64,000 nt of DNA. It comes from a bacterium (lineage in GTDB: Bacteria; T1Sed10-126). The position numbers and the translations under genes were made by a program. The notes under the pieces are model-generated. The model worked only from the letters and a program-made list of their open reading frames with translations. It was not told the origin of the DNA and did not search any database. The stretch's first letter is position 1. Every line of letters begins with the position of its first letter. Shown one piece after another: positions 1 to 64,000 of this stretch. The stretch is taken from assembly GCA_003554945.1 (NCBI GenBank), contig PWHN01000050.1:1-64000 (forward strand). Reading direction: 5' to 3'.

Positions 1-2
1 GA

Positions 3-170
3 ATATTTCCAAATGACGCTTCAGTTTACAGGTTAGTAGGAGCAGTCCTGCTGGAAAAACACGAAGAGTGGATGACCGGTAGAAGGTATTTTGACATGTC
101 TGAATATTACCAGTGGAAAGCGAAACAGAAAGAGAAAAACAATCCTGAAAAGGAGATTAAAGCAGCTTAA
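3..170 (+). CDS. IS256-family transposase, C-terminal fragment (cut by window edge)
   Basis: The frame opening at base 3 reads 55 residues to a TAA. It contains ASVYRLVGAVLLEKHEEW followed by MTGRRYFDM, the usual C-terminal end of IS256-family (mutator-type) DDE transposases. The rest of the protein lies outside the window, so I cannot say whether the element is intact. The stop is followed within about 20 bases by an IS-end-like sequence, so this is the right side of the element. An IS110-type recombinase follows in the opposite orientation, so two unrelated insertion sequences are stacked here. Confidence 0.8.
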   Translation: MFPNDASVYRLVGAVLLEKHEEWMTGRRYFDMSEYYQWKAKQKEKNNPEKEIKAA

Positions 171-186
171 TGTTGCTTTCGCCGGA

Positions 187-217
187 GGACACTTTCACAC
201 AATATATCGGACTTGAC
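187..217 (+). repeat. Probable right terminal repeat of the IS256-type element
   Basis: The sequence GACACTTTCACACAATATAT plus the following CGGACTTGAC, just downstream of the transposase stop, has the shape of an IS256-family inverted-repeat end. The partner repeat is outside the window, so the exact boundary cannot be fixed. Confidence 0.4.
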
Positions 218-332
218 GGAGATTACCTAAGTAATTTCAAGGCTCTTTTTGCACCTCCAGAGAAATGATAAAATGCAGTTGGCCAGTTGGGGATCTATGT
301 GGAGTCTATCAGGACTGCCACTTATTTTCTCC

Positions 333-1637
333 TCAGCTGGCCTTCTTTTTTCTCAACCTCTTTCGTATTTTCTCAGGCACTTTCCATTTATTACGAGCCA
401 AACTGCGAGCTGTTTGTGCATCCACAGGATTGTCCTGGCAATCTCGAAGCTCATAAGGTTCCCCAGTTCGCATAACCCGAACAATCCGGGATAGCATTTT
501 ACTACCTGCAGCAATCAATGCCTTGGTATGAGGGTTGCCTTTTTCAACCATCTGGCGGTAATAGCACTCGGCAATTTGCGGATCGTATTGTCTTGCTGTA
601 TCGGTGGCGAGATAGAGCTGTTTGCGAACCCCGGGTGGCCCCGCTTTGCTCATTCCCAGTCCTTTTGATTCAAACTGGCCAGAATCCAGGGTTTTTGGCA
701 TCCAGCCTAACCAGGCGTGGACTTTGTTGAGGTTGTCAAACCGCCGAATAGGACTCAAATATGCTTCCATGTAAGCGGCGGTTAAAAGACCCACGCCGTA
801 CAAAGTCTGCAGAGATTGATCGGGATCAACAACCCGAACTTTTTCTTCAATTTCCCGGGTCAGTTCGTCAACTTTTTTCTCGGCAAACTCTATCATTTCC
901 AGATATCGTTGGGCCTGATCGTGGAGTTCATCAAAATCCGCACAATTTTCCTGATGAAGCCTCAACGCTTCCATACAGGCGTCATGATTATCTATCTCAT
1001 CGGCCGTAAGATCTCCATCACGACGCCTGACGTAGTTGTGAAACCGCTTACGGCCCATCTGTTTCACCCAGGACAGGTTCAATAGTTTCGGGATTACCTC
1101 CCAGAATTTTTTCTTGCTTACCAAACGATTGGTTAGACCATTAGCCTGGGGAATCATACCGTCCATAAGGGCCCGCAGGCGATTTTTGTAGCGAATGATA
1201 TCCTCCTGAAAATCCTCACGTTGCTTCAAAAGTTGCTTCAGGCCAAAGTGCTCTGAATCCCAGAAGCAAATTTCATCAAGGCTTCTTGGTTCCACAAATC
1301 GAAATCGGGCCAAACAGTCCGCATCAATCGAGTCCGTTTTGGTGTGTTTGCTCATATAGTCTCGAAAAGCTTTGGCTCGCTGAGCCTGGATTTTGTACAC
1401 CTTACAGCCCTGATTTTGAAAGAACAACGCCGGAAGATACCAGGTCAATCCGGTAGCTTCCATGACCACGTGAATCTCCTCTTCCGGAGGAGTTTGCTCT
1501 TCAACATCGTCCAGCAAGGCCTGCAGGTCCTCTTCGGTGGAAGTGACCTGACGGGACACCAACTCCTTATTAGGGCTATTGAGAGCCACTGCGTGGTGGG
1601 TCGCCTTCGTTGATAGATCCAGCCCAATAACGTTCAT
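333..1637 (-). CDS. IS110-family DEDD transposase/recombinase
   Basis: 434 residues, a full-length IS110-family recombinase. The N-terminal RuvC-like domain starts with VIGLDLST and supplies the DEDD residues D7, E60 (VMEATG), D102 and D105 (KTDSIDAD). The C-terminal transposase_20 domain contains LYGVGLLTAAYMEAYL, and SKAG carries the likely catalytic serine. IS110 enzymes excise a circular intermediate and reinsert it using a structured bridge RNA encoded in the non-coding end of the element. The ATG at 1637 is preceded by a GGAGGG ribosome-binding site. No stop or frameshift is seen, so it may be active. The non-coding stretch upstream is unusually long, which fits the IS110 rather than the IS1111 subgroup. 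Confidence 0.9.
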   Translation of the reverse strand: MNVIGLDLSTKATHHAVALNSPNKELVSRQVTSTEEDLQALLDDVEEQTPPEEEIHVVMEATGLTWYLPALFFQNQGCKVYKIQAQRAKAFRDYMSKHTKTDSIDADCLARFRFVEPRSLDEICFWDSEHFGLKQLLKQREDFQEDIIRYKNRLRALMDGMIPQANGLTNRLVSKKKFWEVIPKLLNLSWVKQMGRKRFHNYVRRRDGDLTADEIDNHDACMEALRLHQENCADFDELHDQAQRYLEMIEFAEKKVDELTREIEEKVRVVDPDQSLQTLYGVGLLTAAYMEAYLSPIRRFDNLNKVHAWLGWMPKTLDSGQFESKGLGMSKAGPPGVRKQLYLATDTARQYDPQIAECYYRQMVEKGNPHTKALIAAGSKMLSRIVRVMRTGEPYELRDCQDNPVDAQTARSLARNKWKVPEKIRKRLRKKKAS

Positions 1638-2188
1638 TGTGAATCCCTCCAGGGAATCTCATTACCCGATTTGGGAAGGGAGCCAACCCATGAGAGGAAA
1701 GCACCATCCTTGTGAGTCATGTGAGGCAATTCCCACGTTCCGGGAATTCCCCAATTACCTTAATCGGCGCGCTCATCCTCGCATTAGCGGATTGATTTCT
1801 CCGTCAAGCGGCAGTCCAAACGGACTCCGTAGGTTGAATTGTAATCATCCCTGCCCATCCGAGTGATTTGAAGTTAGAGATAAATCAAATATATTTTACT
1901 GTGGAGCTTCAGGTGAAGTTCGTATCACCTCCAACTGCGATCTGAATTACAGGTTAATACCCTGGAGAATAACAAAAATAAGCAGTTAATATGAGCTGTT
2001 TGGATCGACTGGGAGCCGAAAGAACTTACAAGCACACGAGAGTGACCAGGCACAAAGGGATAGCTACGAATGCGTCCCACGATCCCGGTCTTTAGAGACA
2101 GGGGGGGCTTACTCAGCTGGACCCGGAAATGCCCGAACGAGACCGCTCTGGTTTCCGGCACCATCTTGATCCGAAAAACAGTATACAA
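1638..2188 (-). mobile_element. Non-coding end of the IS110 element, candidate bridge-RNA region
   Basis: About 550 bases upstream of the recombinase contain no convincing gene. An 87-codon open frame at 1925-2188 has no recognisable domain and probably reflects structured RNA. Inverted repeats are visible: CCGGAAA at 2123-2129 with TTTCCGG at 2152-2158, AGTCC/GGACT near 1812-1826, and TTCCC/GGGAA near 1734-1757. In IS110-group elements this side encodes the bridge RNA. The outer boundary is not defined because IS110 elements lack clear terminal inverted repeats. I infer the bridge RNA from family knowledge and position, not from a recognised target-binding loop. Confidence 0.45.
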
Positions 2189-2434
2189 GGTTGAAAGTTG
2201 AAAGTCTTGATTAAATATATTGAGATGGGAGATGAGGAGAGTAGGAAATTAAGAGATGAGGAGATTAGGCAAAATCAAAGGCAAAGGCGAACAACAAGGA
2301 ACATGGTTTTAAACCTCTGAATGGCGGTGCGGGTCCGTAATGACGGAAAAGATGGAGTCCGGGTCGCTCTCCCGAGCACTCAATCAAGAGGTATGGCGAA
2401 AAAAGGGGGACACAGTTGCAATGTTATCTGGGTG

Positions 2435-2734
2435 TTAGTCGGCGACCTTCTTACGATCGTAAGCTTCCTGCTCGATATTAATTTCTACACCCCATTCCTC
2501 TTTCACAGCCTGAAAAAACGCCTGGCGATTTTCCGTGGACAACCGAAATAACGATCGAAAATCAAAATTACCAGCATGCCATTCGGCTAACAACTGACCC
2601 ACTTCCGGCGAGAGAAATTCATCAGATACATCAGGAAGGTCATCGAGCAAGGAAGGGTCCTGAACATACTTTTCCATACGTTCCTCCGCCCGTTCTCTAA
2701 GTTGTTCAAGCCGTTCATCAGCAGATTTACTCAT
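2435..2734 (-). CDS. Putative antitoxin-like small protein
   Basis: About 99 residues from the ATG at 2734 (an in-frame ATG at 2755 would add seven). The N-terminus is a charged helix rich in Arg and Glu (ADERLEQLRERAEERMEKY). The C-terminal half has no domain I recognise. It overlaps the end of the upstream 113-residue gene by 8 bases, so the two are translationally coupled. Toxin-first, antitoxin-second order, small size and tight overlap suggest a type II toxin-antitoxin pair; the antitoxin role is inferred from context only. Confidence 0.5.
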   Translation of the reverse strand: MSKSADERLEQLRERAEERMEKYVQDPSLLDDLPDVSDEFLSPEVGQLLAEWHAGNFDFRSLFRLSTENRQAFFQAVKEEWGVEINIEQEAYDRKKVAD

Positions 2735-3068
2735 TTGGATACCACCGTCCTGCATAGACCATAGATTTATAGTGTTCCGCCGGATGAGAAACCTGTTTCC
2801 ACAGTTCCCACTCCTTGTAAAGCTGTTTGATCAGCTCCTCGTTAAGTATAACACATAACAGGAGGCATTTTCCATCAAGAGTGCTTCCAATGACCGTATA
2901 ATCGGAAACAACCCTTTTCGAAGAAGGTATCACTTTGAGGTGTTGTGGTTCATGATTCATTACCTCAAGGATGTCTTCCCGAGTTATATGTTTTTCGTGA
3001 CGTTCGTGAATGTGTTCCATTGTCTGGTCTGGCACCAAGCATGGCCAGAGTCTTTTTTGTAGGGTCAT
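2727..3068 (-). CDS. Putative BrnT-like toxin of a type II toxin-antitoxin pair
   Basis: 113 residues. HITREDILEVMNHEP followed by a beta-hairpin pattern VVSDYTVIGSTLDGKCLLL resembles BrnT/DUF4258-type small RNase toxins of the RelE/ParE fold. The match is by pattern and not strong. A GGGAGGA ribosome-binding site 8 bases before the ATG at 3068 fixes the start, and a good promoter lies about 110 bases upstream. If a toxin, it would act in the cytoplasm as an mRNA endonuclease neutralised by the downstream protein. It could also be an unrelated small conserved protein. Confidence 0.5.
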   Translation of the reverse strand: MTLQKRLWPCLVPDQTMEHIHERHEKHITREDILEVMNHEPQHLKVIPSSKRVVSDYTVIGSTLDGKCLLLCVILNEELIKQLYKEWELWKQVSHPAEHYKSMVYAGRWYPNE

Positions 3069-3179
3069 TTAATCAATCCTCCCGGAACGGTGGTATCTTT
3101 TGGGGAGCCCCTGAGCTCTTTTCGTCGTCGGTGTGGCCATCGAAAATGAGCAGATTGGCGGCCCGAGTATGTTAAGATC

Positions 3180-3208
3180 ATCATAAATAATCGGGGTTTT
3201 CCTGTCAA
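3180..3208 (-). promoter_or_regulatory. Sigma70-type promoter of the toxin-antitoxin-like pair
   Basis: On the minus strand TTGACA (3203-3208) and TATGAT (3180-3185) are separated by exactly 17 bases. It points to the gene starting at 3068 and leaves a leader of about 105 bases. Confidence 0.6.
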
Positions 3209-3249
3209 CTCCCTTTCTGGATTGGCAGGTCCTGCCAGATTCTCGTCAC

Positions 3250-3271
3250 CTGCGGGGATTTTAGCCCGCAG
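3250..3271. other. Small hairpin between divergent accessory genes
   Basis: CTGCGGG (3250-3256) and CCCGCAG (3265-3271) form a 7-bp stem with an 8-base loop. No T-run follows on either strand, so it is not a clear terminator. The rest of the gap 3209-3355 holds only a short GGCAGGTCCTGCC palindrome near 3225 and nothing else I recognise. Confidence 0.4.
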
Positions 3272-3355
3272 AAGGTTCTAAAACCTCGTTTTCACCCCTA
3301 CCTAAAAAATTCCGTCTTCAAGGGGAGGGTTTTTAGATGGGACTTATTTAATTAT

Positions 3356-3384
3356 TTGCTTTTTGATGTGGTTTGCATTATGCT
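3356..3384 (+). promoter_or_regulatory. Probable promoter of the 161-residue orphan gene
   Basis: TTGCTT (3356-3361), a 17-base spacer and TATGCT (3379-3384) lie 34 bases before the ATG at 3419. Confidence 0.45.
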
Positions 3385-3418
3385 TTAGGTACTTTCCGAG
3401 AAAGGGGCAGGAGAAAAG

Positions 3419-3904
3419 ATGATTATTCGACAGATGTCCCACGCAAATTATCAGGCCTTGAGAAAAATAATTGACAGCCGGTTGAAAGAAACCCCCGATG
3501 CTGAAGATACACTTGAAAACAGTTATTACCTGGACCATCTCGATATTGACATAAAAAACTGGCGGGCCTTTTCCACGGCCGAGGGGATCATTTCTTCTTT
3601 AAGCAATAAATATTCTGAGCGCGGTGGAGATTTCACACGGACAAGTCTGCGGTCTTTTTATGCGCAGGCGAAAGATGCTCTTGATACGGCTTTTGAAAAT
3701 ATCAGCGGAAAATATCCTGAACAGAAAAACTTTTTGGATAGCACTTACCAGCAGGCAGTCAAGGAGTTAAAGGATTGGTATCACAATGGCGGTGAGCCGA
3801 GGGAAAAAGTAGATTTGACTGTTGTTAATATAAGCCATAGCTCTGTTGAAAAAGAGCTGGCTTTAGAAGTTGATGAAGTTATGGATGATTCCCCAGAAAA
3901 ATAA
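3419..3904 (+). CDS. Hypothetical protein, 161 residues
   Basis: I do not recognise this family. The ATG at 3419 has a GGAG ribosome-binding site (ggcaggagaaaag) and a promoter-like pair upstream, and the frame is intact, so it is probably a real gene. The product looks soluble and mostly helical, with no signal peptide, membrane segment or cysteine motif. The C-terminus is acidic (LALEVDEVMDDSPEK). It stands alone between a toxin-antitoxin-like pair and a convergent OmpA-family gene. Confidence 0.6.
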   Translation: MIIRQMSHANYQALRKIIDSRLKETPDAEDTLENSYYLDHLDIDIKNWRAFSTAEGIISSLSNKYSERGGDFTRTSLRSFYAQAKDALDTAFENISGKYPEQKNFLDSTYQQAVKELKDWYHNGGEPREKVDLTVVNISHSSVEKELALEVDEVMDDSPEK

Positions 3905-3945
3905 TTCCTCCTGATACATTCCCAGTCGGGAGCTTCCAACGCGAG

Positions 3946-4932
3946 TTATCTTTCGACTATTTCGACCCGTCTGTTCCTGGAACGGCCTGCTGTTGTATTG
4001 TTGCTGGCGACCGGGGCCAGGGAAGATACTCCGAAAGATTCTAACTGGTCCCGGTTGACGCCGTAATTTGCCACCAGTTCTTCTAATACCGCGGCCGCCC
4101 TGTCTTCGGACAACTGCATGTTAAAATCGAAAGCTCCCCTGCTATCCGTGTGTCCGACAATAAAATACTGTTTGTCCGGATTGGCTGTTATGTAGTCGGC
4201 GATCGTCTGCAGAATCTCTTCTGAACCGCTCTGGATCACGGCTTCAGCGGTGGGAAAGTTTATATCGTATAAAGCAATGCTGCCCAGCCGTTCAATATCT
4301 TCAGAAATATCCTCGACAGTGACGAGACCGGTCTCTATTTTATCGATCTCAATTACATCCTGGGTAATCAGTGTATAATCCCTGTCTACAATCGTGTAAA
4401 CAGCAACGTTGATATCCTGGCCGGCGTCGCGCCCGCGGGCGGCGATATAGCTGTGGTTATCGTTGCGGACCGGAAAACGAAGTCCGAGGCCGAAGCGCTC
4501 GTTATTTAAACCGTCTCCCCGGCCGTCAAGACCGCTGCGGTAATAATTATCGTGCCAGGTGTGCGGTCGACGTGAAAAACCTAATTCCCCGTGCGCAATC
4601 GCAATAAGAATCTCATACCCGGCATCTTCAAAGGCGGTCTTATAATTATGAAGGAAAAAATCAGCATTATATTCGTCTGTGGCGCTGTATTGAATCCGGG
4701 TCACCTTCCCTTCGACTGATTTTGGTTCCTGCCAGTCCAGGGTCCCCTCGTCGCAAATTGGCATTTTATAACTTCCCCACTCAGTTTCCTCGTAGAATTC
4801 AATTACCGCCCCTTCAAACCTGGTAACCGCCGGATGGTCCTCCGCTCCGTCAATATCAGAAGTCCTCTGCGCTAATACAGGTGATGTGAATAGAAAAAGT
4901 CATAGAATGGTTAACACAATTAATTTTTTCAT
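3946..4932 (-). pseudogene. OmpA-family periplasmic or outer-membrane protein interrupted by an in-frame TGA in the signal peptide
   Basis: The C-terminal ~110 residues are a complete OmpA/MotB peptidoglycan-binding domain: GHTDSRG, the helix NMQLSEDRAAAVLEEL and the terminal motif NRRVEI. An ATG at 3946+818 (4764) gives a 272-residue product with no export signal. Reading the same frame upstream reaches an ATG at 4932 and yields MKKLIVLTIL, a TGA at 4900-4902, then LFLFTSPVLAQRTSDIDG, which is a normal signal peptide broken only by that TGA. The N-terminal domain (about 150 residues after the signal) is unknown. Likely a nonsense mutation or sequence error; readthrough or Trp decoding is possible but unsupported elsewhere in the window. 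Confidence 0.7.
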
Positions 4933-4975
4933 AACAGGTCGAACCCCCTGAAAATAGTTTTGTGTGCATTAACCT

Positions 4976-5012
4976 GGATAATTCACGACAACACCACTGC
5001 CGTGAATTATCC
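4976..5012. repeat. 12-bp perfect inverted repeat upstream of the OmpA-family gene
   Basis: GGATAATTCACG (4976-4987) and CGTGAATTATCC (5001-5012) flank a 13-base loop. It sits 44 bases upstream of the OmpA-family start. It has no T-run, so it may be an operator, a structured leader or a repeat end. The half sequence AACCTG-ATAATTCAC recurs near 56087. Confidence 0.6.
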
Positions 5013-5124
5013 GTCCGCAGGACAGCCGTTTATAGACTTCTTGTTGGGTATTAAAAATATTACTCTTGCAGTTATTTTCACAGACTGTAACTTACCAGTT
5101 GTTCTGTAAACAGCTGGGTTAACC

Positions 5125-5183
5125 CCGCCCATTTGACAAATGGGCGGCCCTTCGGGCGGTCTATGCATAGGGTTCATGCATAG
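5125..5183. repeat. Two short palindromes in the 4933-5652 gene-free stretch
   Basis: CCGCCCATTTG (5125-5135) and CAAATGGGCGG (5137-5147) are 11-bp arms around a single base. CTATGCAT (5161-5168) and ATGCATAG (5176-5183) follow. I see no gene in 4933-5652: open frames there are low-complexity translations of repeats. Confidence 0.55.
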
Positions 5184-5304
5184 GCCGGGTTAAACTTATC
5201 CTGCGATTCGAGTATACGCCGGGACGAGGGAATAAGCAAGAAAAAGTTTGAAAAAGATTTAAAAGTGTGTTGCGGGGTGGAAAGTCGCGAGTGGGCGAAA
5301 GGGC

Positions 5305-5553
5305 GAGCGGGCGAAGAGGCGAAAGAGCGATGGGGTGAAAAGCCAAAAATCAAGTTCAAAATCAAAGTCACTGGATTCCGGCTCGATGGACGGAATGACG
5401 GGCATTAGGTCAAGGTCAAGTTCAAGAGCTAAGGGGACGCAGATTAACGCAGGTGGGCGCAGATGAATTCAAGATCAAGGGCTGGGAGGAGATTATAAGA
5501 ACTAAATGAATTTGAATTTGCTTTGAGCTTTTGGCTTTTAGCTTTAAGCTGAA
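5305..5553. repeat. Composite dispersed repeat, copy 1
   Basis: Three modules occur in order: a purine-rich block (GCGGGCGAAGAGGCGAAAG, 5308 on), AATCAAGTTCAAAATCAAAG leading into a palindromic ATTCCGGCTCG...CGGAATGAC unit (5348-5399), and an A/T-rich block ending CTTTTGGCTTTTAGCTTTAA (about 5508-5553). The same modules recur at 10065-10215 and 10343-10406. Confidence 0.7.
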
Positions 5554-5652
5554 GTTTTGCGGGACAAATGGGGGCGGCTGTCATATAATTAATTATTCGA
5601 GCGAAGATGAGCAAGTTGTTTTTAAACTGTATTATGATGGTGATCAAGTCTG

Positions 5653-5934
5653 ATGAAACAAGTAGTCCAAGTTAGATATTTCGCCGGTTTGCGAGAAAAA
5701 ATCGGTTGTGAAGGCGAAGAAATTAAAATTGACAGCAGACAGATTAAATTAAAAAAGTTAATTGAGATAGTGGTAGCCAGACACCCGGAGGCCAAAATTG
5801 CTCTCCAGAACACCGCAGTAGCCATTAACCTCGAGGTTAGCGATCCAGCCGAAGCCAGCGTAACAGCCGGCGACGAGGTGGCCTTTCTTCCGCCGGTCGG
5901 TGGCGGTTGCGATCGAAAAGACGGTGGACAGTAA
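5653..5934 (+). CDS. moaD: MoaD, molybdopterin synthase small (sulfur carrier) subunit
   Basis: 93 residues with the ubiquitin-like MoaD fold. The start VVQVRYFAGLREKIG and the end VAFLPPVGGG match the family. MoaD normally ends in Gly-Gly, which is adenylylated by MoeB and thiocarboxylated, then donates sulfur to precursor Z together with MoaE to make molybdopterin. Here the glycines are followed by eight residues (CDRKDGGQ), so the protein would need trimming or a different activation route. The stop overlaps the moaE start (TAATG), giving coupled synthesis of the two subunits. No moaA, moaC or moeA is in the window. Confidence 0.85.
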   Translation: MKQVVQVRYFAGLREKIGCEGEEIKIDSRQIKLKKLIEIVVARHPEAKIALQNTAVAINLEVSDPAEASVTAGDEVAFLPPVGGGCDRKDGGQ

Positions 5935-6371
5935 TGGAACAACAAACACTGATCAAGATTTACAACGAAGGCGAACCGATAGAAGTTAACGAGCTTACTG
6001 AGGCGATAACTTCAGAAGAGATGGGAGCTATTGTGGTTTTCCAGGGAAGTGTTCGCGCGCGTAACCGTGGGCAAGAAGTAACTCATTTAAGTTACGAAAT
6101 TTACCCACGCATGCTTAAAAAAGAGGCCCGTTCTATCATCGCCGAACTAAGAGAAAATTATGCGGACGAAAGTTCGCTAAACGTAGCCTGTGGTTTTCGC
6201 AACGGTAAAGTGGACCCGGGTGAAATCAGCACAGTCATAGCTGCCGCTTCGCCGCACCGGGAAGCGGCCTTTAAAGTTTGCAGACAACTGCTGGAAGAGT
6301 TCAAACAGAACCTGCCGATCTGGAAGAAAGAAAATTACAATAACAGGAGCGCATGGATAGAAAATGACTAA
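5934..6371 (+). CDS. moaE: MoaE, molybdopterin synthase catalytic subunit
   Basis: 145 residues from the ATG at 5934, which overlaps the moaD stop. An upstream ATG at 5907 lies inside moaD and is less likely. Family hallmarks are GAIVVFQGSVRARNRG, HLSYEIYP, ASPHREAAF and the C-terminal PIWKKE with the catalytic lysine. MoaE binds the MoaD C-terminus and transfers two sulfurs to cyclic pyranopterin monophosphate in the cytoplasm. It overlaps the next gene by 8 bases, so moaD, moaE and moaB form one unit. Confidence 0.92.
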   Translation: MEQQTLIKIYNEGEPIEVNELTEAITSEEMGAIVVFQGSVRARNRGQEVTHLSYEIYPRMLKKEARSIIAELRENYADESSLNVACGFRNGKVDPGEISTVIAAASPHREAAFKVCRQLLEEFKQNLPIWKKENYNNRSAWIEND

Positions 6372-6846
6372 GCCCGCCGATATTGGAGTTCAGCTGTTCA
6401 CGATAAGTGACACACGAAAGCCGGAGAACGACCGTTCGGGTGAGCTTATGGCCTGGAAAATTGAGGCCTCACCTTTCGAACTTATCGGACAGCAAATTGT
6501 GCGAGAGAACCAGGGGGAAATAGAGGAAAAAATTAAACAAGCTGTTGACAACCCGCAGGTGCGGGCTGTAATAACGTCCGGAGGAACTGGACTGAGCGAC
6601 CGCGACCGGACAATCGAAGAGATAGTGCCGCTATTTGAAAGGAAACTGGAAGGATTTGGGGAGCTTTTCCGCCAGTTAAGTTACGATCAGGTGGGGGCCC
6701 GCTGTCTGCTCAGCCGGGCAACCGCCGGACGGGCCAAAAAGACCCTGATATTTATCCTGCCCGGCTCACCAAAAGCAGTTGAGCTGGGTCTGGACGAGCT
6801 AATACTACCAGTATTACACCACGCTATAGAGGTGATTGACCAGTAA
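6364..6846 (+). CDS. moaB: MoaB/MogA-family molybdenum cofactor protein
   Basis: 160 residues with the MoCF-binding fold. The signature AVITSGGTGLSDRD and the later LPGSPKAVELG are the molybdopterin-binding loops. The family adenylylates molybdopterin before molybdenum insertion (MogA) or is a close paralogue of less certain role (MoaB). The N-terminal DRSGELMAWKIEAS fits MoaB better than MogA. Last of three overlapping mo-genes; the nuclease gene starts 2 bases after its stop. Confidence 0.85.
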   Translation: MTKPADIGVQLFTISDTRKPENDRSGELMAWKIEASPFELIGQQIVRENQGEIEEKIKQAVDNPQVRAVITSGGTGLSDRDRTIEEIVPLFERKLEGFGELFRQLSYDQVGARCLLSRATAGRAKKTLIFILPGSPKAVELGLDELILPVLHHAIEVIDQ

Positions 6847-6848
6847 AC

Positions 6849-8255
6849 ATGGAAATTTTATTTATTGGAGCAGCAGAGACTGTAACTGGATCAAAGTTTT
6901 TGGTTAAAGCGAACGGCAGTAAAGTTTTAGTAGACTGTGGTCTTTACCAGGGATACAAACACCTGAGGCGGCGCAACTGGGCACCGCTGCCTTTCGAAGT
7001 TGAGGACCTCGACGCGGTCCTGCTCACCCACGCCCACATAGACCACAGCGGCTACCTGCCGCGGCTGATAAAACAGGGATACGAGGGCCCAATTTACTGC
7101 ACACCTGCTACCGAAAGGCTGTGCCAGATACTATTGCCCGACAGCGGACGTATTCAGCAGGAGGATGCCAATTTTGCAAATAAAAAGGGTTTTTCGAGCC
7201 ACGACCCGGCGCAACCCTTATATACTGAAGACGACGCCCACGAGGTGTTGAAGCTGTTTGAACCACAGGCTTACAAAACCAGTTTTGACGCCGGTGGAAT
7301 AAAAGCTACTTATGCAGAGGCTGGACACATTCTCGGAGCAGCTCTGCTGGAAGTGAACGACGGCGAGGAGAACCTGCTTTTCAGCGGCGACCTCGGCCGG
7401 CTCGAAGATCCGTTGATGAACCCGCCCGAGATGAGCATCGAACCGCCCGACTACCTGGTAATGGAATCGACTTATGGTAACCGCCAGCACGGTTCAACCG
7501 ACCCGAAGGAGCAACTAAAAAAATTAATCAACCAGACTGTTGAACGGGGAGGCACTGTTTTAATCCCTTCCTTTGCGGTCGGCCGCGCTCAGACGCTCAG
7601 CTACTTTTTACAGCAGTTGATGGAAGAAGAAGCTATCCCCGAAGTACCGGTATACCTGGACAGTCCTATGGCCGTAAGGGTCAGCAAAATTTTTAACAGC
7701 AATCCCGAACTACATCGTTTGAACGCTGATGAATGCACCGACCTGGACGCGGCAATCACATACACCAACAGCGTCGAGCAGTCGAAAGCTATCAACCGTC
7801 GAACCGATCCCTGTGTAATCATCTCGGCCAGCGGCATGGCAACCGGCGGCCGGGTGCTTCACCATCTGAAGGTCTATGGACCAGATGAGCGCAACTTGAT
7901 TCTTTTTGCCGGCTACCAGGCCCCGGGAACGCGGGGAGATAAAATTATGTCCGGCGCTAAGGCAGTAAAAATACACGGCGGCTACGTGCCAATTCGGGCC
8001 CGGGTGAACATGCTGGAGAATCTCTCCGCACACGCCGACTACAACGAGATGCTGGAGTGGATGGAAAAGCTGGGAGGCCAGCCGGATATGACCTTCCTGG
8101 TCCACGGCTCACCGGAGTCGACCGACGCCTTCCGCCTGCGGATTGAGGATAAACTGGGCTGGGACTGCCGGGTGCCAGAATATCTTGGGCGGGCTCAGCT
8201 TTCGAACGGCGAGGTTAACTATATAACTCCCGCCGTTCCTCGAATACATAGTTGA
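6849..8255 (+). CDS. Metallo-beta-lactamase/beta-CASP RNA nuclease (CPSF/TTHA0252-like)
   Basis: 468 residues. The N-terminal metallo-beta-lactamase domain has the metal motif H61-A-H63-I-D65-H66 and the later GHILGAA and FSGDLGR. A beta-CASP domain (about 190-390) contains YLDSPMA and ASGMATGGR. The RMMBL C-terminal segment has LSAHADYNEM and FLVHG. This layout matches the YSH1/CPSF-like ribonuclease group typified by Thermus TTHA0252, and lacks the C-terminal domain of RNase J. It probably processes or degrades RNA in the cytoplasm using two zinc ions. It starts 2 bases after moaB, so it may be co-transcribed, although no functional link to molybdopterin is known. Confidence 0.88.
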   Translation: MEILFIGAAETVTGSKFLVKANGSKVLVDCGLYQGYKHLRRRNWAPLPFEVEDLDAVLLTHAHIDHSGYLPRLIKQGYEGPIYCTPATERLCQILLPDSGRIQQEDANFANKKGFSSHDPAQPLYTEDDAHEVLKLFEPQAYKTSFDAGGIKATYAEAGHILGAALLEVNDGEENLLFSGDLGRLEDPLMNPPEMSIEPPDYLVMESTYGNRQHGSTDPKEQLKKLINQTVERGGTVLIPSFAVGRAQTLSYFLQQLMEEEAIPEVPVYLDSPMAVRVSKIFNSNPELHRLNADECTDLDAAITYTNSVEQSKAINRRTDPCVIISASGMATGGRVLHHLKVYGPDERNLILFAGYQAPGTRGDKIMSGAKAVKIHGGYVPIRARVNMLENLSAHADYNEMLEWMEKLGGQPDMTFLVHGSPESTDAFRLRIEDKLGWDCRVPEYLGRAQLSNGEVNYITPAVPRIHS

Positions 8256-8256
8256 A

Positions 8257-8300
8257 ATCCGAAAAACACCTGCCGGTAGCTCCCTGTATGTTGGCAAAGA
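8257..8300 (+). repeat. 44-bp dispersed repeat, copy 1
   Basis: The stretch starting CCGAAAAACACCTGCCGGT and ending TGTTGGCAAAGAGA matches 13956-13998 with few changes. It begins directly after the beta-CASP stop. The central CACCTGC-GGT palindrome and CTCCCTGTATG are shared. Confidence 0.65.
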
Positions 8301-8363
8301 GAGATCATCACTAAAACTTAAGCTGCGAAGAAAATTTTATTATTTTTTAGAGGAGTGATCAGG

Positions 8364-9461
8364 GTGAAGCATTCAGGTAAAATTTTGTCAGTAGTTGGAA
8401 TTTTAAGTTTAACTTTATTTTCTCTGCTAATCGTGGGATGTCCGGAGCCGGACCGGCCCGACTTCGTAAGAACTCCGCCGCTGGAGGAGATACCTGAAGT
8501 TGCGGAAGAGGTCCGAATTGTGGTTGATGACGACTACATGGACCAGGTAATTGAGATGATAAGAGAAGCGGAAGAATCAATACACCTGGCCCAGCTTTAC
8601 ATCAACGACGACGGTGCTGCCGACTGGATCGTTGACGAGTTGATCAAAGCCGCGGAACGCGGGGTTGAAATTATCGGAGTTGTAAATCGTGACGACAGCG
8701 ACGACTACCAGAGCGAGCGAGGCATTCGCCGGCTGCAGAACGTCCGGGCCAACGTAAACTGGGCCCAGAGAGCCGGTTACGGTAAATTGCACGCAAAAAT
8801 GATAATTGCCGACCAGGAGCGGCTGATGCTCGGATCAACCAACTGGAGCGCCATGTCTATATTTAACAACAACGAGGCCAACCTTTACGTGGATAACCCC
8901 GGGCTGGCTAACTTCTACGTGCGGTGGATTGAGCAGCTCTACCTGGAACCGGAGGCCGACCCCGAGATAGAGCCAGTCATCACCGAGCATTTCAAGACTG
9001 CTGTTGACCGTAAGCTGCCTGAGCTGATCAAGGAGAGCATTAAAGACGCCGAAGAGCGAGTCTGGATCGGTCTCTACATTTACCGAACCTATTTTAACAA
9101 CGGTGAAGAGGACGAACCGTTAGCTAATAAAATAGGTAGAGAAATAGTGGCCGCTCGGGAACGGGGCGTAGACGTACGGATTATTCTTGACACGAGCGAC
9201 TACCAGGACTTTATAAACGACCTGAACGACGAGACCCAGACCTGGTTTGCTGAGAGAGAAGTTGAGGTAAGACGCGCCCCGGAAGATGTTATCTCCCACT
9301 GGAAGCTGCAGATATTTGACGACAGAGCCCTCGTCAGCTCAATGAACTGGGGTCAGAGCGGATTTAATTCACACGCCGAGGCAGGACTGTTAACCAGTCA
9401 ACCGGAGACGGTTGATGCGCTGGCAGACTACTTTCTTAACATGTGGGAAGAGGCTGATTAA
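8364..9461 (+). CDS. Phospholipase D-superfamily lipoprotein
   Basis: 365 residues from the GTG at 8364, which follows AGGAG by 8 bases; an earlier GTG at 8355 overlaps that ribosome-binding site. The N-terminus is a lipoprotein signal ending LLIVGC, so the mature protein is probably lipid-anchored outside the inner membrane. Two HKD motifs are present: HAKMIIAD (with GSTNWS after it) and HWKLQIFDD (with SSMNWG after it), the pair needed for one PLD active site. The family cuts phosphodiester bonds in phospholipids or nucleic acids; the exposed site suggests a phospholipase, cardiolipin-synthase-like enzyme or extracellular nuclease. The substrate cannot be told from sequence. Confidence 0.85.
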   Translation: MKHSGKILSVVGILSLTLFSLLIVGCPEPDRPDFVRTPPLEEIPEVAEEVRIVVDDDYMDQVIEMIREAEESIHLAQLYINDDGAADWIVDELIKAAERGVEIIGVVNRDDSDDYQSERGIRRLQNVRANVNWAQRAGYGKLHAKMIIADQERLMLGSTNWSAMSIFNNNEANLYVDNPGLANFYVRWIEQLYLEPEADPEIEPVITEHFKTAVDRKLPELIKESIKDAEERVWIGLYIYRTYFNNGEEDEPLANKIGREIVAARERGVDVRIILDTSDYQDFINDLNDETQTWFAEREVEVRRAPEDVISHWKLQIFDDRALVSSMNWGQSGFNSHAEAGLLTSQPETVDALADYFLNMWEEAD

Positions 9462-9473
9462 GCGGTCGAAGGT

Positions 9474-9896
9474 CTAATTGGTCAGGCGTTTTGAATAACA
9501 GCGCTCGCAAAGCCCCTCAATACTCATGGAGATCCTTTCAAGTTGGAAGGGCAAATCCCAGCTCTCGACGATTTCCATCAAATCCACGGGTATATCTATA
9601 ACCCGACCACATTGACGGCAGTTGGCGTGTGGATGCAGAGAGCGGCGTATTTCGTAATAGTCGGTGCTGTCGAGGTCGGGCAGGCGACGGAGAAAGCCTA
9701 TCTCAAGGAATACTTTCAAGGAATTATAAACAGTGGCCCGTGAGAGCTTATCGCTGTTTTGTTTGTCCAGTTCAAGCAAATCGGCGGCGGTAAAATGCCC
9801 CCCGGCCTGGGCACATAGATCGATAAAATACTTACGCTCCTGGGTTATCTGCCGGTCACGCTGCTTTAATTTTTCAAGAACTTTTTCTTTTTCCAT
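9474..9896 (-). CDS. Fur-family metal- or peroxide-responsive regulator
   Basis: 140 residues. The N-terminal winged helix (TAADLLELDKQNSDKLSRATVYNSL, read in two parts around residue 45) is typical of Fur/PerR/Zur. The C-terminal dimerisation domain has HPHANCRQCGRVIDI and CERC, a four-cysteine structural zinc site. The usual HHDH metal-sensing cluster is only partly visible, so iron, zinc, manganese and peroxide sensing cannot be separated. It is convergent with the PLD lipoprotein, ending 12 bases from it, and has a Fur-box-like sequence just upstream of its own start. Confidence 0.88.
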   Translation of the reverse strand: MEKEKVLEKLKQRDRQITQERKYFIDLCAQAGGHFTAADLLELDKQNSDKLSRATVYNSLKVFLEIGFLRRLPDLDSTDYYEIRRSLHPHANCRQCGRVIDIPVDLMEIVESWDLPFQLERISMSIEGLCERCYSKRLTN

Positions 9897-9908
9897 CTAA
9901 ATCACTCC

Positions 9909-9926
9909 ACGATAATGATAAATTGC
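9909..9926 (-). promoter_or_regulatory. Fur-box-like sequence upstream of the Fur-family gene
   Basis: GATAATGATAAATT (9911-9924) contains two adjacent GATAAT-like hexamers, the building block of Fur boxes, 15-28 bases before the ATG. Suggests autoregulation; a third hexamer is poor. Confidence 0.3.
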
Positions 9927-10064
9927 CCGCCCACGTAAATTTTTTTTGTTATTATTCGACATCAATACTATAAGAATTCTAAAATTTTTTCAAGAAGCTC
10001 AAGACTACAGGACTTTGGGGCGGGCGCAGAAAAGTCGAGCAGGCGAGCATTCGAGCATGCGAAA

Positions 10065-10215
10065 CAGCGAAAATCAAGTTCAAAATCAAAGTCACTGGAT
10101 TCCGGCTCGGGGGCCGGAATGACGTCAAGTTCAAGAACATGAACATTAACAAGATTATGCGTACTTCATGAATTTGAATTAGCTTTCAACTTTTGGCTTT
10201 TAGCTTTAAGCTGAA
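10065..10215. repeat. Composite dispersed repeat, copy 2
   Basis: AATCAAGTTCAAAATCAAAG and ATTCCGGCTCG...CCGGAATGAC (10071-10123), then an A/T block ending CTTTTGGCTTTTAGCTTTAA (10168-10215) reproduce modules 2 and 3 of 5305-5553 in the same order. This lies in the gene-free stretch 9897-10492. Confidence 0.7.
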
Positions 10216-10217
10216 TT

Positions 10218-10303
10218 AATCCCCCCCACCTTAGCCCTCCCCCGCCAGGGGGGAGGAAATGAGCGAGGAAAGATGTCCTCTCCCTCGGAGGGGAGAGGGA
10301 TTG
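10218..10303. repeat. G/C-run palindromic repeat, degenerate copies
   Basis: Two adjacent palindromes, CCTCCCCCGCCAGGGGGGAGG (split about its centre near 10240) and CCTCTCCCTCGGAGGGGAGAGG near 10275, belong to the C-run/G-run family also seen at 17996, 23865, 46727 and 61271. Confidence 0.6.
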
Positions 10304-10342
10304 AATCAAGGGCAGCTCGGGGGCCGGAATGCTCGAAGAGGC

Positions 10343-10406
10343 GAGCGGGCGAAGAGGCGAAAGAGCGATGGAGTGAAAAACTGAAAATCAAGTTCAAAAT
10401 CAAAAA
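10343..10406. repeat. Composite dispersed repeat, partial copy 3
   Basis: GAGCGGGCGAAGAGGCGAAA through TCAAGTTCAAAATCAAA repeats module 1 and the start of module 2 of 5305-5400 almost exactly, without the palindromic unit. Confidence 0.7.
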
Positions 10407-10430
10407 CGAAAAAATTTCAACCACTCCACC

Positions 10431-10494
10431 AGCTAACTAACGAACCAGCTAACTAGCTAACTAGCCAACTAACGAACTAGCCAACTAATCAATT
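10431..10494. repeat. Degenerate octamer tandem array next to argJ
   Basis: Eight consecutive 8-mers in register: AGCTAACT, AACGAACC, AGCTAACT, AGCTAACT, AGCCAACT, AACGAACT, AGCCAACT, AATCAATT. The array runs into the argJ stop codon. Confidence 0.8.
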
Positions 10495-11677
10495 AGTTAT
10501 AGCCGACGTTGATGCGGACATATTCCTGCGAGAGGTCGCAGGTTAATTTACGGGCGGAGGCATTCCCCACGGCCAAATCAACGTCAACAGTATGTTCATC
10601 CTGCTCTTTTAAAGAAACCTGAAGTGACTTATCAAACTCCTGCGGCCGGCCGTCAGAAAAAACGGTTTGGCCGTTTATGGAAAGACTAAATTTATCCGGA
10701 GCGAGCTCAACCCGAGCAGCGCCAACAGCGGAATAAATACGCCCCCAGTTGGGCTTGCGGGCATGGAAAGCGGTCCGAACAAGTGGGGACCCGGCAATTT
10801 CCGCGGCCACTTTTTCAGCTTCGGCGGAACTGGCCGCACCCGTTACCCGGACCTCAATTGTACAGGTTGCCCCTTCTCCATCGACAACTATCGCTTTAGC
10901 CAGCTCAGCGCAGGCCCGCTTAAGAGCACGAGAAATATTTTCAGCAGCCGGATGAGAAGCAGTTATTCTATCGCGGTCGGGCAGATCAGCCGCCCAGGCC
11001 ATAACAGTATCGTTAGTGCTTGTATCGCCGTCAACAGTTATCTGGTTAAAACTGGTATCAGCGGCAGATTTTAACTCCGCCTGCCACCAGCCAGCATCAA
11101 CCGGCCAGTCAAGAAATAGAAAGGCAAGCATAGTAGCCATAGAGGGATTAATCATACCCGAGCCTTTAGCAACCCCGCATATAGTTGCATCCAAACCGTC
11201 CACCGGAATTTGGACAAGCTTCTGACTGGTATCGGTGGTCTGAATGGCACGGGAAAATTCATCGGGTGTCCGGTCGAGCGAATCGACCGCCTCGGGAAGA
11301 CTACCCGTAATTTTATCTAGCGCCAGACGGCGGCCAATATAACCGGTGGAAGCGGAAAGGACTTCATCCGGTGAGAGGTTTAAAAGCCGGGCTGATTCGG
11401 CAATCATCTTTTCGTTGTCCCGCCGGCCGGCAGGTCCGGTAGCAGCGTTTGCAACACCGCTGTTAACCAGCAGAGCGTGAAACTTATTGCTACTCTGCAG
11501 CTTTTCACGCGCCTGGATCACAGGGGCGGCAGCCAGTTTATTTTCAGTAAAGACGGCAGCAACTGTGGAGGGGAAAGAACTATATACCAGTCCAAGATCA
11601 AGTTTTCCGGTTTTTTTAACGCCACTATGAACGCCGCTCCAGAGAAAATTATCAGGATAGTTTAACAAGCTACTCAC
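10493..11677 (-). CDS. argJ: ArgJ, glutamate N-acetyltransferase (ornithine acetyltransferase)
   Basis: 394 residues, normal length. The self-cleavage site lies in GMINPSMATMLAF, where the bond before Thr is cut to create the N-terminal threonine nucleophile of the beta chain. ArgJ moves the acetyl group from N-acetylornithine to glutamate (and may also use acetyl-CoA), giving the cyclic arginine pathway. Other marks are YTSSFPSTVAAVFTENKLAA-type N-terminus (near residue 32) and HARKPNWGRIYSA. The start overlaps the argC stop by 4 bases (ATGA). No other arg genes are seen. Confidence 0.95.
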   Translation of the reverse strand: MSSLLNYPDNFLWSGVHSGVKKTGKLDLGLVYSSFPSTVAAVFTENKLAAAPVIQAREKLQSSNKFHALLVNSGVANAATGPAGRRDNEKMIAESARLLNLSPDEVLSASTGYIGRRLALDKITGSLPEAVDSLDRTPDEFSRAIQTTDTSQKLVQIPVDGLDATICGVAKGSGMINPSMATMLAFLFLDWPVDAGWWQAELKSAADTSFNQITVDGDTSTNDTVMAWAADLPDRDRITASHPAAENISRALKRACAELAKAIVVDGEGATCTIEVRVTGAASSAEAEKVAAEIAGSPLVRTAFHARKPNWGRIYSAVGAARVELAPDKFSLSINGQTVFSDGRPQEFDKSLQVSLKEQDEHTVDVDLAVGNASARKLTCDLSQEYVRINVGYN

Positions 11678-12690
11678 CCCCGGAGAAGACCGGTTGAAGA
11701 TTCAAACCCAAAAACCAGGTTCGCATTTTGCAGAGCCTGAGAGGCAGCTCCCTTAAGAAGGTTATCCAAACAACTGAAGACGACAAGACGGCCCTCCCCA
11801 CCTTTTATTGCTGTTATATCACAGTATGGAGTGTTTGCCACTGCTTTAATACCGGCCGGTTCGGAACGATAGCGCAATAGCCGGTGACGTTCACAAAAAT
11901 CCTTGAGTGATGTCTCTATCTGCGCAAAATCAACCGATGACCGGGGGGAACAATAGAGAGCCGCTTCGATACCACGGTCAACCGGAATAACGTGAGGAAC
12001 AAAAAGGGGTTCAACATCTGTGGCCGGCAAATGAGCGGCGATTTCGGCCTGATGCCTGTGAACTCCGACTTTATAAGGCAATATATCTTCGTTACGAGCG
12101 ACAAAAGTGGTAGTTGCGGAAGGTTTTCTGCCGGCGCCGGAAATCCCCGATTTAGCATCGATGAAAAAGGGGCCGGTGACCAGATTATCTTTTAAAAGAG
12201 TAACCAGCGGCAGTAGAGCGGCGGTGGCATAACAACCGGGGTTAGCAACAAGAGCAGCTCCGGCGATCTGTTCCCGGTTATGTTCAGTAAGTCCATAAAC
12301 CGCCTGTTCATTGTTATCGGGGTCGGCATGTTTGATTTCGTAAGTATCATTAAAATCAGAGACTGAAGGAAATCGATAATCCGCCGCCAGGTCGACAACC
12401 TGAGTTGAGTCAAGATCTAATTGAGGGACAATATTCATAGATACAGTATGTGGAACAGCCAAAAACAGAAGTTCCAGGTCAACTTCAGAGAGTCTATCGG
12501 GATGTTCCAGCTGCTGATCAATTTCATCCTGGAAACGTGGATAAAGGTGAGAAAAGTTTTTCCCCGCATTTTTACGTGAGGAGATAAAACTCAGTTCAAA
12601 ATGGGGATGTTCGGAAAGGAGTTGAACCAGCTCAGCTCCGGTATACCCGGTAGCTCCAACCACCCCTGCTCGGATGGCCTCTGAAGCCAT
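11674..12690 (-). CDS. argC: ArgC, N-acetyl-gamma-glutamyl-phosphate reductase
   Basis: 338 residues. The NADPH-binding start GVVGATGYTGAELVQLL and the active-site cysteine in VANPGCYATA are clear. It reduces N-acetylglutamyl phosphate to the semialdehyde. Its ATG lies only 3 bases after the rpsI stop, so the arginine genes appear to be the tail of the rplM-rpsI transcript and to be translated by coupling from rpsI. That link between arginine synthesis and ribosomal proteins is unusual. Confidence 0.95.
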   Translation of the reverse strand: MASEAIRAGVVGATGYTGAELVQLLSEHPHFELSFISSRKNAGKNFSHLYPRFQDEIDQQLEHPDRLSEVDLELLFLAVPHTVSMNIVPQLDLDSTQVVDLAADYRFPSVSDFNDTYEIKHADPDNNEQAVYGLTEHNREQIAGAALVANPGCYATAALLPLVTLLKDNLVTGPFFIDAKSGISGAGRKPSATTTFVARNEDILPYKVGVHRHQAEIAAHLPATDVEPLFVPHVIPVDRGIEAALYCSPRSSVDFAQIETSLKDFCERHRLLRYRSEPAGIKAVANTPYCDITAIKGGEGRLVVFSCLDNLLKGAASQALQNANLVFGFESSTGLLRG

Positions 12691-12693
12691 GGC

Positions 12694-13203
12694 TTACCGC
12701 TTGGATACCTGTGCTTTTGCGCGTGCTCCGGGCTGGTTGACCTTCTTCCGCTCAACGTTGCGCTCGTCACGGGTGAGATGACCTTCGTCGTGCAGTGGCT
12801 TGCGGGCATTTTCATCCATGTCAACAAGCGCACGGGCAACGCCAAGCTTAATTGCTTCGGCCTGGCCGGTCTTGCCGCCACCTTTAGCATTAGCGGTAAC
12901 ATCAATCTTATCTTCAAATTCAAGCTCTTTCAGTGGTTTAAGCGGCTCCTGAACCCAGCGCTGTCGGCCATCAAAGTAATCTTCAAGCTGAATCCCATCG
13001 ACCACAAATTTACCTGTGCCGGCAGTAATCCAAACACGTGCAACAGAATTTTTGCGGCGGCCGGTCCCGTAAAACTTTCCTTCATGTTTTACGACAGGGT
13101 CCGGAACAGTTTCTTCTTCCGGTTCGCTAACTTCTTCAGCTTCCAGTTTTTCTTCTAAATCTTCAGTCTTAATTTCTTCCTGTTTTTCTTTTTCTTCGCT
13201 CAT
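12694..13203 (-). CDS. rpsI: 30S ribosomal protein S9 with an acidic N-terminal extension
   Basis: 169 residues against the usual about 130. The S9 body begins near FYGTGRRKNSVARVW (residue 44) and ends in the tRNA-contacting tail GARAKAQVSKR. The first ~42 residues are almost all Glu, Lys, Asp and Pro (EEKLEAEEVSEPEEETVPD) and have no counterpart in common S9 proteins. Follows rplM by 21 bases and is followed by argC. Confidence 0.95.
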   Translation of the reverse strand: MSEEKEKQEEIKTEDLEEKLEAEEVSEPEEETVPDPVVKHEGKFYGTGRRKNSVARVWITAGTGKFVVDGIQLEDYFDGRQRWVQEPLKPLKELEFEDKIDVTANAKGGGKTGQAEAIKLGVARALVDMDENARKPLHDEGHLTRDERNVERKKVNQPGARAKAQVSKR

Positions 13204-13224
13204 TGTTTACCTCCAACAACTTTC

Positions 13225-13677
13225 TTAGTTTATGGTTTCGTTTTCCCAGTCGTAACTAACCGGTTCCTGCGCCTCATGGGGATGAGTGTCCCCCTGATAA
13301 ATTCTCAGGTGTTTCATCATCGGGTCTCGCAGCCGAGTCTTGGGAAGCATTCCCTTAACTGCAAGTTCGATAAGTCTTGCAGGATTTTTTTCTAACATTT
13401 CTCCTACGGTGATTTCCTTAAGACCACCAATATATCCCGAGTGACTGCGCCGGTATTCGTATTCTTCCTTAGCACCGGTCAATTGAACTTTCTCAGCGTT
13501 AATCACAATAGCTCCATCACCACAGTCCAGATGGGGAGTAAACTCCGGTTTGTGTTTACCGCGTAAAACACGGGCCACACGAGAGGCAAGCCTTCCCAGT
13601 GATTTACCTCGGGCGTCAAATAAAACCCATTTTTTACGTCCAATGGATGTATCTGGCATATAGGTCTTCTGGCTCAT
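13225..13677 (-). CDS. rplM: 50S ribosomal protein L13
   Basis: 150 residues, normal length. Hallmarks are WVLFDARGKSLGRLAS and the signature VKGMLPKTRLRDPMMKHLRIY. An early assembly protein of the large subunit. First gene after a 420-bp gap from truA; it probably has its own promoter in the gap, since the long structured repeat separates it from truA. A GGAGGG ribosome-binding site precedes the ATG. Confidence 0.95.
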   Translation of the reverse strand: MSQKTYMPDTSIGRKKWVLFDARGKSLGRLASRVARVLRGKHKPEFTPHLDCGDGAIVINAEKVQLTGAKEEYEYRRSHSGYIGGLKEITVGEMLEKNPARLIELAVKGMLPKTRLRDPMMKHLRIYQGDTHPHEAQEPVSYDWENETIN

Positions 13678-13789
13678 CTTAATAACCCTCCAATGTCATA
13701 GTGGCTAAAAAGCCAAAACTACAAACAGATCAATGTTTTAAAACTAACTAAAGTTTTGCGTTTTGCAAGCAAAATAGTTCATATCATAG

Positions 13790-14000
13790 TTTCTCATTCC
13801 TCCGAGCACTCAATCGAGAGTGTGATGAGAAATGAGTTTACGCTATTCCGGAGCCACCTGCAAATGTTTTTCTCATTCTCGGTTGCCCTCCAGGCAACCT
13901 CCGAGGTATAGCCGGTAGCAAATCAGGCCATCGTGGCCTGCAACCGGCTATAATTCCGAAAACACCTGCAGGTGACTCCCTGTATGCTGGCAAAGAGACC
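13790..14000. repeat. Structured intergenic repeat region between truA and rplM (44-bp repeat copy 2)
   Basis: Nested hairpins: TATAGCCGGT (13907-13916) with ACCGGCTATA (13943-13952), enclosing CAGGCCA (13924-13930) with TGGCCTG (13934-13940); GGTTGCC (13881-13887) with GGCAACC (13893-13899). The right part, CCGAAAACACCTGCAGGTG to TGCTGGCAAAGAGA (13956-13998), matches 8257-8300. A segment GAGCACTCAATCGAGAG near 13804 resembles 2373-2390. No gene is seen in 13678-14099. Confidence 0.65.
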
Positions 14001-14099
14001 TCTCCTCTATTTTGTAACAGTTGCTCCTTATACGCTCGATTGAATGCTCGAGCCGAGGTATTTATTCTTCAAAGCAAGGAAAACGTAAAACTTTAGAAA

Positions 14100-14906
14100 C
14101 TAAAAATATTTCTTAATTTTCTGATAACCCTGTAAAAATATTGTTTCTGTTGACTTAGCATGGTAAAAGGCCTGTATAAAATAACAGCCACCCGGTGGCG
14201 CCGGAGCAAGAGAATTACGCTTTTCTTCCAGCAACTCTTTGAGATCACTAACAGTCCAGATCCCGACAGCAAGCGATTGAACCGCGCGAGCAATGGACCG
14301 AACCATGAGGTAACGAAAACTGGCGGCACTTACCAAGAGCCAGGTTCCACTTTTAAATCTTTTTAAACGCAAATTAACAGGCCAAAGCTCAGCCTGATAA
14401 TTAGAGCCTCCGGAACCCGAAAAAGTTTCTGTTGGTATCTGTCCGGTCAACAGACGGACAGCACGTCGAGCCCGGGAAAAAGAAAAACGGCTGCAAACCC
14501 AGCCAGTTTCCCTTCCCATAGAGGTAAACTTATTTTTCTTATCAACAAACCGGTAACCATAAAGACGGGCAACCGCCGAATGACGGGCATGAAACTTTTC
14601 ATAAACCTGCCGAATTTCATTTATTCTTACCTCAGGGGGCAGCCGGCGGTTAATAATTTTAGACCATCTGGCCGGCGGGGGAGCAAACTTTTTGTATTGC
14701 TCCGGTGAGAGCTGAAAGTGAACGGTCAACCCGAGTGAATTAACACCTCGATCAGTTCGTCCGGCTCCATAAATTTTCAAAGAACAACCAAACAATGAAG
14801 CAAAAGCCTCTTCGAGCACGGCCTGAACCGTTGGGACATCCGGCTGTTTTTGCCAGCCGTGAAATTTTGATCCCGCGTATTGACATTCAAACCTGAAGCG
14901 GGGCAT
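14100..14906 (-). CDS. truA: TruA, tRNA pseudouridine(38-40) synthase
   Basis: 268 residues. The catalytic aspartate is in GAGRTDRGV, and the N-terminus FECQYAGSKFHGWQKQ is the usual TruA start. It converts uridines 38-40 in the tRNA anticodon arm. The gene follows rplQ by 14 bases, as in Firmicutes where ecf transporter genes often lie between them; those are absent here. Confidence 0.93.
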   Translation of the reverse strand: MPRFRFECQYAGSKFHGWQKQPDVPTVQAVLEEAFASLFGCSLKIYGAGRTDRGVNSLGLTVHFQLSPEQYKKFAPPPARWSKIINRRLPPEVRINEIRQVYEKFHARHSAVARLYGYRFVDKKNKFTSMGRETGWVCSRFSFSRARRAVRLLTGQIPTETFSGSGGSNYQAELWPVNLRLKRFKSGTWLLVSAASFRYLMVRSIARAVQSLAVGIWTVSDLKELLEEKRNSLAPAPPGGCYFIQAFYHAKSTETIFLQGYQKIKKYF

Positions 14907-14920
14907 AAAACGGTATCAGA

Positions 14921-15274
14921 TCATTCTACAAACTCAATCAGAGCTTGAGGTGCGCCGTCCCCTTTACGTCGATTAAGTTTAAGCACACGGGTATAACCAC
15001 CGGGCCGGTCCTCAAACCGGGGTCCCAGGTCCTCAAATAATTTGCGCACAGCCTGATCATCATTCAGACGTTTTTTAACCTGGCGCCGGTTGTGAACGGT
15101 ATCATCGGCAGCGCGTGTAATCAGTTTTTCTATGAACGGACGCAGCTCTTTAGCCTTTGCCTCGGTAGTCTTAATTCGCTCCTGATAGACCAAGCTTTTA
15201 CCCAGTTGACGCAAAGTAGCCTTGCGGTGGGCCGAGTCACGATTTAGCTTCCGTCCTTTTTTCTTATGTCTCAC
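14921..15274 (-). CDS. rplQ: 50S ribosomal protein L17
   Basis: 117 residues. [16 protein letters not shown] and [11 protein letters not shown] are standard L17 motifs. It overlaps the rpoA stop by 4 bases (ATGA), so the two are translationally coupled at the end of the alpha operon. Short bacterial type, without a C-terminal extension. Confidence 0.95.
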
Positions 15275-16314
15275 TCTTCGCTCACTCCAATTTCTTCCCG
15301 ATCAATTTGCTCGACAAGATAATCAACATCGGTCATGCCAAGTTTAAGACCAAACTCAGCCAACTTTTCTCTGATTTCTTCGAGCGACTTTTTACCGAAA
15401 TTACGGGTATCGAGCATCTCGTCTTCGGTCCGTTGGACAAGATCTCCAAGAACCTGGATATTAATACTCTTCAGACAGTTACGGGAACGAACCGAAAGTT
15501 CCAGCTCGTCAATCGGGGTGCTAAGAACTTCCTTAAGTTTTTCTTCTTCGGGCGAAAGTCCTTCTTCTTCCTCTTCAAGATCAGTCTCTTCAAAGTTAAT
15601 GAAATACTGAAAGTGTTCTTTGAGTATTTTACCGGCGTGCCCGATGGCATCGCGAGGTTCAATACTACCGTCGGTCCAGACTTCAAAAATCAAACGGTCG
15701 TAGTCAGTCATCTGCCCGACGCGAGTGTCCTCGACGAGGTAGTTGGCCTTTTCAATGGGGGAATAAAGAGCATCCACGGGTATCAGGCCATTAGACCTGT
15801 CCTTGGAATGTTCATTCTCATCAACATCTTCGTATCCACGGCCCTTCTCTACTACCAACTCGAGCGACAGCTTACCGTCTTCGAGAACATTAGCCACTTC
15901 ATGATCAGGGTTGAGAACCTCGACACCATCTACAGCGGCGATGTCTGCGCCCGTTATGGTGTCCGGGCCTTCAGCTTCAACCACTAATTCGACGGGGCCT
16001 TCCTGATCACCAATATCAATTTTTAGTTCTTTTAAATTGAGAAGGAGATCAACGCCATCCTCGCGAACATCAGCAAGTCCGTCAAACTCATGCGGAACTT
16101 CGCCTTCAGTTGTCTCCATTTTGACACCGGTTATTGCCGAACCTGTAATGGATGAGAGAAGAACACGCCGTAAGCTGTTCCCGACGGTTGTGCCAAAACC
16201 GGGTTCAAACGGTTCGATGGCAAACTTGCCGTAACTCCCATCATCAGACGAATCGAGTTCGTCTATAGTCTTGGGCATAACCAGGTTTTTCATAATTGCT
16301 TCAATGTTGGCCAT
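15271..16314 (-). CDS. rpoA: RNA polymerase alpha subunit
   Basis: 347 residues. The N-terminal dimerisation domain has [17 protein letters not shown] and assembles beta and beta-prime. A very acidic linker ([18 protein letters not shown], about residue 245-262) leads to the C-terminal domain with [14 protein letters not shown] and [14 protein letters not shown], which binds UP elements and activators. Some 20-30 residues longer than the usual ~315-330, mostly from the acidic linker and C-terminal tail. Confidence 0.96.
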
Positions 16315-16344
16315 AAATAATAACCCCCTGCGGATTGACAGAAA

Positions 16345-16974
16345 TTATTTCGAGTAAAGTTCAACAATTAACTGTTCTTCAAATTCAACATCATTAACAT
16401 CAGAGCGCTCCGGCTGTCGCAATACTTTACCGCGAGCCTTACCACCTTCAAGGTCAAGCCAGCCACTCATACCACGTTGTTCAGCGAGCGACGTGTATTT
16501 TTTGACCTCTGTGTTTTCTTTCATATCATCAGTTATCTCGATCACGTCACCTTTTTCGACCTGGTAGGAAGGGACATCTACTTTTTCACCGTTAACCAGT
16601 ACATGACCGTGATCGATGAACTGTCGGGCCTGTGAACGACTGCCTGCGAGACCCAGTCTGTAAACTGCGTTATCAAGGCGTGATTCGAGCAGGCTTAACA
16701 AGTTTTCCCCGGTAATCCCACGTGCGGCTTCAGCTTTTTGAAAGAAATTACGAAACTGAGCCTCAAGCACACCGTAAGCGCGTTTCATTTTCTGTTTTTC
16801 ACGCAACTGAATGGCATACTCAGAGGGGCGACCGTAACGAAAAGTTCGCTCGCCCGGGGGATAACGCCGGTTTTCCATAGCACACTTAGATGTGTGACAG
16901 CGTTCACCCTTAAGATACAATTTTTGATCTTCTCGTCTACATAATCTACACTTAGGTCCAGTATGACGTGCCAT
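16345..16974 (-). CDS. rpsD: 30S ribosomal protein S4, zinc-binding type
   Basis: 209 residues. The N-terminus keeps four cysteines (CRLC, then RCHTSKC), so this is the C+ zinc form. The S4 RNA-binding domain is at LESRLDNAVYRLGLA and QARQFIDHGHVLVNG. A primary 16S rRNA binder that starts small-subunit assembly and in many bacteria represses the alpha operon; I did not find a matching leader here. Confidence 0.96.
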   Translation of the reverse strand: MARHTGPKCRLCRREDQKLYLKGERCHTSKCAMENRRYPPGERTFRYGRPSEYAIQLREKQKMKRAYGVLEAQFRNFFQKAEAARGITGENLLSLLESRLDNAVYRLGLAGSRSQARQFIDHGHVLVNGEKVDVPSYQVEKGDVIEITDDMKENTEVKKYTSLAEQRGMSGWLDLEGGKARGKVLRQPERSDVNDVEFEEQLIVELYSK

Positions 16975-17019
16975 AATAAATTAACACTCCAGGTTTTTAT
17001 GTTCTATGCACAACAGTTT

Positions 17020-17382
17020 TTACAGACGTCGCCGTTTCTTTTCCTTACAGCCGTTATGAGGCTTGGGGGTAACGTCTTTTATTTCAGTAATTTTAAACTC
17101 AAGGCTTTCGAAAGCCCGGACGGCAGCTTCGCGTCCACTACCGGGCCCTTTCACACGCACTTCAAGCGTGGTAACACCCTTCTCCTTGGCAACCTCCCCA
17201 CAATCTTCAGCAGCAAGTTGAGCTGCATAAGGAGTCCCTTTACGAGTGCCGGAAAATCCGATCTGGCCGCCACTCGACGAAGCTATAATATTCCCTGCTT
17301 TGTCAGATATTGAAATAACAGTGTTATTATATGTTGAACGAACATGTGCCACAGCGTGAGCTTCTGCCTTCTTTTTTGCCAT
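17020..17382 (-). CDS. rpsK: 30S ribosomal protein S11
   Basis: 120 residues. STYNNTVISISDKAGNII and VRVKGPGSGREAAVRA are the S11 hallmarks, with the basic tail KEKKRRRL. A platform protein near the mRNA exit channel. Slightly shorter at the N-terminus than Bacillus S11 (131). Confidence 0.96.
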   Translation of the reverse strand: MAKKKAEAHAVAHVRSTYNNTVISISDKAGNIIASSSGGQIGFSGTRKGTPYAAQLAAEDCGEVAKEKGVTTLEVRVKGPGSGREAAVRAFESLEFKITEIKDVTPKPHNGCKEKKRRRL

Positions 17383-17443
17383 AGTTACCTCCTGATTTTA
17401 ATTAACAGTAAATTAAGATTATCCCGAACAAAGAGGGAAACGA

Positions 17444-17824
17444 TCAGGTCGGAGCGGGAGCGGAGCTTTTGCCCGCTACAGTTTTCCGAGGTCCCTTCCT
17501 GGTCCTGGCGTTACAGCGAGTTCGCTGTCCACGAACCGGTAGCCCCTGTTTGTGCCGGATTCCCCGGTAACACTCGATATCCTTCAACCTCTGTATGTCT
17601 TTTTTCACTTTATTACGGAGTTCCCCCTCAATTGTATAGTCATGTTCAATCAAGTTCCGGAGCCGCGAGACCTCATCAGAATTAAGCTCATGAGTCCGCT
17701 TGTCCGGATCAATCTGTGCCTTGTCGAGAATTTCGTTTGATAGAGAGCGTCCGATGCCATATATATAGGTCAGTGCGATCTCAATCCGTTTATCGTTAGG
17801 TAAATCAACGCCACCAATTCTCAT
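17444..17824 (-). CDS. rpsM: 30S ribosomal protein S13
   Basis: 126 residues. It begins [20 protein letters not shown] and ends with [18 protein letters not shown], the usual S13 pattern. Part of the small-subunit head; contacts the P-site tRNA and the L5 bridge. The tail is slightly extended ([10 protein letters not shown]). Confidence 0.96.
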
Positions 17825-17847
17825 CTTCTATACTCCTCTTATAAAAT

Positions 17848-17964
17848 TTAACCCTGTTTCTGCTTGTGGCGCGGATCTGCGTCACAGATCACACGCACCA
17901 CACCATTTCTACGAATGATTTTACAACTTTCACAACGTTTCTTAACAGACGCTTTGACTTTCAT
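17848..17964 (-). CDS. rpmJ: 50S ribosomal protein L36
   Basis: 38 residues, beginning [19 protein letters not shown] and ending [11 protein letters not shown]. The zinc ligands are Cys11, Cys14, Cys27 and His33, so this is the zinc-binding form. It sits in the conserved place between infA and rpsM. Confidence 0.95.
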
Positions 17965-17995
17965 TTGTAACCACCTATTTCCTCCGTAAACTTTT

Positions 17996-18071
17996 GTGAC
18001 TACTCATCTTATCTTTCCCCCCTCACCCTAGCCCTCTCCCTCCAGGGGAGAGGGGATAGATGAGTAGTTAT
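17996..18071. repeat. MITE-like palindromic element between infA and rpmJ
   Basis: About 76 bp with imperfect terminal inverted repeats: GTGACTACTCATCTTATC on the left, and the complement of ATAACTACTCATCTATC on the right. The core CCCCTCACCCTAGCCCTCTC plus CCTCCAGGGGAGAGGGG is itself palindromic. Related copies are at 23865-23997 and 46727-46806. It sits inside the spc/alpha gene run on the coding strand and would be transcribed as a hairpin. Confidence 0.7.
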
Positions 18072-18173
18072 AGACTTTTTATTGGTCTCCACTATTAAAG
18101 CGAGATAGTATATCAAAATTTAGCGGGGCCCGCAATGTTTTTTAAAGCAAAACCAAAAACTTCCTAAAACCCG

Positions 18174-18392
18174 CTATTTATATCTGTAAGTTATTCGCCC
18201 CCGTGTTAGATCGTAGGGAGACAGCTCAACTTGAACCCGATCGCCGGGAAGGATTTCGATATAGTGCATCCTCATTTTCCCAGAAATATGTGCCAGAACC
18301 TCGTGCCCGTTTTCAAGCTCTACACGAAACTTAGCATTGGGCAGTGTTTTTATAACTTCGCCTTCAACTTCTATGGGATCATCGTCTGGCAT
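18174..18392 (-). CDS. infA: Translation initiation factor IF-1
   Basis: 72 residues, normal length, OB fold. [35 protein letters not shown] and [13 protein letters not shown] are diagnostic. Binds the ribosomal A site and helps IF-2 and IF-3. It follows map directly; the MITE-like element lies downstream. Confidence 0.96.
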
Positions 18393-19157
18393 TTACATCA
18401 ACACCTCGTTCTTTCTCCTGCTCAAAATTTTGGGTCCAGATTCAGTAACAGCTATAGAGTGTTCAAAATGGGCACTAAGGCTGCCGTCTTTAGTTACAAC
18501 AGTCCAGCCGTCGGCCAGAACCTCAGACTTGTAACTTCCGATATTGACCATTGGCTCAATGGCCAGATACATGCCAGGTTCAAGCTCAGGTCCCCAATCA
18601 GCGGGACCATAATTTGGTATTTGTGGATCAAGATGCATTTCATCACCGATAAAATGACCGGCCCATTCTTTTACAACACTAAAGCCGTAAGGCACTACAT
18701 GTGCTTCAATAGAAGCGCCAATAGCGCCGAGCCGATTACCCACTCGTGCCTTCGCAATACCTTTGTAAAGAGATTCACGAGTAATCTTCATTAATTTTTG
18801 GGCGGCCGGTTCCAGCGGTTCGACTCCAACAGTTAACGCCGAATCACCGTAACAACCGTTTAACTCACAACCAACATCAATAGATACAAGATCTCCCGGC
18901 TGAATTTTTTGTTCGTCAGACGGGATACCGTGGACAATTTGATCATTTATTGACGTCGTAATAGTGGCCGGATAACCGCGATAGCCTTTAAACGCCGGGA
19001 TTCCCCCCTGGTCTCTTATATATTGCTCGGCAATTTTATCCAGCCGGACGGTGCTAACCCCCGGTTTAACTTTTTTTTCCAGCAGCTCCAGAACATCAGC
19101 GACAATTCTGTTAGCCGCCTCCATCCCCTCAAAAGTTACGTCAGGTATGTCCCCCAT
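18393..19157 (-). CDS. map: Type I methionine aminopeptidase
   Basis: 254 residues. The five metal ligands are visible in SIDVGCELNG, YGDSA, AGHFIGDEMH, LAIEPM and FEHS. It removes the initiator Met from nascent proteins. Two normally conserved positions differ: GHGIG reads GHFIG, and the usual His-Glu before the PxxPNYG segment reads His-Leu (MHLDPQIPNYG). The ligands are intact, so activity is expected. Standard place between adk and infA. Confidence 0.94.
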   Translation of the reverse strand: MGDIPDVTFEGMEAANRIVADVLELLEKKVKPGVSTVRLDKIAEQYIRDQGGIPAFKGYRGYPATITTSINDQIVHGIPSDEQKIQPGDLVSIDVGCELNGCYGDSALTVGVEPLEPAAQKLMKITRESLYKGIAKARVGNRLGAIGASIEAHVVPYGFSVVKEWAGHFIGDEMHLDPQIPNYGPADWGPELEPGMYLAIEPMVNIGSYKSEVLADGWTVVTKDGSLSAHFEHSIAVTESGPKILSRRKNEVLM

Positions 19158-19159
19158 AT

Positions 19160-19801
19160 CTAATCAAGGGCTTCTTTGATAGCTGACGTCACTTCATCTA
19201 TTGATTGATCACCGTCAATTTCATTTAATAGCCCTCTCGATTTATAGAACTCGAGCAGAGGTTTAGTCTTATTGCGATACTCCTGCAGCCGTTTCTTAAT
19301 AGCATCCTTGCGATCATCGTCTCGCTGAACAATGTCGGAACCACAGTTATCACATATTGATTCAACTTCTGGCGGGTTAGCGTCCAGATGATAGGTGCTA
19401 CCGCACTCCGGACAGACGCGCCTTCTGCCAAGACGCTGGTAAATAATTTGTTCGGGCACATTTAAATAAATAACCGCGTCAAGCTCTATATCCTCCTCTT
19501 CAAATAGCTCTTCAAGTGCTTCAGCCTGTGGAATTGTACGAGGAAATCCATCGAGGACAAAACCATTTTCGCAGTCGGGCTTGCGAAGACGGGAACGGAT
19601 AATTTCAACCATGACCTGGTCCGGGACCAGCTCACCAGAATTCATATATTTTTCAGCGCGGCGACCAAGCTCGCTCTGTTCTTTGACGGCCTTTCGCAAA
19701 ATTTTTCCAGTTTCAACCTGTGGTATTTCATATCGATCACACAATTCAGAGGCCTGTGTGCCCTTGCCTCCACCCGGTGGAGCCATTATAATTAATCGCA
19801 T
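19160..19801 (-). CDS. adk: Adenylate kinase, zinc-type LID
   Basis: 213 residues. The P-loop is APPGGGKGTQ (usual GPPGAGKGTQ), followed by DGFPRT. The LID domain has CPEC and CDNC, a four-cysteine zinc site typical of Gram-positive adenylate kinases. The usual TGD motif after the P-loop reads VETGKI, with Lys in place of Asp. It balances AMP, ADP and ATP. The ATG shares one base with the secY stop. Confidence 0.94.
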   Translation of the reverse strand: MRLIIMAPPGGGKGTQASELCDRYEIPQVETGKILRKAVKEQSELGRRAEKYMNSGELVPDQVMVEIIRSRLRKPDCENGFVLDGFPRTIPQAEALEELFEEEDIELDAVIYLNVPEQIIYQRLGRRRVCPECGSTYHLDANPPEVESICDNCGSDIVQRDDDRKDAIKKRLQEYRNKTKPLLEFYKSRGLLNEIDGDQSIDEVTSAIKEALD

Positions 19802-21102
19802 CAGCCAAATCCCCGTCCTTTCACGCGGCCGGACTCCATAAATCCTTCGTAATGACGCATTAGTAGTTGACTTTCAAGCTGGTGAACAAAATCAAGTCCT
19901 ACACCAACCATAATCAGCAATGAAGTCCCACCAAAGAATAATTGAACACCAAACCACGGCTCTATAAATTCCGGAATTAATGCAATAAAGACAACGACCA
20001 GAGCCCCAACGAGAGTGATTCTTGTCAGGATACGGTCAATGTATTCTGCTGTGCTGGGGCCGGGACGGCGGCCGGGAACAAATCCTCCGCTTCGTTTTAA
20101 ATTATCGGCAACATCATTTGGATTGAACGTTATAGCAGTGTAAAAGTAACAGAAAAAGACAATCAATCCGCCGAAGATTAGAGCGTATAGAAAACTACCT
20201 CGCCCAAGCCAGATTGTGAGCGTACGCAGCCAGCCTGCCATCTGCTCACCGCCGGCAAAAAATTGAACAAGCAGAGCGGGAAACATCATCACGCTTGATG
20301 CGAATATTACAGCAATAACACCGCTGTAATCTACTTTCAGAGGTAACTCGGTCTGCTGACCACCGTAGACCTTACGCCCGCGCACCTGTTTTGAATATTT
20401 GACCGGTATTTTTCGGTCGGCGGTCTCCACCCAGACACAGATGACGAAAAGAGCCAGCAAGAGTGCAAAAAGAGTGGCAAAATTAAAGGGGTTGAATTGA
20501 CCGGCTCTCCAGGCTCTGAACACTCCAAGAAGAAATTGTGGTAAGCTAGCAATTATACTTACGTAAATAATTAAGCTGATTCCATTGCCTATTCCGTATT
20601 CACTTATCTGTTCGCCAAGCCACATTATGAAAACAGCTCCCGCGGTCAACGAAAGGACTGATACGAAACGAAACGTCCAGGTGGAGGGGGCAACAGCAGA
20701 ATGCTCGGCGTGAAGTGTCATACCCAGGCCCTGAACAAGGCTGATAAAAACGGTCAGATACCTGGTATAAACATTTATTTTGTCGCGGCCTTCTTTCCCT
20801 TGTTTTTTTAACTCTTCCAGGTGAGGAATAACAGCCGTCAAAAGCTGCATAATAATGGAGGCGCTAATATAGGGCATGATTCCAAGGGCAAGAATAGCAA
20901 ATTGGGAAAAAGCACCACCGGAGAACATATCGGCCAACTGCATCCAGCCGCCAACCTCGCCCATTTCACGGACAGCTTGCGGATCAACACCAGGAATAAC
21001 GATTTGAACTCCAAGGCGGTAAACAGCAATTAAACCAAGGGTAAAAAGTATCTTATTCCTGAGGTCTTCAATTTTGAATACGTTCAGGAAAGCTTCTAAC
21101 AC
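19801..21102 (-). CDS. secY: Protein translocase subunit SecY
   Basis: 433 residues with ten predicted membrane helices. It begins with FKIEDLRNKILFTLGLIAVYRLG and keeps FSGGAFSQFAILALGIMPYI, plus a plug region and the cytoplasmic ESGRVKGRG end. The pore of the Sec channel; its partner SecE is encoded at 45993-46202 in this window. Upstream overlap pattern is tight with rplO (5 bases between). Confidence 0.96.
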   Translation of the reverse strand: MLEAFLNVFKIEDLRNKILFTLGLIAVYRLGVQIVIPGVDPQAVREMGEVGGWMQLADMFSGGAFSQFAILALGIMPYISASIIMQLLTAVIPHLEELKKQGKEGRDKINVYTRYLTVFISLVQGLGMTLHAEHSAVAPSTWTFRFVSVLSLTAGAVFIMWLGEQISEYGIGNGISLIIYVSIIASLPQFLLGVFRAWRAGQFNPFNFATLFALLLALFVICVWVETADRKIPVKYSKQVRGRKVYGGQQTELPLKVDYSGVIAVIFASSVMMFPALLVQFFAGGEQMAGWLRTLTIWLGRGSFLYALIFGGLIVFFCYFYTAITFNPNDVADNLKRSGGFVPGRRPGPSTAEYIDRILTRITLVGALVVVFIALIPEFIEPWFGVQLFFGGTSLLIMVGVGLDFVHQLESQLLMRHYEGFMESGRVKGRGFG

Positions 21103-21107
21103 GGAAA

Positions 21108-21563
21108 TTAACTCCCGGTATCAGTGGAGCTGATAATTTTCACTGTGCCGTCGCAGTCCTCCACTTTCTGAACTGCTGACTCAGATGCGGCGTGAACTTC
21201 TATTGTGAGAGAAACTTCAAGGCTCCCGTCACCGAGCAGTTTAACATGCTCAGTTGAACTAATAAGCCCCGCCTCTTCAAGTCGTCGAGGGTCAATAGTC
21301 TCACCATCGTCAAATTTATTCAGAGAGCGAACATTAATGACTTCTGTTTGCGGGCCACGCTGAAGCGGCGTAAAACCACGCTTGGGAAGACGGCGATAAA
21401 GAGGAGTCTGTCCACCCTCGAAGTAAACAGGAACTTTAAAACGTTTCTTCTGTCCTTTTGTTCCACTACCAGTTTTTTCACCGCGTCGTGCACCAGCTCC
21501 GCGACCTTTACGTATTTTTTCTTTTTTACTGCCGGGGACCGGGGAAAGATCATGTAGTTTCAA
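21108..21563 (-). CDS. rplO: 50S ribosomal protein L15
   Basis: 151 residues. The Gly/Lys-rich start GSKKEKIRKGRGAGARRG and YFEGGQTPLYRRLPKRGF are typical. The start is a TTG at 21563, preceded by GAGGTGAAG inside the end of rpsE, giving a 14-base overlap with rpsE. No room for rpmD (L30), which normally lies between rpsE and rplO. Confidence 0.95.
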   Translation of the reverse strand: MKLHDLSPVPGSKKEKIRKGRGAGARRGEKTGSGTKGQKKRFKVPVYFEGGQTPLYRRLPKRGFTPLQRGPQTEVINVRSLNKFDDGETIDPRRLEEAGLISSTEHVKLLGDGSLEVSLTIEVHAASESAVQKVEDCDGTVKIISSTDTGS

Positions 21564-22233
21564 CTGACTTCACCTCTTCTTGTTCTTCTTCATCCGCTAC
21601 AGCCTCATCGTCTTCTGACGTCGCGTCTTCAGAGGGTTCAGCGGCATCCTGGTCCTCAGAGGGTTCAGCGGCATCCTGTTCCTCAGAGGTCTCAGACTCT
21701 TCTTCGGCTTCTTCCTCAAGTTTGTCAAGTCCACCAAACGGATTGTCGACCAGCAGCCGATCTACAGGGATACCGCGCAGGTTGGCAATTTTATGTGGAT
21801 CGCGCATCTCTTTAAAGGCTTCAAATGTCGCCCGGGCAATGTTCAAAGGATTGTCCGATCCAAGAGATTTTGTCAAAATATCATTAATTCCAGCCAGTTC
21901 CACAACAGCCCTTACAGCCCCGCCGGCAATAACTCCAGTTCCAGGATGAGCCGGTTTAAGAAGCACGTGAGCGCTGTCATATTTACGTTCAATTTCGTGG
22001 GGTATCGTTGTCCCAAGCTGAGGGACATCAATCATGTTTTTCTTTGCAGCCGCCTTACCCTTGTGAATGGACGGTGCCACTTCATCGGCCTGACCGATCC
22101 CTATACCTACACGACCGTCACCGTTACCGACAGCCACCATCGTGGAAAAAGTAAACGTGGAACCTCCAGATATTGCTTTAGAGACACGATTAATATAAAC
22201 GACACGATCTTCAAGTTCGCCGTTTTTAGCCAC
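21550..22233 (-). CDS. rpsE: 30S ribosomal protein S5 with a long acidic repeat tail
   Basis: 227 residues against the usual about 165. The S5 body has VVYINRVSKAISGGSTFTF and GKAAAKKNMIDVP. From about residue 172 a tail of some 55 residues is dominated by Glu, Asp, Ser and Ala, with the unit EDQDAAEPS repeated in tandem. S5 helps decoding accuracy; such a tail is not part of the usual protein. The gene runs into rplO without an intervening rpmD. Confidence 0.94.
   Translation of the reverse strand: MAKNGELEDRVVYINRVSKAISGGSTFTFSTMVAVGNGDGRVGIGIGQADEVAPSIHKGKAAAKKNMIDVPQLGTTIPHEIERKYDSAHVLLKPAHPGTGVIAGGAVRAVVELAGINDILTKSLGSDNPLNIARATFEAFKEMRDPHKIANLRGIPVDRLLVDNPFGGLDKLEEEAEEESETSEEQDAAEPSEDQDAAEPSEDATSEDDEAVADEEEQEEVKSVETT
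21626..21690 (-). repeat. 27-bp tandem repeat inside the rpsE tail
   Basis: A 27-bp unit (CTCAGAGGGTTCAGCGGCAT core) is present twice, at 21626-21652 and 21653-21679, plus a partial third. It encodes EDQDAAEPS, so length change in steps of nine residues keeps the frame. Confidence 0.8.
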
Positions 22234-22266
22234 AAATATCTCCTACCTTAAAAAAATTTATTGAGT

Positions 22267-22632
22267 TCAAAACTGGAGGCCGGCCTCACGGGCGCCTTCC
22301 GCCACGGCTGCGATGCGTCCGTGGTAGATAAATCCGCCGCGGTCAAACACTACGCTGTCAAAACCCAGGTCCTGGGCTTTTTTTGCGATTAGCCTACCAA
22401 CCTCATGAGCCGCCTCGCAGTTACCCCGATCAAATTTATCTTTGATGTCGGGCGTCTGACTCGACACTCCTGTTAAAGTTCTTTGAGAAAAATCATCAAT
22501 CAACTGAGCATATACGTGTTTTTGACTCTTTGTAACGCAGAGTCTTGGCTTGGAAGGTGTTCCGAAGACCTTCTTACGCACACGCCGGTGTTTCTTTTTG
22601 CGTCGTTGTTTAGAATTCATTTTAGCAGTCAA
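22267..22632 (-). CDS. rplR: 50S ribosomal protein L18
   Basis: 121 residues from a TTG at 22632 (GGGTGA 7 bases upstream); an ATG at 22620 giving 117 residues is also possible. KPRLCVTKSQKHVYAQLIDD and FDRGGFIYHGRIAAVAEGAREAGL are the L18 hallmarks. Binds 5S rRNA in the central protuberance with L5. 33 bases separate it from rpsE. Confidence 0.95.
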   Translation of the reverse strand: MTAKMNSKQRRKKKHRRVRKKVFGTPSKPRLCVTKSQKHVYAQLIDDFSQRTLTGVSSQTPDIKDKFDRGNCEAAHEVGRLIAKKAQDLGFDSVVFDRGGFIYHGRIAAVAEGAREAGLQF

Positions 22633-22634
22633 TG

Positions 22635-23192
22635 TTATTCACCCAGAGCTTCCTCGCCACCAACGGTCTTACCGACCTTCTGGCGAATATGTTCGTCTTC
22701 GTATTTTATACCTTTTTGGTTATATGGATCGGGGTCACGCAGATAGCGTAGTTGAGCGGCAAACTGGCCGACTTTCTGCTTATCTATACCGGTAACCTTA
22801 ATTGTCGTCCGGTTAGGTATTTCAACCTCGATATGATCGGGAATATCCACTTGAACAGGGTTTGAAAATCCAAGTTCCATGTGAATTAAGTCGCCGCGCA
22901 ACTGTGCCCGGTAACCAAGCCCGTTAAGGACCAATGTTTTGGCAAACTTTTTCGTTACCCCGTCAATCATATTGTTGATAAGCGACCACATTAAGCCATG
23001 GTAACTTTTTTGTTGTTTAGAGTCATCTCTCCGCTTAACCTGCACGGTGTCAGAATTAACATCCAGAGTAATACCCGGAGAAATCTGCTGACTGAGTTCA
23101 CCTTCCGGGCCAGAGACGATAACCTCGCCGTTATTAACCTTAACTTCAACGTCATCCGGCAGATCTATAGGACGTTTTCCTAATCTTGACAT
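22635..23192 (-). CDS. rplF: 50S ribosomal protein L6
   Basis: 185 residues, two L6 domains. It begins MSRLGKRPIDLPDDVEVK, and the signature near the C-terminus is DPYNQKGIKYEDEHIRQK. Located near the sarcin-ricin loop and factor-binding site. Close spacing to rpsH and rplR. Confidence 0.96.
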   Translation of the reverse strand: MSRLGKRPIDLPDDVEVKVNNGEVIVSGPEGELSQQISPGITLDVNSDTVQVKRRDDSKQQKSYHGLMWSLINNMIDGVTKKFAKTLVLNGLGYRAQLRGDLIHMELGFSNPVQVDIPDHIEVEIPNRTTIKVTGIDKQKVGQFAAQLRYLRDPDPYNQKGIKYEDEHIRQKVGKTVGGEEALGE

Positions 23193-23195
23193 CGG

Positions 23196-23594
23196 TCACC
23201 ACACCTCACAGAGAAATTCGCCGCCAACGTTTTCAGCCCGGGCTTCGCGACCGGTCAAAACTCCCTTAGGAGTCGTAAGCAGAGCAATACCAAGACCGCT
23301 TTTGACCAACGGTATCTCCTCTACTCCGACGTAACGACGCCGGCCCGGTTTACTAACTCGTTTCAATCCCTGAATTACAGACTCGTCATTAGGTCCGTAT
23401 TTCAGATGTAACCGCAGCGTGCCCTGACGCGGGTTACGTATATTTTTATAGTCAATTATAAACCCCTCGTCCAAGAGTTTTTTCGCAATACCACGCTTTA
23501 AACTTGACGAAGGAATGTCAACCACGTCCTGTTTACGAACAAGAGCATTATTTACACGGGTCAACATATCAGCAACTGGATCTGTAACATTCAC
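23196..23594 (-). CDS. rpsH: 30S ribosomal protein S8
   Basis: 132 residues. DPVADMLTRVNNALV at the start and the end GLGIALLTTPKGVLTGREAR identify S8, a primary 16S rRNA binder. In E. coli S8 also represses the spc operon through a site near rplX-rplE; I did not recognise such a site here. Confidence 0.96.
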   Translation of the reverse strand: MNVTDPVADMLTRVNNALVRKQDVVDIPSSSLKRGIAKKLLDEGFIIDYKNIRNPRQGTLRLHLKYGPNDESVIQGLKRVSKPGRRRYVGVEEIPLVKSGLGIALLTTPKGVLTGREARAENVGGEFLCEVW

Positions 23595-23663
23595 AACTTA
23601 ATCCTCCTAATATTAATATTCTCCAGCCCCACCGATGTATCCGGAGCGGAGATAATTATATAA

Positions 23664-23849
23664 TTACCAGCTAGACTTACGAACGCCTGGAATCTGTCCT
23701 CTGTGAGCAAGCTTACGGAAACAGAGGCGGCAGAGCCCAAAGTCTCTCATGTAAGCACCGGTGCGACCACATCGGTTGCAGCGGTTAAAATCACGCACTT
23801 TAAACTTACGCTCTTTTTTATGTTTTTCCAATTGAGCTTTTCGTGCCAA
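23664..23849 (-). CDS. rpsN: 30S ribosomal protein S14, zinc type
   Basis: 61 residues from the TTG at 23849, exactly the family length. A GTG nine bases earlier belongs to the AAAGGTG ribosome-binding site and would add three residues. The zinc site is CNRC and CRLC, with the end [14 protein letters not shown] palindromic repeat lies immediately upstream, between this gene and rplE. Confidence 0.94.
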
Positions 23850-23864
23850 TATAATCACCTTTCT

Positions 23865-23997
23865 GTAACTACTCCTCTATCCCCTCTCCCCTGGAGGGAA
23901 AGGGCCAGGGTGAGGGGGAAAAAGGTCTTGAAAACCGTTTTTCACCCCCCTTTGCGTTTCCCCCCTTCAAGGGGGGAAAGATAAGGTGAGTAGTTAC
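23865..23997. repeat. MITE-like element inserted between rplE and rpsN
   Basis: 133 bp bounded by perfect 10-bp inverted repeats, GTAACTACTC and GAGTAGTTAC. It contains two palindromic cores: CCCCTCTCCCCTGGAGGG...GGGTGAGGGGG and TTTCCCCCCTT-CAAGGGGGGAAA. Ends and first core match 17996-18071, core in the opposite orientation. It starts 16 bases before the rpsN start, leaving only the ribosome-binding site between. Confidence 0.75.
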
Positions 23998-24026
23998 ACC
24001 TTTCTTAAGTAGAGAACGTATAACTT

Positions 24027-24578
24027 TTACGCGAACGGAAACCCGTATTCCTCCAGAAGTGCTTTGGCCTCTTCAGTATCTTCCGTACTGGTCACTATGG
24101 TAATATCCATTCCAAAGACAGTCCCGATCTCCTCATAAGATATTTCAGGGAAGACCCCCTGCTCGTTGAGACCAAACGAGTAGTTACCACGCCCATCAAA
24201 ACTACCGGGGTTAAGACCACGAAAATCTTTGGTGCGGGGTAATACGAGGTGGACTATCTTGCGTAAAAAATCGATCATTTTGCGTTCACGTAGAGTAACC
24301 TTATATCCCATCGGGTCACCCTGGCGAACTCCGAAATTAGCAACCGATTTACGGGCCCGCGTAATCTGGGGGCGCTGACCGGTTATAAGTGTCAGGGTTT
24401 CCTCGATTTCATCCATTTTATTGACATTTTCACTAGCATCACCAACGCCCACATTAACAACAATTTTTTCAAGGCGCGGGACTGCATTAATATTATCAAG
24501 CTCGAGACGATCGAGTAATTTTTTTCGGCGTTCAATTAGCAATTCCTTTTTTTCAACATTAACCTGTGAAGCTGTCAT
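24027..24578 (-). CDS. rplE: 50S ribosomal protein L5
   Basis: 183 residues. VPRLEKIVVNVGVGDA, GQRPQITRARKSVANFGVR and FPEISYEEIGTVFGMDI are clear. It holds 5S rRNA in the central protuberance and contacts P-site tRNA. The C-terminus is a little extended (EEYGFPFA). Confidence 0.96.
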   Translation of the reverse strand: MTASQVNVEKKELLIERRKKLLDRLELDNINAVPRLEKIVVNVGVGDASENVNKMDEIEETLTLITGQRPQITRARKSVANFGVRQGDPMGYKVTLRERKMIDFLRKIVHLVLPRTKDFRGLNPGSFDGRGNYSFGLNEQGVFPEISYEEIGTVFGMDITIVTSTEDTEEAKALLEEYGFPFA

Positions 24579-24607
24579 TTTAACTTCTCCTTTTTACAAA
24601 TTAACTC

Positions 24608-24946
24608 TCAGTCAAGTCGGGTGCCACTTTTTTTGGTTACCCGAATCCATTTGCCAGCATCTTCATCATACTCACGGCTAACACGGGTGCGTTCGCCAGT
24701 TTCCGGGTCAACAATCATAACATTTGAAATATGAACGGGAGCTTCTTTTTTAATACGACCGGAAGGGGCCCCCTGTCGTTGTTCACGCTGATGGCGAACA
24801 GCAATATTAATATCCTCAACTATAACTCTTTCTTCTTCCGGCAGAACCTTTATAACTTCGCCAATTTTCCCACGGTCCTTACCGCTAATAATCATCACTT
24901 CATCTCCCGTGCGAATATGTTTAACTTTAGTAGCCACTTCAGACAA
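24608..24946 (-). CDS. rplX: 50S ribosomal protein L24
   Basis: 112 residues. The KOW motif is in [19 protein letters not shown], with HVSNV-type [14 protein letters not shown] downstream. It starts 50S assembly and lies near the exit tunnel. Its start overlaps the rplN stop by 8 bases. Confidence 0.95.
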
Positions 24947-25307
24947 CCTCCGGTGCGAGAGAGATGATACGCATGAATTTTTTGTCGCGAAGTTCGCGAG
25001 CTATAGGCCCAAAAACCCGCGTGCCGATAGGCAGATCATTACCATCAATAATTACAGCGGCATTATCGTCAAAACTGACGTAAGTACCGTCGTGACGGGC
25101 TTTTTCTTTGTTAGTGCGAACAATCACAGCTCTAACAACCTCACCCTCATCGATCTCTGCCGCGGGAATAGATTTTATAACACTTGCCGTAATAACATCT
25201 CCCACCGTCGCATATCTGCGGCGGGAACCGCCAAGCACTTTTATACATTTAATTACTCGTCCGCCGGAGTTATCGGCGACTTTTAGTTTGCTTTCAGATT
25301 GTATCAT
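24939..25307 (-). CDS. rplN: 50S ribosomal protein L14
   Basis: 122 residues from the ATG at 25307, the family length, with GAAGGTGA as the ribosome-binding site; an in-frame GTG at 25322 lies in that site. It begins [19 protein letters not shown], ends REKKF-type [16 protein letters not shown]. The start overlaps the rpsQ stop by 14 bases. Confidence 0.95.
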
Positions 25308-25629
25308 CAGGGTCACCTTCACCGGTTATAGACTCTTCCAACTCAGAGCCGGCAAAATCCGGACTGCGTTCAAGTATTTCCATCAAGCGCCAGCACTTGC
25401 CGGCGGCCAGGGGACGCGTCTCTTCGATCAAAACACGATCACCGTGTGTTGCCGACTCGTTTTCATCGTGAGCTTTAAGTTTCTTTCGACGTTCCATTCT
25501 TTTCTTATACAGTGGGTGCTGTCGCACATGAGATGTTTCAACAACTATAGTCTTATCCATTTTATCGGAAACCACAACACCAACACGACGTTTACGTTGC
25601 GGTCTGTTTTCGTTTTCTGTATCAGACAT
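25294..25629 (-). CDS. rpsQ: 30S ribosomal protein S17 with an acidic C-terminal tail
   Basis: 111 residues from the ATG at 25629. The upstream in-frame start at 25677 lies inside rpmC and is rejected. The OB-fold body reads [18 protein letters not shown] and [18 protein letters not shown]. About 20 extra C-terminal residues ([17 protein letters not shown]) are acidic. It overlaps rpmC by 8 bases and rplN by 14. Confidence 0.94.
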
Positions 25630-25825
25630 CTGCTCGTTCAGCCTCCCGCTCGTTCTGGACAGTTTTGATTCTGGCAATAGTTTTACGAATTTCCACTATG
25701 CGCATCGGATTTTCAGACGGTGCAAGAGCTGACTGGACTCGCAAATTGGCCTGTTCATGACGCAAATCGTCCAGTTTAGCTCGCAATTCTTCATCATTCA
25801 TACGTCTTACTTCTTCAATATCCAC
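25622..25825 (-). CDS. rpmC: 50S ribosomal protein L29
   Basis: 67 residues, a two-helix hairpin. [18 protein letters not shown] and [16 protein letters not shown] are typical. It lies at the tunnel exit, where trigger factor and SRP dock. Two bases after the rplP stop. Confidence 0.95.
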
Positions 25826-25827
25826 TT

Positions 25828-26241
25828 TTATAACAGCTCCCTGCGAATGAACTTCGTTTTAATGGGAAGCTTGTGACCGGCGCGTCGGACAGCTTCTTCG
25901 GCTTCGGCCGGATCAATACCTGTTAATTCAAAAATAACACGGCCCGGCCTTACAGCGGCGGCATAATACTCAATTGCGCCCTTACCTTTTCCCATTCTGG
26001 TTTCCGCCGGAGTGGCCGTTACCGGTTTATCCGGAAAAATACGGACCCAGAATCTCCCTTCTTTCTGAAGGCTGCGGGCAATAACGATCCGAGCCGACTC
26101 AATCTGTCGAGCAGTTATCCAGCCGGGTTCAAGAACTTTTAACCCATATTCTCCAAAGGCCAGGGTACTGCCCCGCTTGTCAACTCCAGTCAATCTCCCA
26201 CGCTGCTGTTTCATAAATTTTTGTTGTTTTGGCTGTAACAT
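25828..26241 (-). CDS. rplP: 50S ribosomal protein L16
   Basis: 137 residues. It begins [17 protein letters not shown] and has [21 protein letters not shown]16 organises the peptidyl-transferase region and A-site tRNA elbow. Its ATG shares one base with the rpsC stop. Confidence 0.96.
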
Positions 26242-26870
26242 TACAATTCTTCTCCTTTAAAGACCCAGGCTTTCACGCCAATAATTCCAAATTTAGTATC
26301 AGCTTCAGCAAAGGCGTAGTCAATCTTTGCACGAAGTGTATGTAGTGGAATTCGACCTTCGCGATACCACTCCCGCCGCGCAATATCGGCACCGTTCAAA
26401 CGGCCCGAAACCTGAACTTTTATCCCCCGGGCACCTTTTCGCATAGCATTCTGAATGGCTTCTTTCATTGCCCGGCGGTGATGGACGCGGCTCTCAAGTT
26501 TTCGAGCAATTTCTTGAGCAACCAGATGTGCGTCTGTTTCAGGGTCTGCTACTTCCTCAATATTTATTTCTAAATCCTTGTCACCAATTTTTTTCAACAG
26601 ATCCTTACGAAGCTGTTTAATGTTAGAGCCACCACGACCGATAATAATGCCGGTCCGGGCGGCCGAGAGATCAATTCTAATCTTATCGGCAAACCGTTTA
26701 ATAATAATGTCGCTTATCAGAGCGTGAGGATACTGGCGGCGAATTTCCTCGCGCAGTTCAATATCTTCAGCCAGCTTCTCTGCCCTCTCCGGTCCCTCAG
26801 CGAACCACTTGTCTTCCCAATCGGAGGTTACCCCCAACCGGAAACCTTTAGGATGAACCTGTTGACCCAC
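26241..26870 (-). CDS. rpsC: 30S ribosomal protein S3
   Basis: 209 residues. The start [20 protein letters not shown] and the KH domain [18 protein letters not shown] identify it, with the C-terminal [17 protein letters not shown]. Forms the mRNA entry channel with S4 and S5. It ends soon after [12 protein letters not shown], without the C-terminal tail seen in some species. Confidence 0.96.
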
Positions 26871-26873
26871 TGT

Positions 26874-27224
26874 TTAATCCGCCTCCGTTTCGTCGTTGGT
26901 GACAATCACCTTAATATGGCTTGAACGTTTTCTTACTTCTGTTGCTCGCCCCATTGCTCGTGGGCGCCAGCGTTTCAATGTTGGCCCCTCGTCGACCCGC
27001 AGCTCTTTTATCCGTATATCCGCGGTTTGTGCGACAGGGTCCTGATCCTTTAAATTTGATTCCGCGCTATGTATAGCTTTTTCCAGCGGTTCTGTTGCCC
27101 TCTTGTGAGTGTTATTCAATATGTTGTAGGCCTCAGAAACATATTTGCCACGCACAAGATCAGCGACGGGGCGGGCCTTTTTCGGTGATATTTTCACGTG
27201 TTTTGCAATAGCTTTTGCATCCAT
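26874..27224 (-). CDS. rplV: 50S ribosomal protein L22
   Basis: 116 residues. ISPKKARPVADLVRGK and the tunnel-lining loop LKRWRPRAMGRATEVRKR are diagnostic. The loop contributes to the exit-tunnel constriction and macrolide response. Confidence 0.96.
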   Translation of the reverse strand: MDAKAIAKHVKISPKKARPVADLVRGKYVSEAYNILNNTHKRATEPLEKAIHSAESNLKDQDPVAQTADIRIKELRVDEGPTLKRWRPRAMGRATEVRKRSSHIKVIVTNDETEAD

Positions 27225-27232
27225 TAGCTTAG

Positions 27233-27520
27233 TTATCCTCCAGGTTTCTTAATTACGCGTTTTTCTGTTGAAGTATGACTGCGAAAAGTTCGGGTGGGAG
27301 AAAATTCTCCCAGTTTGTGTCCCACCATGTTTTCAGTGATATAAACAGGTATATGTTTGCGACCGTTGTATACCTGTATGGTCAACCCCACCATGGAGGG
27401 AATAATCATAGAGCGACGCGACCAGGTTTTAATGACCTCGTCACCGTCACCGCTTTTAGCTTCTTCAACTTTTTCCAGCAGATGATCGTCAATAAATGGT
27501 CCTTTTTTGGAACTACGCAT
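27233..27520 (-). CDS. rpsS: 30S ribosomal protein S19
   Basis: 95 residues. [17 protein letters not shown] and [16 protein letters not shown] are the S19 hallmarks. Small-subunit head protein. It follows rplB by 11 bases. Confidence 0.96.
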
Positions 27521-27531
27521 TGAGTTCCTCC

Positions 27532-28353
27532 TTACTCCTGTATTTTCTTAACAACAAATTTATCGGTTCGCTTATTATTCCGCGTTTTTTTACCCATGTT
27601 AATACGACCGTTAGGCGGCTGCGGGTGGCCACCTTTAATACGACCTTCACCACCGCCAAGTGGGTGGTCAACGGGGTTGCGGGCCATCCCCCGGGTTATA
27701 GGTCTACGACCAAGATGACGGGTGCGGCCGGCTTTACCGGAGGTAATATTTATATGCTCCTGGTTTCCGACCTCACCAATCGTCGCCCTGCAATTTAAAT
27801 TTAGCCAGCGGCCCTGACCGGACGGCAGTTGGACAAGCGCATAGCCGCTGTCTTTACCGACAAGCTGAGCCGAGGTTCCGGCACCGCGACACAACTGGCC
27901 GCCTTTTCCAGCTTTAACTTCAATGTTATGAATGAAGGCACCAACTGGAATTTCAGAAAGCGGCAAAGTATTACCAATTTTAATTGCAGCCGACTCTCCC
28001 GCCTCAATAAGGTCGCCCTCCTTCAATCCACGAGGCGCCACAATATATCGTTTTTCACCGTCGGGATAAATCACCAGTGCTATATTGGCGGACCGATTCG
28101 GATCATATTCGATTCTTTCCACGCGACCGCTAATACCTTCTTTGTCACGCTTAAAATCTATCCGGCGATACAACCGCTTATGGCCGCTTCCACGACCTCG
28201 GACAGTAATGCGCCCATAACAATTTCTGCCTGCATTTTCTGAAATGTATTCAGTCAGACTTTTCTCCGGTCTCTCTTTGGAGAGATGAGAACGGTCCTGC
28301 ATAACGTAATGCCGCCGTCCCGGAGAAGTTGCTTTATTTTTTTTATTGCTCAT
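27532..28353 (-). CDS. rplB: 50S ribosomal protein L2
   Basis: 273 residues. [18 protein letters not shown] and the essential C-terminal region [18 protein letters not shown] are present. L2 is needed for subunit joining and peptidyl transfer. The start overlaps the rplW stop by 4 bases. Confidence 0.97.
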
Positions 28354-28646
28354 GCCAGTAGACCCTCCACTTCTTCAATTACGTCGCCCTCAGCAAGGCG
28401 CACAATAGCTTTCTTCCAGTCCGGCGTTACACCGGCGGCCCAGCGAACCCGTTTTTCTTTTCCGCGGACATTCATGGTCCTGACGCTTTCCACGTCAACA
28501 CCAAACATTTCTTCAATCGCCTGCCGGATTTCGATCTTATTCGCATCCCGGTGAACGGCAAAATGGTATTCGTTAGCATCCCGGCGGTTTTGAATTAACT
28601 TTTCTGTTACCAGAGGCTGCTGGATTATGTCTTCTTTTCTCATCAT
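28350..28646 (-). CDS. rplW: 50S ribosomal protein L23
   Basis: 98 residues. EDIIQQPLVTEKLIQNR and the loop with NVRGKEKRVRWAAGVTPDWK are standard. It is the tunnel-exit docking site for trigger factor and SRP. Overlaps rplD by 4 bases and rplB by 4 bases. Confidence 0.95.
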   Translation of the reverse strand: MMRKEDIIQQPLVTEKLIQNRRDANEYHFAVHRDANKIEIRQAIEEMFGVDVESVRTMNVRGKEKRVRWAAGVTPDWKKAIVRLAEGDVIEEVEGLLA

Positions 28647-29248
28647 TCAAACCTCGCTTTTAACTGTTCAAGCGCTTCTCCGGCTAACACAAGCGCCGAA
28701 TTGGCCACAACATGATAAGTGCTTAAAAGATCAACTTTAAGTAGCCGGCAATAGGGTAAATTACGTACCGACAGTTCCAACAGACGGTCCTGACCGTCAG
28801 TTAACAGTAAAATGTTTTCATCAACAAGATCCGCGTCGTCAAAAACCTCATGAAGAGTCGCCGTGCTTGGCTCATCAAGCTCAACTTCAGCCAGCTCAAA
28901 GAAAACATCTTCACGAGCCCGAACACCAAGCGCGCTCAGCAATGCCTTCCTCTTCATTTTTCGGGTCAACCTTTGCGAGTGGTCCTGTTCACCGGTGGGG
29001 CCATGAGCGCGACCACCACCAACCCACAGAGGACTAATCCGACTACCGTGACGTGACCGGCCGGTTCCTTTTTGACGCCAGGGCTTCTTATTACGCCCGG
29101 CGACGCGGGCCCGGTTTCTAACAGAAGCCACATCGGCTCGTTTGTTAGCTTCAAAAGCCACCACAGCTTGGTGGATCAAAGGTTCGTTCATCTCAACTTC
29201 GTTGCAAAAACTAAGTTCAGAGTCATCTATCTGTTTAATATCAGCCAT
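28643..29248 (-). CDS. rplD: 50S ribosomal protein L4
   Basis: 201 residues from the ATG at 29248, family length. An upstream start at 29494 lies within rplC and is rejected. NKRADVASVRNRARVAG and KPWRQKGTGRSRHGSRISPLW (read in two parts) form the tunnel loop. L4 autoregulates the S10 operon in E. coli. Overlaps rplC by 8 bases. A structured RNA upstream of rplC may be linked to such control. Confidence 0.95.
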   Translation of the reverse strand: MADIKQIDDSELSFCNEVEMNEPLIHQAVVAFEANKRADVASVRNRARVAGRNKKPWRQKGTGRSRHGSRISPLWVGGGRAHGPTGEQDHSQRLTRKMKRKALLSALGVRAREDVFFELAEVELDEPSTATLHEVFDDADLVDENILLLTDGQDRLLELSVRNLPYCRLLKVDLLSTYHVVANSALVLAGEALEQLKARFE

Positions 29249-29882
29249 CAATATCACCTTTTTGGGCGCTGTGGACAACAACTGTTCCACCTTCGCTGCC
29301 CGGCACAGAGCCGGAAACAAGTAGCAACCCTTTATCGTCAATAATTTTTTCAATTGTAAGGCTCTGCACAGTTTTGCGTTTGTTGCCATAACGGCCAGGC
29401 ATTTTCTTACCGGGATAAACCCGGCTGGGGTCCGCGGAAGGACCAATCGAGCCCGTGTGCCGTCCCAGACGCCCGCCATGAGAATCGGGGCCACCGGAAA
29501 AATTCCAGCGTTTAACTACGCCCTGAAATCCGCGTCCCTTGGTAACTCCGACGACGTCAACAGTATCCCCGACTTCAAAAAGCTGAGGGGCAACTTCGGC
29601 GCCAGCCTCGACTTCTAAAAGCGGCGAATCTTCAGAGACTACAAACTCGCGGATAACGCGCCGGGGTTCAATGCCGCGGGATTCAAACTGTCCGGCCTCC
29701 GGCTTATTAAGATTATCAGTTTTATCAAAAGCAAGCTGTACAATCTGTTTTCCGTCAACCTCGCGCTTATCCACAAGCACGCAGTCGGTCGACTCAATTA
29801 CAGTAACGGGCACAGCCTCATTTTCATCATTATATACTCGGGTCATTCCTTCTTTTTTTCCCAACAAAACCTTGTCCATCAT
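29241..29882 (-). CDS. rplC: 50S ribosomal protein L3
   Basis: 213 residues. GKKEGMTRVYNDENEAVPV and the peptidyl-transferase loop FSGGPDSHGGRLGRHTGSIG are clear. An early assembly protein. It is separated from rpsJ by 207 bases that contain a large hairpin, while most other gaps in the operon are under 30 bases. Confidence 0.96.
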   Translation of the reverse strand: MMDKVLLGKKEGMTRVYNDENEAVPVTVIESTDCVLVDKREVDGKQIVQLAFDKTDNLNKPEAGQFESRGIEPRRVIREFVVSEDSPLLEVEAGAEVAPQLFEVGDTVDVVGVTKGRGFQGVVKRWNFSGGPDSHGGRLGRHTGSIGPSADPSRVYPGKKMPGRYGNKRKTVQSLTIEKIIDDKGLLLVSGSVPGSEGGTVVVHSAQKGDIDG

Positions 29883-29961
29883 TATTCACCTGTAATACCA
29901 TAAGTTTCCCGTAATTCGACGCTTCCCGGAGGAAACAAATTAGTCTATTTACGGTTTAAGT

Positions 29962-30050
29962 GGGGTGATTTGGCAGGCTCTCCAACGCCGGGCCGAGAGT
30001 TTTAATCGCTAAACCCCTCGGCAGAGCGTTGAAGAGGCTACTTGGCACCC
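29962..30050 (-). ncRNA. Extended hairpin in the rpsJ-rplC leader, candidate cis-regulatory RNA
   Basis: On the transcribed strand the region can fold as one long arm: GGGTG pairs with CACCC at the base, CTCTTCAACGC pairs with GCGTTGGAGAG (one G-U), and CCGAG pairs with CTCGG near a 19-base loop. There is no T-run after it on the gene strand, so it is not a terminator. It begins about 80 bases before the rplC start. A role in control of L3/L4/L23/L2 synthesis is inference from place and structure. Confidence 0.55.
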
Positions 30051-30089
30051 TTCTTTTTAAATAATTTAAGAAGCATAGAAAACCTAGCC

Positions 30090-30395
30090 TTATCCTTTTA
30101 TCTGGACATCTACTCCAGCTACCAGGTTCAATTGACTTAAAGCTTCCATCGTGTCGTTGTTTGGTTCATGAATATCCAGCAACCGCTTGTGCGTTCGCAG
30201 TTCAAACTGTTCTTTACTCTGTTCAAACTTATGCGGCGCAGTGTTCACAGTATACCGCCGAATATCGGTCGGCAGTGGAACAGGACCGCTAACTTCGGCC
30301 CCAGTGCGTTCGGCTGCAGAGACGATCTCTTCCGCCGAACGATCTATTAATCTGTAATCGTACGCTTTCAATTTAATCCTTATTCTACGGGGCAA
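30090..30395 (-). CDS. rpsJ: 30S ribosomal protein S10
   Basis: 101 residues starting at a TTG (30395) preceded by [27 protein letters not shown] and [20 protein letters not shown] are typical S10. It also acts as NusE in antitermination, pairing with NusG, encoded at 45351. First gene of the S10 cluster, 185 bases after tuf. Confidence 0.95.
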
Positions 30396-30523
30396 AGATC
30401 TATCCTCCCAGTTAAAAACAGTGGTTTACAAGACCACAGTATGTAGTTTCACGACCAACAAAATTGCAGAGATAAGAGTATAACAATTATCTGACAATTT
30501 TCAATCAAAAAAGAGATAAAAAT

Positions 30524-30564
30524 CCAAATATTTCCTCCCCCGTGTCGGGGGAGGAAATATTTGG
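30524..30564 (-). terminator. Strong intrinsic terminator after tuf
   Basis: A perfect 18-bp stem, CCAAATATTTCCTCCCCC and its complement, with a 5-base loop. On the minus strand it is followed by a T-rich tract (atttttatctctttttt); the plus strand also has a T-run, so it may work both ways. It would separate the str genes from the S10 cluster, implying a promoter in 30396-30520. Confidence 0.85.
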
Positions 30565-30580
30565 TTTTATTTTTCCGTAA

Positions 30581-31774
30581 TTACTCTATAATCTCAGTCA
30601 CAACACCGGCGCCAACAGTTCGGCCACCTTCACGGATAGCAAACTTCTGGTTTTCTTCCAGAGCTACCGGGACAACCAGCTCAATTTCTACTTCGACGTC
30701 ATCGCCGGGCATAACCATGTCAATGCCATCGGGCAGAGCAACGTCACCCGTAACGTCGGTGGTTCGAATGTAGAACTGTGGACGATATCCGTCGCGGAAA
30801 GGTGTGTGCCGGCCCCCCTCGTCTTTGGTAAGCGCATATACCTGTGCTTTAACCTTTGTATGAGGAGTTATAGTGCCTGGCTCCACAATTACCATTCCAC
30901 GCTCAATCTCTTCTTTTTCCACACCGCGAAGCAGTGCTCCTATGTTATCGCCGGCCTCGGCAGTATCCAGAGTTTTCCGGAACATTTCGAGTCCTGTGAT
31001 AACAGTTTCCATGGGTTCATCTCGCAAACCAACAATTTCAACGTCATCCTTAACATTAATCTTGCCACGCTCAACTCGACCGGTGGCAACAGTTCCACGT
31101 CCGGTAATGGAAAAGACGTCCTCGATAGCCATGAGAAATGGCTTGTCAATTTCACGTTCAGGAACTGGAATGTCTGCGTCCATAACTTCAAGCAGTTCAG
31201 CGATTGGGGCCTGAGCCTCATCGTCGTCTGGATTTTCCAGAGCCTGAAGGGCGGACCCTTTAACGATAGATACGCTATCGCCGTCGAAATCGTATTCGGT
31301 GAGAAGTTCGCGAATTTCCATTTCAACAATTTCAATCAGCTCAGGGTCATCGACCTGATCAGTTTTGTTAATGAATACAACAATCTCCGGGACACCAACC
31401 TGACGCGCCAACAGCAGGTGTTCACGGGTCTGGGGCATAGCACCGTCGGCAGCACTTACAACCAGAACAGCACCTTCTACCTGAGCAGCACCGGTAATCA
31501 TGTTTTTAACATAGTCAGCGTGACCCGGACAGTCAACGTGAGCATAGTGCCGGTTTTCGGTCTCATACTCGACGTGAGCTGTCGCAATTGTAATTCCACG
31601 CTCCTGTTCCTCTGGCGCATTGTCAATATCCTCAAATCCCAGTCCGTCTGCGAATCCCTGACTGGAAAGATATTGAACAATGGCAGCGGTAAGAGTAGTT
31701 TTACCGTGGTCAACGTGACCAATTGTACCTACATTAACGTGTGGCTTATCGCGCTCAAATTTTTCTTTAGCCAT
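30581..31774 (-). CDS. tuf: Elongation factor Tu
   Basis: 397 residues. GTPase motifs [16 protein letters not shown] and NKTD are intact, as is the RGIT switch. It brings aminoacyl-tRNA to the ribosome. Only one tuf copy is visible. It is the last gene of the str group before the terminator. Confidence 0.97.
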
Positions 31775-31811
31775 AATACACGACCTCCTAAAAAGTTATT
31801 TAAAGTCTGAA

Positions 31812-33905
31812 TCAACTTACAAGTGTCTTATCTTCTATTACTTCGTTTGCAATGTTGTCTGGAACAATTGCATAGTGAGAAAATTCCATTGTGTGATCGC
31901 CGCGGCCCTGAGTAATAGAGCGCAGGTCGGTAGCATAGCCAAACATCTCGGCCAGAGGGACCCGAACCCGAATTACCTGATCGTTATCACGTTTTTCCAT
32001 TCCCTGGACCTGACCGCGCCGTGAATTCAAGTCACCAATCACATCACCGGAATAATCTTCCGGGACGACAACTTCACAGGCCATAACAGGTTCCAGAAGA
32101 GCTGGATTAGCCTGATTAAATCCTTTTTTAAATGCTTTGGATCCGGCTATTTTAAAAGCGTTTTCACTGCTGTCAACATCGTGGTGGCTGCCGTCGTAGA
32201 GATGAACTTTTAAGTCGTCTACCGGATATCCAGCCAATGGGCCCGACTCCATGGCTTCGACTATTCCATCCTCAACAGCGGGAATAAATTCTTTAGGAAT
32301 ATTACCCCCTTTGATACTGTCTTCAAACTCAAACCCTTCACCACGCTCGAGGGGACTCATTTCAATTAAGACGTGCCCATACTGACCACGACCTCCCGAC
32401 TGTTTAATGTATTCAGTCTCAACGTCTGCTTCAGAAGTAATGGTCTCTTTGTAAGCCACCTGGGGCGCACCAACATTTGCGTCCACTTTGAATTCACGCA
32501 GTAAACGGTCTACAATCACCTCCAGGTGAAGTTCTCCCATACCGCTGATAATAGTCTGCCCGGTTTCCTGATCAATTTCCATGACAAAAGTTGGATCTTC
32601 TTCAGCCAGTTTACGCAGTGAATCAGAGAGTTTTTCCTGCTCGGCCTGCGAATGTGGTTCAATAGCAACACTAATAACCGGCTCGGGGAACTCCATCTCT
32701 TCCAGTATGATAGGTGACTCCGTGTCAGTAAGCGTATCTCCCGTTTTAGTATCATCAAGTCCAACGGCAGCCGCTATATCACCGGCATAAATGATATCCC
32801 TTTCCTCACGGTCGTCGGCATGCATTTGAACTATTCTACTAATTCTTTCCCGTTCACCGGTCCGTGGGTTAAGAACATATGAGCCGGCCTCAAGAGTACC
32901 GCTGTAACAACGGAAGAAAGTTAACTTACCAATATAAGGGTCAGTAACAATTTTAAAAGCAATTGCCGTAAACGGCTCCGAGTCAGAAGCCTGTCGGGTT
33001 TCAGTCTCGTCCGTGTCGGGATTCATTCCCTCAACGGATGGAACATCTACCGGCGACGGCAAGAAATCAACAACTGCATCAATTAGCGTCTGAATTCCGG
33101 TGTTTTTAAGCGCGGAACCGGCATAAACAGGTAGCAACTCGTTTTTAAGCGTGCCAATTCTGATCACACTTTTTAGCTCTTCGATCGTAATCTCTTCGTC
33201 TTCCAGATATTTTTCAAGCAGTTTGTCATCATACTCAACTACCCGTTCGACAAGCTCTTCACGCGCTCGCCGGGCACGATCCACCATATCTTCGGGTATG
33301 TCAATTTCTTCATAATCAGCGCCAAGTGTATCTTCTTTCCAGATCAGATATTTCATTTTGAGAACATCTATACAACCCTGGAAATTATCTTCGCTACCAA
33401 CCGGGATTTGCAAAGGAAGTGGGTTGGCTCCCAGTCGTTCTTCCATTTGTTTTACAACACGATCAAAATTAGCGCCTATACGGTCCATCTTATTTACGAA
33501 AGCCATTCGCGGAACATTGTATTTATCGGCCTGACGCCAGACAGTTTCAGACTGTGGCTCCACACCACCCACAGCGCAAAATACACCAATCATTCCGTCA
33601 AGCACACGCAGTGAGCGCTCCACTTCAATAGTGAAATCAACGTGACCCGGGGTATCAATAATGTTAATACGGTGATCATTCCAGTAACAGGTGGTAGCGG
33701 CGGAAGTAATGGTGATCCCGCGCTCCTTCTCCTGATCCATAAAATCCATTTCGGCTGCGCCCTCGTGGGTCTCTCCCATTTTGTGGATTTTACCCGAATA
33801 GTAGAGGATACGCTCAGTTACTGTTGTCTTACCGGCGTCAATATGTGCCGCCAGCCCTATGTTACGAGTTTTTTCAAGTGATACGTCACGTCCCAATTTC
33901 AACAC
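31812..33905 (-). CDS. fusA: Elongation factor G
   Basis: 697 residues, five EF-G domains. [26 protein letters not shown] and NKMD are the G motifs. It drives translocation. The C-terminal domain IV tip ([20 protein letters not shown]) is complete, so this is the canonical EF-G rather than a tetracycline-resistance type paralogue. Confidence 0.96.
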
Positions 33906-33934
33906 TCCATTTTCTATGATGTATGATCAAAAAA

Positions 33935-34411
<477 letters not shown>

Positions 34412-34415
34412 TCAC

Positions 34416-34784
34416 TTACTCCTTTTTGGTTCCATATTTAGATCGCGCCTGTTTGCGGCCTTCAACACCGGCGGTGTCCAGGGCGCCGCGAACCACCGTG
34501 TAGCGAATCCCGGGCAGATCTTTTACCCGGCCACCGCGAACCAGGACAATGTTGTGTTCCTGCAAATTATGCCCTTCGCCGGGAATATAGGCAGTAACTT
34601 CATACCCGGATGTTAGCCGAACCCGCGCGACCTTACGAAGCGCGGAGTTAGGCTTCTTGGGGGTTGCGGTGTAAACTCTCGTACAGACACCACGCAACTG
34701 CGGTGAACCTTCAAGAGCCGGCGTTGCCTTCTTCTTTTTCTCCTGGTGCCGGCCTTTACGAACTAACTGATTAATAGTTGGCAC
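34416..34784 (-). CDS. rpsL: 30S ribosomal protein S12
   Basis: 122 residues. [11 protein letters not shown] and [17 protein letters not shown] carry the streptomycin-determining lysine in its wild-type state, as does [21 protein letters not shown]. Central to decoding. A good promoter lies between rpoC and this gene. Confidence 0.97.
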
Positions 34785-34818
34785 TGTTTTGACACTCCCT
34801 TACCAAAATTGGCTGTAA

Positions 34819-34847
34819 ACTTTATCTATCGAAACTCTGTATGTCAA
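34819..34847 (-). promoter_or_regulatory. Sigma70-type promoter of the str genes (rpsL-rpsG-fusA-tuf)
   Basis: TTGACA (34842-34847) and TAAAGT (34819-34824) on the minus strand, 17 bases apart, 35 bases before the rpsL ATG, in the only sizeable gap after rpoC. Confidence 0.65.
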
Positions 34848-34863
34848 CAAATTTTCCATTTTT

Positions 34864-37800
34864 TTAGGCCGAGGACGCCTCATCCTCAGCGGCCTCTTCA
34901 GCTTCGCTGGCCGCCTGGCGTGTATAAGACCGGGCCTTGTCCACGACTTCGCGCAGGTCTTTCTTGAACATGTCGCGATAAGTGTAATAGCCGGTTCCGG
35001 CCGGAATTAAGTGACCGGTAATAACATTTTCTTTCAACCCTTTAAGCTCGTCAACCTGACCGCGGGCAGCAGCGTCGGACAACACTCGCTTAGTATCCTG
35101 GAAGCTGGCCGACGAAATGAAGCTGTCGGTTCCGAGAGAAGCTTTTGTTATTCCCTGTAGAACAGGTGTAAAAGAGGCCGGCTCGCCACCATCTTCGGCT
35201 ATTGTCTGGTTTATGCGCGAAAGACGATAACGATCGACCAGCTCGCCGGGCAGATACTGCGTGTCACCGGAAGAGGTAATCATTACGCGACGCACCATCT
35301 GACGAACTATAAGTTCAATGTGCTTGTCATTTATAGCTACGCCCTGCTGACAATAAACCGTCTGAATTTCCCGGACAAGATAATTTTGAAGCGCACGGAC
35401 CCCTTTGATCCTGAGCAGGTCGTGAGGATTTATATAGCCCTCAGTCAGAGGCGTGCCCTCCTCAATAGTCTCTCCGTCCCGGACCCGAACGTGAACGCCG
35501 GGTTTGATTCTATAAGATTTTGAATCCTCAGTTTCAGGATTGGTTATCTGAACAGTCCGAATACCTTTTTCCTCACGTTTTTCGGGTTTAATAAATTCGA
35601 CCACGCCCGAAATTTCAGCTATATCAGCGCTCTGCTTAGTTCGCTTACGGGCCTCAAACAGGTCTTCCACCCGGGGCAAACCACCGGTGATGTCTTTCGT
35701 TTCAGCGGCTTCTTTAGGCATTTTGGCCAGAACCTGACCGGACTGAACTTCCTCGCCGTCTTCGACGACAAGAATGGCATCATAGGGAAGATCGTAACGG
35801 CGGGTTGCCTTCTTTCCTTTACGTTTCAGGACAATGCTGGGGAACATTTTCCCCTGTTTGTCCTCGACGATTACATTGTTAATAAGTCCGGTAGTTTCAT
35901 CAACTTCCTCCGACAACGTCCGGCCAACTTCAACGTCACGTAGATTTACTTCCCCGTCAAACTCAGCAATAATCAATTCGTTATAGGGGTCAATCTCAAC
36001 ATATCGTTCGCCAGACCGCACAACATCGCCAGGGTCAACCAGCACTTGCGAACCAATGTCAAGACTGATCGCATAATCCGAACCAAGCACCCTTAAGGCA
36101 TCTTCCTGGAGCATAACCACACCTTCGGAGCTGGCACAGACTTCTTGTTCGCCGTCTTCACCGTGATAAACAGCAATCTGGTCGCCTTCATAGACCCAGA
36201 GTCCTTCAAAAACAACCGGTTCAATCTCGCCTTCTTCAGGTTCAAGAGAAATTTCCTGCTGGATCTTGCGAACTCTCATCTCCGATTCCGCCAGCGCCAC
36301 CAGCTCCTCTTCACCGTCAGCACGTGTATACTCGACGGCATTCTCCGGAACAGATTCAACAAATATGTCATTCTCAGCTTCCACAGCATGTTCCCCACCA
36401 CCGGCGGCCGTCCCTCCGGTGTGGAAGGTTCTCATGGTTAGCTGGGTTCCCGGTTCGCCAATTGATTCGGCGGCAATTATTCCAACCGGCTCGCCAATAT
36501 CAACCATTTTCCGTGTCGACAGGTCACGCCCGTAACAACGAGCACAGACACCATCTTCGGATTCACAGGTGAGTAAACTTCTGATCTTGATTGAATCGAA
36601 CCCGCAATCTTCTATTCTGCGGGCCTGTGGCTCCTCGATCATCTCATCCTCAGCGACAATCAGCTCACCCGTTTGGGGATGTTTTATGTCTTCGCGAGCA
36701 ATTCGCCCGAGAATTCTATCATACAGATTCTCAAGGATTTCATCACTGGAGCGGATCGGGCCGATTTCAACTCCTTGCAGAGTTTCACAATCTTCCTCAA
36801 CAATCCGACAACTCTGTGCGACGTCAGCAAGCCGGCGAGTCAGGTAGCCGGCATCAGCCGTCTTCAGAGCAGTGTCAGCCAAACCTTTTCTGGCACCGTG
36901 AGTTGAGATGAAGTATTCCATCACAGAAAGCCCCTCACGAAAGCTTGACTTAATCGGAAGCTCAATAATCTTACCACTGGGTTTTGCCATGAGCCCGCGC
37001 ATGCCGGCAAGCTGCCTGAGCTGTTCCTCGGAGCCCCGAGCTCCAGAATTTGCCATCATGTAAACGGGATTGAGACCGTCCTGGTCGTCGCTCATCTCTT
37101 CTAATAACGCATCACTAACATCTTGAGTGATTTGGTGCCAAACGTTAATAACCCGGTTGTATTTTTCTTCTGCAACCAGCTCCCCGGCTTCATACTGATC
37201 ATTAATCTCCTCAACCTGCTTGTCGCCCTGTTCGATCAACCTTTTCTTTTCAGGTATCTCAAACATGTCCTGGTAACCAATCGAACAGCCCATTAAAGTC
37301 GACTCGTGGTAACCCACCTCTTTAAAGTCGTCCAGCATATGAACTGCTCTGTAGGTTCCTTCCTCCTCGACAACTTCAGCAACAAGATCGGCAAGTCTCC
37401 CCTCATTAAATTCATAGTTACGATACCCGAAACTGTCGGGTAGAATTTCGTTAAAAAAGACACGACCCGGAGTCGTAACATATTTTTCTCCGTAAATTCG
37501 GTAAATAATCGGGGTGTGTAGACCAACCCGCCCCTCTTCATAGGCCCATTTTACCTGGCTGGATTGAGAAAACTTGTGTTCTAGTTCTTGAAGTTCATCC
37601 AGATCTACATCGTAAGGTTCACGGGTCAGGTAGTTCAGCCCGATAACCATGTCCTGAGTTGGAACACTAACAGCTCCACCGTGGGCCGGCGAGAGCAAAT
37701 TATTGGTGCTGAGCATCAGAACGCGAGCCTCAATTTGAGCCGTTTTGGAAAGTGGCACGTGAACAGCCATCTGGTCGCCATCAAAGTCAGCATTAAAAGG

Positions 37801-39258
37801 CGGACAGGCGAGCGGATGCAGACGAATAGAATGACCTTCAGTAAGAACTGGTTCATAGGCCTGTATTCCCAGCCTGTGAAGAGTGGGCGCACGGTTTATC
37901 ATAACCGGGTGGCCCTTGATTACCTCTTCAAGAGCGTCCCAGACTTCAGGTTCTTCCCGCTCAATCATTTTTTTGGCCGACTTAATGCTGGAAGCGACGT
38001 TATCATTGACCAGCCGCTGCATAATAAATGGTTTGAAGAGCTCAACGGCCATTTTCTTAGGCAAACCACACTGGTTAAATTTCAGTTCCGGACCGTTAAC
38101 AATTACTGCACGACCCGAGTAATCTACCCGTTTCCCAAGTAGATTCTGGCGGAATCGACCTTGCTTACCTTTAAGCAAATCTGTTAGAGATTTGAGAGGA
38201 CGATTGTTTGGTCCGCGAACGGGACGTTCAACCCGCGAATTATCAATGAGAGAATCAACAGCTTCCTGAAGCATTCGCTTTTCATTACGAATAATAATGT
38301 CAGGAGTCCGCAATTCCATCAATTTTTTTAACCGGTTGTTTCGATTAATCACACGCCGATAGAGGTCATTGACATCCGAAGTTGCAAAACGACCGCGCTC
38401 GAGCTGGATCATCGGCCTTAAGTCGGGTGGCAGGACCGGTAGAACTTCAAGCGTCATATTGTTAGGATCTAATCCAGAGTCGTAAAACCCTTTCAAAGCC
38501 CGGAGTCGGCGAATAAGTTTCCTGTTTTTCTGCTTGATTTTAGTCCGACCGCGCGAACTTTTTTTCTGAAGCTCAAGCTCCTCTTCAATAGCTTTTATTT
38601 CCGCTTCAAGATCAAGATCATCAAGCAGATACTGTATAGCTTCCGCGCCCATGTCAGCTTTAAAACGGTTGCTATACTCCTCCCGGGCACGTTGATACTC
38701 CTGTTCACTCAATAGCTCCTTCTGTTTTAACTCAGTATCGCCGGGATCGAGAACAGCATAACTTTCAAAGTAAACAATCTTTTCCAGGTCCTTAATACGC
38801 ATGTCTAAAACTAAACTTAACTTAGAGGGGATCCCCTTGAGAAACCAGATGTGAGTCACCGGAGACATCAGGTTGATGTGGCCCATACGAACGCGGCGAA
38901 CTTTAGAACGCGAAATTTCTACACCACATTTATCACAGACCACACCGGCATATTTTTTACTCTTATATTTACCACAGAAACACTCCCAATCCCTTGTCGG
39001 CCCAAAAATCTTTTCGCAGAACAGGCCGCCCCGTTCAGGACGCAGGGAGCGATAATTTATGGTTTCAGGCTCCTCAACTTCGCCGCTTGAAATATCAAGC
39101 ACACGGTCGGGAGCCATCAAACCAATACTAATATGATCGAACTCGGAGAAAAAATCGTCAGCATAAGCTCCAGAGTCGTCGCTGTCTCCAAGCAGTCCGC
39201 TGTCCGTTAACTGGCTACTTCCGATTGTCTCCGCATCGGATTGTGATTCTTTAGCCAA
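34864..39258 (-). CDS. rpoC: RNA polymerase beta-prime subunit
   Basis: 1464 residues. The active-site motif NADFDGDQM holds the catalytic Mg. The N-terminal zinc finger (CFCG...CDKC) and second cluster (C...C-ARCYGRD) are present, along with the trigger loop and bridge helix region [16 protein letters not shown]. About 35 acidic residues precede the conserved start ([15 protein letters not shown]), and the C-terminus ends with an acidic tail ([14 protein letters not shown]). Large relative to ~1200 in Bacillus, owing to insertions in the C-terminal third. Confidence 0.97.
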
Positions 39259-39283
39259 GGTAAAACACCTCTAAATTAGATTA

Positions 39284-42200
39284 TTATTCAGTGACCATTT
39301 CATCGATATTAAGCTCGCGATCTTTTTCGTCAAAGACACGAATGTCCAGCCCCAGACCCTGCATTTCCTTCAACAGAACGTTAAAGGACTCGGGCACCCC
39401 GGGGACGAAACTCTCTTCGCCTTTGACAATAGACGCGTATGTTCGTGAACGCCCACTCACATCGTCACTTTTTACCGTAAGAAATTCGCGTAACGTATGA
39501 GCAGCTCCATATGCTTCAAGCGCCCAAACTTCCATTTCCCCTAATCGCTGACCGCCAAACTGAGCTTTACCACCAAGCGGTTGCTGCGTAACCAGGGAGT
39601 ATGGTCCAATAGAGCGGGCGTGCACTTTGTCTTCGGCAAGATGTTCAAGTTTCATAATATGCATGTTGCCGATTGTAACTTTTTGATCAAAATAATCGCC
39701 TGTGCGACCGTCGCGAAGGGGAACTTTGCCATCGCGTGGGTAGCCTGCTTCTTCAAGAATATCAGCGATATCTTCGTCAGTTGGGCCTTCAAATACGGGC
39801 GCGATTACCCTGTACCCAAGTTCCTCCAGGGCCAGTGTCAGGTGAGTTTCAAGGACCTGGCCAAGGTTCATCCGACTGGGAACACCGAGTGGATTAAGCA
39901 CTACATCCACCGGCTCACCCGCTTCAGTAAACGGCATGTCTTCTTTGGGGAGAATTTTAGATATTACCCCTTTGTTACCGTGCCGACCGGCTAATTTGTC
40001 ACCAACACCAATTTTACGCTTGTCAGCGACATAAACCTTAACTTTCTTCTCAACTCCCGCTTCTAAATCGTCGTTGTTCTCACGACTGAACTCTTTAACA
40101 TCCACAACTACACCTTTTGTTCCGTGTGGCACCGTTAAAGAGGTGTCCTTAACATCTTTGGCTTTTTCGCCAAAAATAGAATGGAGAAGCTTATACTCAG
40201 GCGAGAGATCTACATGACTCTTTGGCGTTACCTTACCAACCAGCAAATCACCGGGTTCAACATAACTTCCAATTTTTATTATCCCTTCGTCGTCAAGATC
40301 ACGCAGGGCCTGCTTGCTCTGGCTGGGAATATCGCGGGTAATTTCTTCTTTACCCACTTTAGTCTCACGCGCAGCTATTTCAAGTTCTTCGATATGAATC
40401 GAAGTGAATACATCCTCAGTAACCAGCCGTTCAGAGACAAGAATAGCGTCCTCAAAGTTATAACCTTCCCAGGGCATGAAAGCAACTTTAACGTCGCGAC
40501 CAAGGGCAAGTTCGCCCTGGCTTGTTGCCGGGCCGTCTGCCAGAACCGAACCGGCCTCAACCTTATCTCCAATGTCAACTATGGGAGTCTGATTAAAGCA
40601 CATCCCCTGATTCGAACGTTTATATTTCATCAAGGGATAAATATCTATCCGGTTTTCACCGGCCTCAGCAATTATCTCTCCTGTTTGTTTATCAATCTGG
40701 TCTTCCTCTAACTCTTCATCAACTTCAACCCAGATCCGGCGTGAGTCACACTTTACAACCTCACCGTCGCGCTGCGCCACAACAACAGATCCACTGTCAC
40801 GAGCAGCTTTTCCTTCTACTCCAGTAGCAACCATAGATCGCTTCGTATTGACCAACGGAACCGCTTGACGCTGCATGTTTGAACCCATCAGCGCCCGATT
40901 GGCGTCATCATTTTCGAGAAATGGAATGCAGGAGGTAGAGATACTGACAATCTGCCGCGGCGATACGTCAATATAATCAATTTCGCCACGGTGAACAAGT
41001 TCAAACTCATCGGCGCTCCTGGCTCTAATTAGCTCTTTAGTAAACTCACCTTTATCATTAGTTTCAGTTCCAGCAGCGGCTATATTCGCCTGGTCCTCCT
41101 CATCAGCGTCCAGAAAGACTATCTCATCTGTAACCTTACCATCTTTCACAACCCGGTACGGGGTTTCAAGAAAACCCAGATCATTGACGCGGGCAAAAGT
41201 GGCCAGACTAACAATCAATCCAATATTCGGTCCCTCAGGAGTTTCAATAGGACATATGCGGCCATAATGTGTGTGGTGGACGTCACGGACATCAAACCCG
41301 GCTCTTTCCCGGGAAAGACCGCCCGGACCAAGCGCCGACAGACGACGCTTATGAGTGAGCTCGTCAAGCGGGTTTGTCTGATCCATAAACTGGCTCAGTG
41401 AGCCAGTTCCAAAAAACTCCTGCAAATCCGCAGTGAGCGGCTTGATGTTAATCAAGCGGGCCGGGGTTGGCCGCTCATCGTCTTGAACGTGCATATTGAG
41501 TTTGTCTTCAATACTGCGTTCAACGCGGCTTAAACCAGTTTTAGTCTGTTGATAAAGAAGCTCACCTATGGTCCTCACGCGTCGGTTTGAAAGGTGATCA
41601 ATGTCGTCAATCTCACCGTCACCGTCAGCTATCTTTATGAAATACTCAAAAATAGCAAGTATATCCTCGGGGGAAAGGGTTCGTTCCTGGAGGTCTTCCT
41701 CCTCTAATCCTTTATGCCCCAGCTTTTTGTTTATTTTGAAGCGTCCCACCCGTTCAAGATCAATTCGATCTTCATCAAAAAAAGCTCCATAAATATATTC
41801 ACGGGCGTTTTCAACGCTGTATGGGTCATTAGGCCGAAGTAACTTAAACAATCGTTTGAAGGCCTCGTCCGGCTCGGTTGTCGGGTCTTTGGCCAGAGTA
41901 TTTAAGATGACCGGATTGATCTGATCTTCGCGATCTACAATCTTAATCTCATCGTAACCCAGATCCTGCATATCTCGAACAACTTTTTTGTCAATTCGCT
42001 GTCCTGCAGGATGGACAATATTATACTGAGGACCGGTTTCCTCTTCCTCTTCTTCAGCCTCCCCCTCTTCTTCGGCTTCATCTTCCTCGACTGTTTCCGT
42101 CTCCACAACTTCTTCCAGTATAGGTTCGGCAAGATACTCAAAAATTAACGAGTCACCGCCATCAACCGAAACAACTTTTGTGTCGTAAAAATGTTCAACT

Positions 42201-42865
42201 ATGTCTTCGTTCGTCGGCATTATGTAATCCGACTCGGGATCCTCGGGATCTTCAGGGAGAATACGCAGGAAGGTAGTCGATTCAATACGCCGCTCACGGT
42301 CTATACTAATTTTCATGCGGTGGCGCGCATCAATATCAATAGTTACCCAGGTTCCTATGTAAGGAACAATTTTACAGGTAAATCGTTCCTTAGAATCGTC
42401 GTAATCGTAAATTACACCTGGCGAACGAATAAGTTGACTGGTAATTATACGCTCGGTGCCATTAACAACGAACGATCCCGTAGGAGTCATATAAGGGTAA
42501 TCACCAAGAAAGACGTCCTCTTCGATTATCTCGCCGGTATCCTTAAAAATCAGTCGCATACGTGCCGTGATGGGTACGGAGTAAGTAATTCCTCGTTCCT
42601 TACACTCCTGTGGAGTATGCTCGACTTCACCTACTTCATATTGCTCGTATTCAAGGGAGATTTCGTCATTTTCGATTGGGAAGGTGGACTGCAGAGCATC
42701 TTCAAAACCCTGTCTTTTGCGCTCCTCAGGAGCAACGTCCGGCTGTAGAAACCAGTCGTAATGTCGCCGCTGAATACGCAACAGATCGCCTTCCTCATGT
42801 ACTTCCTCCAGAGAACTAAAATCGAGAACGTCCTCACCTTCGCGCTTCCACTGGTCAATTACCAT
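39284..42865 (-). CDS. rpoB: RNA polymerase beta subunit with an acidic insertion
   Basis: 1193 residues. The rifampicin pocket [20 protein letters not shown] then [17 protein letters not shown] is wild type. The catalytic region [14 protein letters not shown] and the C-terminal [14 protein letters not shown] are intact. Residues about 250-277 are an insertion of nearly pure Glu ([17 protein letters not shown]) in the lobe region. It follows rplL by 99 bases, with an imperfect hairpin (GGATATATCC...GGATATTATTCC) in the gap, and precedes rpoC by 25. Confidence 0.97.
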
Positions 42866-42964
42866 ACTACGTAACCTCCTACGGGTACACAGGAATAATA
42901 TCCAACCATGGATATATCCTGATTATTAATCTGAGTCCGTTTACAGCCAGGCCAACAACCTGTG

Positions 42965-43360
42965 TTACTTAAGTTCAACCGTGGCGCCGGCGGCCTCAAG
43001 CTGTTCTTTAATTTCTTCGGCGTCCTCGCGAGCGAGACTTTCTTTAACTGCGTTGGGGGCTTCCTCAACGAGCTGTTTAGCCTCTTTTAGGCCGAGGTCC
43101 GTAATAGCACGCACCTCTTTAATAACCTGGATCTTGCTGTCGCCAAAATCAGCGAGAACGACGTCAACCATGCTGTCACCTTCGTCTTCTTCTTCGTCGG
43201 CTCCAGCCGCTGGTACCGCTGCAACAGCACCTGCCATCGCTCCGGCTTCAACATCAAATCGTTCTTCAATTTCTTCCACGAGTTCAGACAGTTCTAAAAC
43301 TGTCATCTCCTCAATAGAATCAATAATTTCATCTTTACTCAACGTAGCCATCAAACTCAC
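42965..43360 (-). CDS. rplL: 50S ribosomal protein L7/L12
   Basis: 131 residues. The N-terminal dimer helix ([19 protein letters not shown]), an Ala-rich hinge and the C-terminal domain with [21 protein letters not shown] are clear. It forms the flexible stalk that recruits translation GTPases and docks on L10. Start overlaps the rplJ stop by 4 bases, the usual coupling. Confidence 0.96.
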
Positions 43361-44154
43361 TCCTCCTGATCTTCTTTTTGATTTTTAACTTGGTTCAACA
43401 GATTAGTCAATTTAACTATCGGATTCTTCAAATATTGTGCAAGCTTCTGTAGCGGTGAATTAAGCCCCATTGCCACACTGGTTAGCAGTTCGTGGCGCGA
43501 AGGCAACTCCGCTATGCGTTCCATCTCTTCAGCATCAAAAAACTCCCGATCAATAATACCCGCCTTCAACTGAGGATTTTCATACTCTTCCTGAAACTCA
43601 ACAATGACTTCAGCCATGCGACTCAAATTGCTATCCCCAAAAACAATCGCTGTATTTCCTTTCAGAAGAGCATCCACCTTATCCAGTAGACCGTTGCCTT
43701 TTTCCGAAAGCTCCAAACTTTCAGCAGCACTGCCACCGGCAAGTTCTTCAGCCGAGTCCAGTATTTTCTCAGCCATGGCGGGCCCAATCCCGGAGATATC
43801 CTGAAGTCCTTCCTGGCCGGTTTCTATTACCTCAGCAACGCTTTCCAGACCGGCTTCTGCAAGTGTTTCGGCCTTGGACGGGCCAACCCCCTCGAGGTCA
43901 GTTAACTCCGGCGTATCTTCCGATTCGTCAGCAGCGGCCTCCACCGGATCCGAATCGCCCACCTGTGCGAAAGCCCGGCGGGCCAGCCGGTTTTTTACAA
44001 CGTGAAAACTGGCATCGTTTTCATAAAGTTCCCGCCTCAGCTTCTCCGTCTCTTCGACCGTCATCCCTCTAAAATTGGTAAAAACCATGTAACTATTATC
44101 TTCAATCAGGGTCTGTAGTTCTTCAACCCATTCAACTTTTCGCGCTTTTACCAT
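43357..44154 (-). CDS. rplJ: 50S ribosomal protein L10 with an inserted double helix-hairpin-helix domain
   Basis: 265 residues against the usual 165-180. Residues 1-62 ([31 protein letters not shown]) and 151-265 ([14 protein letters not shown], the L12-binding helix near [13 protein letters not shown]) are normal L10. Between them, residues about 66-150 form an acidic linker and two helix-hairpin-helix motifs, [19 protein letters not shown] and [19 protein letters not shown]. This resembles the HhH extension of haloarchaeal L32e. In the ribosome the domain would project from the stalk base. It is in frame, with no sign of degradation. Confidence 0.95.
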
Positions 44155-44178
44155 CGTCTTTTTACCTCCCTAACTCGG

Positions 44179-44880
44179 TTACGCCAGTTCCCAGGCCGCG
44201 GCGGGATCAATCTCTATCCCCGGCGACATGGAGGAGGCCAGCGTAATGGAATCTATGTATTGCCCGCGTGAAATTCCGGGCGGTTTTTCTTCAATAACAA
44301 ATTTAAGGACAGCTTTCAGGTTGTCAGCCAGAGCAGAATCATCCATCTCATCAGTTCCCACAGGAGCATGAATTATCCCCTGACTGTCGTTACGAAGCTC
44401 GACCTGCCCTTGCTTTATTTTTTCAACAGCATCAGCCACATCGAAAGTAACGGTACCGGCCTTGTTGTTCGGCATTAGCCCTCGAGGACCCAACACAGGT
44501 CCCAATTGACCAACCTCACCCATCATATCTGGTGTTGCAACAGCCGCGTCAAAATCAAGCCAGCCGTCTGCAACCTTTTCAATCAGTTCTTCGTCACCGA
44601 CAACGTCGGCGCCAGCATCCTCGGCCTCTTTCTGTTTCTCACCGGAAGCAAATATAATCACTTTTGTTTCCTGACCGGTTCCGGCGGGCAAAACAATAGA
44701 CCTACGTATTTGCTGATCTGCCTGAGTCGGGTCAATGTTCAACTTGACGTGACACTCGATGGTTTCAACAAAGTTGGCCGTCGCTGCCTCTTTGACCGCT
44801 TCAATTCCAGCCTCAACACCCAGCCGGTCCGCGGACATTTGCTCTTTCAAATCAACGTATCTTTTGCTTCTAACAGTCAT
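44179..44880 (-). CDS. rplA: 50S ribosomal protein L1
   Basis: 233 residues. [20 protein letters not shown]-like [19 protein letters not shown] and [18 protein letters not shown] are the L1 hallmarks. It forms the mobile stalk at the E site and in many bacteria represses rplKA. Start overlaps rplK by 4 bases. Confidence 0.96.
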
Positions 44881-45335
44881 GCTGCATCACCTGATTGTCG
44901 ACCTTCGATTTCTATCCCCATGCTGCGAGCAGTTCCGGCTATAATCTTCATGCCCTGCTCGACAGTGTAAGCGTTCAAGTCGGGAAGTTTTGTTTCAGCA
45001 ATATCTTTGAGCTCTTCAGTACTAACGCTACCGACCTTGTTCTTGTTCGGTTCGCCGGAAGCTTTAACCAGTCCTGCCTTCCGTTTGAGCAGAACTGAAG
45101 CCGGTGGAGTTTTAGTTATAAAATCAAAGCTGCGATCCTGATATACAGTTATCTCAACAGGAATGATAATCCCCGGATCAGCGTCCGCAGTTTTTTCATT
45201 AAAAGCGTTGCAGAACTCCATGATATTAATACCATGCTGACCGAGAGCTGGACCAACCGGCGGCGCCGGATCAGCCTGTCCCGCAGGTATTTGAAGTTTA
45301 ATCTGAGCTTCTACTGGTTTTTCTGATTCTGGCAT
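44877..45335 (-). CDS. rplK: 50S ribosomal protein L11
   Basis: 152 residues. [20 protein letters not shown] and the thiostrepton-site region [11 protein letters not shown] identify it. It forms the GTPase centre with 23S rRNA. Slightly longer than usual at both ends, with acidic residues. Confidence 0.96.
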
Positions 45336-45350
45336 AACAAATCCCTCAAT

Positions 45351-45971
45351 CTATAATTTTTCGGCCTGATCAAAATTTAACTCAACCGGTGTCGAACGAC
45401 CAAACATGTCTACCGACACCTTAATTTTTGCCCGTTCAATGTCAACGTCTTTTACTGTTCCAGTCATCTCTTCCATTGCTCCAGCAATAATACGCACGGT
45501 GGCGCCCGGCTCGAATTTAACCTGCGGCTCAACTCCGCCCATTTCAATCTGCTGCAGCACGTCGCCCATTTCAGTCTGGCGAACTGGAATAGGTTCAAGC
45601 TGTGTTCCCACGAAACCGGTTATACCGCGCGTCTGACGCACAAAATGCCAGTTGTCTTCTGTCATTTTCATTTTAATGAACATGTAGCCGGGGTAAAGCT
45701 GCTTCTCTACTTCCTGCTTCTCACCCTGGCGAATTTCCATAACTTCCTGCGTCGGAACAATCACCCGGTCAATAACATCTGATTTGCCTTCCTCTTCTAC
45801 ACGGTCAAGAAGTCTCTCCCGGGTTTTTTCTTCCTGCCCGGCAAACGTATGCAGGACAAACCAATCCATTTCTTCCTCTTCTTCTGTTGCTTCAGCAACT
45901 TCGGTTTCATCCGCACCGGCATCTTCTTCAACCACGTCTTCGGACGTCACCGGTTCAGTTTCTGCACTCAT
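45351..45971 (-). CDS. nusG: Transcription elongation factor NusG with an acidic N-terminal extension
   Basis: 206 residues. The NGN domain begins at MDWFVLHTFAGQEEKTRERL (residue 35), with YPGYMFIKMKM and TRGITGFVG. The KOW domain is FEPGATVRIIAGAMEEMTG. Residues 1-34 are almost all Glu, Asp, Ala and Val, and are not part of the usual protein. An internal ATG at codon 35 would give the normal length, but the upstream frame is open and has its own plausible start. It couples RNA polymerase to ribosomes or Rho. Confidence 0.95.
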   Translation of the reverse strand: MSAETEPVTSEDVVEEDAGADETEVAEATEEEEEMDWFVLHTFAGQEEKTRERLLDRVEEEGKSDVIDRVIVPTQEVMEIRQGEKQEVEKQLYPGYMFIKMKMTEDNWHFVRQTRGITGFVGTQLEPIPVRQTEMGDVLQQIEMGGVEPQVKFEPGATVRIIAGAMEEMTGTVKDVDIERAKIKVSVDMFGRSTPVELNFDQAEKL

Positions 45972-45992
45972 AAATCATCGCTCCTCATTTTT

Positions 45993-46202
45993 TCACCTGA
46001 ACATCTGCGTCAGATAGACAAACATCTGACCAAAGATAAAATCCAGCAATCCCACGAAGACCATAAAAAATAATGCACAGGCCAGAACAAGCAGGGTTGA
46101 TTCAAAAAGTTTTTTTGAATCAGGCCAATTTATCCGACCGCCCGGCTTAGCTTCCAACCAGACCTCGTGGAAAAATTTTTTCATTTTTTTAAACCAACTC
46201 AA
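45993..46202 (-). CDS. secE: Protein translocase subunit SecE
   Basis: 69 residues with one membrane helix (about 36-60). The amphipathic segment FFHEVWLEAKPGGRINWPDSK-like, read around residue 11, and the following WP pattern are the SecE signature. The start is a TTG at 46202 with GGGTGG upstream. It clamps SecY. The gene order tRNA-Trp-secE-nusG is common; rpmG (L33), often adjacent, is absent. Confidence 0.93.
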   Translation of the reverse strand: MSWFKKMKKFFHEVWLEAKPGGRINWPDSKKLFESTLLVLACALFFMVFVGLLDFIFGQMFVYLTQMFR

Positions 46203-46288
46203 TTTAAACCACCCAACTCATACTTTGACAAAAAAATATCCCCTTCGCCCCGCACCTAATCTAGATCGCCCTTCACTTGTACTTATAA

Positions 46289-46365
46289 TGGCAGGCCCGC
46301 CGGGAGTCGAACCCGGAACCTCCGGATTTGGAATCCGGCGCTCTCCCAGTTCGAGCTACGGACCT
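46289..46365 (-). tRNA. trnW: tRNA-Trp (anticodon CCA), CCA end encoded
   Basis: On the minus strand it starts AGGTCCGTAGCTC. The anticodon loop TTCCAAA on a CCGGA/TCCGG stem gives CCA. The T arm is CCGGGTTCGACTCCCGG and the 3' end CGGGCCTGCCA encodes its own CCA. It lies 86 bases before secE. Confidence 0.95.
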
Positions 46366-46575
46366 TCTATCTATTATCTTATGTTTGATGTGACGTTACC
46401 GGCAGGAGTTTTTCAGACCAATTCTGGTAAGGCCTTGCTTAATCTGCAACCCCTCTGTTAGGTAACCTGCTCGGACAGCTTATTAAACCAGCTTATGAGG
46501 CACATTTTTCCTGCCCAAATATAATAGCTGAATAGTTTAACAAATCAAGAATAAAATAGCAAAGAAAAAATTTAA
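46366..46575. other. Spacer between the two tRNA genes
   Basis: I see no gene here; rpmG was looked for and not found. On the minus strand a weak TTGATT-17-ATTATA pair near 46505-46540 could serve tRNA-Trp. Confidence 0.4.
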
Positions 46576-46649
46576 AGCCGAGGATGGGATTCGAACCCAC
46601 GACCTCATCCTTACCATGGACGCGCTCTACCGGACTGAGCTACCTCGGC
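46576..46649 (-). tRNA. trnT: tRNA-Thr (anticodon GGU), CCA not encoded
   Basis: Starts GCCGAGGTAGCTC on the minus strand. The anticodon loop ATGGTAA on a CGTCC/GGATG stem gives GGT. The T arm is GTGGGTTCGAATCCCAT and the acceptor closes with CCTCGGC. Unlike the neighbouring tRNA-Trp, no CCA follows. Confidence 0.95.
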
Positions 46650-46657
46650 ACAGCGAT

Positions 46658-46685
46658 GTTATATTCTATCTTACCAGGACGTCAA
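46658..46685 (-). promoter_or_regulatory. Promoter of tRNA-Thr (and perhaps tRNA-Trp-secE-nusG)
   Basis: TTGACG (46680-46685), 16 bases, TATAAC (46658-46663) on the minus strand; the -10 element ends 8 bases before the tRNA 5' end. Confidence 0.65.
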
Positions 46686-46726
46686 ATTCAAATAGAACTT
46701 TCCTACCAGGAAAATAATAATTAGTG

Positions 46727-46806
46727 CCTCTCCGAAAAGTCCCCTCTCCCCTGGAGGGAGAGGGCTAGGGTGAGGGGGAGGAGATGTTTAACCCTTTTCG
46801 GAGAGG
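46727..46806 (-). repeat. Palindromic element just after rodA, possible terminator
   Basis: Perfect 13-bp inverted repeats CCTCTCCGAAAAG (46727-46739) and CTTTTCGGAGAGG (46794-46806) enclose the same C-run/G-run core found at 17996 and 23865. It begins 6 bases after the rodA stop. No T-run follows, so termination is not certain. Confidence 0.65.
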
Positions 46807-46812
46807 GTTTGA

Positions 46813-48099
46813 TTAGAGGAAGGAGCGACGACGATTTAACTTCACAAACAGACCTACCATTACCCAGTTGACTATGAGAAAGCTTCCGCCGTAACTAACA
46901 AAAGGCAGCGGCAAACCACTAATCGGGGTTAAGCCAATTGCCATACCGATCCCAATTATCAGATGAGCTATCCAGACGATACCGATTCCAGAGAAAAAAT
47001 AAAATATCCACCACTCATCAGCAAGCGCGGCGGCTGAAAATACTCCGTAAATTACCAGTAAGTAACACAGGACTATAAATATCGCAAACAGTGCCCCAAA
47101 TTCCTCCACGCCAACAGAAAAAATAAAATCTGTCCACAGCTCCGGGATAAAACCAAGCTGACTCTGGGTCCCGCTCATATATCCCTGCCCAAACCAGCCG
47201 CCCGACCCTATTGCTATCTGTGACTGAATTAAACTGTATCCTCCTTCTCGTGAGACAGCAAAAGGATTGAAAAATGATTCCAACCTTTCACGTTGATAGG
47301 GAGCCAGCGACGGGATGAGCATCGTTCCTATGATTATCCCCGTGAGCAGCAAACAGATGTAGCCTGCAAAGTTAACGTTGCGTCGCTTAAAATAGGGAAT
47401 CACAACCGTAACCAGTAATAAGACGCCCAGGGTGAACCAGAATACAAGTCCAATTTGTGCAGGCAGCTCTACAACAGCCTGCACAATACGCTCTGTATTT
47501 CCCTCAAACGGCGCCAAAACCAGAGATCCTCCAATCGCTCCACCAGTTCCTAAGACTACCAGCGCTATCCCTTCCTGCCACCAGCCACTAATAAAAAACC
47601 AGCCACAGACTATAGCCAGAAAAACAAGCACCGTCCCCAGGTTTGGCTGCAGGAAAATCAAAACCACAGGCACTGCCGCCACCGCCAGAATATAGAATAT
47701 CCCCCGGAAACGGCTAAGCTGTTGTGCTTCTATCTTTTCAGATATACCGGCCAGAGTTAAGAGCAAAAATAGTTTCATCACCTCGGAAGTCTGCAGGTTG
47801 AAACGCCACAGACTAAGCCAGCGCTGTCCCCCCCGGGCATCGACTCCGAAAAACAGCGTAAGTACAAGCAGAGCAACTCCAAAAAAATACAATAACCACC
47901 TGTAGCGATAAAATCCCGATGCGACCGTCCAATTAATAACAAGAGCAAGGCTAAGACCGGTCAAAAACCAGGACGCCTGCTTAAACGCCAACTCAAATCC
48001 AAAAACTCTATGGCTGGCACTATAAATTAACGCTATTCCCACCAGGGAGAGAACTATCGCAATAGAAAAGACAATAACATTAGAAGCACGCCGTCTCAC
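46813..48099 (-). CDS. rodA: RodA, SEDS-family peptidoglycan glycosyltransferase
   Basis: 428 residues with about ten membrane helices. LQPNLGTVLVFL and the C-terminal GLPLPFVSYGGS are SEDS signatures. RodA polymerises glycan strands for cell elongation with its partner PBP2, whose gene is next upstream, 3 bases away. Last gene of the TPR-mreB-mreC-mreD-mrdA-rodA operon. Confidence 0.94.
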   Translation of the reverse strand: MRRRASNVIVFSIAIVLSLVGIALIYSASHRVFGFELAFKQASWFLTGLSLALVINWTVASGFYRYRWLLYFFGVALLVLTLFFGVDARGGQRWLSLWRFNLQTSEVMKLFLLLTLAGISEKIEAQQLSRFRGIFYILAVAAVPVVLIFLQPNLGTVLVFLAIVCGWFFISGWWQEGIALVVLGTGGAIGGSLVLAPFEGNTERIVQAVVELPAQIGLVFWFTLGVLLLVTVVIPYFKRRNVNFAGYICLLLTGIIIGTMLIPSLAPYQRERLESFFNPFAVSREGGYSLIQSQIAIGSGGWFGQGYMSGTQSQLGFIPELWTDFIFSVGVEEFGALFAIFIVLCYLLVIYGVFSAAALADEWWIFYFFSGIGIVWIAHLIIGIGMAIGLTPISGLPLPFVSYGGSFLIVNWVMVGLFVKLNRRRSFL

Positions 48100-48102
48100 T
48101 TT

Positions 48103-49872
48103 TTAATTCTCCTCCGTAAAGTAACCCAATTTTTCCATCTTCAAGTATACGTCCCGCGCCTGTGGCGCGGCTGTCTGCCCGGCACTCCCCGCCTCGGATA
48201 AAAAAACAATAACAACGTATTCAGGACTACTGGCCGGCGCGACCGAAACAAACCAGGCGTCGGCGCTCGGAGTATCAACATCATCGTCAAGCCTGACCTT
48301 TTGCACTGTTCCCGTCTTCCCGGCCACCTCGGTATCAATCGGTTGATAGTCTTCGGTATGCCGGGCCCAGTAGCCGGTTCCCGATGAAGTCACTTCACCC
48401 ATTGTGGTCAATAACCGCTCCCTGTTTTCTGCAGACGGAAAATCTGTCTCCTCGTTTTCTACCTCGCCAACCAGCCGCGGCACAATATGACGTCCCGTTA
48501 CCAGGCGTCCTAAAATTTGGGCCTGCTTGATCGGGGAAATTAATGTATAACCCTGGCCAATCACGGTATTTAACAGCTCACCATCCGTCCATGGTAATCC
48601 ATACCGTTCGGACAGCAGAGTCGGAGTTGAAAGTTGCGCTGGTCTCTCCCCGGGAATATCAATACCGGCACGACCACTGTAATTTAAATCATCTCCAATT
48701 TCAGCTATTTTATCGATCTGTAGCTCCTTGGCCAGGTTGTAAAAGTAAACGTTGCAGGAGTGAACCAGGGCCCGGTGCAGATTAAGTCGCCCGTGACCCT
48801 CTTCCCGCCAGCAGCCAAATTCTTCGCGTCCAAGCTCATAATAGCCCGGACAGCCAAAAATAGTGGCGGGATCAAAATTATTTTCAAGAGCCGCCATGTA
48901 AGGAATAATTTTGAACGAAGAAGCTGGTGGATAACGACTGTGAACCGCCCGATTAACGAGCGGGTCGTCTTCCTCCAGGAATAACTGCCTGATTTCCTCG
49001 CGATTACCGCGAACAAATTTGTTTGGATCATAAGCGGGCTGAACAAATAAAGAGCGTACCCGACCCGAAGGGATTTCCATTACTACCACGGCCCCCTCGG
49101 AATCCGAATCAAAAGTCGCCTTTACTTCTTTTTGCAGCTCCAGATCCAGATTTAACTGCAGATCGTTCCCTGCCTGTGGAGCAATTGGCGAGGGTGAGTC
49201 AAGAGTTCGTATGTATTCCCCGGTAGCGGTTGTCTCTATCCAGCGAAGACCGTCTTCACCGCGCAAATATCTGTCATAAGAGCTTTCGACTCCGCGCTTC
49301 CCGACAATATCACCCTGAGCCAGCCCCTCACCACGCCGGCGGACCAGTTCCTGGCGTCCAATTTCTCCGGTATAGCCCACCACCGGACCGACAACCTCAC
49401 CGTAATCATAAACGCGGCGGGGAAATACATTAATTTTCAAACCCGGGAATTGGGCCGATTTTTCTTCAAATCTTATCTTCTGCTGATCCGATAGATCACG
49501 AAGAATAAAACGGCGCTCAGGATCCGCAAGACGACCGGACAGCTTATTTGCATCCACCTCCAGGAGATCGGCCAGCCGCTGCACACCCACCATGTCCGGT
49601 CCTTCTTTTCCCGGTTCTCTAACCAGTTGAAAAACCGGCTGGTCGGCGGCAAGCACACGGCCTGCTCTGTCCACAATTTTCCCCCGGGAGGCGGGAATGC
49701 TCTCATGTCGTATCCTGTTAACTGCACTCAGTCGCTCAAACTCTTGCCCGAGTTCAAGCTGTAAATAGAACATCCGCCCCAGCACCAGCAAAAGAAAAAG
49801 CAGAAGCAGAAGAAAGAGGGGGGATAAACGGCGGGTAAGTTTAAAGCGGTCTTTTTCAGGTATTAATTCCAT
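48103..49872 (-). CDS. mrdA: Penicillin-binding protein 2 (MrdA)
   Basis: 589 residues, class B PBP. One N-terminal membrane helix (FLLLLLFLLLVLGRMFYLQL, about 21-40), a dimerisation domain, then the transpeptidase domain with SSFK (active serine), SCN and KTG (GKTGTVQK). It cross-links peptidoglycan in the periplasm during elongation with RodA. Position between mreD and rodA matches typical elongasome operons. Confidence 0.94.
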   Translation of the reverse strand: MELIPEKDRFKLTRRLSPLFLLLLLFLLLVLGRMFYLQLELGQEFERLSAVNRIRHESIPASRGKIVDRAGRVLAADQPVFQLVREPGKEGPDMVGVQRLADLLEVDANKLSGRLADPERRFILRDLSDQQKIRFEEKSAQFPGLKINVFPRRVYDYGEVVGPVVGYTGEIGRQELVRRRGEGLAQGDIVGKRGVESSYDRYLRGEDGLRWIETTATGEYIRTLDSPSPIAPQAGNDLQLNLDLELQKEVKATFDSDSEGAVVVMEIPSGRVRSLFVQPAYDPNKFVRGNREEIRQLFLEEDDPLVNRAVHSRYPPASSFKIIPYMAALENNFDPATIFGCPGYYELGREEFGCWREEGHGRLNLHRALVHSCNVYFYNLAKELQIDKIAEIGDDLNYSGRAGIDIPGERPAQLSTPTLLSERYGLPWTDGELLNTVIGQGYTLISPIKQAQILGRLVTGRHIVPRLVGEVENEETDFPSAENRERLLTTMGEVTSSGTGYWARHTEDYQPIDTEVAGKTGTVQKVRLDDDVDTPSADAWFVSVAPASSPEYVVIVFLSEAGSAGQTAAPQARDVYLKMEKLGYFTEEN

Positions 49873-49898
49873 CGAATACTCCCCCCAAAAAATTCAGA

Positions 49899-50363
49899 CT
49901 AAAACATTTTTCTACGAACATTGTATGCTCTCATAACTCCCGGCTGCATCCAGGCAAAAAAGAACCCCAGAAACACTGTTATCAGCCAGGGTAATACGGC
50001 CGGTAGTGGCGGTCCCTCGAAAAACAAATAACTCAACAAACCACGGCTAATCAAAATAGCAGCAACCACCAGTAAAAACCCCATAGCTCGGGCCAGCGGC
50101 TGACGCCAGTCGACTGATTTTTCTATGACGGTCAGACCAAAAACTCCGAGACCAAGTCCAAATAAAATTGTCCCCGGCAATAAACCGTGCATCTGTTCCA
50201 GTAAAGCTCCGGCTAAAAATGCCCCGGCGAGTACTACAGGTAAGCTTCGGCCACTCACGTAATACCGCAGGGGCAATAATATTAACAGATAACTGCCAAC
50301 TCCAACCACAACCAGCGTTAAATCCAGAATATAAATACCAACGATAAACGCTATTTCAATCAT
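49899..50363 (-). CDS. mreD: MreD, rod-shape membrane protein
   Basis: 154 residues from the ATG at 50363, which overlaps the mreC stop by 8 bases. An in-frame start at 50459 lies inside mreC and would add 32 non-membrane residues, so it is rejected. Five hydrophobic segments and the run GAFLAGALLEQMHGLLPGT fit MreD. A weakly conserved family; the call rests also on gene order. Confidence 0.85.
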   Translation of the reverse strand: MIEIAFIVGIYILDLTLVVVGVGSYLLILLPLRYYVSGRSLPVVLAGAFLAGALLEQMHGLLPGTILFGLGLGVFGLTVIEKSVDWRQPLARAMGFLLVVAAILISRGLLSYLFFEGPPLPAVLPWLITVFLGFFFAWMQPGVMRAYNVRRKMF

Positions 50364-51174
50364 GACCCACCAGCACCCAGCCAAATGAGGGTAAGTTTTC
50401 CAGGGGCGGTGCCTCAACAAATAAATTTTTACCGGCCCGATCTGCCGCGTCAACTTCAACCACTTCCCTTACTCGCCCTACCAATACGTCCGGCGGCGCA
50501 ATTAAACTCGCTTGCGCTGAATATACACGGGCCCCCGGTTCAACCTCCAGCACTTCTGGAAATTCTTCCACTACCATATCTCCCGAACCGCTGCCCTTGA
50601 GTACAAACTGCCTGTCCGGTATCCCCTCTATCTTCACACCGACGGTAAATCTTGGATCTCCGGATATTACGGCCAGACTATGGTCGGCGTAGACTCGTTT
50701 AAGCTTACCCCGCAATAGCCAATTATTATCGCTACCAACCTCCAGCAGGGGTTGTCCCTCACGCAAACCCTGGCGGTAGCCCTTGTTCAGGTAAGTAGTC
50801 CGCTCCAGCAGAGATAGGTTTTGACTGACCGACTCAACGGCCACGGGAAAACCGGACGGAACCGGAGGTAGCTCCAACTGGCGTCTTAATTGACGGCTGT
50901 CTTCACGATATACTGTTAATTCTTCCACACTCCGGGCCAATTGTTCACGCTCGCCCCGTAAATCCTGCAGTTCGCTCATCAGCCGACCACGTGAACGTAG
51001 CGCATCCACTGCTGTGCCCACAGTTTGACCCAGCACCCGGTAGCCTCCTGCTACTATACGAAAACCCGGTTGATAAAATAAGTAGGGGTTAAAATCATAG
51101 ACCAATGCTCCGGTTAGCAACAAACAGGTGAGCAAAAAATAAATGCCAAAGGCAAACCAACCCTTATAAATCAC
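50356..51174 (-). CDS. mreC: MreC, rod-shape scaffold protein
   Basis: 272 residues. An N-terminal membrane helix (about 7-27), a coiled coil (about 60-100) and the beta-rich periplasmic domain with GLREGQPLLEV and GDPRFTVGVKIE. It links cytoplasmic MreB to PBP2 and RodA. Located between mreB and mreD. Confidence 0.92.
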   Translation of the reverse strand: MIYKGWFAFGIYFLLTCLLLTGALVYDFNPYLFYQPGFRIVAGGYRVLGQTVGTAVDALRSRGRLMSELQDLRGEREQLARSVEELTVYREDSRQLRRQLELPPVPSGFPVAVESVSQNLSLLERTTYLNKGYRQGLREGQPLLEVGSDNNWLLRGKLKRVYADHSLAVISGDPRFTVGVKIEGIPDRQFVLKGSGSGDMVVEEFPEVLEVEPGARVYSAQASLIAPPDVLVGRVREVVEVDAADRAGKNLFVEAPPLENLPSFGWVLVGHD

Positions 51175-51201
51175 TTTATAACGCTCCCGCGGCGGCGTGC
51201 T

Positions 51202-52251
51202 TTAAATATCTCCGGCTGAATGTTCGTTTTCTTTTAACTGCTGTAAATATTTTCCAGATCCACGAACAACACTGGTCAGTGGTTCTTCTGAAATAGTTAC
51301 CGGTAGAGAGGTGTGTTCGGACAGCAACTGGTCCATACCTTTCAGCATCGCGCCTCCACCCGTCAATACTATCCCCCTGTCCGTTATGTCGGCGGAGAGT
51401 TCCGGAGGAGTCTCCTCCAGCGTTGTTTTGACACTTTCAACTATGGTTTCAATTGGTTCGGCCAGAGCCTCACGTATCTCCTCCCCGGTAACCGAGAGAG
51501 TCTTGGGCAGCCCGGTAGTTAAATCTCGCCCTTTAATTTCATAGGTTGCTTTATCATACTCCTCGCCCGGGTAGGCCGAGCCAATTTCCATTTTAACCTC
51601 TTCCGCCGTCCGTTCACCCACCATCAGACTGTATGTTCGACGCAGGTAGCTCGCGATTGACTTGTCCATTTCGTCTCCACCGACTCGCACGGAGCGGGCC
51701 ACAACTAAACCACCCATAGAAATTACAGATACTTCCGTTGTTCCGCCGCCAATATCAATAACCATGTTGCCGGCGGGCTCATATACAGGCATCCCCGCCC
51801 CTATAGCTGCCGCCAGCGGCTCCTCAATTATATGAATTTCTCGACAGCCGGCATGTTCGGCCGATTCAGTTACCGCTCGCTTTTCCACCTCGGTCACTCC
51901 GTATGGAACACCAATCACCATACGCGGACTGACAAATTTTCTTCGATTGTGAACCTTGTCAATAAAGTAGCGTATCATCTTTTCGGTGACGTCAAAATCA
52001 GCTATAACACCGTCTCTCATCGGTCGGACGGCTCTTATTTTGGCCGGCGTACGACCAACCATATTCTTGGCTTTTTCGCCCACCGCCAGTACACGGTCGG
52101 CCTCATCGTCCAGAGCCACTATGGAAGGCTCGCTTAATACCACCCCGCGTCCCTTTACGTATACAAGTGTGTTTGCCGTCCCCAGGTCAATACCCATGTC
52201 GTTTGAAAAAAGACTGTAAATGTAATCAATTGGTTGAAACAACAAAATCAA
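51202..52251 (-). CDS. mreB: MreB, actin-like rod-shape protein
   Basis: 349 residues. [35 protein letters not shown] and [13 protein letters not shown] are the actin-fold phosphate and nucleotide motifs. It forms membrane filaments that guide wall synthesis. The cells are therefore probably rods. It follows the TPR-protein gene by 6 bases. Confidence 0.96.
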
Positions 52252-52257
52252 CTCCTC

Positions 52258-53196
52258 TTATAAATTCTCAAGTAATTCTCTCGCCCGCTCGGGCGCTCCA
52301 TCGCTGGCTGTAACAGCCTGCAGCATTTGCCGCGCTTCGTTCACACGCTCCTCCTCAAGTAGTACTTCGGCACAAAGTGTCTGAATTTTGAGGTTCTCCT
52401 GGAGCTCACTACTTGCCTGCAAAACCGCCCGCGCCTCCGCCGGTTGAGCTAAATCCAAACTCACCCGGGCCAGGGCCAAGCGATACTGCGTGGTTAACTC
52501 CAATTCGTTGGGCTCCTGTTCTTGCAAAAGATTTAATCCTCTTTCCAATTCTTCTTGCGCCGCACGCAAATGGTTTTCCTTGCCAGTTGCCTTTAAACTC
52601 CAGGCCCGGTTAAATATAAGAACCGGATCACTAATTCGCTGGCCCAACGCTTCATAAAATTGCAGCGCCTCTTCAAATCTTCCCAACCCATAGTTTACGT
52701 TGGCCAGTAATGTTATTAATTCCTCGGATCGTTCACCCTCTTGATGGGCTCGTAACCCATATTCTCGCCCCCGGTGCAAATAACGGTCACCGAGATGATA
52801 ATAAAGATAAGCGATGTTAAAGTAATCGCGGGGCTGCAATTGCCACTCGTCTCTGGCACTTAAACGACGATAAAGCGATAGTCCTTTTTTCACCGTTTCC
52901 TCTACATCATCCTGTTCTGCACCGGATTGAAGTTCTTTGCGTACAATTTTATAATGATGGCGTGCCGCCTGTAGAATTAAACTACCGTCGTAAGGAGACT
53001 CGCGCAGACGCTGGTGGTATTCTTCAAGTACTTCAGCATTCACATAGCTGTAAGCACCACGCCAGTAAACATGGTAGCTATAACCAAAAAACAAAATTGC
53101 CAGCGTTAACAAACATAGCGTCGGTAACGGTTTCTTTACTAAGGATACCGTTCTTCTAATAAACGGAGTTAACCGGCGACGCATCCTTTCGATCAT
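52258..53196 (-). CDS. Membrane-anchored TPR-repeat protein
   Basis: 312 residues. A hydrophobic segment near residues 27-46 (TLCLLTLAILFFGYSYHVYW) anchors it, and the rest is made of helical TPR-like repeats (about 90-310). I do not know a named family. As first gene of the mreBCD-mrdA-rodA operon it may be a scaffold in the wall-synthesis complex; that is inference from context. The ATG at 53196 follows AAGGATGG. Confidence 0.75.
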   Translation of the reverse strand: MIERMRRRLTPFIRRTVSLVKKPLPTLCLLTLAILFFGYSYHVYWRGAYSYVNAEVLEEYHQRLRESPYDGSLILQAARHHYKIVRKELQSGAEQDDVEETVKKGLSLYRRLSARDEWQLQPRDYFNIAYLYYHLGDRYLHRGREYGLRAHQEGERSEELITLLANVNYGLGRFEEALQFYEALGQRISDPVLIFNRAWSLKATGKENHLRAAQEELERGLNLLQEQEPNELELTTQYRLALARVSLDLAQPAEARAVLQASSELQENLKIQTLCAEVLLEEERVNEARQMLQAVTASDGAPERARELLENL

Positions 53197-53537
53197 TTGG
53201 TCAATCCATCCTTAATCTGAGTTAATCCTACTGTTTCACGCTTAAAAACTACTTCAAACTTAACCCCACATTCTAACGCCGCATCGAACATTCATATTTC
53301 GGGCTCCCCCAACCTTACACGGGAAAAGAACCAAACCAGGGAAAGAGTCTTTCCTTTTCCACTCGAGAGGAGATGAAATTTAGGAACTCCTTCGGCGGGT
53401 TCTGTAAAATATGCTATGACTGTAGCATTTTCGGGTTAATTTAGATAAAATTAGATTGTGAGATTTGACAATTATATCTGCTACAATTGTCGCTATTTTA
53501 AAATTCCAATTAAATTATACCTGAGGTGGAGAAAAAA
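53197..53537. other. Divergent control region between the mre operon and the PpiD-like gene
   Basis: No gene seen. It holds a GACAATT (53467-53473)/AATTGTC (53485-53491) inverted repeat overlapping an extended -10 (TGCTACAAT, 53479-53487) that may drive the plus-strand gene, and small hairpins GGAAAGA-TCTTTCC near 53345 and ATGCTA-TAGCAT near 53413. Confidence 0.4.
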
Positions 53538-55130
53538 ATGAACTGGTTACGTGACCACATGAAAAAAATTATTTGGATAATAGTAATTGCGTTTATACTT
53601 ACGATCTTTGCCGGCTGGGGAATGGGCGGGTTGGATCGCCGGCAACCGGAACGCGATCTGGCCGTTGTAGACGGAGAAACGATCTCCATGACCCGCTACC
53701 GGGAAATTGTTGCTCAAGTGCGCGAGGAATTCAGGGAGCGGTTAGACGCGCCGCTGGACGAGGAAACGAATCAAAAAATTGAGGAAGAAGCTTTCCGGCG
53801 GGCGGTAAACGAAGTTCTTCTCCAGCGGCTTGCCGAAGAGGAGGGGGCGCGAGCCACAGACGAAGAAATCCGACAGTTTGTCGCAGCTCAGTTCCGTGAC
53901 GAGGCCGGTCAGATAGATTATCACGAATTTCAGCAATTTCTTCAGCACATTTCACCGGCCAGACGACGGGAAATTGAGGACGATGAACGCACACGAATTG
54001 AAACCATGCGCATTTATAACTGGCTTGAAAACCAGCTCTTCATACCAGAACAGGAGATCGAGCTGGGGCTTGCAAGCGGCCTGCGAGAATTAAATCTCTA
54101 CGGCCTGTTCATTGACCCTGGCAGCTTTTTAGAGGACGAAGCCATCCAGACTTATTACGAGGAAAATGAAGAAGACTTTCTCGCCCCTCCAAGCGCTCAT
54201 CTCCGTCAGCTCAAATTAAGAGGAGACAAAGAACCAGAAGATCCTGAAACGGATAGGCTGGATGAAATTGGCGAGTTACGCGAACAGATTGAAAGACAAT
54301 TCAGAGCCGGTATTGATTTTTCGGAACTGGCCCGGCGATATTCAGAGGATACTGAAACAGTAGACGCCGGCGGGGACGTCGGCTGGATTGAGCCGGACGC
54401 TTTGCCCGATCAACTATCGCGGGCTGCTTTCGATCTTGAAGCCGGGGAAATGAGCGATATGATTGTTTCCGATGACAACTATTACTTCCTTTATCTTGAG
54501 GAACCGGTTGAACAGGAAGTGAAGCCGCTATCGGAGGTGGAAGCTGAGATAATACAGGAGCTGCTTACTACCGAGCACTGGCAGAAAGCCCGCGAAGAAG
54601 CTCAGGAATTGTTTGAACAGATTACTGCAGAAGATGATGCGCTGGCTGAATTGCAGCGCCTGGCCGAGCGATCTCATGGTTTTACTTCTACCACGGGGGG
54701 GCATTACGACTGGGTTCCAGTTCGTTTTCTCCCGGGCTATCTTGACGAACAGCTCCGGCAAAACTGGAGTGGTGAGTTAACATCCAGCCCCGATGATAAT
54801 CGTATCCTCAACACGGTTACCAATACCATGTTAGATCTAATTGTAGAAGAGAAAAGCGTTGCAGAACCAGTTGAAACTGACTATGGCCTGCTCATTCTCG
54901 GTGCACAGGAACACCGTCCCGGGCAGCCGGAAGAACTCACCGCTGAAGAAGAAGAGACATTCAAAAACTACATCCGGGGAGAAAAAATTAACCACTACGT
55001 AGAGGGCTGGCTGCGGTGGAAGCGGCTCAGCGCCGAAGTCGAACTTGAAGTGGATGAGGATAGAATTGGAGGACGTTCTGCAGAAGAGGTGCTGGGAGAT
55101 ATACTCGAATTTGAGTTAGAAACTATCTAA
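53538..55130 (+). CDS. PpiD/SurA-type periplasmic chaperone with PpiC domain
   Basis: 530 residues from the ATG at 53538, 6 bases after GAGGTGGAG; a GTG at 53526 lies in that site. One N-terminal membrane helix (KIIWIIVIAFILTIFAG) anchors it, then a SurA-like chaperone domain (VVDGETISMTRYREIV), and a parvulin PpiC domain with FSELARRYSED, GGDVGWIEPDALP and FDLEAGEMSD. It likely folds outer-membrane proteins such as LptD in the periplasm. Its stop overlaps that of the convergent 3D-protein gene. Confidence 0.88.
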   Translation: MNWLRDHMKKIIWIIVIAFILTIFAGWGMGGLDRRQPERDLAVVDGETISMTRYREIVAQVREEFRERLDAPLDEETNQKIEEEAFRRAVNEVLLQRLAEEEGARATDEEIRQFVAAQFRDEAGQIDYHEFQQFLQHISPARRREIEDDERTRIETMRIYNWLENQLFIPEQEIELGLASGLRELNLYGLFIDPGSFLEDEAIQTYYEENEEDFLAPPSAHLRQLKLRGDKEPEDPETDRLDEIGELREQIERQFRAGIDFSELARRYSEDTETVDAGGDVGWIEPDALPDQLSRAAFDLEAGEMSDMIVSDDNYYFLYLEEPVEQEVKPLSEVEAEIIQELLTTEHWQKAREEAQELFEQITAEDDALAELQRLAERSHGFTSTTGGHYDWVPVRFLPGYLDEQLRQNWSGELTSSPDDNRILNTVTNTMLDLIVEEKSVAEPVETDYGLLILGAQEHRPGQPEELTAEEEETFKNYIRGEKINHYVEGWLRWKRLSAEVELEVDEDRIGGRSAEEVLGDILEFELETI

Positions 55131-55861
55131 CCTAATATGTGAACCTCTCTTACCTGGCGGCCAAATAACAGCGCGTCTTCGCGAGAGTTATAGAGCAAAT
55201 CAACTCTGTTGCCCTTGATTGCTCCCCCTACATCTGCCGCGATTCCATAACCGTATCCCTCGACATAAAGCAGAGTCCCAAGCGGAATAACACGCGGGTC
55301 AACAGCAATTAATCCGTATTCCGCGGGAAGACCAACGGCGGAATAACCGTCCGTGTAAGGAGCGGTGTCCAAAAAGTGGGGCGAATAAGCCGTAGCCACC
55401 ATTGTCATCGACCCCTTCTCCAGCACTTCTTCCAACCGCTTGTTTCGAAACTGCGCATTTCCTCTAAGAATCACGCGTGGACTACCGTCTTCACCTGATC
55501 TCCCCCCCTGGATAACAAGTTCTCGCCCCGCGGGCAGCGCTGTGGAGTTTATTTTTCTTTTTTCTACTTCTTGCTCCCAGCGGCTCGCGGCAGACTCGCC
55601 TTCACCGTTGCGTAGAAATATGTTCATTCCTTTTATAAAGTCTGAATTTGGTGATGGAAAGAGCGAATCGTATGAATCAGGATCTATTTCGTTGTCACGC
55701 AGGGCTTCTTCAACCGTTTCAGCACGCGAGTATATTTCAACCTGTTCACCGTTGGTATGCAGGGTAGCTGTTACCCCCTCGGGTTTTTCAGCCTCCAGCA
55801 ACATTGGTAAAGTGACCATAAACATCAATATTAGCAAACCGGTTAATCTAACAGTTTTCAT
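55127..55861 (-). CDS. DUF348 and 3D-domain cell-wall protein (YabE-like)
   Basis: 244 residues. A signal peptide (about 1-24), one DUF348 repeat (EIYSRAETVEEALRDNEI) and a C-terminal 3D domain, named for its aspartates, in ATAYSP, GLIAVDPRVIPLGTLLYVEG and AADVGGAIKGNRVDL. The 3D fold is like MltA lytic transglycosylases, so it probably cuts peptidoglycan. The architecture resembles Firmicutes YabE without the G5 domain. Secreted or periplasmic. Confidence 0.88.
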   Translation of the reverse strand: MKTVRLTGLLILMFMVTLPMLLEAEKPEGVTATLHTNGEQVEIYSRAETVEEALRDNEIDPDSYDSLFPSPNSDFIKGMNIFLRNGEGESAASRWEQEVEKRKINSTALPAGRELVIQGGRSGEDGSPRVILRGNAQFRNKRLEEVLEKGSMTMVATAYSPHFLDTAPYTDGYSAVGLPAEYGLIAVDPRVIPLGTLLYVEGYGYGIAADVGGAIKGNRVDLLYNSREDALLFGRQVREVHILG

Positions 55862-56259
55862 ACTTCTCGCCCCTTTTTCAAAAAATTAGCCCGTTCTATT
55901 CAGGAACTTCAAATGAATAGACCGCCTGAAGATCCGCCCATTCTCGGCAAAATACCCTGTGGGAAAAGATGATATTCCCTGGCCTATTTGGTGGGTGCGT
56001 CTGCTGGGTCATCTCTTTCTGACGCCGTAAAAATATACCACATCTTCAGCCTCAGGTCAATTTTTTTTTAACAGCTCTCAGAGCCTAACCTGAATAATTC
56101 ACAAAAAAATGAAGAAAACCCTTAATTTTTTTCAAAATTATGTTCATAATAGTAATGAGTTCACTCTAACCCCCTTCTTTGTCCTTCCTGTAAAAGCAGG
56201 AATCCGTGGGGTAGAGCAGTAATTACCAAACTAAATCACACAAAGGTAGGGATTAACTA
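55862..56259. other. Gene-free stretch between the 3D-protein gene and the DUF47 gene
   Basis: No gene seen. Contains AACCTGAATAATTCAC (56087-56102), matching one arm of the inverted repeat at 4971-4987, and A/T-rich sequence (56100-56160) where the plus-strand promoter is probably located. No confident -35/-10 pair found. Confidence 0.4.
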
Positions 56260-56901
56260 ATGTTTTTTGGTCAAAAAGAATCAGAAGTTAAAGAGTTGCT
56301 TCACAAGCATTTACAGTCGGTTGGTGACTGTCTGGATGTATTTGAGGATATGATGGAGAGCTACCTAAAAGGCAAGAAGGACTTCCGTGACCTCTCTTTC
56401 AAAGTCCACGAAGCCGAGCACGAAGCCGATAACATCAGACGAAAAATTGAGACCCAGATCTACGAGGGCGCTTTCATGCCTGCTTACCGGGGCGACTACA
56501 TAACGCTGGTTGAACACATAGATAAGATCGCTAACCGCGCCGAGACCATCAGCGACTTTGTTGCTCAGCAGAACCCCCTCATCCCCGACGACCTTACCAG
56601 CCGAGTTGAGGCACTTACAAAATCCTCTATAGATTGCATAAACCCTCTGCTTGAAATTATCAAAGTAATGGACCAGAACTGGGAAGAAGCACGCAAAAGA
56701 GCCCAGCAGGTGGAAAATGCCGAGCAAGAGGTGGATCAGATGGAGTGGAAATTAATTCGAGACATTTTTGAACGGGATGATTTAGAACTTGCCGAAAAAA
56801 TGCAGGCTCGTGATTTGATTCACTTGATTGCTTCTATCTCCGACAGGATGGAGACTATCTCCGACAGAATTGACATTATGCTGGCCAAACGAAGCCTCTA
56901 A
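56260..56901 (+). CDS. PhoU-like DUF47 protein
   Basis: 213 residues, all-helical. FKVHEAEHEADNIRRKIE, HIDKIANRAETISDFV and SDRMETISDRIDIML are the DUF47 (PhoU-like, TIGR00153) repeats with metal-binding acidic clusters. It usually lies next to a Pit phosphate permease and controls it, but no permease is nearby. Cytoplasmic. Its stop lies 2 bases from the convergent LptF/G-type gene. Confidence 0.88.
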   Translation: MFFGQKESEVKELLHKHLQSVGDCLDVFEDMMESYLKGKKDFRDLSFKVHEAEHEADNIRRKIETQIYEGAFMPAYRGDYITLVEHIDKIANRAETISDFVAQQNPLIPDDLTSRVEALTKSSIDCINPLLEIIKVMDQNWEEARKRAQQVENAEQEVDQMEWKLIRDIFERDDLELAEKMQARDLIHLIASISDRMETISDRIDIMLAKRSL

Positions 56902-56903
56902 CC

Positions 56904-58028
56904 TCACTTACCTCGCCAGAGGCGATAAAGCAGTATCGTCCCCAGACCACCAAAAGCTATGTTGGGAAGCCACAGGGCAAGATTGTAATGTATCCAGCCC
57001 TGTACCGCCAGTGGTTCAAGCAAAACCATCAAAACGTAGTAGCTGAATATAATAAGTAGACTCATTACAAAGCCCATTGCTTTACCGCTTTTTTGAGCAA
57101 GCATACCAAGGGGAGCCGAAACCAGCACTAAGAAGAATGGTGCCATTGGCAGGGCAAGCTCCCGATGAAATTCCAGCATTTCTGAACGATAATCCTCCTG
57201 TAGACGGCGCAAATCTTCCTCATCCGCCGACTCTGTCTTCGCCTCCCTGTAATTTTGTCGTTTTTCTGCAGCCCGGCTATAAAGATCCCGTAGACTTGCC
57301 GCATCTTCTTCTCCCGGGGCGGCCGCCATGCCCCGCATGTCCACTTCTACTTCCTGTTTCTGGAAACTAATTCGCCTGAACCCCCCGTCCGCCAGCTTCT
57401 GATGCATAGTGCCATTTTGCAACAGAAGCACATATTTGTCCGCAACTTCCTCGGTCCAGCGACCACTACGGGCAAAAATATCCACCGGCTGGTCCTCACT
57501 GCGATCCTCAAGATAGACGTCATACATCTCGGCTCCGTCCACTTCCCCGGCATAAATGGTATAAGGCCCCAGGTCCAGGTAGCTCTCCGCCGTTAGTAAT
57601 CTCTCCGGCGAGGGGAGCGCCATCTCTCTTAAGAGCTCATTACGAAATTCGGCCAGGGCCGGCTGTCCGTAGTGGCGCAACCCCACCAGACCTCCCGAAA
57701 GTAGCAGAGAAGCAATCAACGCGGGCAGGACCAGCGATGTCAGGGAAAACCCGGCCACACGAAACGCTGTCAACTCATTGTCCGCCGCCAGACGACCATA
57801 ACCCATTAAAACGGCCAGGATCGCCGCCATCGGCGTGGTAAGAAATAACGTCTCCGGCAGTCCGGCCGCAACTAACATGAGCATACGAGGGAAGGAAAAA
57901 CCGTGGGTGATTACAGACTCGGTCAACTCGTAAAGGCCGTGCAGAAGAAATATGCCGGTAAACAACGCCAGTCCCAGAAAAAAGGGAACCAGCAACTCTT
58001 TTAATAAATATCGAGTCGTCAGCTTCAG
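56904..58028 (-). CDS. LptF/LptG-type permease (YjgP/YjgQ family)
   Basis: About 374 residues. Membrane helices near the N-terminus, then a periplasmic jelly-roll domain (about 130-270) and three C-terminal helices (MLAQKSGKAMGFVMSLLI onwards). It takes part in lifting lipopolysaccharide or similar lipid from the inner membrane towards LptD. A TTG at 57995 would cut the N-terminus; the open frame extends to a CTG at 58028 (or ATT at 58031), giving LKLTTRYLLKELLVPFFLG, the canonical family start. No ATG, GTG or TTG exists upstream of 57995 before a TGA at 58035-58037. Only one permease is here. Confidence 0.85.
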   Translation of the reverse strand: MKLTTRYLLKELLVPFFLGLALFTGIFLLHGLYELTESVITHGFSFPRMLMLVAAGLPETLFLTTPMAAILAVLMGYGRLAADNELTAFRVAGFSLTSLVLPALIASLLLSGGLVGLRHYGQPALAEFRNELLREMALPSPERLLTAESYLDLGPYTIYAGEVDGAEMYDVYLEDRSEDQPVDIFARSGRWTEEVADKYVLLLQNGTMHQKLADGGFRRISFQKQEVEVDMRGMAAAPGEEDAASLRDLYSRAAEKRQNYREAKTESADEEDLRRLQEDYRSEMLEFHRELALPMAPFFLVLVSAPLGMLAQKSGKAMGFVMSLLIIFSYYVLMVLLEPLAVQGWIHYNLALWLPNIAFGGLGTILLYRLWRGK

Positions 58029-58111
58029 AATAAATCACTCGCCCTCGTTAGAATCGCTACTATAAATCTCGATTTAGCCCTGTTTAGCGCATACTTACAA
58101 ATGCAGCTTAT

Positions 58112-58152
58112 TCCGTCATTCCGGGCGGAGCGAAGCGGAGACCCGGAATCCA
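58112..58152. repeat. Dispersed palindrome (CATTCCGGG type)
   Basis: GTCATTCCGGGCGGAGCGAA followed by GCGGAGACCCGGAATCCA is a hairpin repeat. Related palindromes occur at 5372-5399, 10096-10123, 10318-10330 and 60398-60485, always between genes. Confidence 0.6.
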
Positions 58153-58165
58153 TAGCTTTTTACCC

Positions 58166-60277
58166 TCACTGCCGATCAATCGACCCGGTTAAATCTATCT
58201 CGTCCCTGTCAAGATGTCGCTCCAGCCCAACGCCACGGTCAGGATAATCTGCCAGGGTAAACATAACCCAGATCTGTCGATCGTCGGAGCGTAACTGCCG
58301 ATACATCAACTGCATGTCCCAGCAGTGCAGGTTGCGATCAAGTAAAAACGTCATCTCGTCAAATTCAGAGCCTTTTAAATTATAGGTTACGTCCCCCCGA
58401 ACGCGCCAATGGTCCTCAACTATTGACCAGTCAAAATCATGCCTGAAATGAGATAGGTTTTCAGCATCCTCACGCCGGTTAAAATTCCAGCCAAAACCAA
58501 AATTTAAACTCCCGCTCGGCTTAAAATCCCAGCTCGTGTTGAGCTGGCGGAATTTACGCTCGGGTGGATCGTAACGTAAAAATTGATTCCACTCCCAGTA
58601 ATCTGTTAACTCTGAATTAGCATGTAAACGGACCGGCAGCATCCGGCTATCCGAGGCAACTCTTGATTTTTCCGGCTGGCGTAAATCCAGACCACCGTCC
58701 AGGTTAAAATACGAGCGCTGCCCCCGATAGGACAGATTGGCTCCCAGCGCATGTTCGTCGCGCCCATGTTTCTCTCGTTCTTCCTCTTTTAACCCCAGTT
58801 CATCCGCTTCCAGAACCGCCTCACTTTTTTTGCTGGTCCGCTGACGGAGTAGATAGTCAACTTCAAGGGCCAGACGGTTGGTGGGTTGAACAACGTTGCG
58901 CAGCCGAAAACCGGCACGGCCAAACAAATTGTCTCCAAGTTCCCCCGCTCGCCGTCTTTCACGGTAACTCAGGTCATAGGAAAATCGGTAGGATTGACGG
59001 AACAATGGATGCCAGTATTGTGACCTGCTCAGACCGCCCTCAAGGTAACCGTCCCATAAAAACTCTTCCCCGAAATGTGGAAACTCACGCTTCACTTCAA
59101 AATCCAGATCATAACTACCGCGCAATAAATCTGCTGGTAGACGACGTGGAAAAACCCGATAACTCACTCTTGGCCCCAGGGCGTGATGCCGCTCGAAATT
59201 ATCTATTTCCCCCTCCTTTTCCTCGTAATCACGCTGCTCCTCTCGAACTTCGGTTCTAAGTAAAGTTCCGTCTCCGTGATAGCTAAGCGACGCCCTGGCA
59301 CTTCTGTCCATGTCCGCCCGGGGAGCTAATTGGGTCGCAAAATCGCGCTCGAATCGTCGGTAGTTCTGCCAGCTAACATCTGATTTGAATCGCCAGCTTT
59401 CACCGTTAAAACGATGATTAAATCGGGAACCTATCTGCCAGACTCGCTCACGTTTTTGGGCCCGCACTTCGTTGTCATCCGCGTCCAGAACCAGTGGCCG
59501 CCGCCTCGACTGAAAATATGAGAGATAAGCCTCGGTAGCGTTACGCTCGTAATTAAAATCTACCCCGTAACCGGGTCGGACGTATTCACGCCAGTCCGTA
59601 TATATTGTCCCCGTAAACGGATAGCCGTCTTCCTCCAATAAATAATGATAATTGGCTTCCAGAGATATCCCGTCTCGCGAACGATAACCGGGCCGTAACT
59701 CCCAGCGCCTTAGTCGATCCTTGAGATCAATTGCTATCCAGGGCCAGTAAAAAACAGGGGTGTGAGCGAACCAGACGACATTGTTATACCCGGTTATCCA
59801 GTCGCCGGGGTAATAATAATAAGTACTCCCGGTAAGATAAAAATGGGGGACTTCAAGCTCACAGGTGCTCAAACGCCCACCTTTTAAGACCATCATCTCG
59901 TCCGCAATTCCCTCTATACTTCTGGCGCTAACATACCAGGGCAATAGCCTACCGCTTACCTCGTCCACCGAGACCTCCCTGGTTGCTCGATTTAAAATTA
60001 TATACTCACCTTCCATTTCCTGATCCCCATAGACAAGCTTAGCTCCCTGGCTCGCTATTATTAGCTCAGTTTCCTCCTCATAAACAACCCGGCCGGCATA
60101 CAAATTCCGCCCCGCCCAGCTCACATGCACATTCCCGTCAGCTATAAATTTTTCGCCCGCGTCCACCAGGATTTGATCGGCCCGCTCTATTGCAATAGGC
60201 TCCTCGGATGCAATTGCCTGCGGGACAGTTAGAAAACTGACGACTGCTATAGATATTAGGAAAAACAATTTTCTCAT
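58166..60277 (-). CDS. lptD: LptD-like outer-membrane LPS-assembly protein
   Basis: 703 residues from the ATG at 60277 (two TTG codons before it are less likely starts). A signal peptide ends near AIASEEP. The OstA/LptA-like beta-jellyroll follows (about 30-120: FIADGNVHVSWAGRNLYAGR, VYGDQEMEGEYI). The rest is a long beta-barrel rich in alternating aromatic and polar residues, with FYLTGSTYYYYPGDW at the junction. It would receive lipopolysaccharide or a similar lipid at the outer membrane. It lacks an obvious set of LptD cysteines, so disulphide-controlled maturation as in E. coli is unlikely. Confidence 0.85.
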   Translation of the reverse strand: MRKLFFLISIAVVSFLTVPQAIASEEPIAIERADQILVDAGEKFIADGNVHVSWAGRNLYAGRVVYEEETELIIASQGAKLVYGDQEMEGEYIILNRATREVSVDEVSGRLLPWYVSARSIEGIADEMMVLKGGRLSTCELEVPHFYLTGSTYYYYPGDWITGYNNVVWFAHTPVFYWPWIAIDLKDRLRRWELRPGYRSRDGISLEANYHYLLEEDGYPFTGTIYTDWREYVRPGYGVDFNYERNATEAYLSYFQSRRRPLVLDADDNEVRAQKRERVWQIGSRFNHRFNGESWRFKSDVSWQNYRRFERDFATQLAPRADMDRSARASLSYHGDGTLLRTEVREEQRDYEEKEGEIDNFERHHALGPRVSYRVFPRRLPADLLRGSYDLDFEVKREFPHFGEEFLWDGYLEGGLSRSQYWHPLFRQSYRFSYDLSYRERRRAGELGDNLFGRAGFRLRNVVQPTNRLALEVDYLLRQRTSKKSEAVLEADELGLKEEEREKHGRDEHALGANLSYRGQRSYFNLDGGLDLRQPEKSRVASDSRMLPVRLHANSELTDYWEWNQFLRYDPPERKFRQLNTSWDFKPSGSLNFGFGWNFNRREDAENLSHFRHDFDWSIVEDHWRVRGDVTYNLKGSEFDEMTFLLDRNLHCWDMQLMYRQLRSDDRQIWVMFTLADYPDRGVGLERHLDRDEIDLTGSIDRQ

Positions 60278-60580
60278 CAACAATCACTCACCACTTCACA
60301 ATCAGAACAAACTATCTTGAACTATTCACAAATATTTTAACCCCTGAACAAATTAATTACCACTTCCTTTGACACACAGCGCCTCCTAACGATTTCGGCA
60401 TTGCCGGGCTTGACCCGGCAATCCATCTTGAAGTTACCATAGATTCCAGATCTTTGGGCACTACGTGCCCTTGTCCGGAATGACGTCGGTGGTTCTGTTT
60501 GACACACAGCGCCCCTTATAGTAAACTTTTTGGCCCTATATTATTAATCGACTGAATTTATCACAGGAGGTATTATTAAA
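60278..60580. other. Divergent region upstream of rplU with a repeat insertion and duplicated -35
   Basis: The 16-bp sequence TTTGACACACAGCGCC occurs at 60368-60383 and again at 60498-60513. Between them are palindromic pieces GCCGGGCTTGACCCGGC (about 60403-60421) and GGGCACTACGTGCCC (about 60458-60472). No gene is seen. Confidence 0.65.
60499..60527 (+). promoter_or_regulatory. Promoter of the rplU operon
   Basis: TTGACA (60499-60504), a 17-base spacer and TAAACT (60522-60527), 54 bases before the rplU ATG. The other copy of the -35 sequence at 60369 has no acceptable -10. Confidence 0.6.
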
Positions 60581-60895
60581 ATGTATGCTATCTTTGCCCT
60601 TGGAGAACACCAATATCGGGCTGAACCTGATTCGGAAGTGACGGTTTTCCGCCGTGACGTCGAAGAAGGCGAAGAGATCGAACTGGAGGACGTGCTTCTC
60701 GTAAAAGACGGCGATGACGTAAAAATTGGCACCCCAAAAGTAGAGGGGGCCACTATTACAGCTCGAGTTGAGGACCACTTCCGCGGCGACAAAATAACTG
60801 TTTTTAACTACAAACGTCGCGAGGGTCGGCGGCGCAAACTGGGCCATCGTGACGACTTAACCCGTCTGCGAATTGAGTCCATTAACCTGAACTGA
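60581..60895 (+). CDS. rplU: 50S ribosomal protein L21
   Basis: 104 residues. The start MYAIFALGEHQYRAEPDSEV and the end FNYKRREGRRRKLGHRDDLT match L21. AGGAGG precedes the ATG. First gene of rplU-prp-rpmA-obg-proB, the usual Firmicutes order. A few residues in the middle are more acidic than usual (EEGEEIELEDVLL). Confidence 0.95.
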   Translation: MYAIFALGEHQYRAEPDSEVTVFRRDVEEGEEIELEDVLLVKDGDDVKIGTPKVEGATITARVEDHFRGDKITVFNYKRREGRRRKLGHRDDLTRLRIESINLN

Positions 60896-61246
60896 ATGAT
60901 TGAAGTCAGGCTTTACCGCCACCCGCAACATGGATTGACCGGGATGGAAGCTGTCGGGCACGCAGGCGAAGAACCACGTGGATCTAATCTGCTCTGCGCT
61001 GCCTTTTCCACACTGTTCGAGGTTCTTGTCGCCGGGGCAAATAATTTGCCTGCGGAAAGCGTTGACTACGTTCGAGACGAGCAAAAAAACCACTGGAAAC
61101 TAGTCGCTGAGCCGGATTTGATCCCCTCAACTGACTGGGGAGCGTTCAGACACACTTTGAAATCGACTGCATCCGTCGCCGGACAGATCGTTGATTCTAA
61201 CCCCGACCGGTGCCAGTTAACCCAGCTTACTCATAAAACAAATTAA
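60896..61246 (+). CDS. prp: Prp, ribosomal-processing cysteine protease
   Basis: 116 residues. MEAVGHAGEEPRGSNLLCAAFSTL (read in two parts, about 17-40) holds the catalytic His and Cys of the Prp family (YsxB/DUF464). In Firmicutes Prp cuts an N-terminal peptide from L27 before assembly. Here it starts directly after the rplU stop. The adjacent L27 has no such peptide, so its substrate is unclear. The C-terminal portion is less conserved. Confidence 0.9.
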   Translation: MIEVRLYRHPQHGLTGMEAVGHAGEEPRGSNLLCAAFSTLFEVLVAGANNLPAESVDYVRDEQKNHWKLVAEPDLIPSTDWGAFRHTLKSTASVAGQIVDSNPDRCQLTQLTHKTN

Positions 61247-61270
61247 AAACAGAATCTTCCCCCGGTTTTG

Positions 61271-61332
61271 TCATTGTATCCCCCCCCTTTGTCTTTCCCC
61301 CCTTGAAGGGGGGAAAAAGAAAGGGGGGATGA
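61271..61332. repeat. Palindromic G/C-run repeat between prp and rpmA
   Basis: TTTCCCCCCTT and AAGGGGGGAAA (61294-61304 and 61106+200 to 61116+200, i.e. 61306-61316) form the inner stem, and TCATTGTATCCCCCC/GGGGGGATGA flank it. It resembles the second core of 23865-23997. The whole spacer 61247-61497 has no gene. Confidence 0.6.
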
Positions 61333-61382
61333 CGCTGCAAGATTCTGATTAAAAATCGCTGGTAATTCTTGTACAAACAACT

Positions 61383-61388
61383 TATAAT
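61383..61388 (+). promoter_or_regulatory. Possible internal promoter before rpmA
   Basis: TATAAT at 61383-61388 with a poor -35 (TGGTAA 17 bases upstream). It overlaps an AACAA...TTGTT inverted repeat. It would allow rpmA-obg-proB transcription past the palindrome. Confidence 0.35.
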
Positions 61389-61497
61389 ATTGTTGAGTCA
61401 TCTGAAAAAATTCCTTCTGCATTGAAGGAGAGAGTAATTTTTTTGGAGTGGACTCATTATTGTTTCTGAAGATTACTGAATTTCAGGAGGTAAACCA

Positions 61498-61803
61498 ATG
61501 GCAACAAAAGCAAGTCAAGGCTCGACTCAAAACGGTCGCGATAGCATATCTAAACGTCTTGGCCCGAAAAAATTTGACCAGGAACTGGTTCGTGCGGGAA
61601 ATATTCTTATTCGCCAGCGCGGTACCAAATACCATCCGGGTATTAATGTCGGTCGTGGCAGCGATGACACGCTGTTTGCTAAACAGGACGGCTATGTCTT
61701 CTACAAGCGACAGGGGAACGGACGCAAAGTAGTGAGCGTGCTTTCCAAAAAAGAAATAGAACACCTGGAAAAGGTGAACAAAACGGCCAAAGCTGCCGTT
61801 TGA
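61498..61803 (+). CDS. rpmA: 50S ribosomal protein L27
   Basis: 101 residues. [20 protein letters not shown] and [23 protein letters not shown] (read in two parts) are the L27 hallmarks. The ATG at 61498 has AGGAGG upstream, and an in-frame TGA lies five codons before that, so no N-terminal extension exists. It begins MATKAS, the short form whose N-terminus reaches the peptidyl-transferase centre without processing. Confidence 0.95.
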
Positions 61804-61874
61804 TCAGCCTCTCCCCCCGACTGCTACTGGGTTAAATCCTATTCCCCCAAAATACTGGAGTTGAATTCTCTCCT

Positions 61875-63143
61875 ATGGCCAGACCGTTTGTTGATGAGGT
61901 TTTGCTAACGGTTCGGGGTGGTGATGGCGGTGACGGCTGCACCTCTTTTGAGCGCGAACCCCACAACTCAAAAGCCGGACCCGACGGCGGTGACGGCGGC
62001 ACCGGTGGCGACGTTATTCTCCAGGCCGTCGAACAGGTAAATACCCTTTCCCACCTTAATCAGAAAAGTCTGCTCACTGCTGAAGACGGAAGTCGCGGCG
62101 GTTCAAACCGTAAGCGAGGTGCTTCCGGTGACGATCTCACAATTAAAGTTCCCACCGGTACTTCTGTCTACAACCAAAAAAATAATAAATTGCTCGGCGA
62201 GCTGTTAGAAGATGGCCAAACTCTGAAAGTTGCCAGTGGCGGTAGCGGGGGGCGCGGCAACCGCTGCTTTCGCTCCAGCCGCAATCAAGCCCCCAGATTT
62301 CATGAATTCGGCGAAACCGGCGAAGAGAAAGATATACGTATAGAGTTGAAGCTTATCGCTGATGTTGGTATTGTGGGACTGCCCAACGCCGGCAAGTCTA
62401 CGCTACTTGCCCATCTTACTAATGCTCACCCACGGGTTGCCGGACATCCCTTTACTACGATTAATCCAAACCTTGGTGTGCTGGAAGAGGACTTTCGCCG
62501 CCTCACACTCTGTGACCTGCCCGGCCTGGTTAACGACGCTCATAAAGGAGCCGGTTTAGGCATCCAGTTCCTTCGTCACATTGACCGAACCGGTGTCCTG
62601 CTGCACCTCGTTGACATATCATCACGCACCCCGGTTGACGACTACAGGGTTGTCCGAGAAGAACTTCAAGCTTATAATCCTCAGTTGGCAGAAAAAACTG
62701 CGCTCGTGGTCTGCAATAAAATCGACCTCGTCGACTCCGGTGAAGTTGAAATTTTCGCCGAGGATATTGCTCCGGCTCCTGGACCGGTCATCGGCATTTC
62801 GGCACAGGAGAGAACGAACCTTGATCTTCTCCGGCAGCAGCTCTGGAAGCTGGCGGAGTCAGCTAAAACAGATGAAACCGACGACTCCAAAACAGAAGAA
62901 AAAGTAGTTCGACTTGAACAGCAGGAACCAATTAAGGTTATTCCTCACGGCGATAGATACCTGCTTAGCGGCGACCGGGTTAGCGAACTTGTTCAACGCT
63001 TCGATTTGAACAACCACGAGGCGCTCAGCTATGTGCGCAGACGATTGCTGGAGATTGGGCTTCATAAAAAATTGGAAAAAGCCGGCTGCCGGCCGGGCGA
63101 CACCGTTCAAATTGGTAACAGGGAGTTTGAATACACAGGATGA
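61875..63143 (+). CDS. obg: Obg GTPase (ObgE/CgtA)
   Basis: 422 residues. The Gly-rich Obg fold (VRGGDGGDGCTSFERE and GPDGGDGGTGGDVILQ), the G domain with GLPNAGKST and DLPGL, and a C-terminal OCT domain (VIPHGDRYLLSGDRVSELVQ) as in Firmicutes-type Obg. It acts late in 50S assembly and stress signalling. Its stop overlaps the proB start (ATGA). Confidence 0.96.
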   Translation: MARPFVDEVLLTVRGGDGGDGCTSFEREPHNSKAGPDGGDGGTGGDVILQAVEQVNTLSHLNQKSLLTAEDGSRGGSNRKRGASGDDLTIKVPTGTSVYNQKNNKLLGELLEDGQTLKVASGGSGGRGNRCFRSSRNQAPRFHEFGETGEEKDIRIELKLIADVGIVGLPNAGKSTLLAHLTNAHPRVAGHPFTTINPNLGVLEEDFRRLTLCDLPGLVNDAHKGAGLGIQFLRHIDRTGVLLHLVDISSRTPVDDYRVVREELQAYNPQLAEKTALVVCNKIDLVDSGEVEIFAEDIAPAPGPVIGISAQERTNLDLLRQQLWKLAESAKTDETDDSKTEEKVVRLEQQEPIKVIPHGDRYLLSGDRVSELVQRFDLNNHEALSYVRRRLLEIGLHKKLEKAGCRPGDTVQIGNREFEYTG

Positions 63144-64000
63144 AAAGAAAAGACCTAACAAAAGCAAAACGAATAGTCGTAAAAGTCGGGTCCAGCCTGC
63201 TGGACACAAATAATCCGACTATACTACGTAATCTGATATCTCAGATTAATGATTTAAGACGGCTCGAGCGCGAGGTTGTTCTCGTAAGCTCCGGTGCTAT
63301 TTTTTTCGGACTCAGCACCGGCCTTTTAAACGGCGATCCGGTCACCCTGCCTCAAAAACAGGCCACGGCTGCCGTTGGCCAGCCACTCCTGATGAATTTC
63401 TACAGTGAGCTTTTTGCCAAACACGACTTACTTACCGCCCAGGTGCTTCTCACGCAGTCCGGCATCCATGACCGTCACTCCTATCTTAACGCATCTAACA
63501 CCTTGAATACGCTCCTCGACATGGGGGTTGTCCCGGTTGTCAATGAGAACGATACCGTTGCTACTGAAGAGATTCAATTTGGTGACAACGACACCCTCTC
63601 AGTTCTGGCCAGCACCCTCTGTGATGCTGATCTGCTTATTATTTTAAGCGACGTTGAGGGGCTTTATCCCGGCCCGCCTTCAGAACATGATTCCCCCCTG
63701 CGCCGGGTTGGCGAAATAAATGATAAAATCAAATCATTAGCCGGTCCTTCGGACCCTGACAGTTCTACTGTTGGTGGTATGATTACCAAAATAGAAGCGG
63801 CCGAAACCGCCACTTCATCCGGTATTCCCATGGTCATCGCTTCCGGATATACGGACGAAGTCCTGACCAGGATCTACAATGGCGAGGCGGTAGGTACTTT
63901 CTTTCCCCCCTGCGACGAAGCGGAGATCATTCGCGGTCGCAAACGCTGGATTGGCTACCATCTGCTGCCCAAGGGCTACTTAAAAATAGACAGCGGTGCT
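63140..64000 (+). CDS. proB: Glutamate 5-kinase (runs off the window)
   Basis: 287 codons are present. RIVVKVGSSLLD, LVSSGAIFFG, VNENDTV, FGDNDTLSVLAS and SDVEGLYPG define the amino-acid kinase domain, and the start of a C-terminal PUA domain (RGRKRWIGYHLLP) is reached before the edge. It makes gamma-glutamyl phosphate, the first step to proline, which is also an osmolyte. It overlaps obg by 4 bases. Feedback and the C-terminal end cannot be judged. Confidence 0.94.
   Translation, partial: MKRKDLTKAKRIVVKVGSSLLDTNNPTILRNLISQINDLRRLEREVVLVSSGAIFFGLSTGLLNGDPVTLPQKQATAAVGQPLLMNFYSELFAKHDLLTAQVLLTQSGIHDRHSYLNASNTLNTLLDMGVVPVVNENDTVATEEIQFGDNDTLSVLASTLCDADLLIILSDVEGLYPGPPSEHDSPLRRVGEINDKIKSLAGPSDPDSSTVGGMITKIEAAETATSSGIPMVIASGYTDEVLTRIYNGEAVGTFFPPCDEAEIIRGRKRWIGYHLLPKGYLKIDSGA

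Follow-up and report, generated by a model that had tools for sequence, protein, structure and literature searches.

The window analyzed here, a stretch of 64,000 nucleotides (contig PWHN01000050.1, positions 1 to 64,000, of assembly GCA_003554945.1), contains an operon of the standard order nusG-rplK-rplA-rplJ-rplL-rpoB-rpoC, that is, nusG-L11-L1-L10-L12-rpoB-rpoC. The rplJ gene of this operon codes for a ribosomal protein uL10 in which approximately 88 extra residues split the normal N- and C-terminal parts. The genes and protein segments considered below are the following.

43357..44154, minus strand: rplJ, ribosomal protein uL10 (L10), 265 amino acids, the sole L10 of the genome
43960..44154, minus strand: N-terminal half of the L10 globular domain (residues 1–65), aligned to Pfam Ribosomal_L10 positions 1–68
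43912..43956, minus strand: acidic linker 1 (residues 67–81), poorly conserved, 27% identity between the orthologues
43741..43911, minus strand: (HhH)2 core (residues 82–138), two helix-hairpin-helix (HhH) motifs of 19 residues each, identified by HHH_5, AF2 and the RadA and NusA AR2 folds
43687..43740, minus strand: linker 2 (residues 139–156), rich in Gly, Ala, Ser and Glu, poorly conserved, 22% identity, with indels and different lengths in the orthologues
43360..43686, minus strand: C-terminal part of L10 (residues 157–265), the remaining globular domain and the L12-binding helix, aligned to NF000955 positions 64–168
42965..43360, minus strand: rplL (L7/L12), downstream of rplJ, with the Pfam L12 N- and C-terminal domains
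44179..44880, minus strand: rplA (L1), 24 bases upstream of rplJ

The rplJ open reading frame is uninterrupted from ATG to TGA and is preceded by a GGGAGG Shine-Dalgarno sequence. The likely start of rplL is the ATG at 43351, 5 bases past the rplJ stop; the frame, the stop and the coupling to rplL are intact, as an earlier note on this DNA had stated. The whole product matched the NCBIfam L10 model at 5e-42, and Pfam Ribosomal_L10 aligned to it as two stretches with HHH_5 falling between them, the L10 matches covering both halves and the C-terminal region. The gene lies between rplA and rplL and is present in one copy, as is L10 in the second genome of the phylum described below, and the protein must therefore serve the ribosome. 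The gap between rplA and rplJ is 24–25 bases in both genomes (44155–44178 in the window and L034:1112–1136 in the relative), in the window leaving no space for an L10 leader, and no L10 leader RNA was detected by Rfam around rplJ. The usual autoregulation through the L10 leader seems to be absent in both genomes. In the long open reading frames of the window, acidic residues outnumber basic ones (DE 15.2%, KR 11.7%). The RpoB protein (39284–42865, minus strand) has a very acidic stretch near residues 250–280 that differs in the relative, and NusG (45351–45971) has an acidic tail at its N terminus.

Alignment with bacterial L10 proteins placed the extra residues at about 66–154, within a few residues of the boundaries proposed in the earlier note (~66/67–150). 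The insertion site is the loop between the helix after VVKN and the helix before GNTAIVF. This site is a loop in other L10 proteins too, and both flanks of the insert align to other bacterial L10 proteins without further disturbance. HHH_5 matched residues 83–136 at 1.6e-11 in the context of the whole protein and at 6.4e-17 with the insert alone, with a score of 62.2 bits for the isolated insert as compared to a gathering cut-off of 27; the whole-protein match was also above the cut-off. Residues 75–140 matched the NCBIfam haloarchaeal L32e model at 2.6e-12. The GC content of the insert is 57.6%, as compared to 43.8% in the rest of the gene, and the third-position GC is 0.52 versus 0.42–0.49. 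The raised GC content is mostly an effect of the Ala, Gly and Glu codons, and we did not use it as evidence of recent transfer.

An AF2 model of the insert, built together with its orthologue, gave a pLDDT of 82.6, with values near 90 in the core and a helical pattern that fits (HhH)2. A model of full-length L10 from a two-row alignment had a pLDDT of 32, since too few sequences were available, and was discarded. The insert model matched the N-terminal domains of RadA/Rad51 and the AR2 domain of NusA. VIA-align superimposed it on RadA with a Z-score of 10.4 (1.7 Å over 60 residues) and on E. coli NusA AR2 with a Z-score of 8.4 (1.9 Å over 62 residues), the SuhB-bound copy 6ib8 giving 8.0. Foldseek agreed, with E-values that were modest, as is to be expected of so short a domain. 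Thus, the profile match and the predicted fold bear out the claim that this L10 carries an inserted double HhH, and the model suggests that the insert, with its two hGhG hairpins, folds independently as (HhH)2.

The same insert was found at the same site in CSSed10_354m, a soda-lake MAG (PWOD01000003) that belongs to another genus of the same family and is the sole other genome of the phylum available for comparison; the lineage, which is uncultured, is represented here by these two genomes. The code CSSed10 presumably stands for Cock Soda Lake. The CSSed10 dataset is one of moderate salinity, and Cock Soda Lake is moderately hypersaline (PMC6146748). The L10 of this genome has 278 amino acids and is 49% identical overall to the protein in the window. 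Between these two sequences, on which the comparison rests, identity was 56% for the N-terminal part, about 51–52% for the HhH core and 50.5% for the C-terminal part; the linkers are of different lengths and share only 27% (linker 1) and 22% (linker 2). Both GxG hairpins are invariant, as are the lysines K94 and K130, the only two lysines of the core. The core is as conserved as L10 while the linkers are not, so that the core evolves like L10 itself and is under constraint. By comparison of the two genes, the insertion is shown to be older than the split of the two genera.

We searched for the insert in other bacteria with an L10 profile built from the two proteins. In 386 bacterial genomes from about 260 families, 361 genomes matched the profile, and among the matches listed only the two L10 proteins of the lineage aligned across the insert; any other insert-bearing L10 would have ranked at the top. 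With further samples, the profile screens covered about 1,176 other bacterial genomes in all and identified no further L10 with the full architecture at 1e-22, in agreement with the earlier note, which knew of no other such bacterial L10. Ordinary L10 proteins did not reach this threshold in the later samples, which therefore tested for nothing but the full architecture and could have missed an insert that had diverged strongly. One additional sample of relatives overlapped almost wholly with the earlier genomes. A long L10 frame in one genome (G174; L080:1063–2016, minus strand) was considered as a further HhH insert and rejected: here L10 and L7/L12 run on without an intervening stop in one open frame of 317 amino acids, which reflects either a genuine fusion of the two proteins or a frameshift introduced by sequencing. 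Five records filed as phage (OR846864, OR846596, OR848316, MT837051 and MT838961) contain fragments of ordinary L10 genes, which are probably host DNA. The literature searched contained no paper linking L10 or L32e with the helix-hairpin-helix. We conclude that this is a real, fixed and lineage-specific domain insertion; its components are known, but the genomes and papers searched contain no other example of their combination.

The insert resembles the HhH extension of haloarchaeal L32e, as had been noticed from the sequence; the extension of Haloarcula marismortui eL32 was its best sequence match in the PDB, with 55% identity to the core over 56 residues. The core also shares 48% identity with the NusA HhH domain of the same genome and 45% with that of another bacterium, and haloarchaeal HhH proteins outside the ribosome match equally well, for example a plasmid N-6 methylase at 51%. 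In a tree of 27 domains the two L10 inserts clustered (86/83), while the neighboring branches had no resolution, the alignment of 56 columns being too short to resolve the source. AU tests gave p-values of 0.52 with eL32 as the sister and 0.36 with the NusA of the same genome, rejecting neither. On these comparisons an origin from haloarchaeal eL32, and with it the suggested move from a halophilic archaeon, finds no support but is not rejected either. Part of the similarity to haloarchaea may come from a shared acidic composition. As a separate observation, several ribosomal protein genes of Natronorubrum bangense (S8, L6, L32e and L19e; NZ_CP031306.1, 261992–263962) lie in a row on a replicon of 828 kb that is recorded as a plasmid.

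Several known systems share features with this protein. It has both globular halves, the C-terminal helix, the operon position and the single copy of bacterial uL10 (rplJ; PF00466, NF000955), but it departs from the usual compact globular domain without an insert in having 265–278 rather than about 175 amino acids, the loop that follows the VVKN-helix being occupied by the ~88-residue (HhH)2 insert. The haloarchaeal eL32 (NF009401) likewise combines a ribosomal protein and an acidic (HhH)2, but it is archaeal, carries the domain as an N-terminal extension and has another location in the ribosome. The AR2 domain of NusA, in E. coli and in the same genome, is an acidic (HhH)2 of the same fold, and in E. 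coli a known protein-docking module, whereas it forms the C-terminal tail of a transcription factor. Domain II of archaeal and eukaryotic uL10/P0 is also an extra domain within the uL10 globular domain that faces the translation factors, but it has another fold and a later insertion point: it starts near residue 110, whereas positions 10–74 of the archaeal L10 model align before the rplJ insert. Finally, the alphaproteobacterial L21 (PRK12278), a bacterial ribosomal protein with an HhH-like addition, gave a weak match to the insert (1e-4), but the addition is a C-terminal extension, not an internal insert, in another protein.

The insert core has a net charge of −12 over 55 residues. Calculated per 50 residues, the charges of the two L10 inserts (−10.9 and −5.6) are similar to those of the NusA HhH domains of the same genomes (−8.3 and −2.8) and unlike the neutral or positive charges of the HhH domains in the DNA-binding proteins RuvA (+1.9) and UvrC (+8.2 and +5.9) of these genomes. 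The charge of the L10 insert is also like that of ComEA-type HhH repeats in the same genome. Proteins of 224 and 297–300 amino acids with several such repeats are encoded in both genomes (L107, G000:C47:19000–22500; L108, G001:C106). The dual HhH of NusA AR2 serves as a docking site for SuhB and for the alpha-CTD of RNA polymerase (PMC6614801). The RpoA encoded in the window has an alpha-CTD. The NusA-like acidity of the insert, together with its long and poorly conserved linkers, favors a tethered protein-docking module, and we tentatively suggest, at a little under an even chance, that the (HhH)2 acts as an acidic docking module at the base of the stalk, a location that the earlier note also gave and that is assigned by homology to L10 only. 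Held by flexible linkers, the domain would extend outward from the L7/L12 stalk base and work as NusA AR2 does, and the docked partner, which might be a translation factor, an assembly factor or a transcription component such as the alpha-CTD, would be recruited to or held near the GTPase center. Several points count against docking: the canonical GxG hairpins and the invariant K94 and K130 are as expected for binding to a phosphate backbone, acidity is general in the proteome, acidic HhH pieces also occur in nucleic-acid enzymes of these genomes (LigA and the first motif of PolX), and two sequences only are compared.

Some of these points bear on a role as an rRNA anchor, in which the (HhH)2 would bind the 23S rRNA backbone in or close to the GTPase-associated region, making the stalk base stiffer at high internal salt; the extension of haloarchaeal eL32 might be imagined to act likewise. 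We regard this as possible but doubtful. The preserved GxG motifs and lysines agree with it, the best sequence match is the HhH extension of another ribosomal protein in halophiles, and the acidic proteome fits a high-salt cytoplasm. Yet the strong negative charge sets the domain apart from the RuvA and UvrC HhH, although backbone binding is still compatible with it, the linkers are more in keeping with a tethered domain than with a packed one, and no function of the eL32 extension was found in the literature searched. We therefore favor protein docking over the rRNA anchor, and nucleic-acid binding, which the earlier note had assumed for the module, is not supported as its leading role.

A near-neutral insertion, that is, a mobile domain of little function in a tolerant loop, would explain why the linkers drift and why the site is a loop in other L10 proteins, but it is unlikely given that the core is 51% identical, equal to L10, and that both hairpins are intact across two genera. 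Autogenous control, with the extra domain binding the mRNA of the L10 operon as a substitute for the usual leader interaction, would be consistent with the short rplA-rplJ gap and the Rfam result, but no conserved RNA candidate was identified and many bacteria without an L10 leader have no insert; we regard this reading as improbable too. Although both genomes are drafts in many contigs, we consider an assembly or annotation artefact very improbable, since the frame is open and the insert occurs at the same site in independent assemblies of different genera; the concern about misassembly raised in the earlier note is answered by the same result.

If the favored docking module resembles NusA AR2 in its partners as well, the stalk base could hold RNA polymerase, via the alpha-CTD, or a Nus factor. 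We consider this extension of the docking reading unlikely; if it is true, this lineage would have a device for coupling transcription and translation built into its 50S subunit.

To our knowledge, uL10 is universal and its domain plan is nearly constant across bacteria. The domain insertion known in this protein occurs in archaea and eukaryotes, where domain II makes contact with translation factors. The insertion described here is a second, independent one, in a bacterial phylum; it shows that new modules can be accommodated at the stalk base, and it provides a natural experiment on what can dock beside the GTPase center. It is also a bacterial counterpart to the HhH extension, itself unexplained, of a ribosomal protein of haloarchaea. 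Taken together, the insert appears to be a docking platform on the ribosome that is specific to this lineage.
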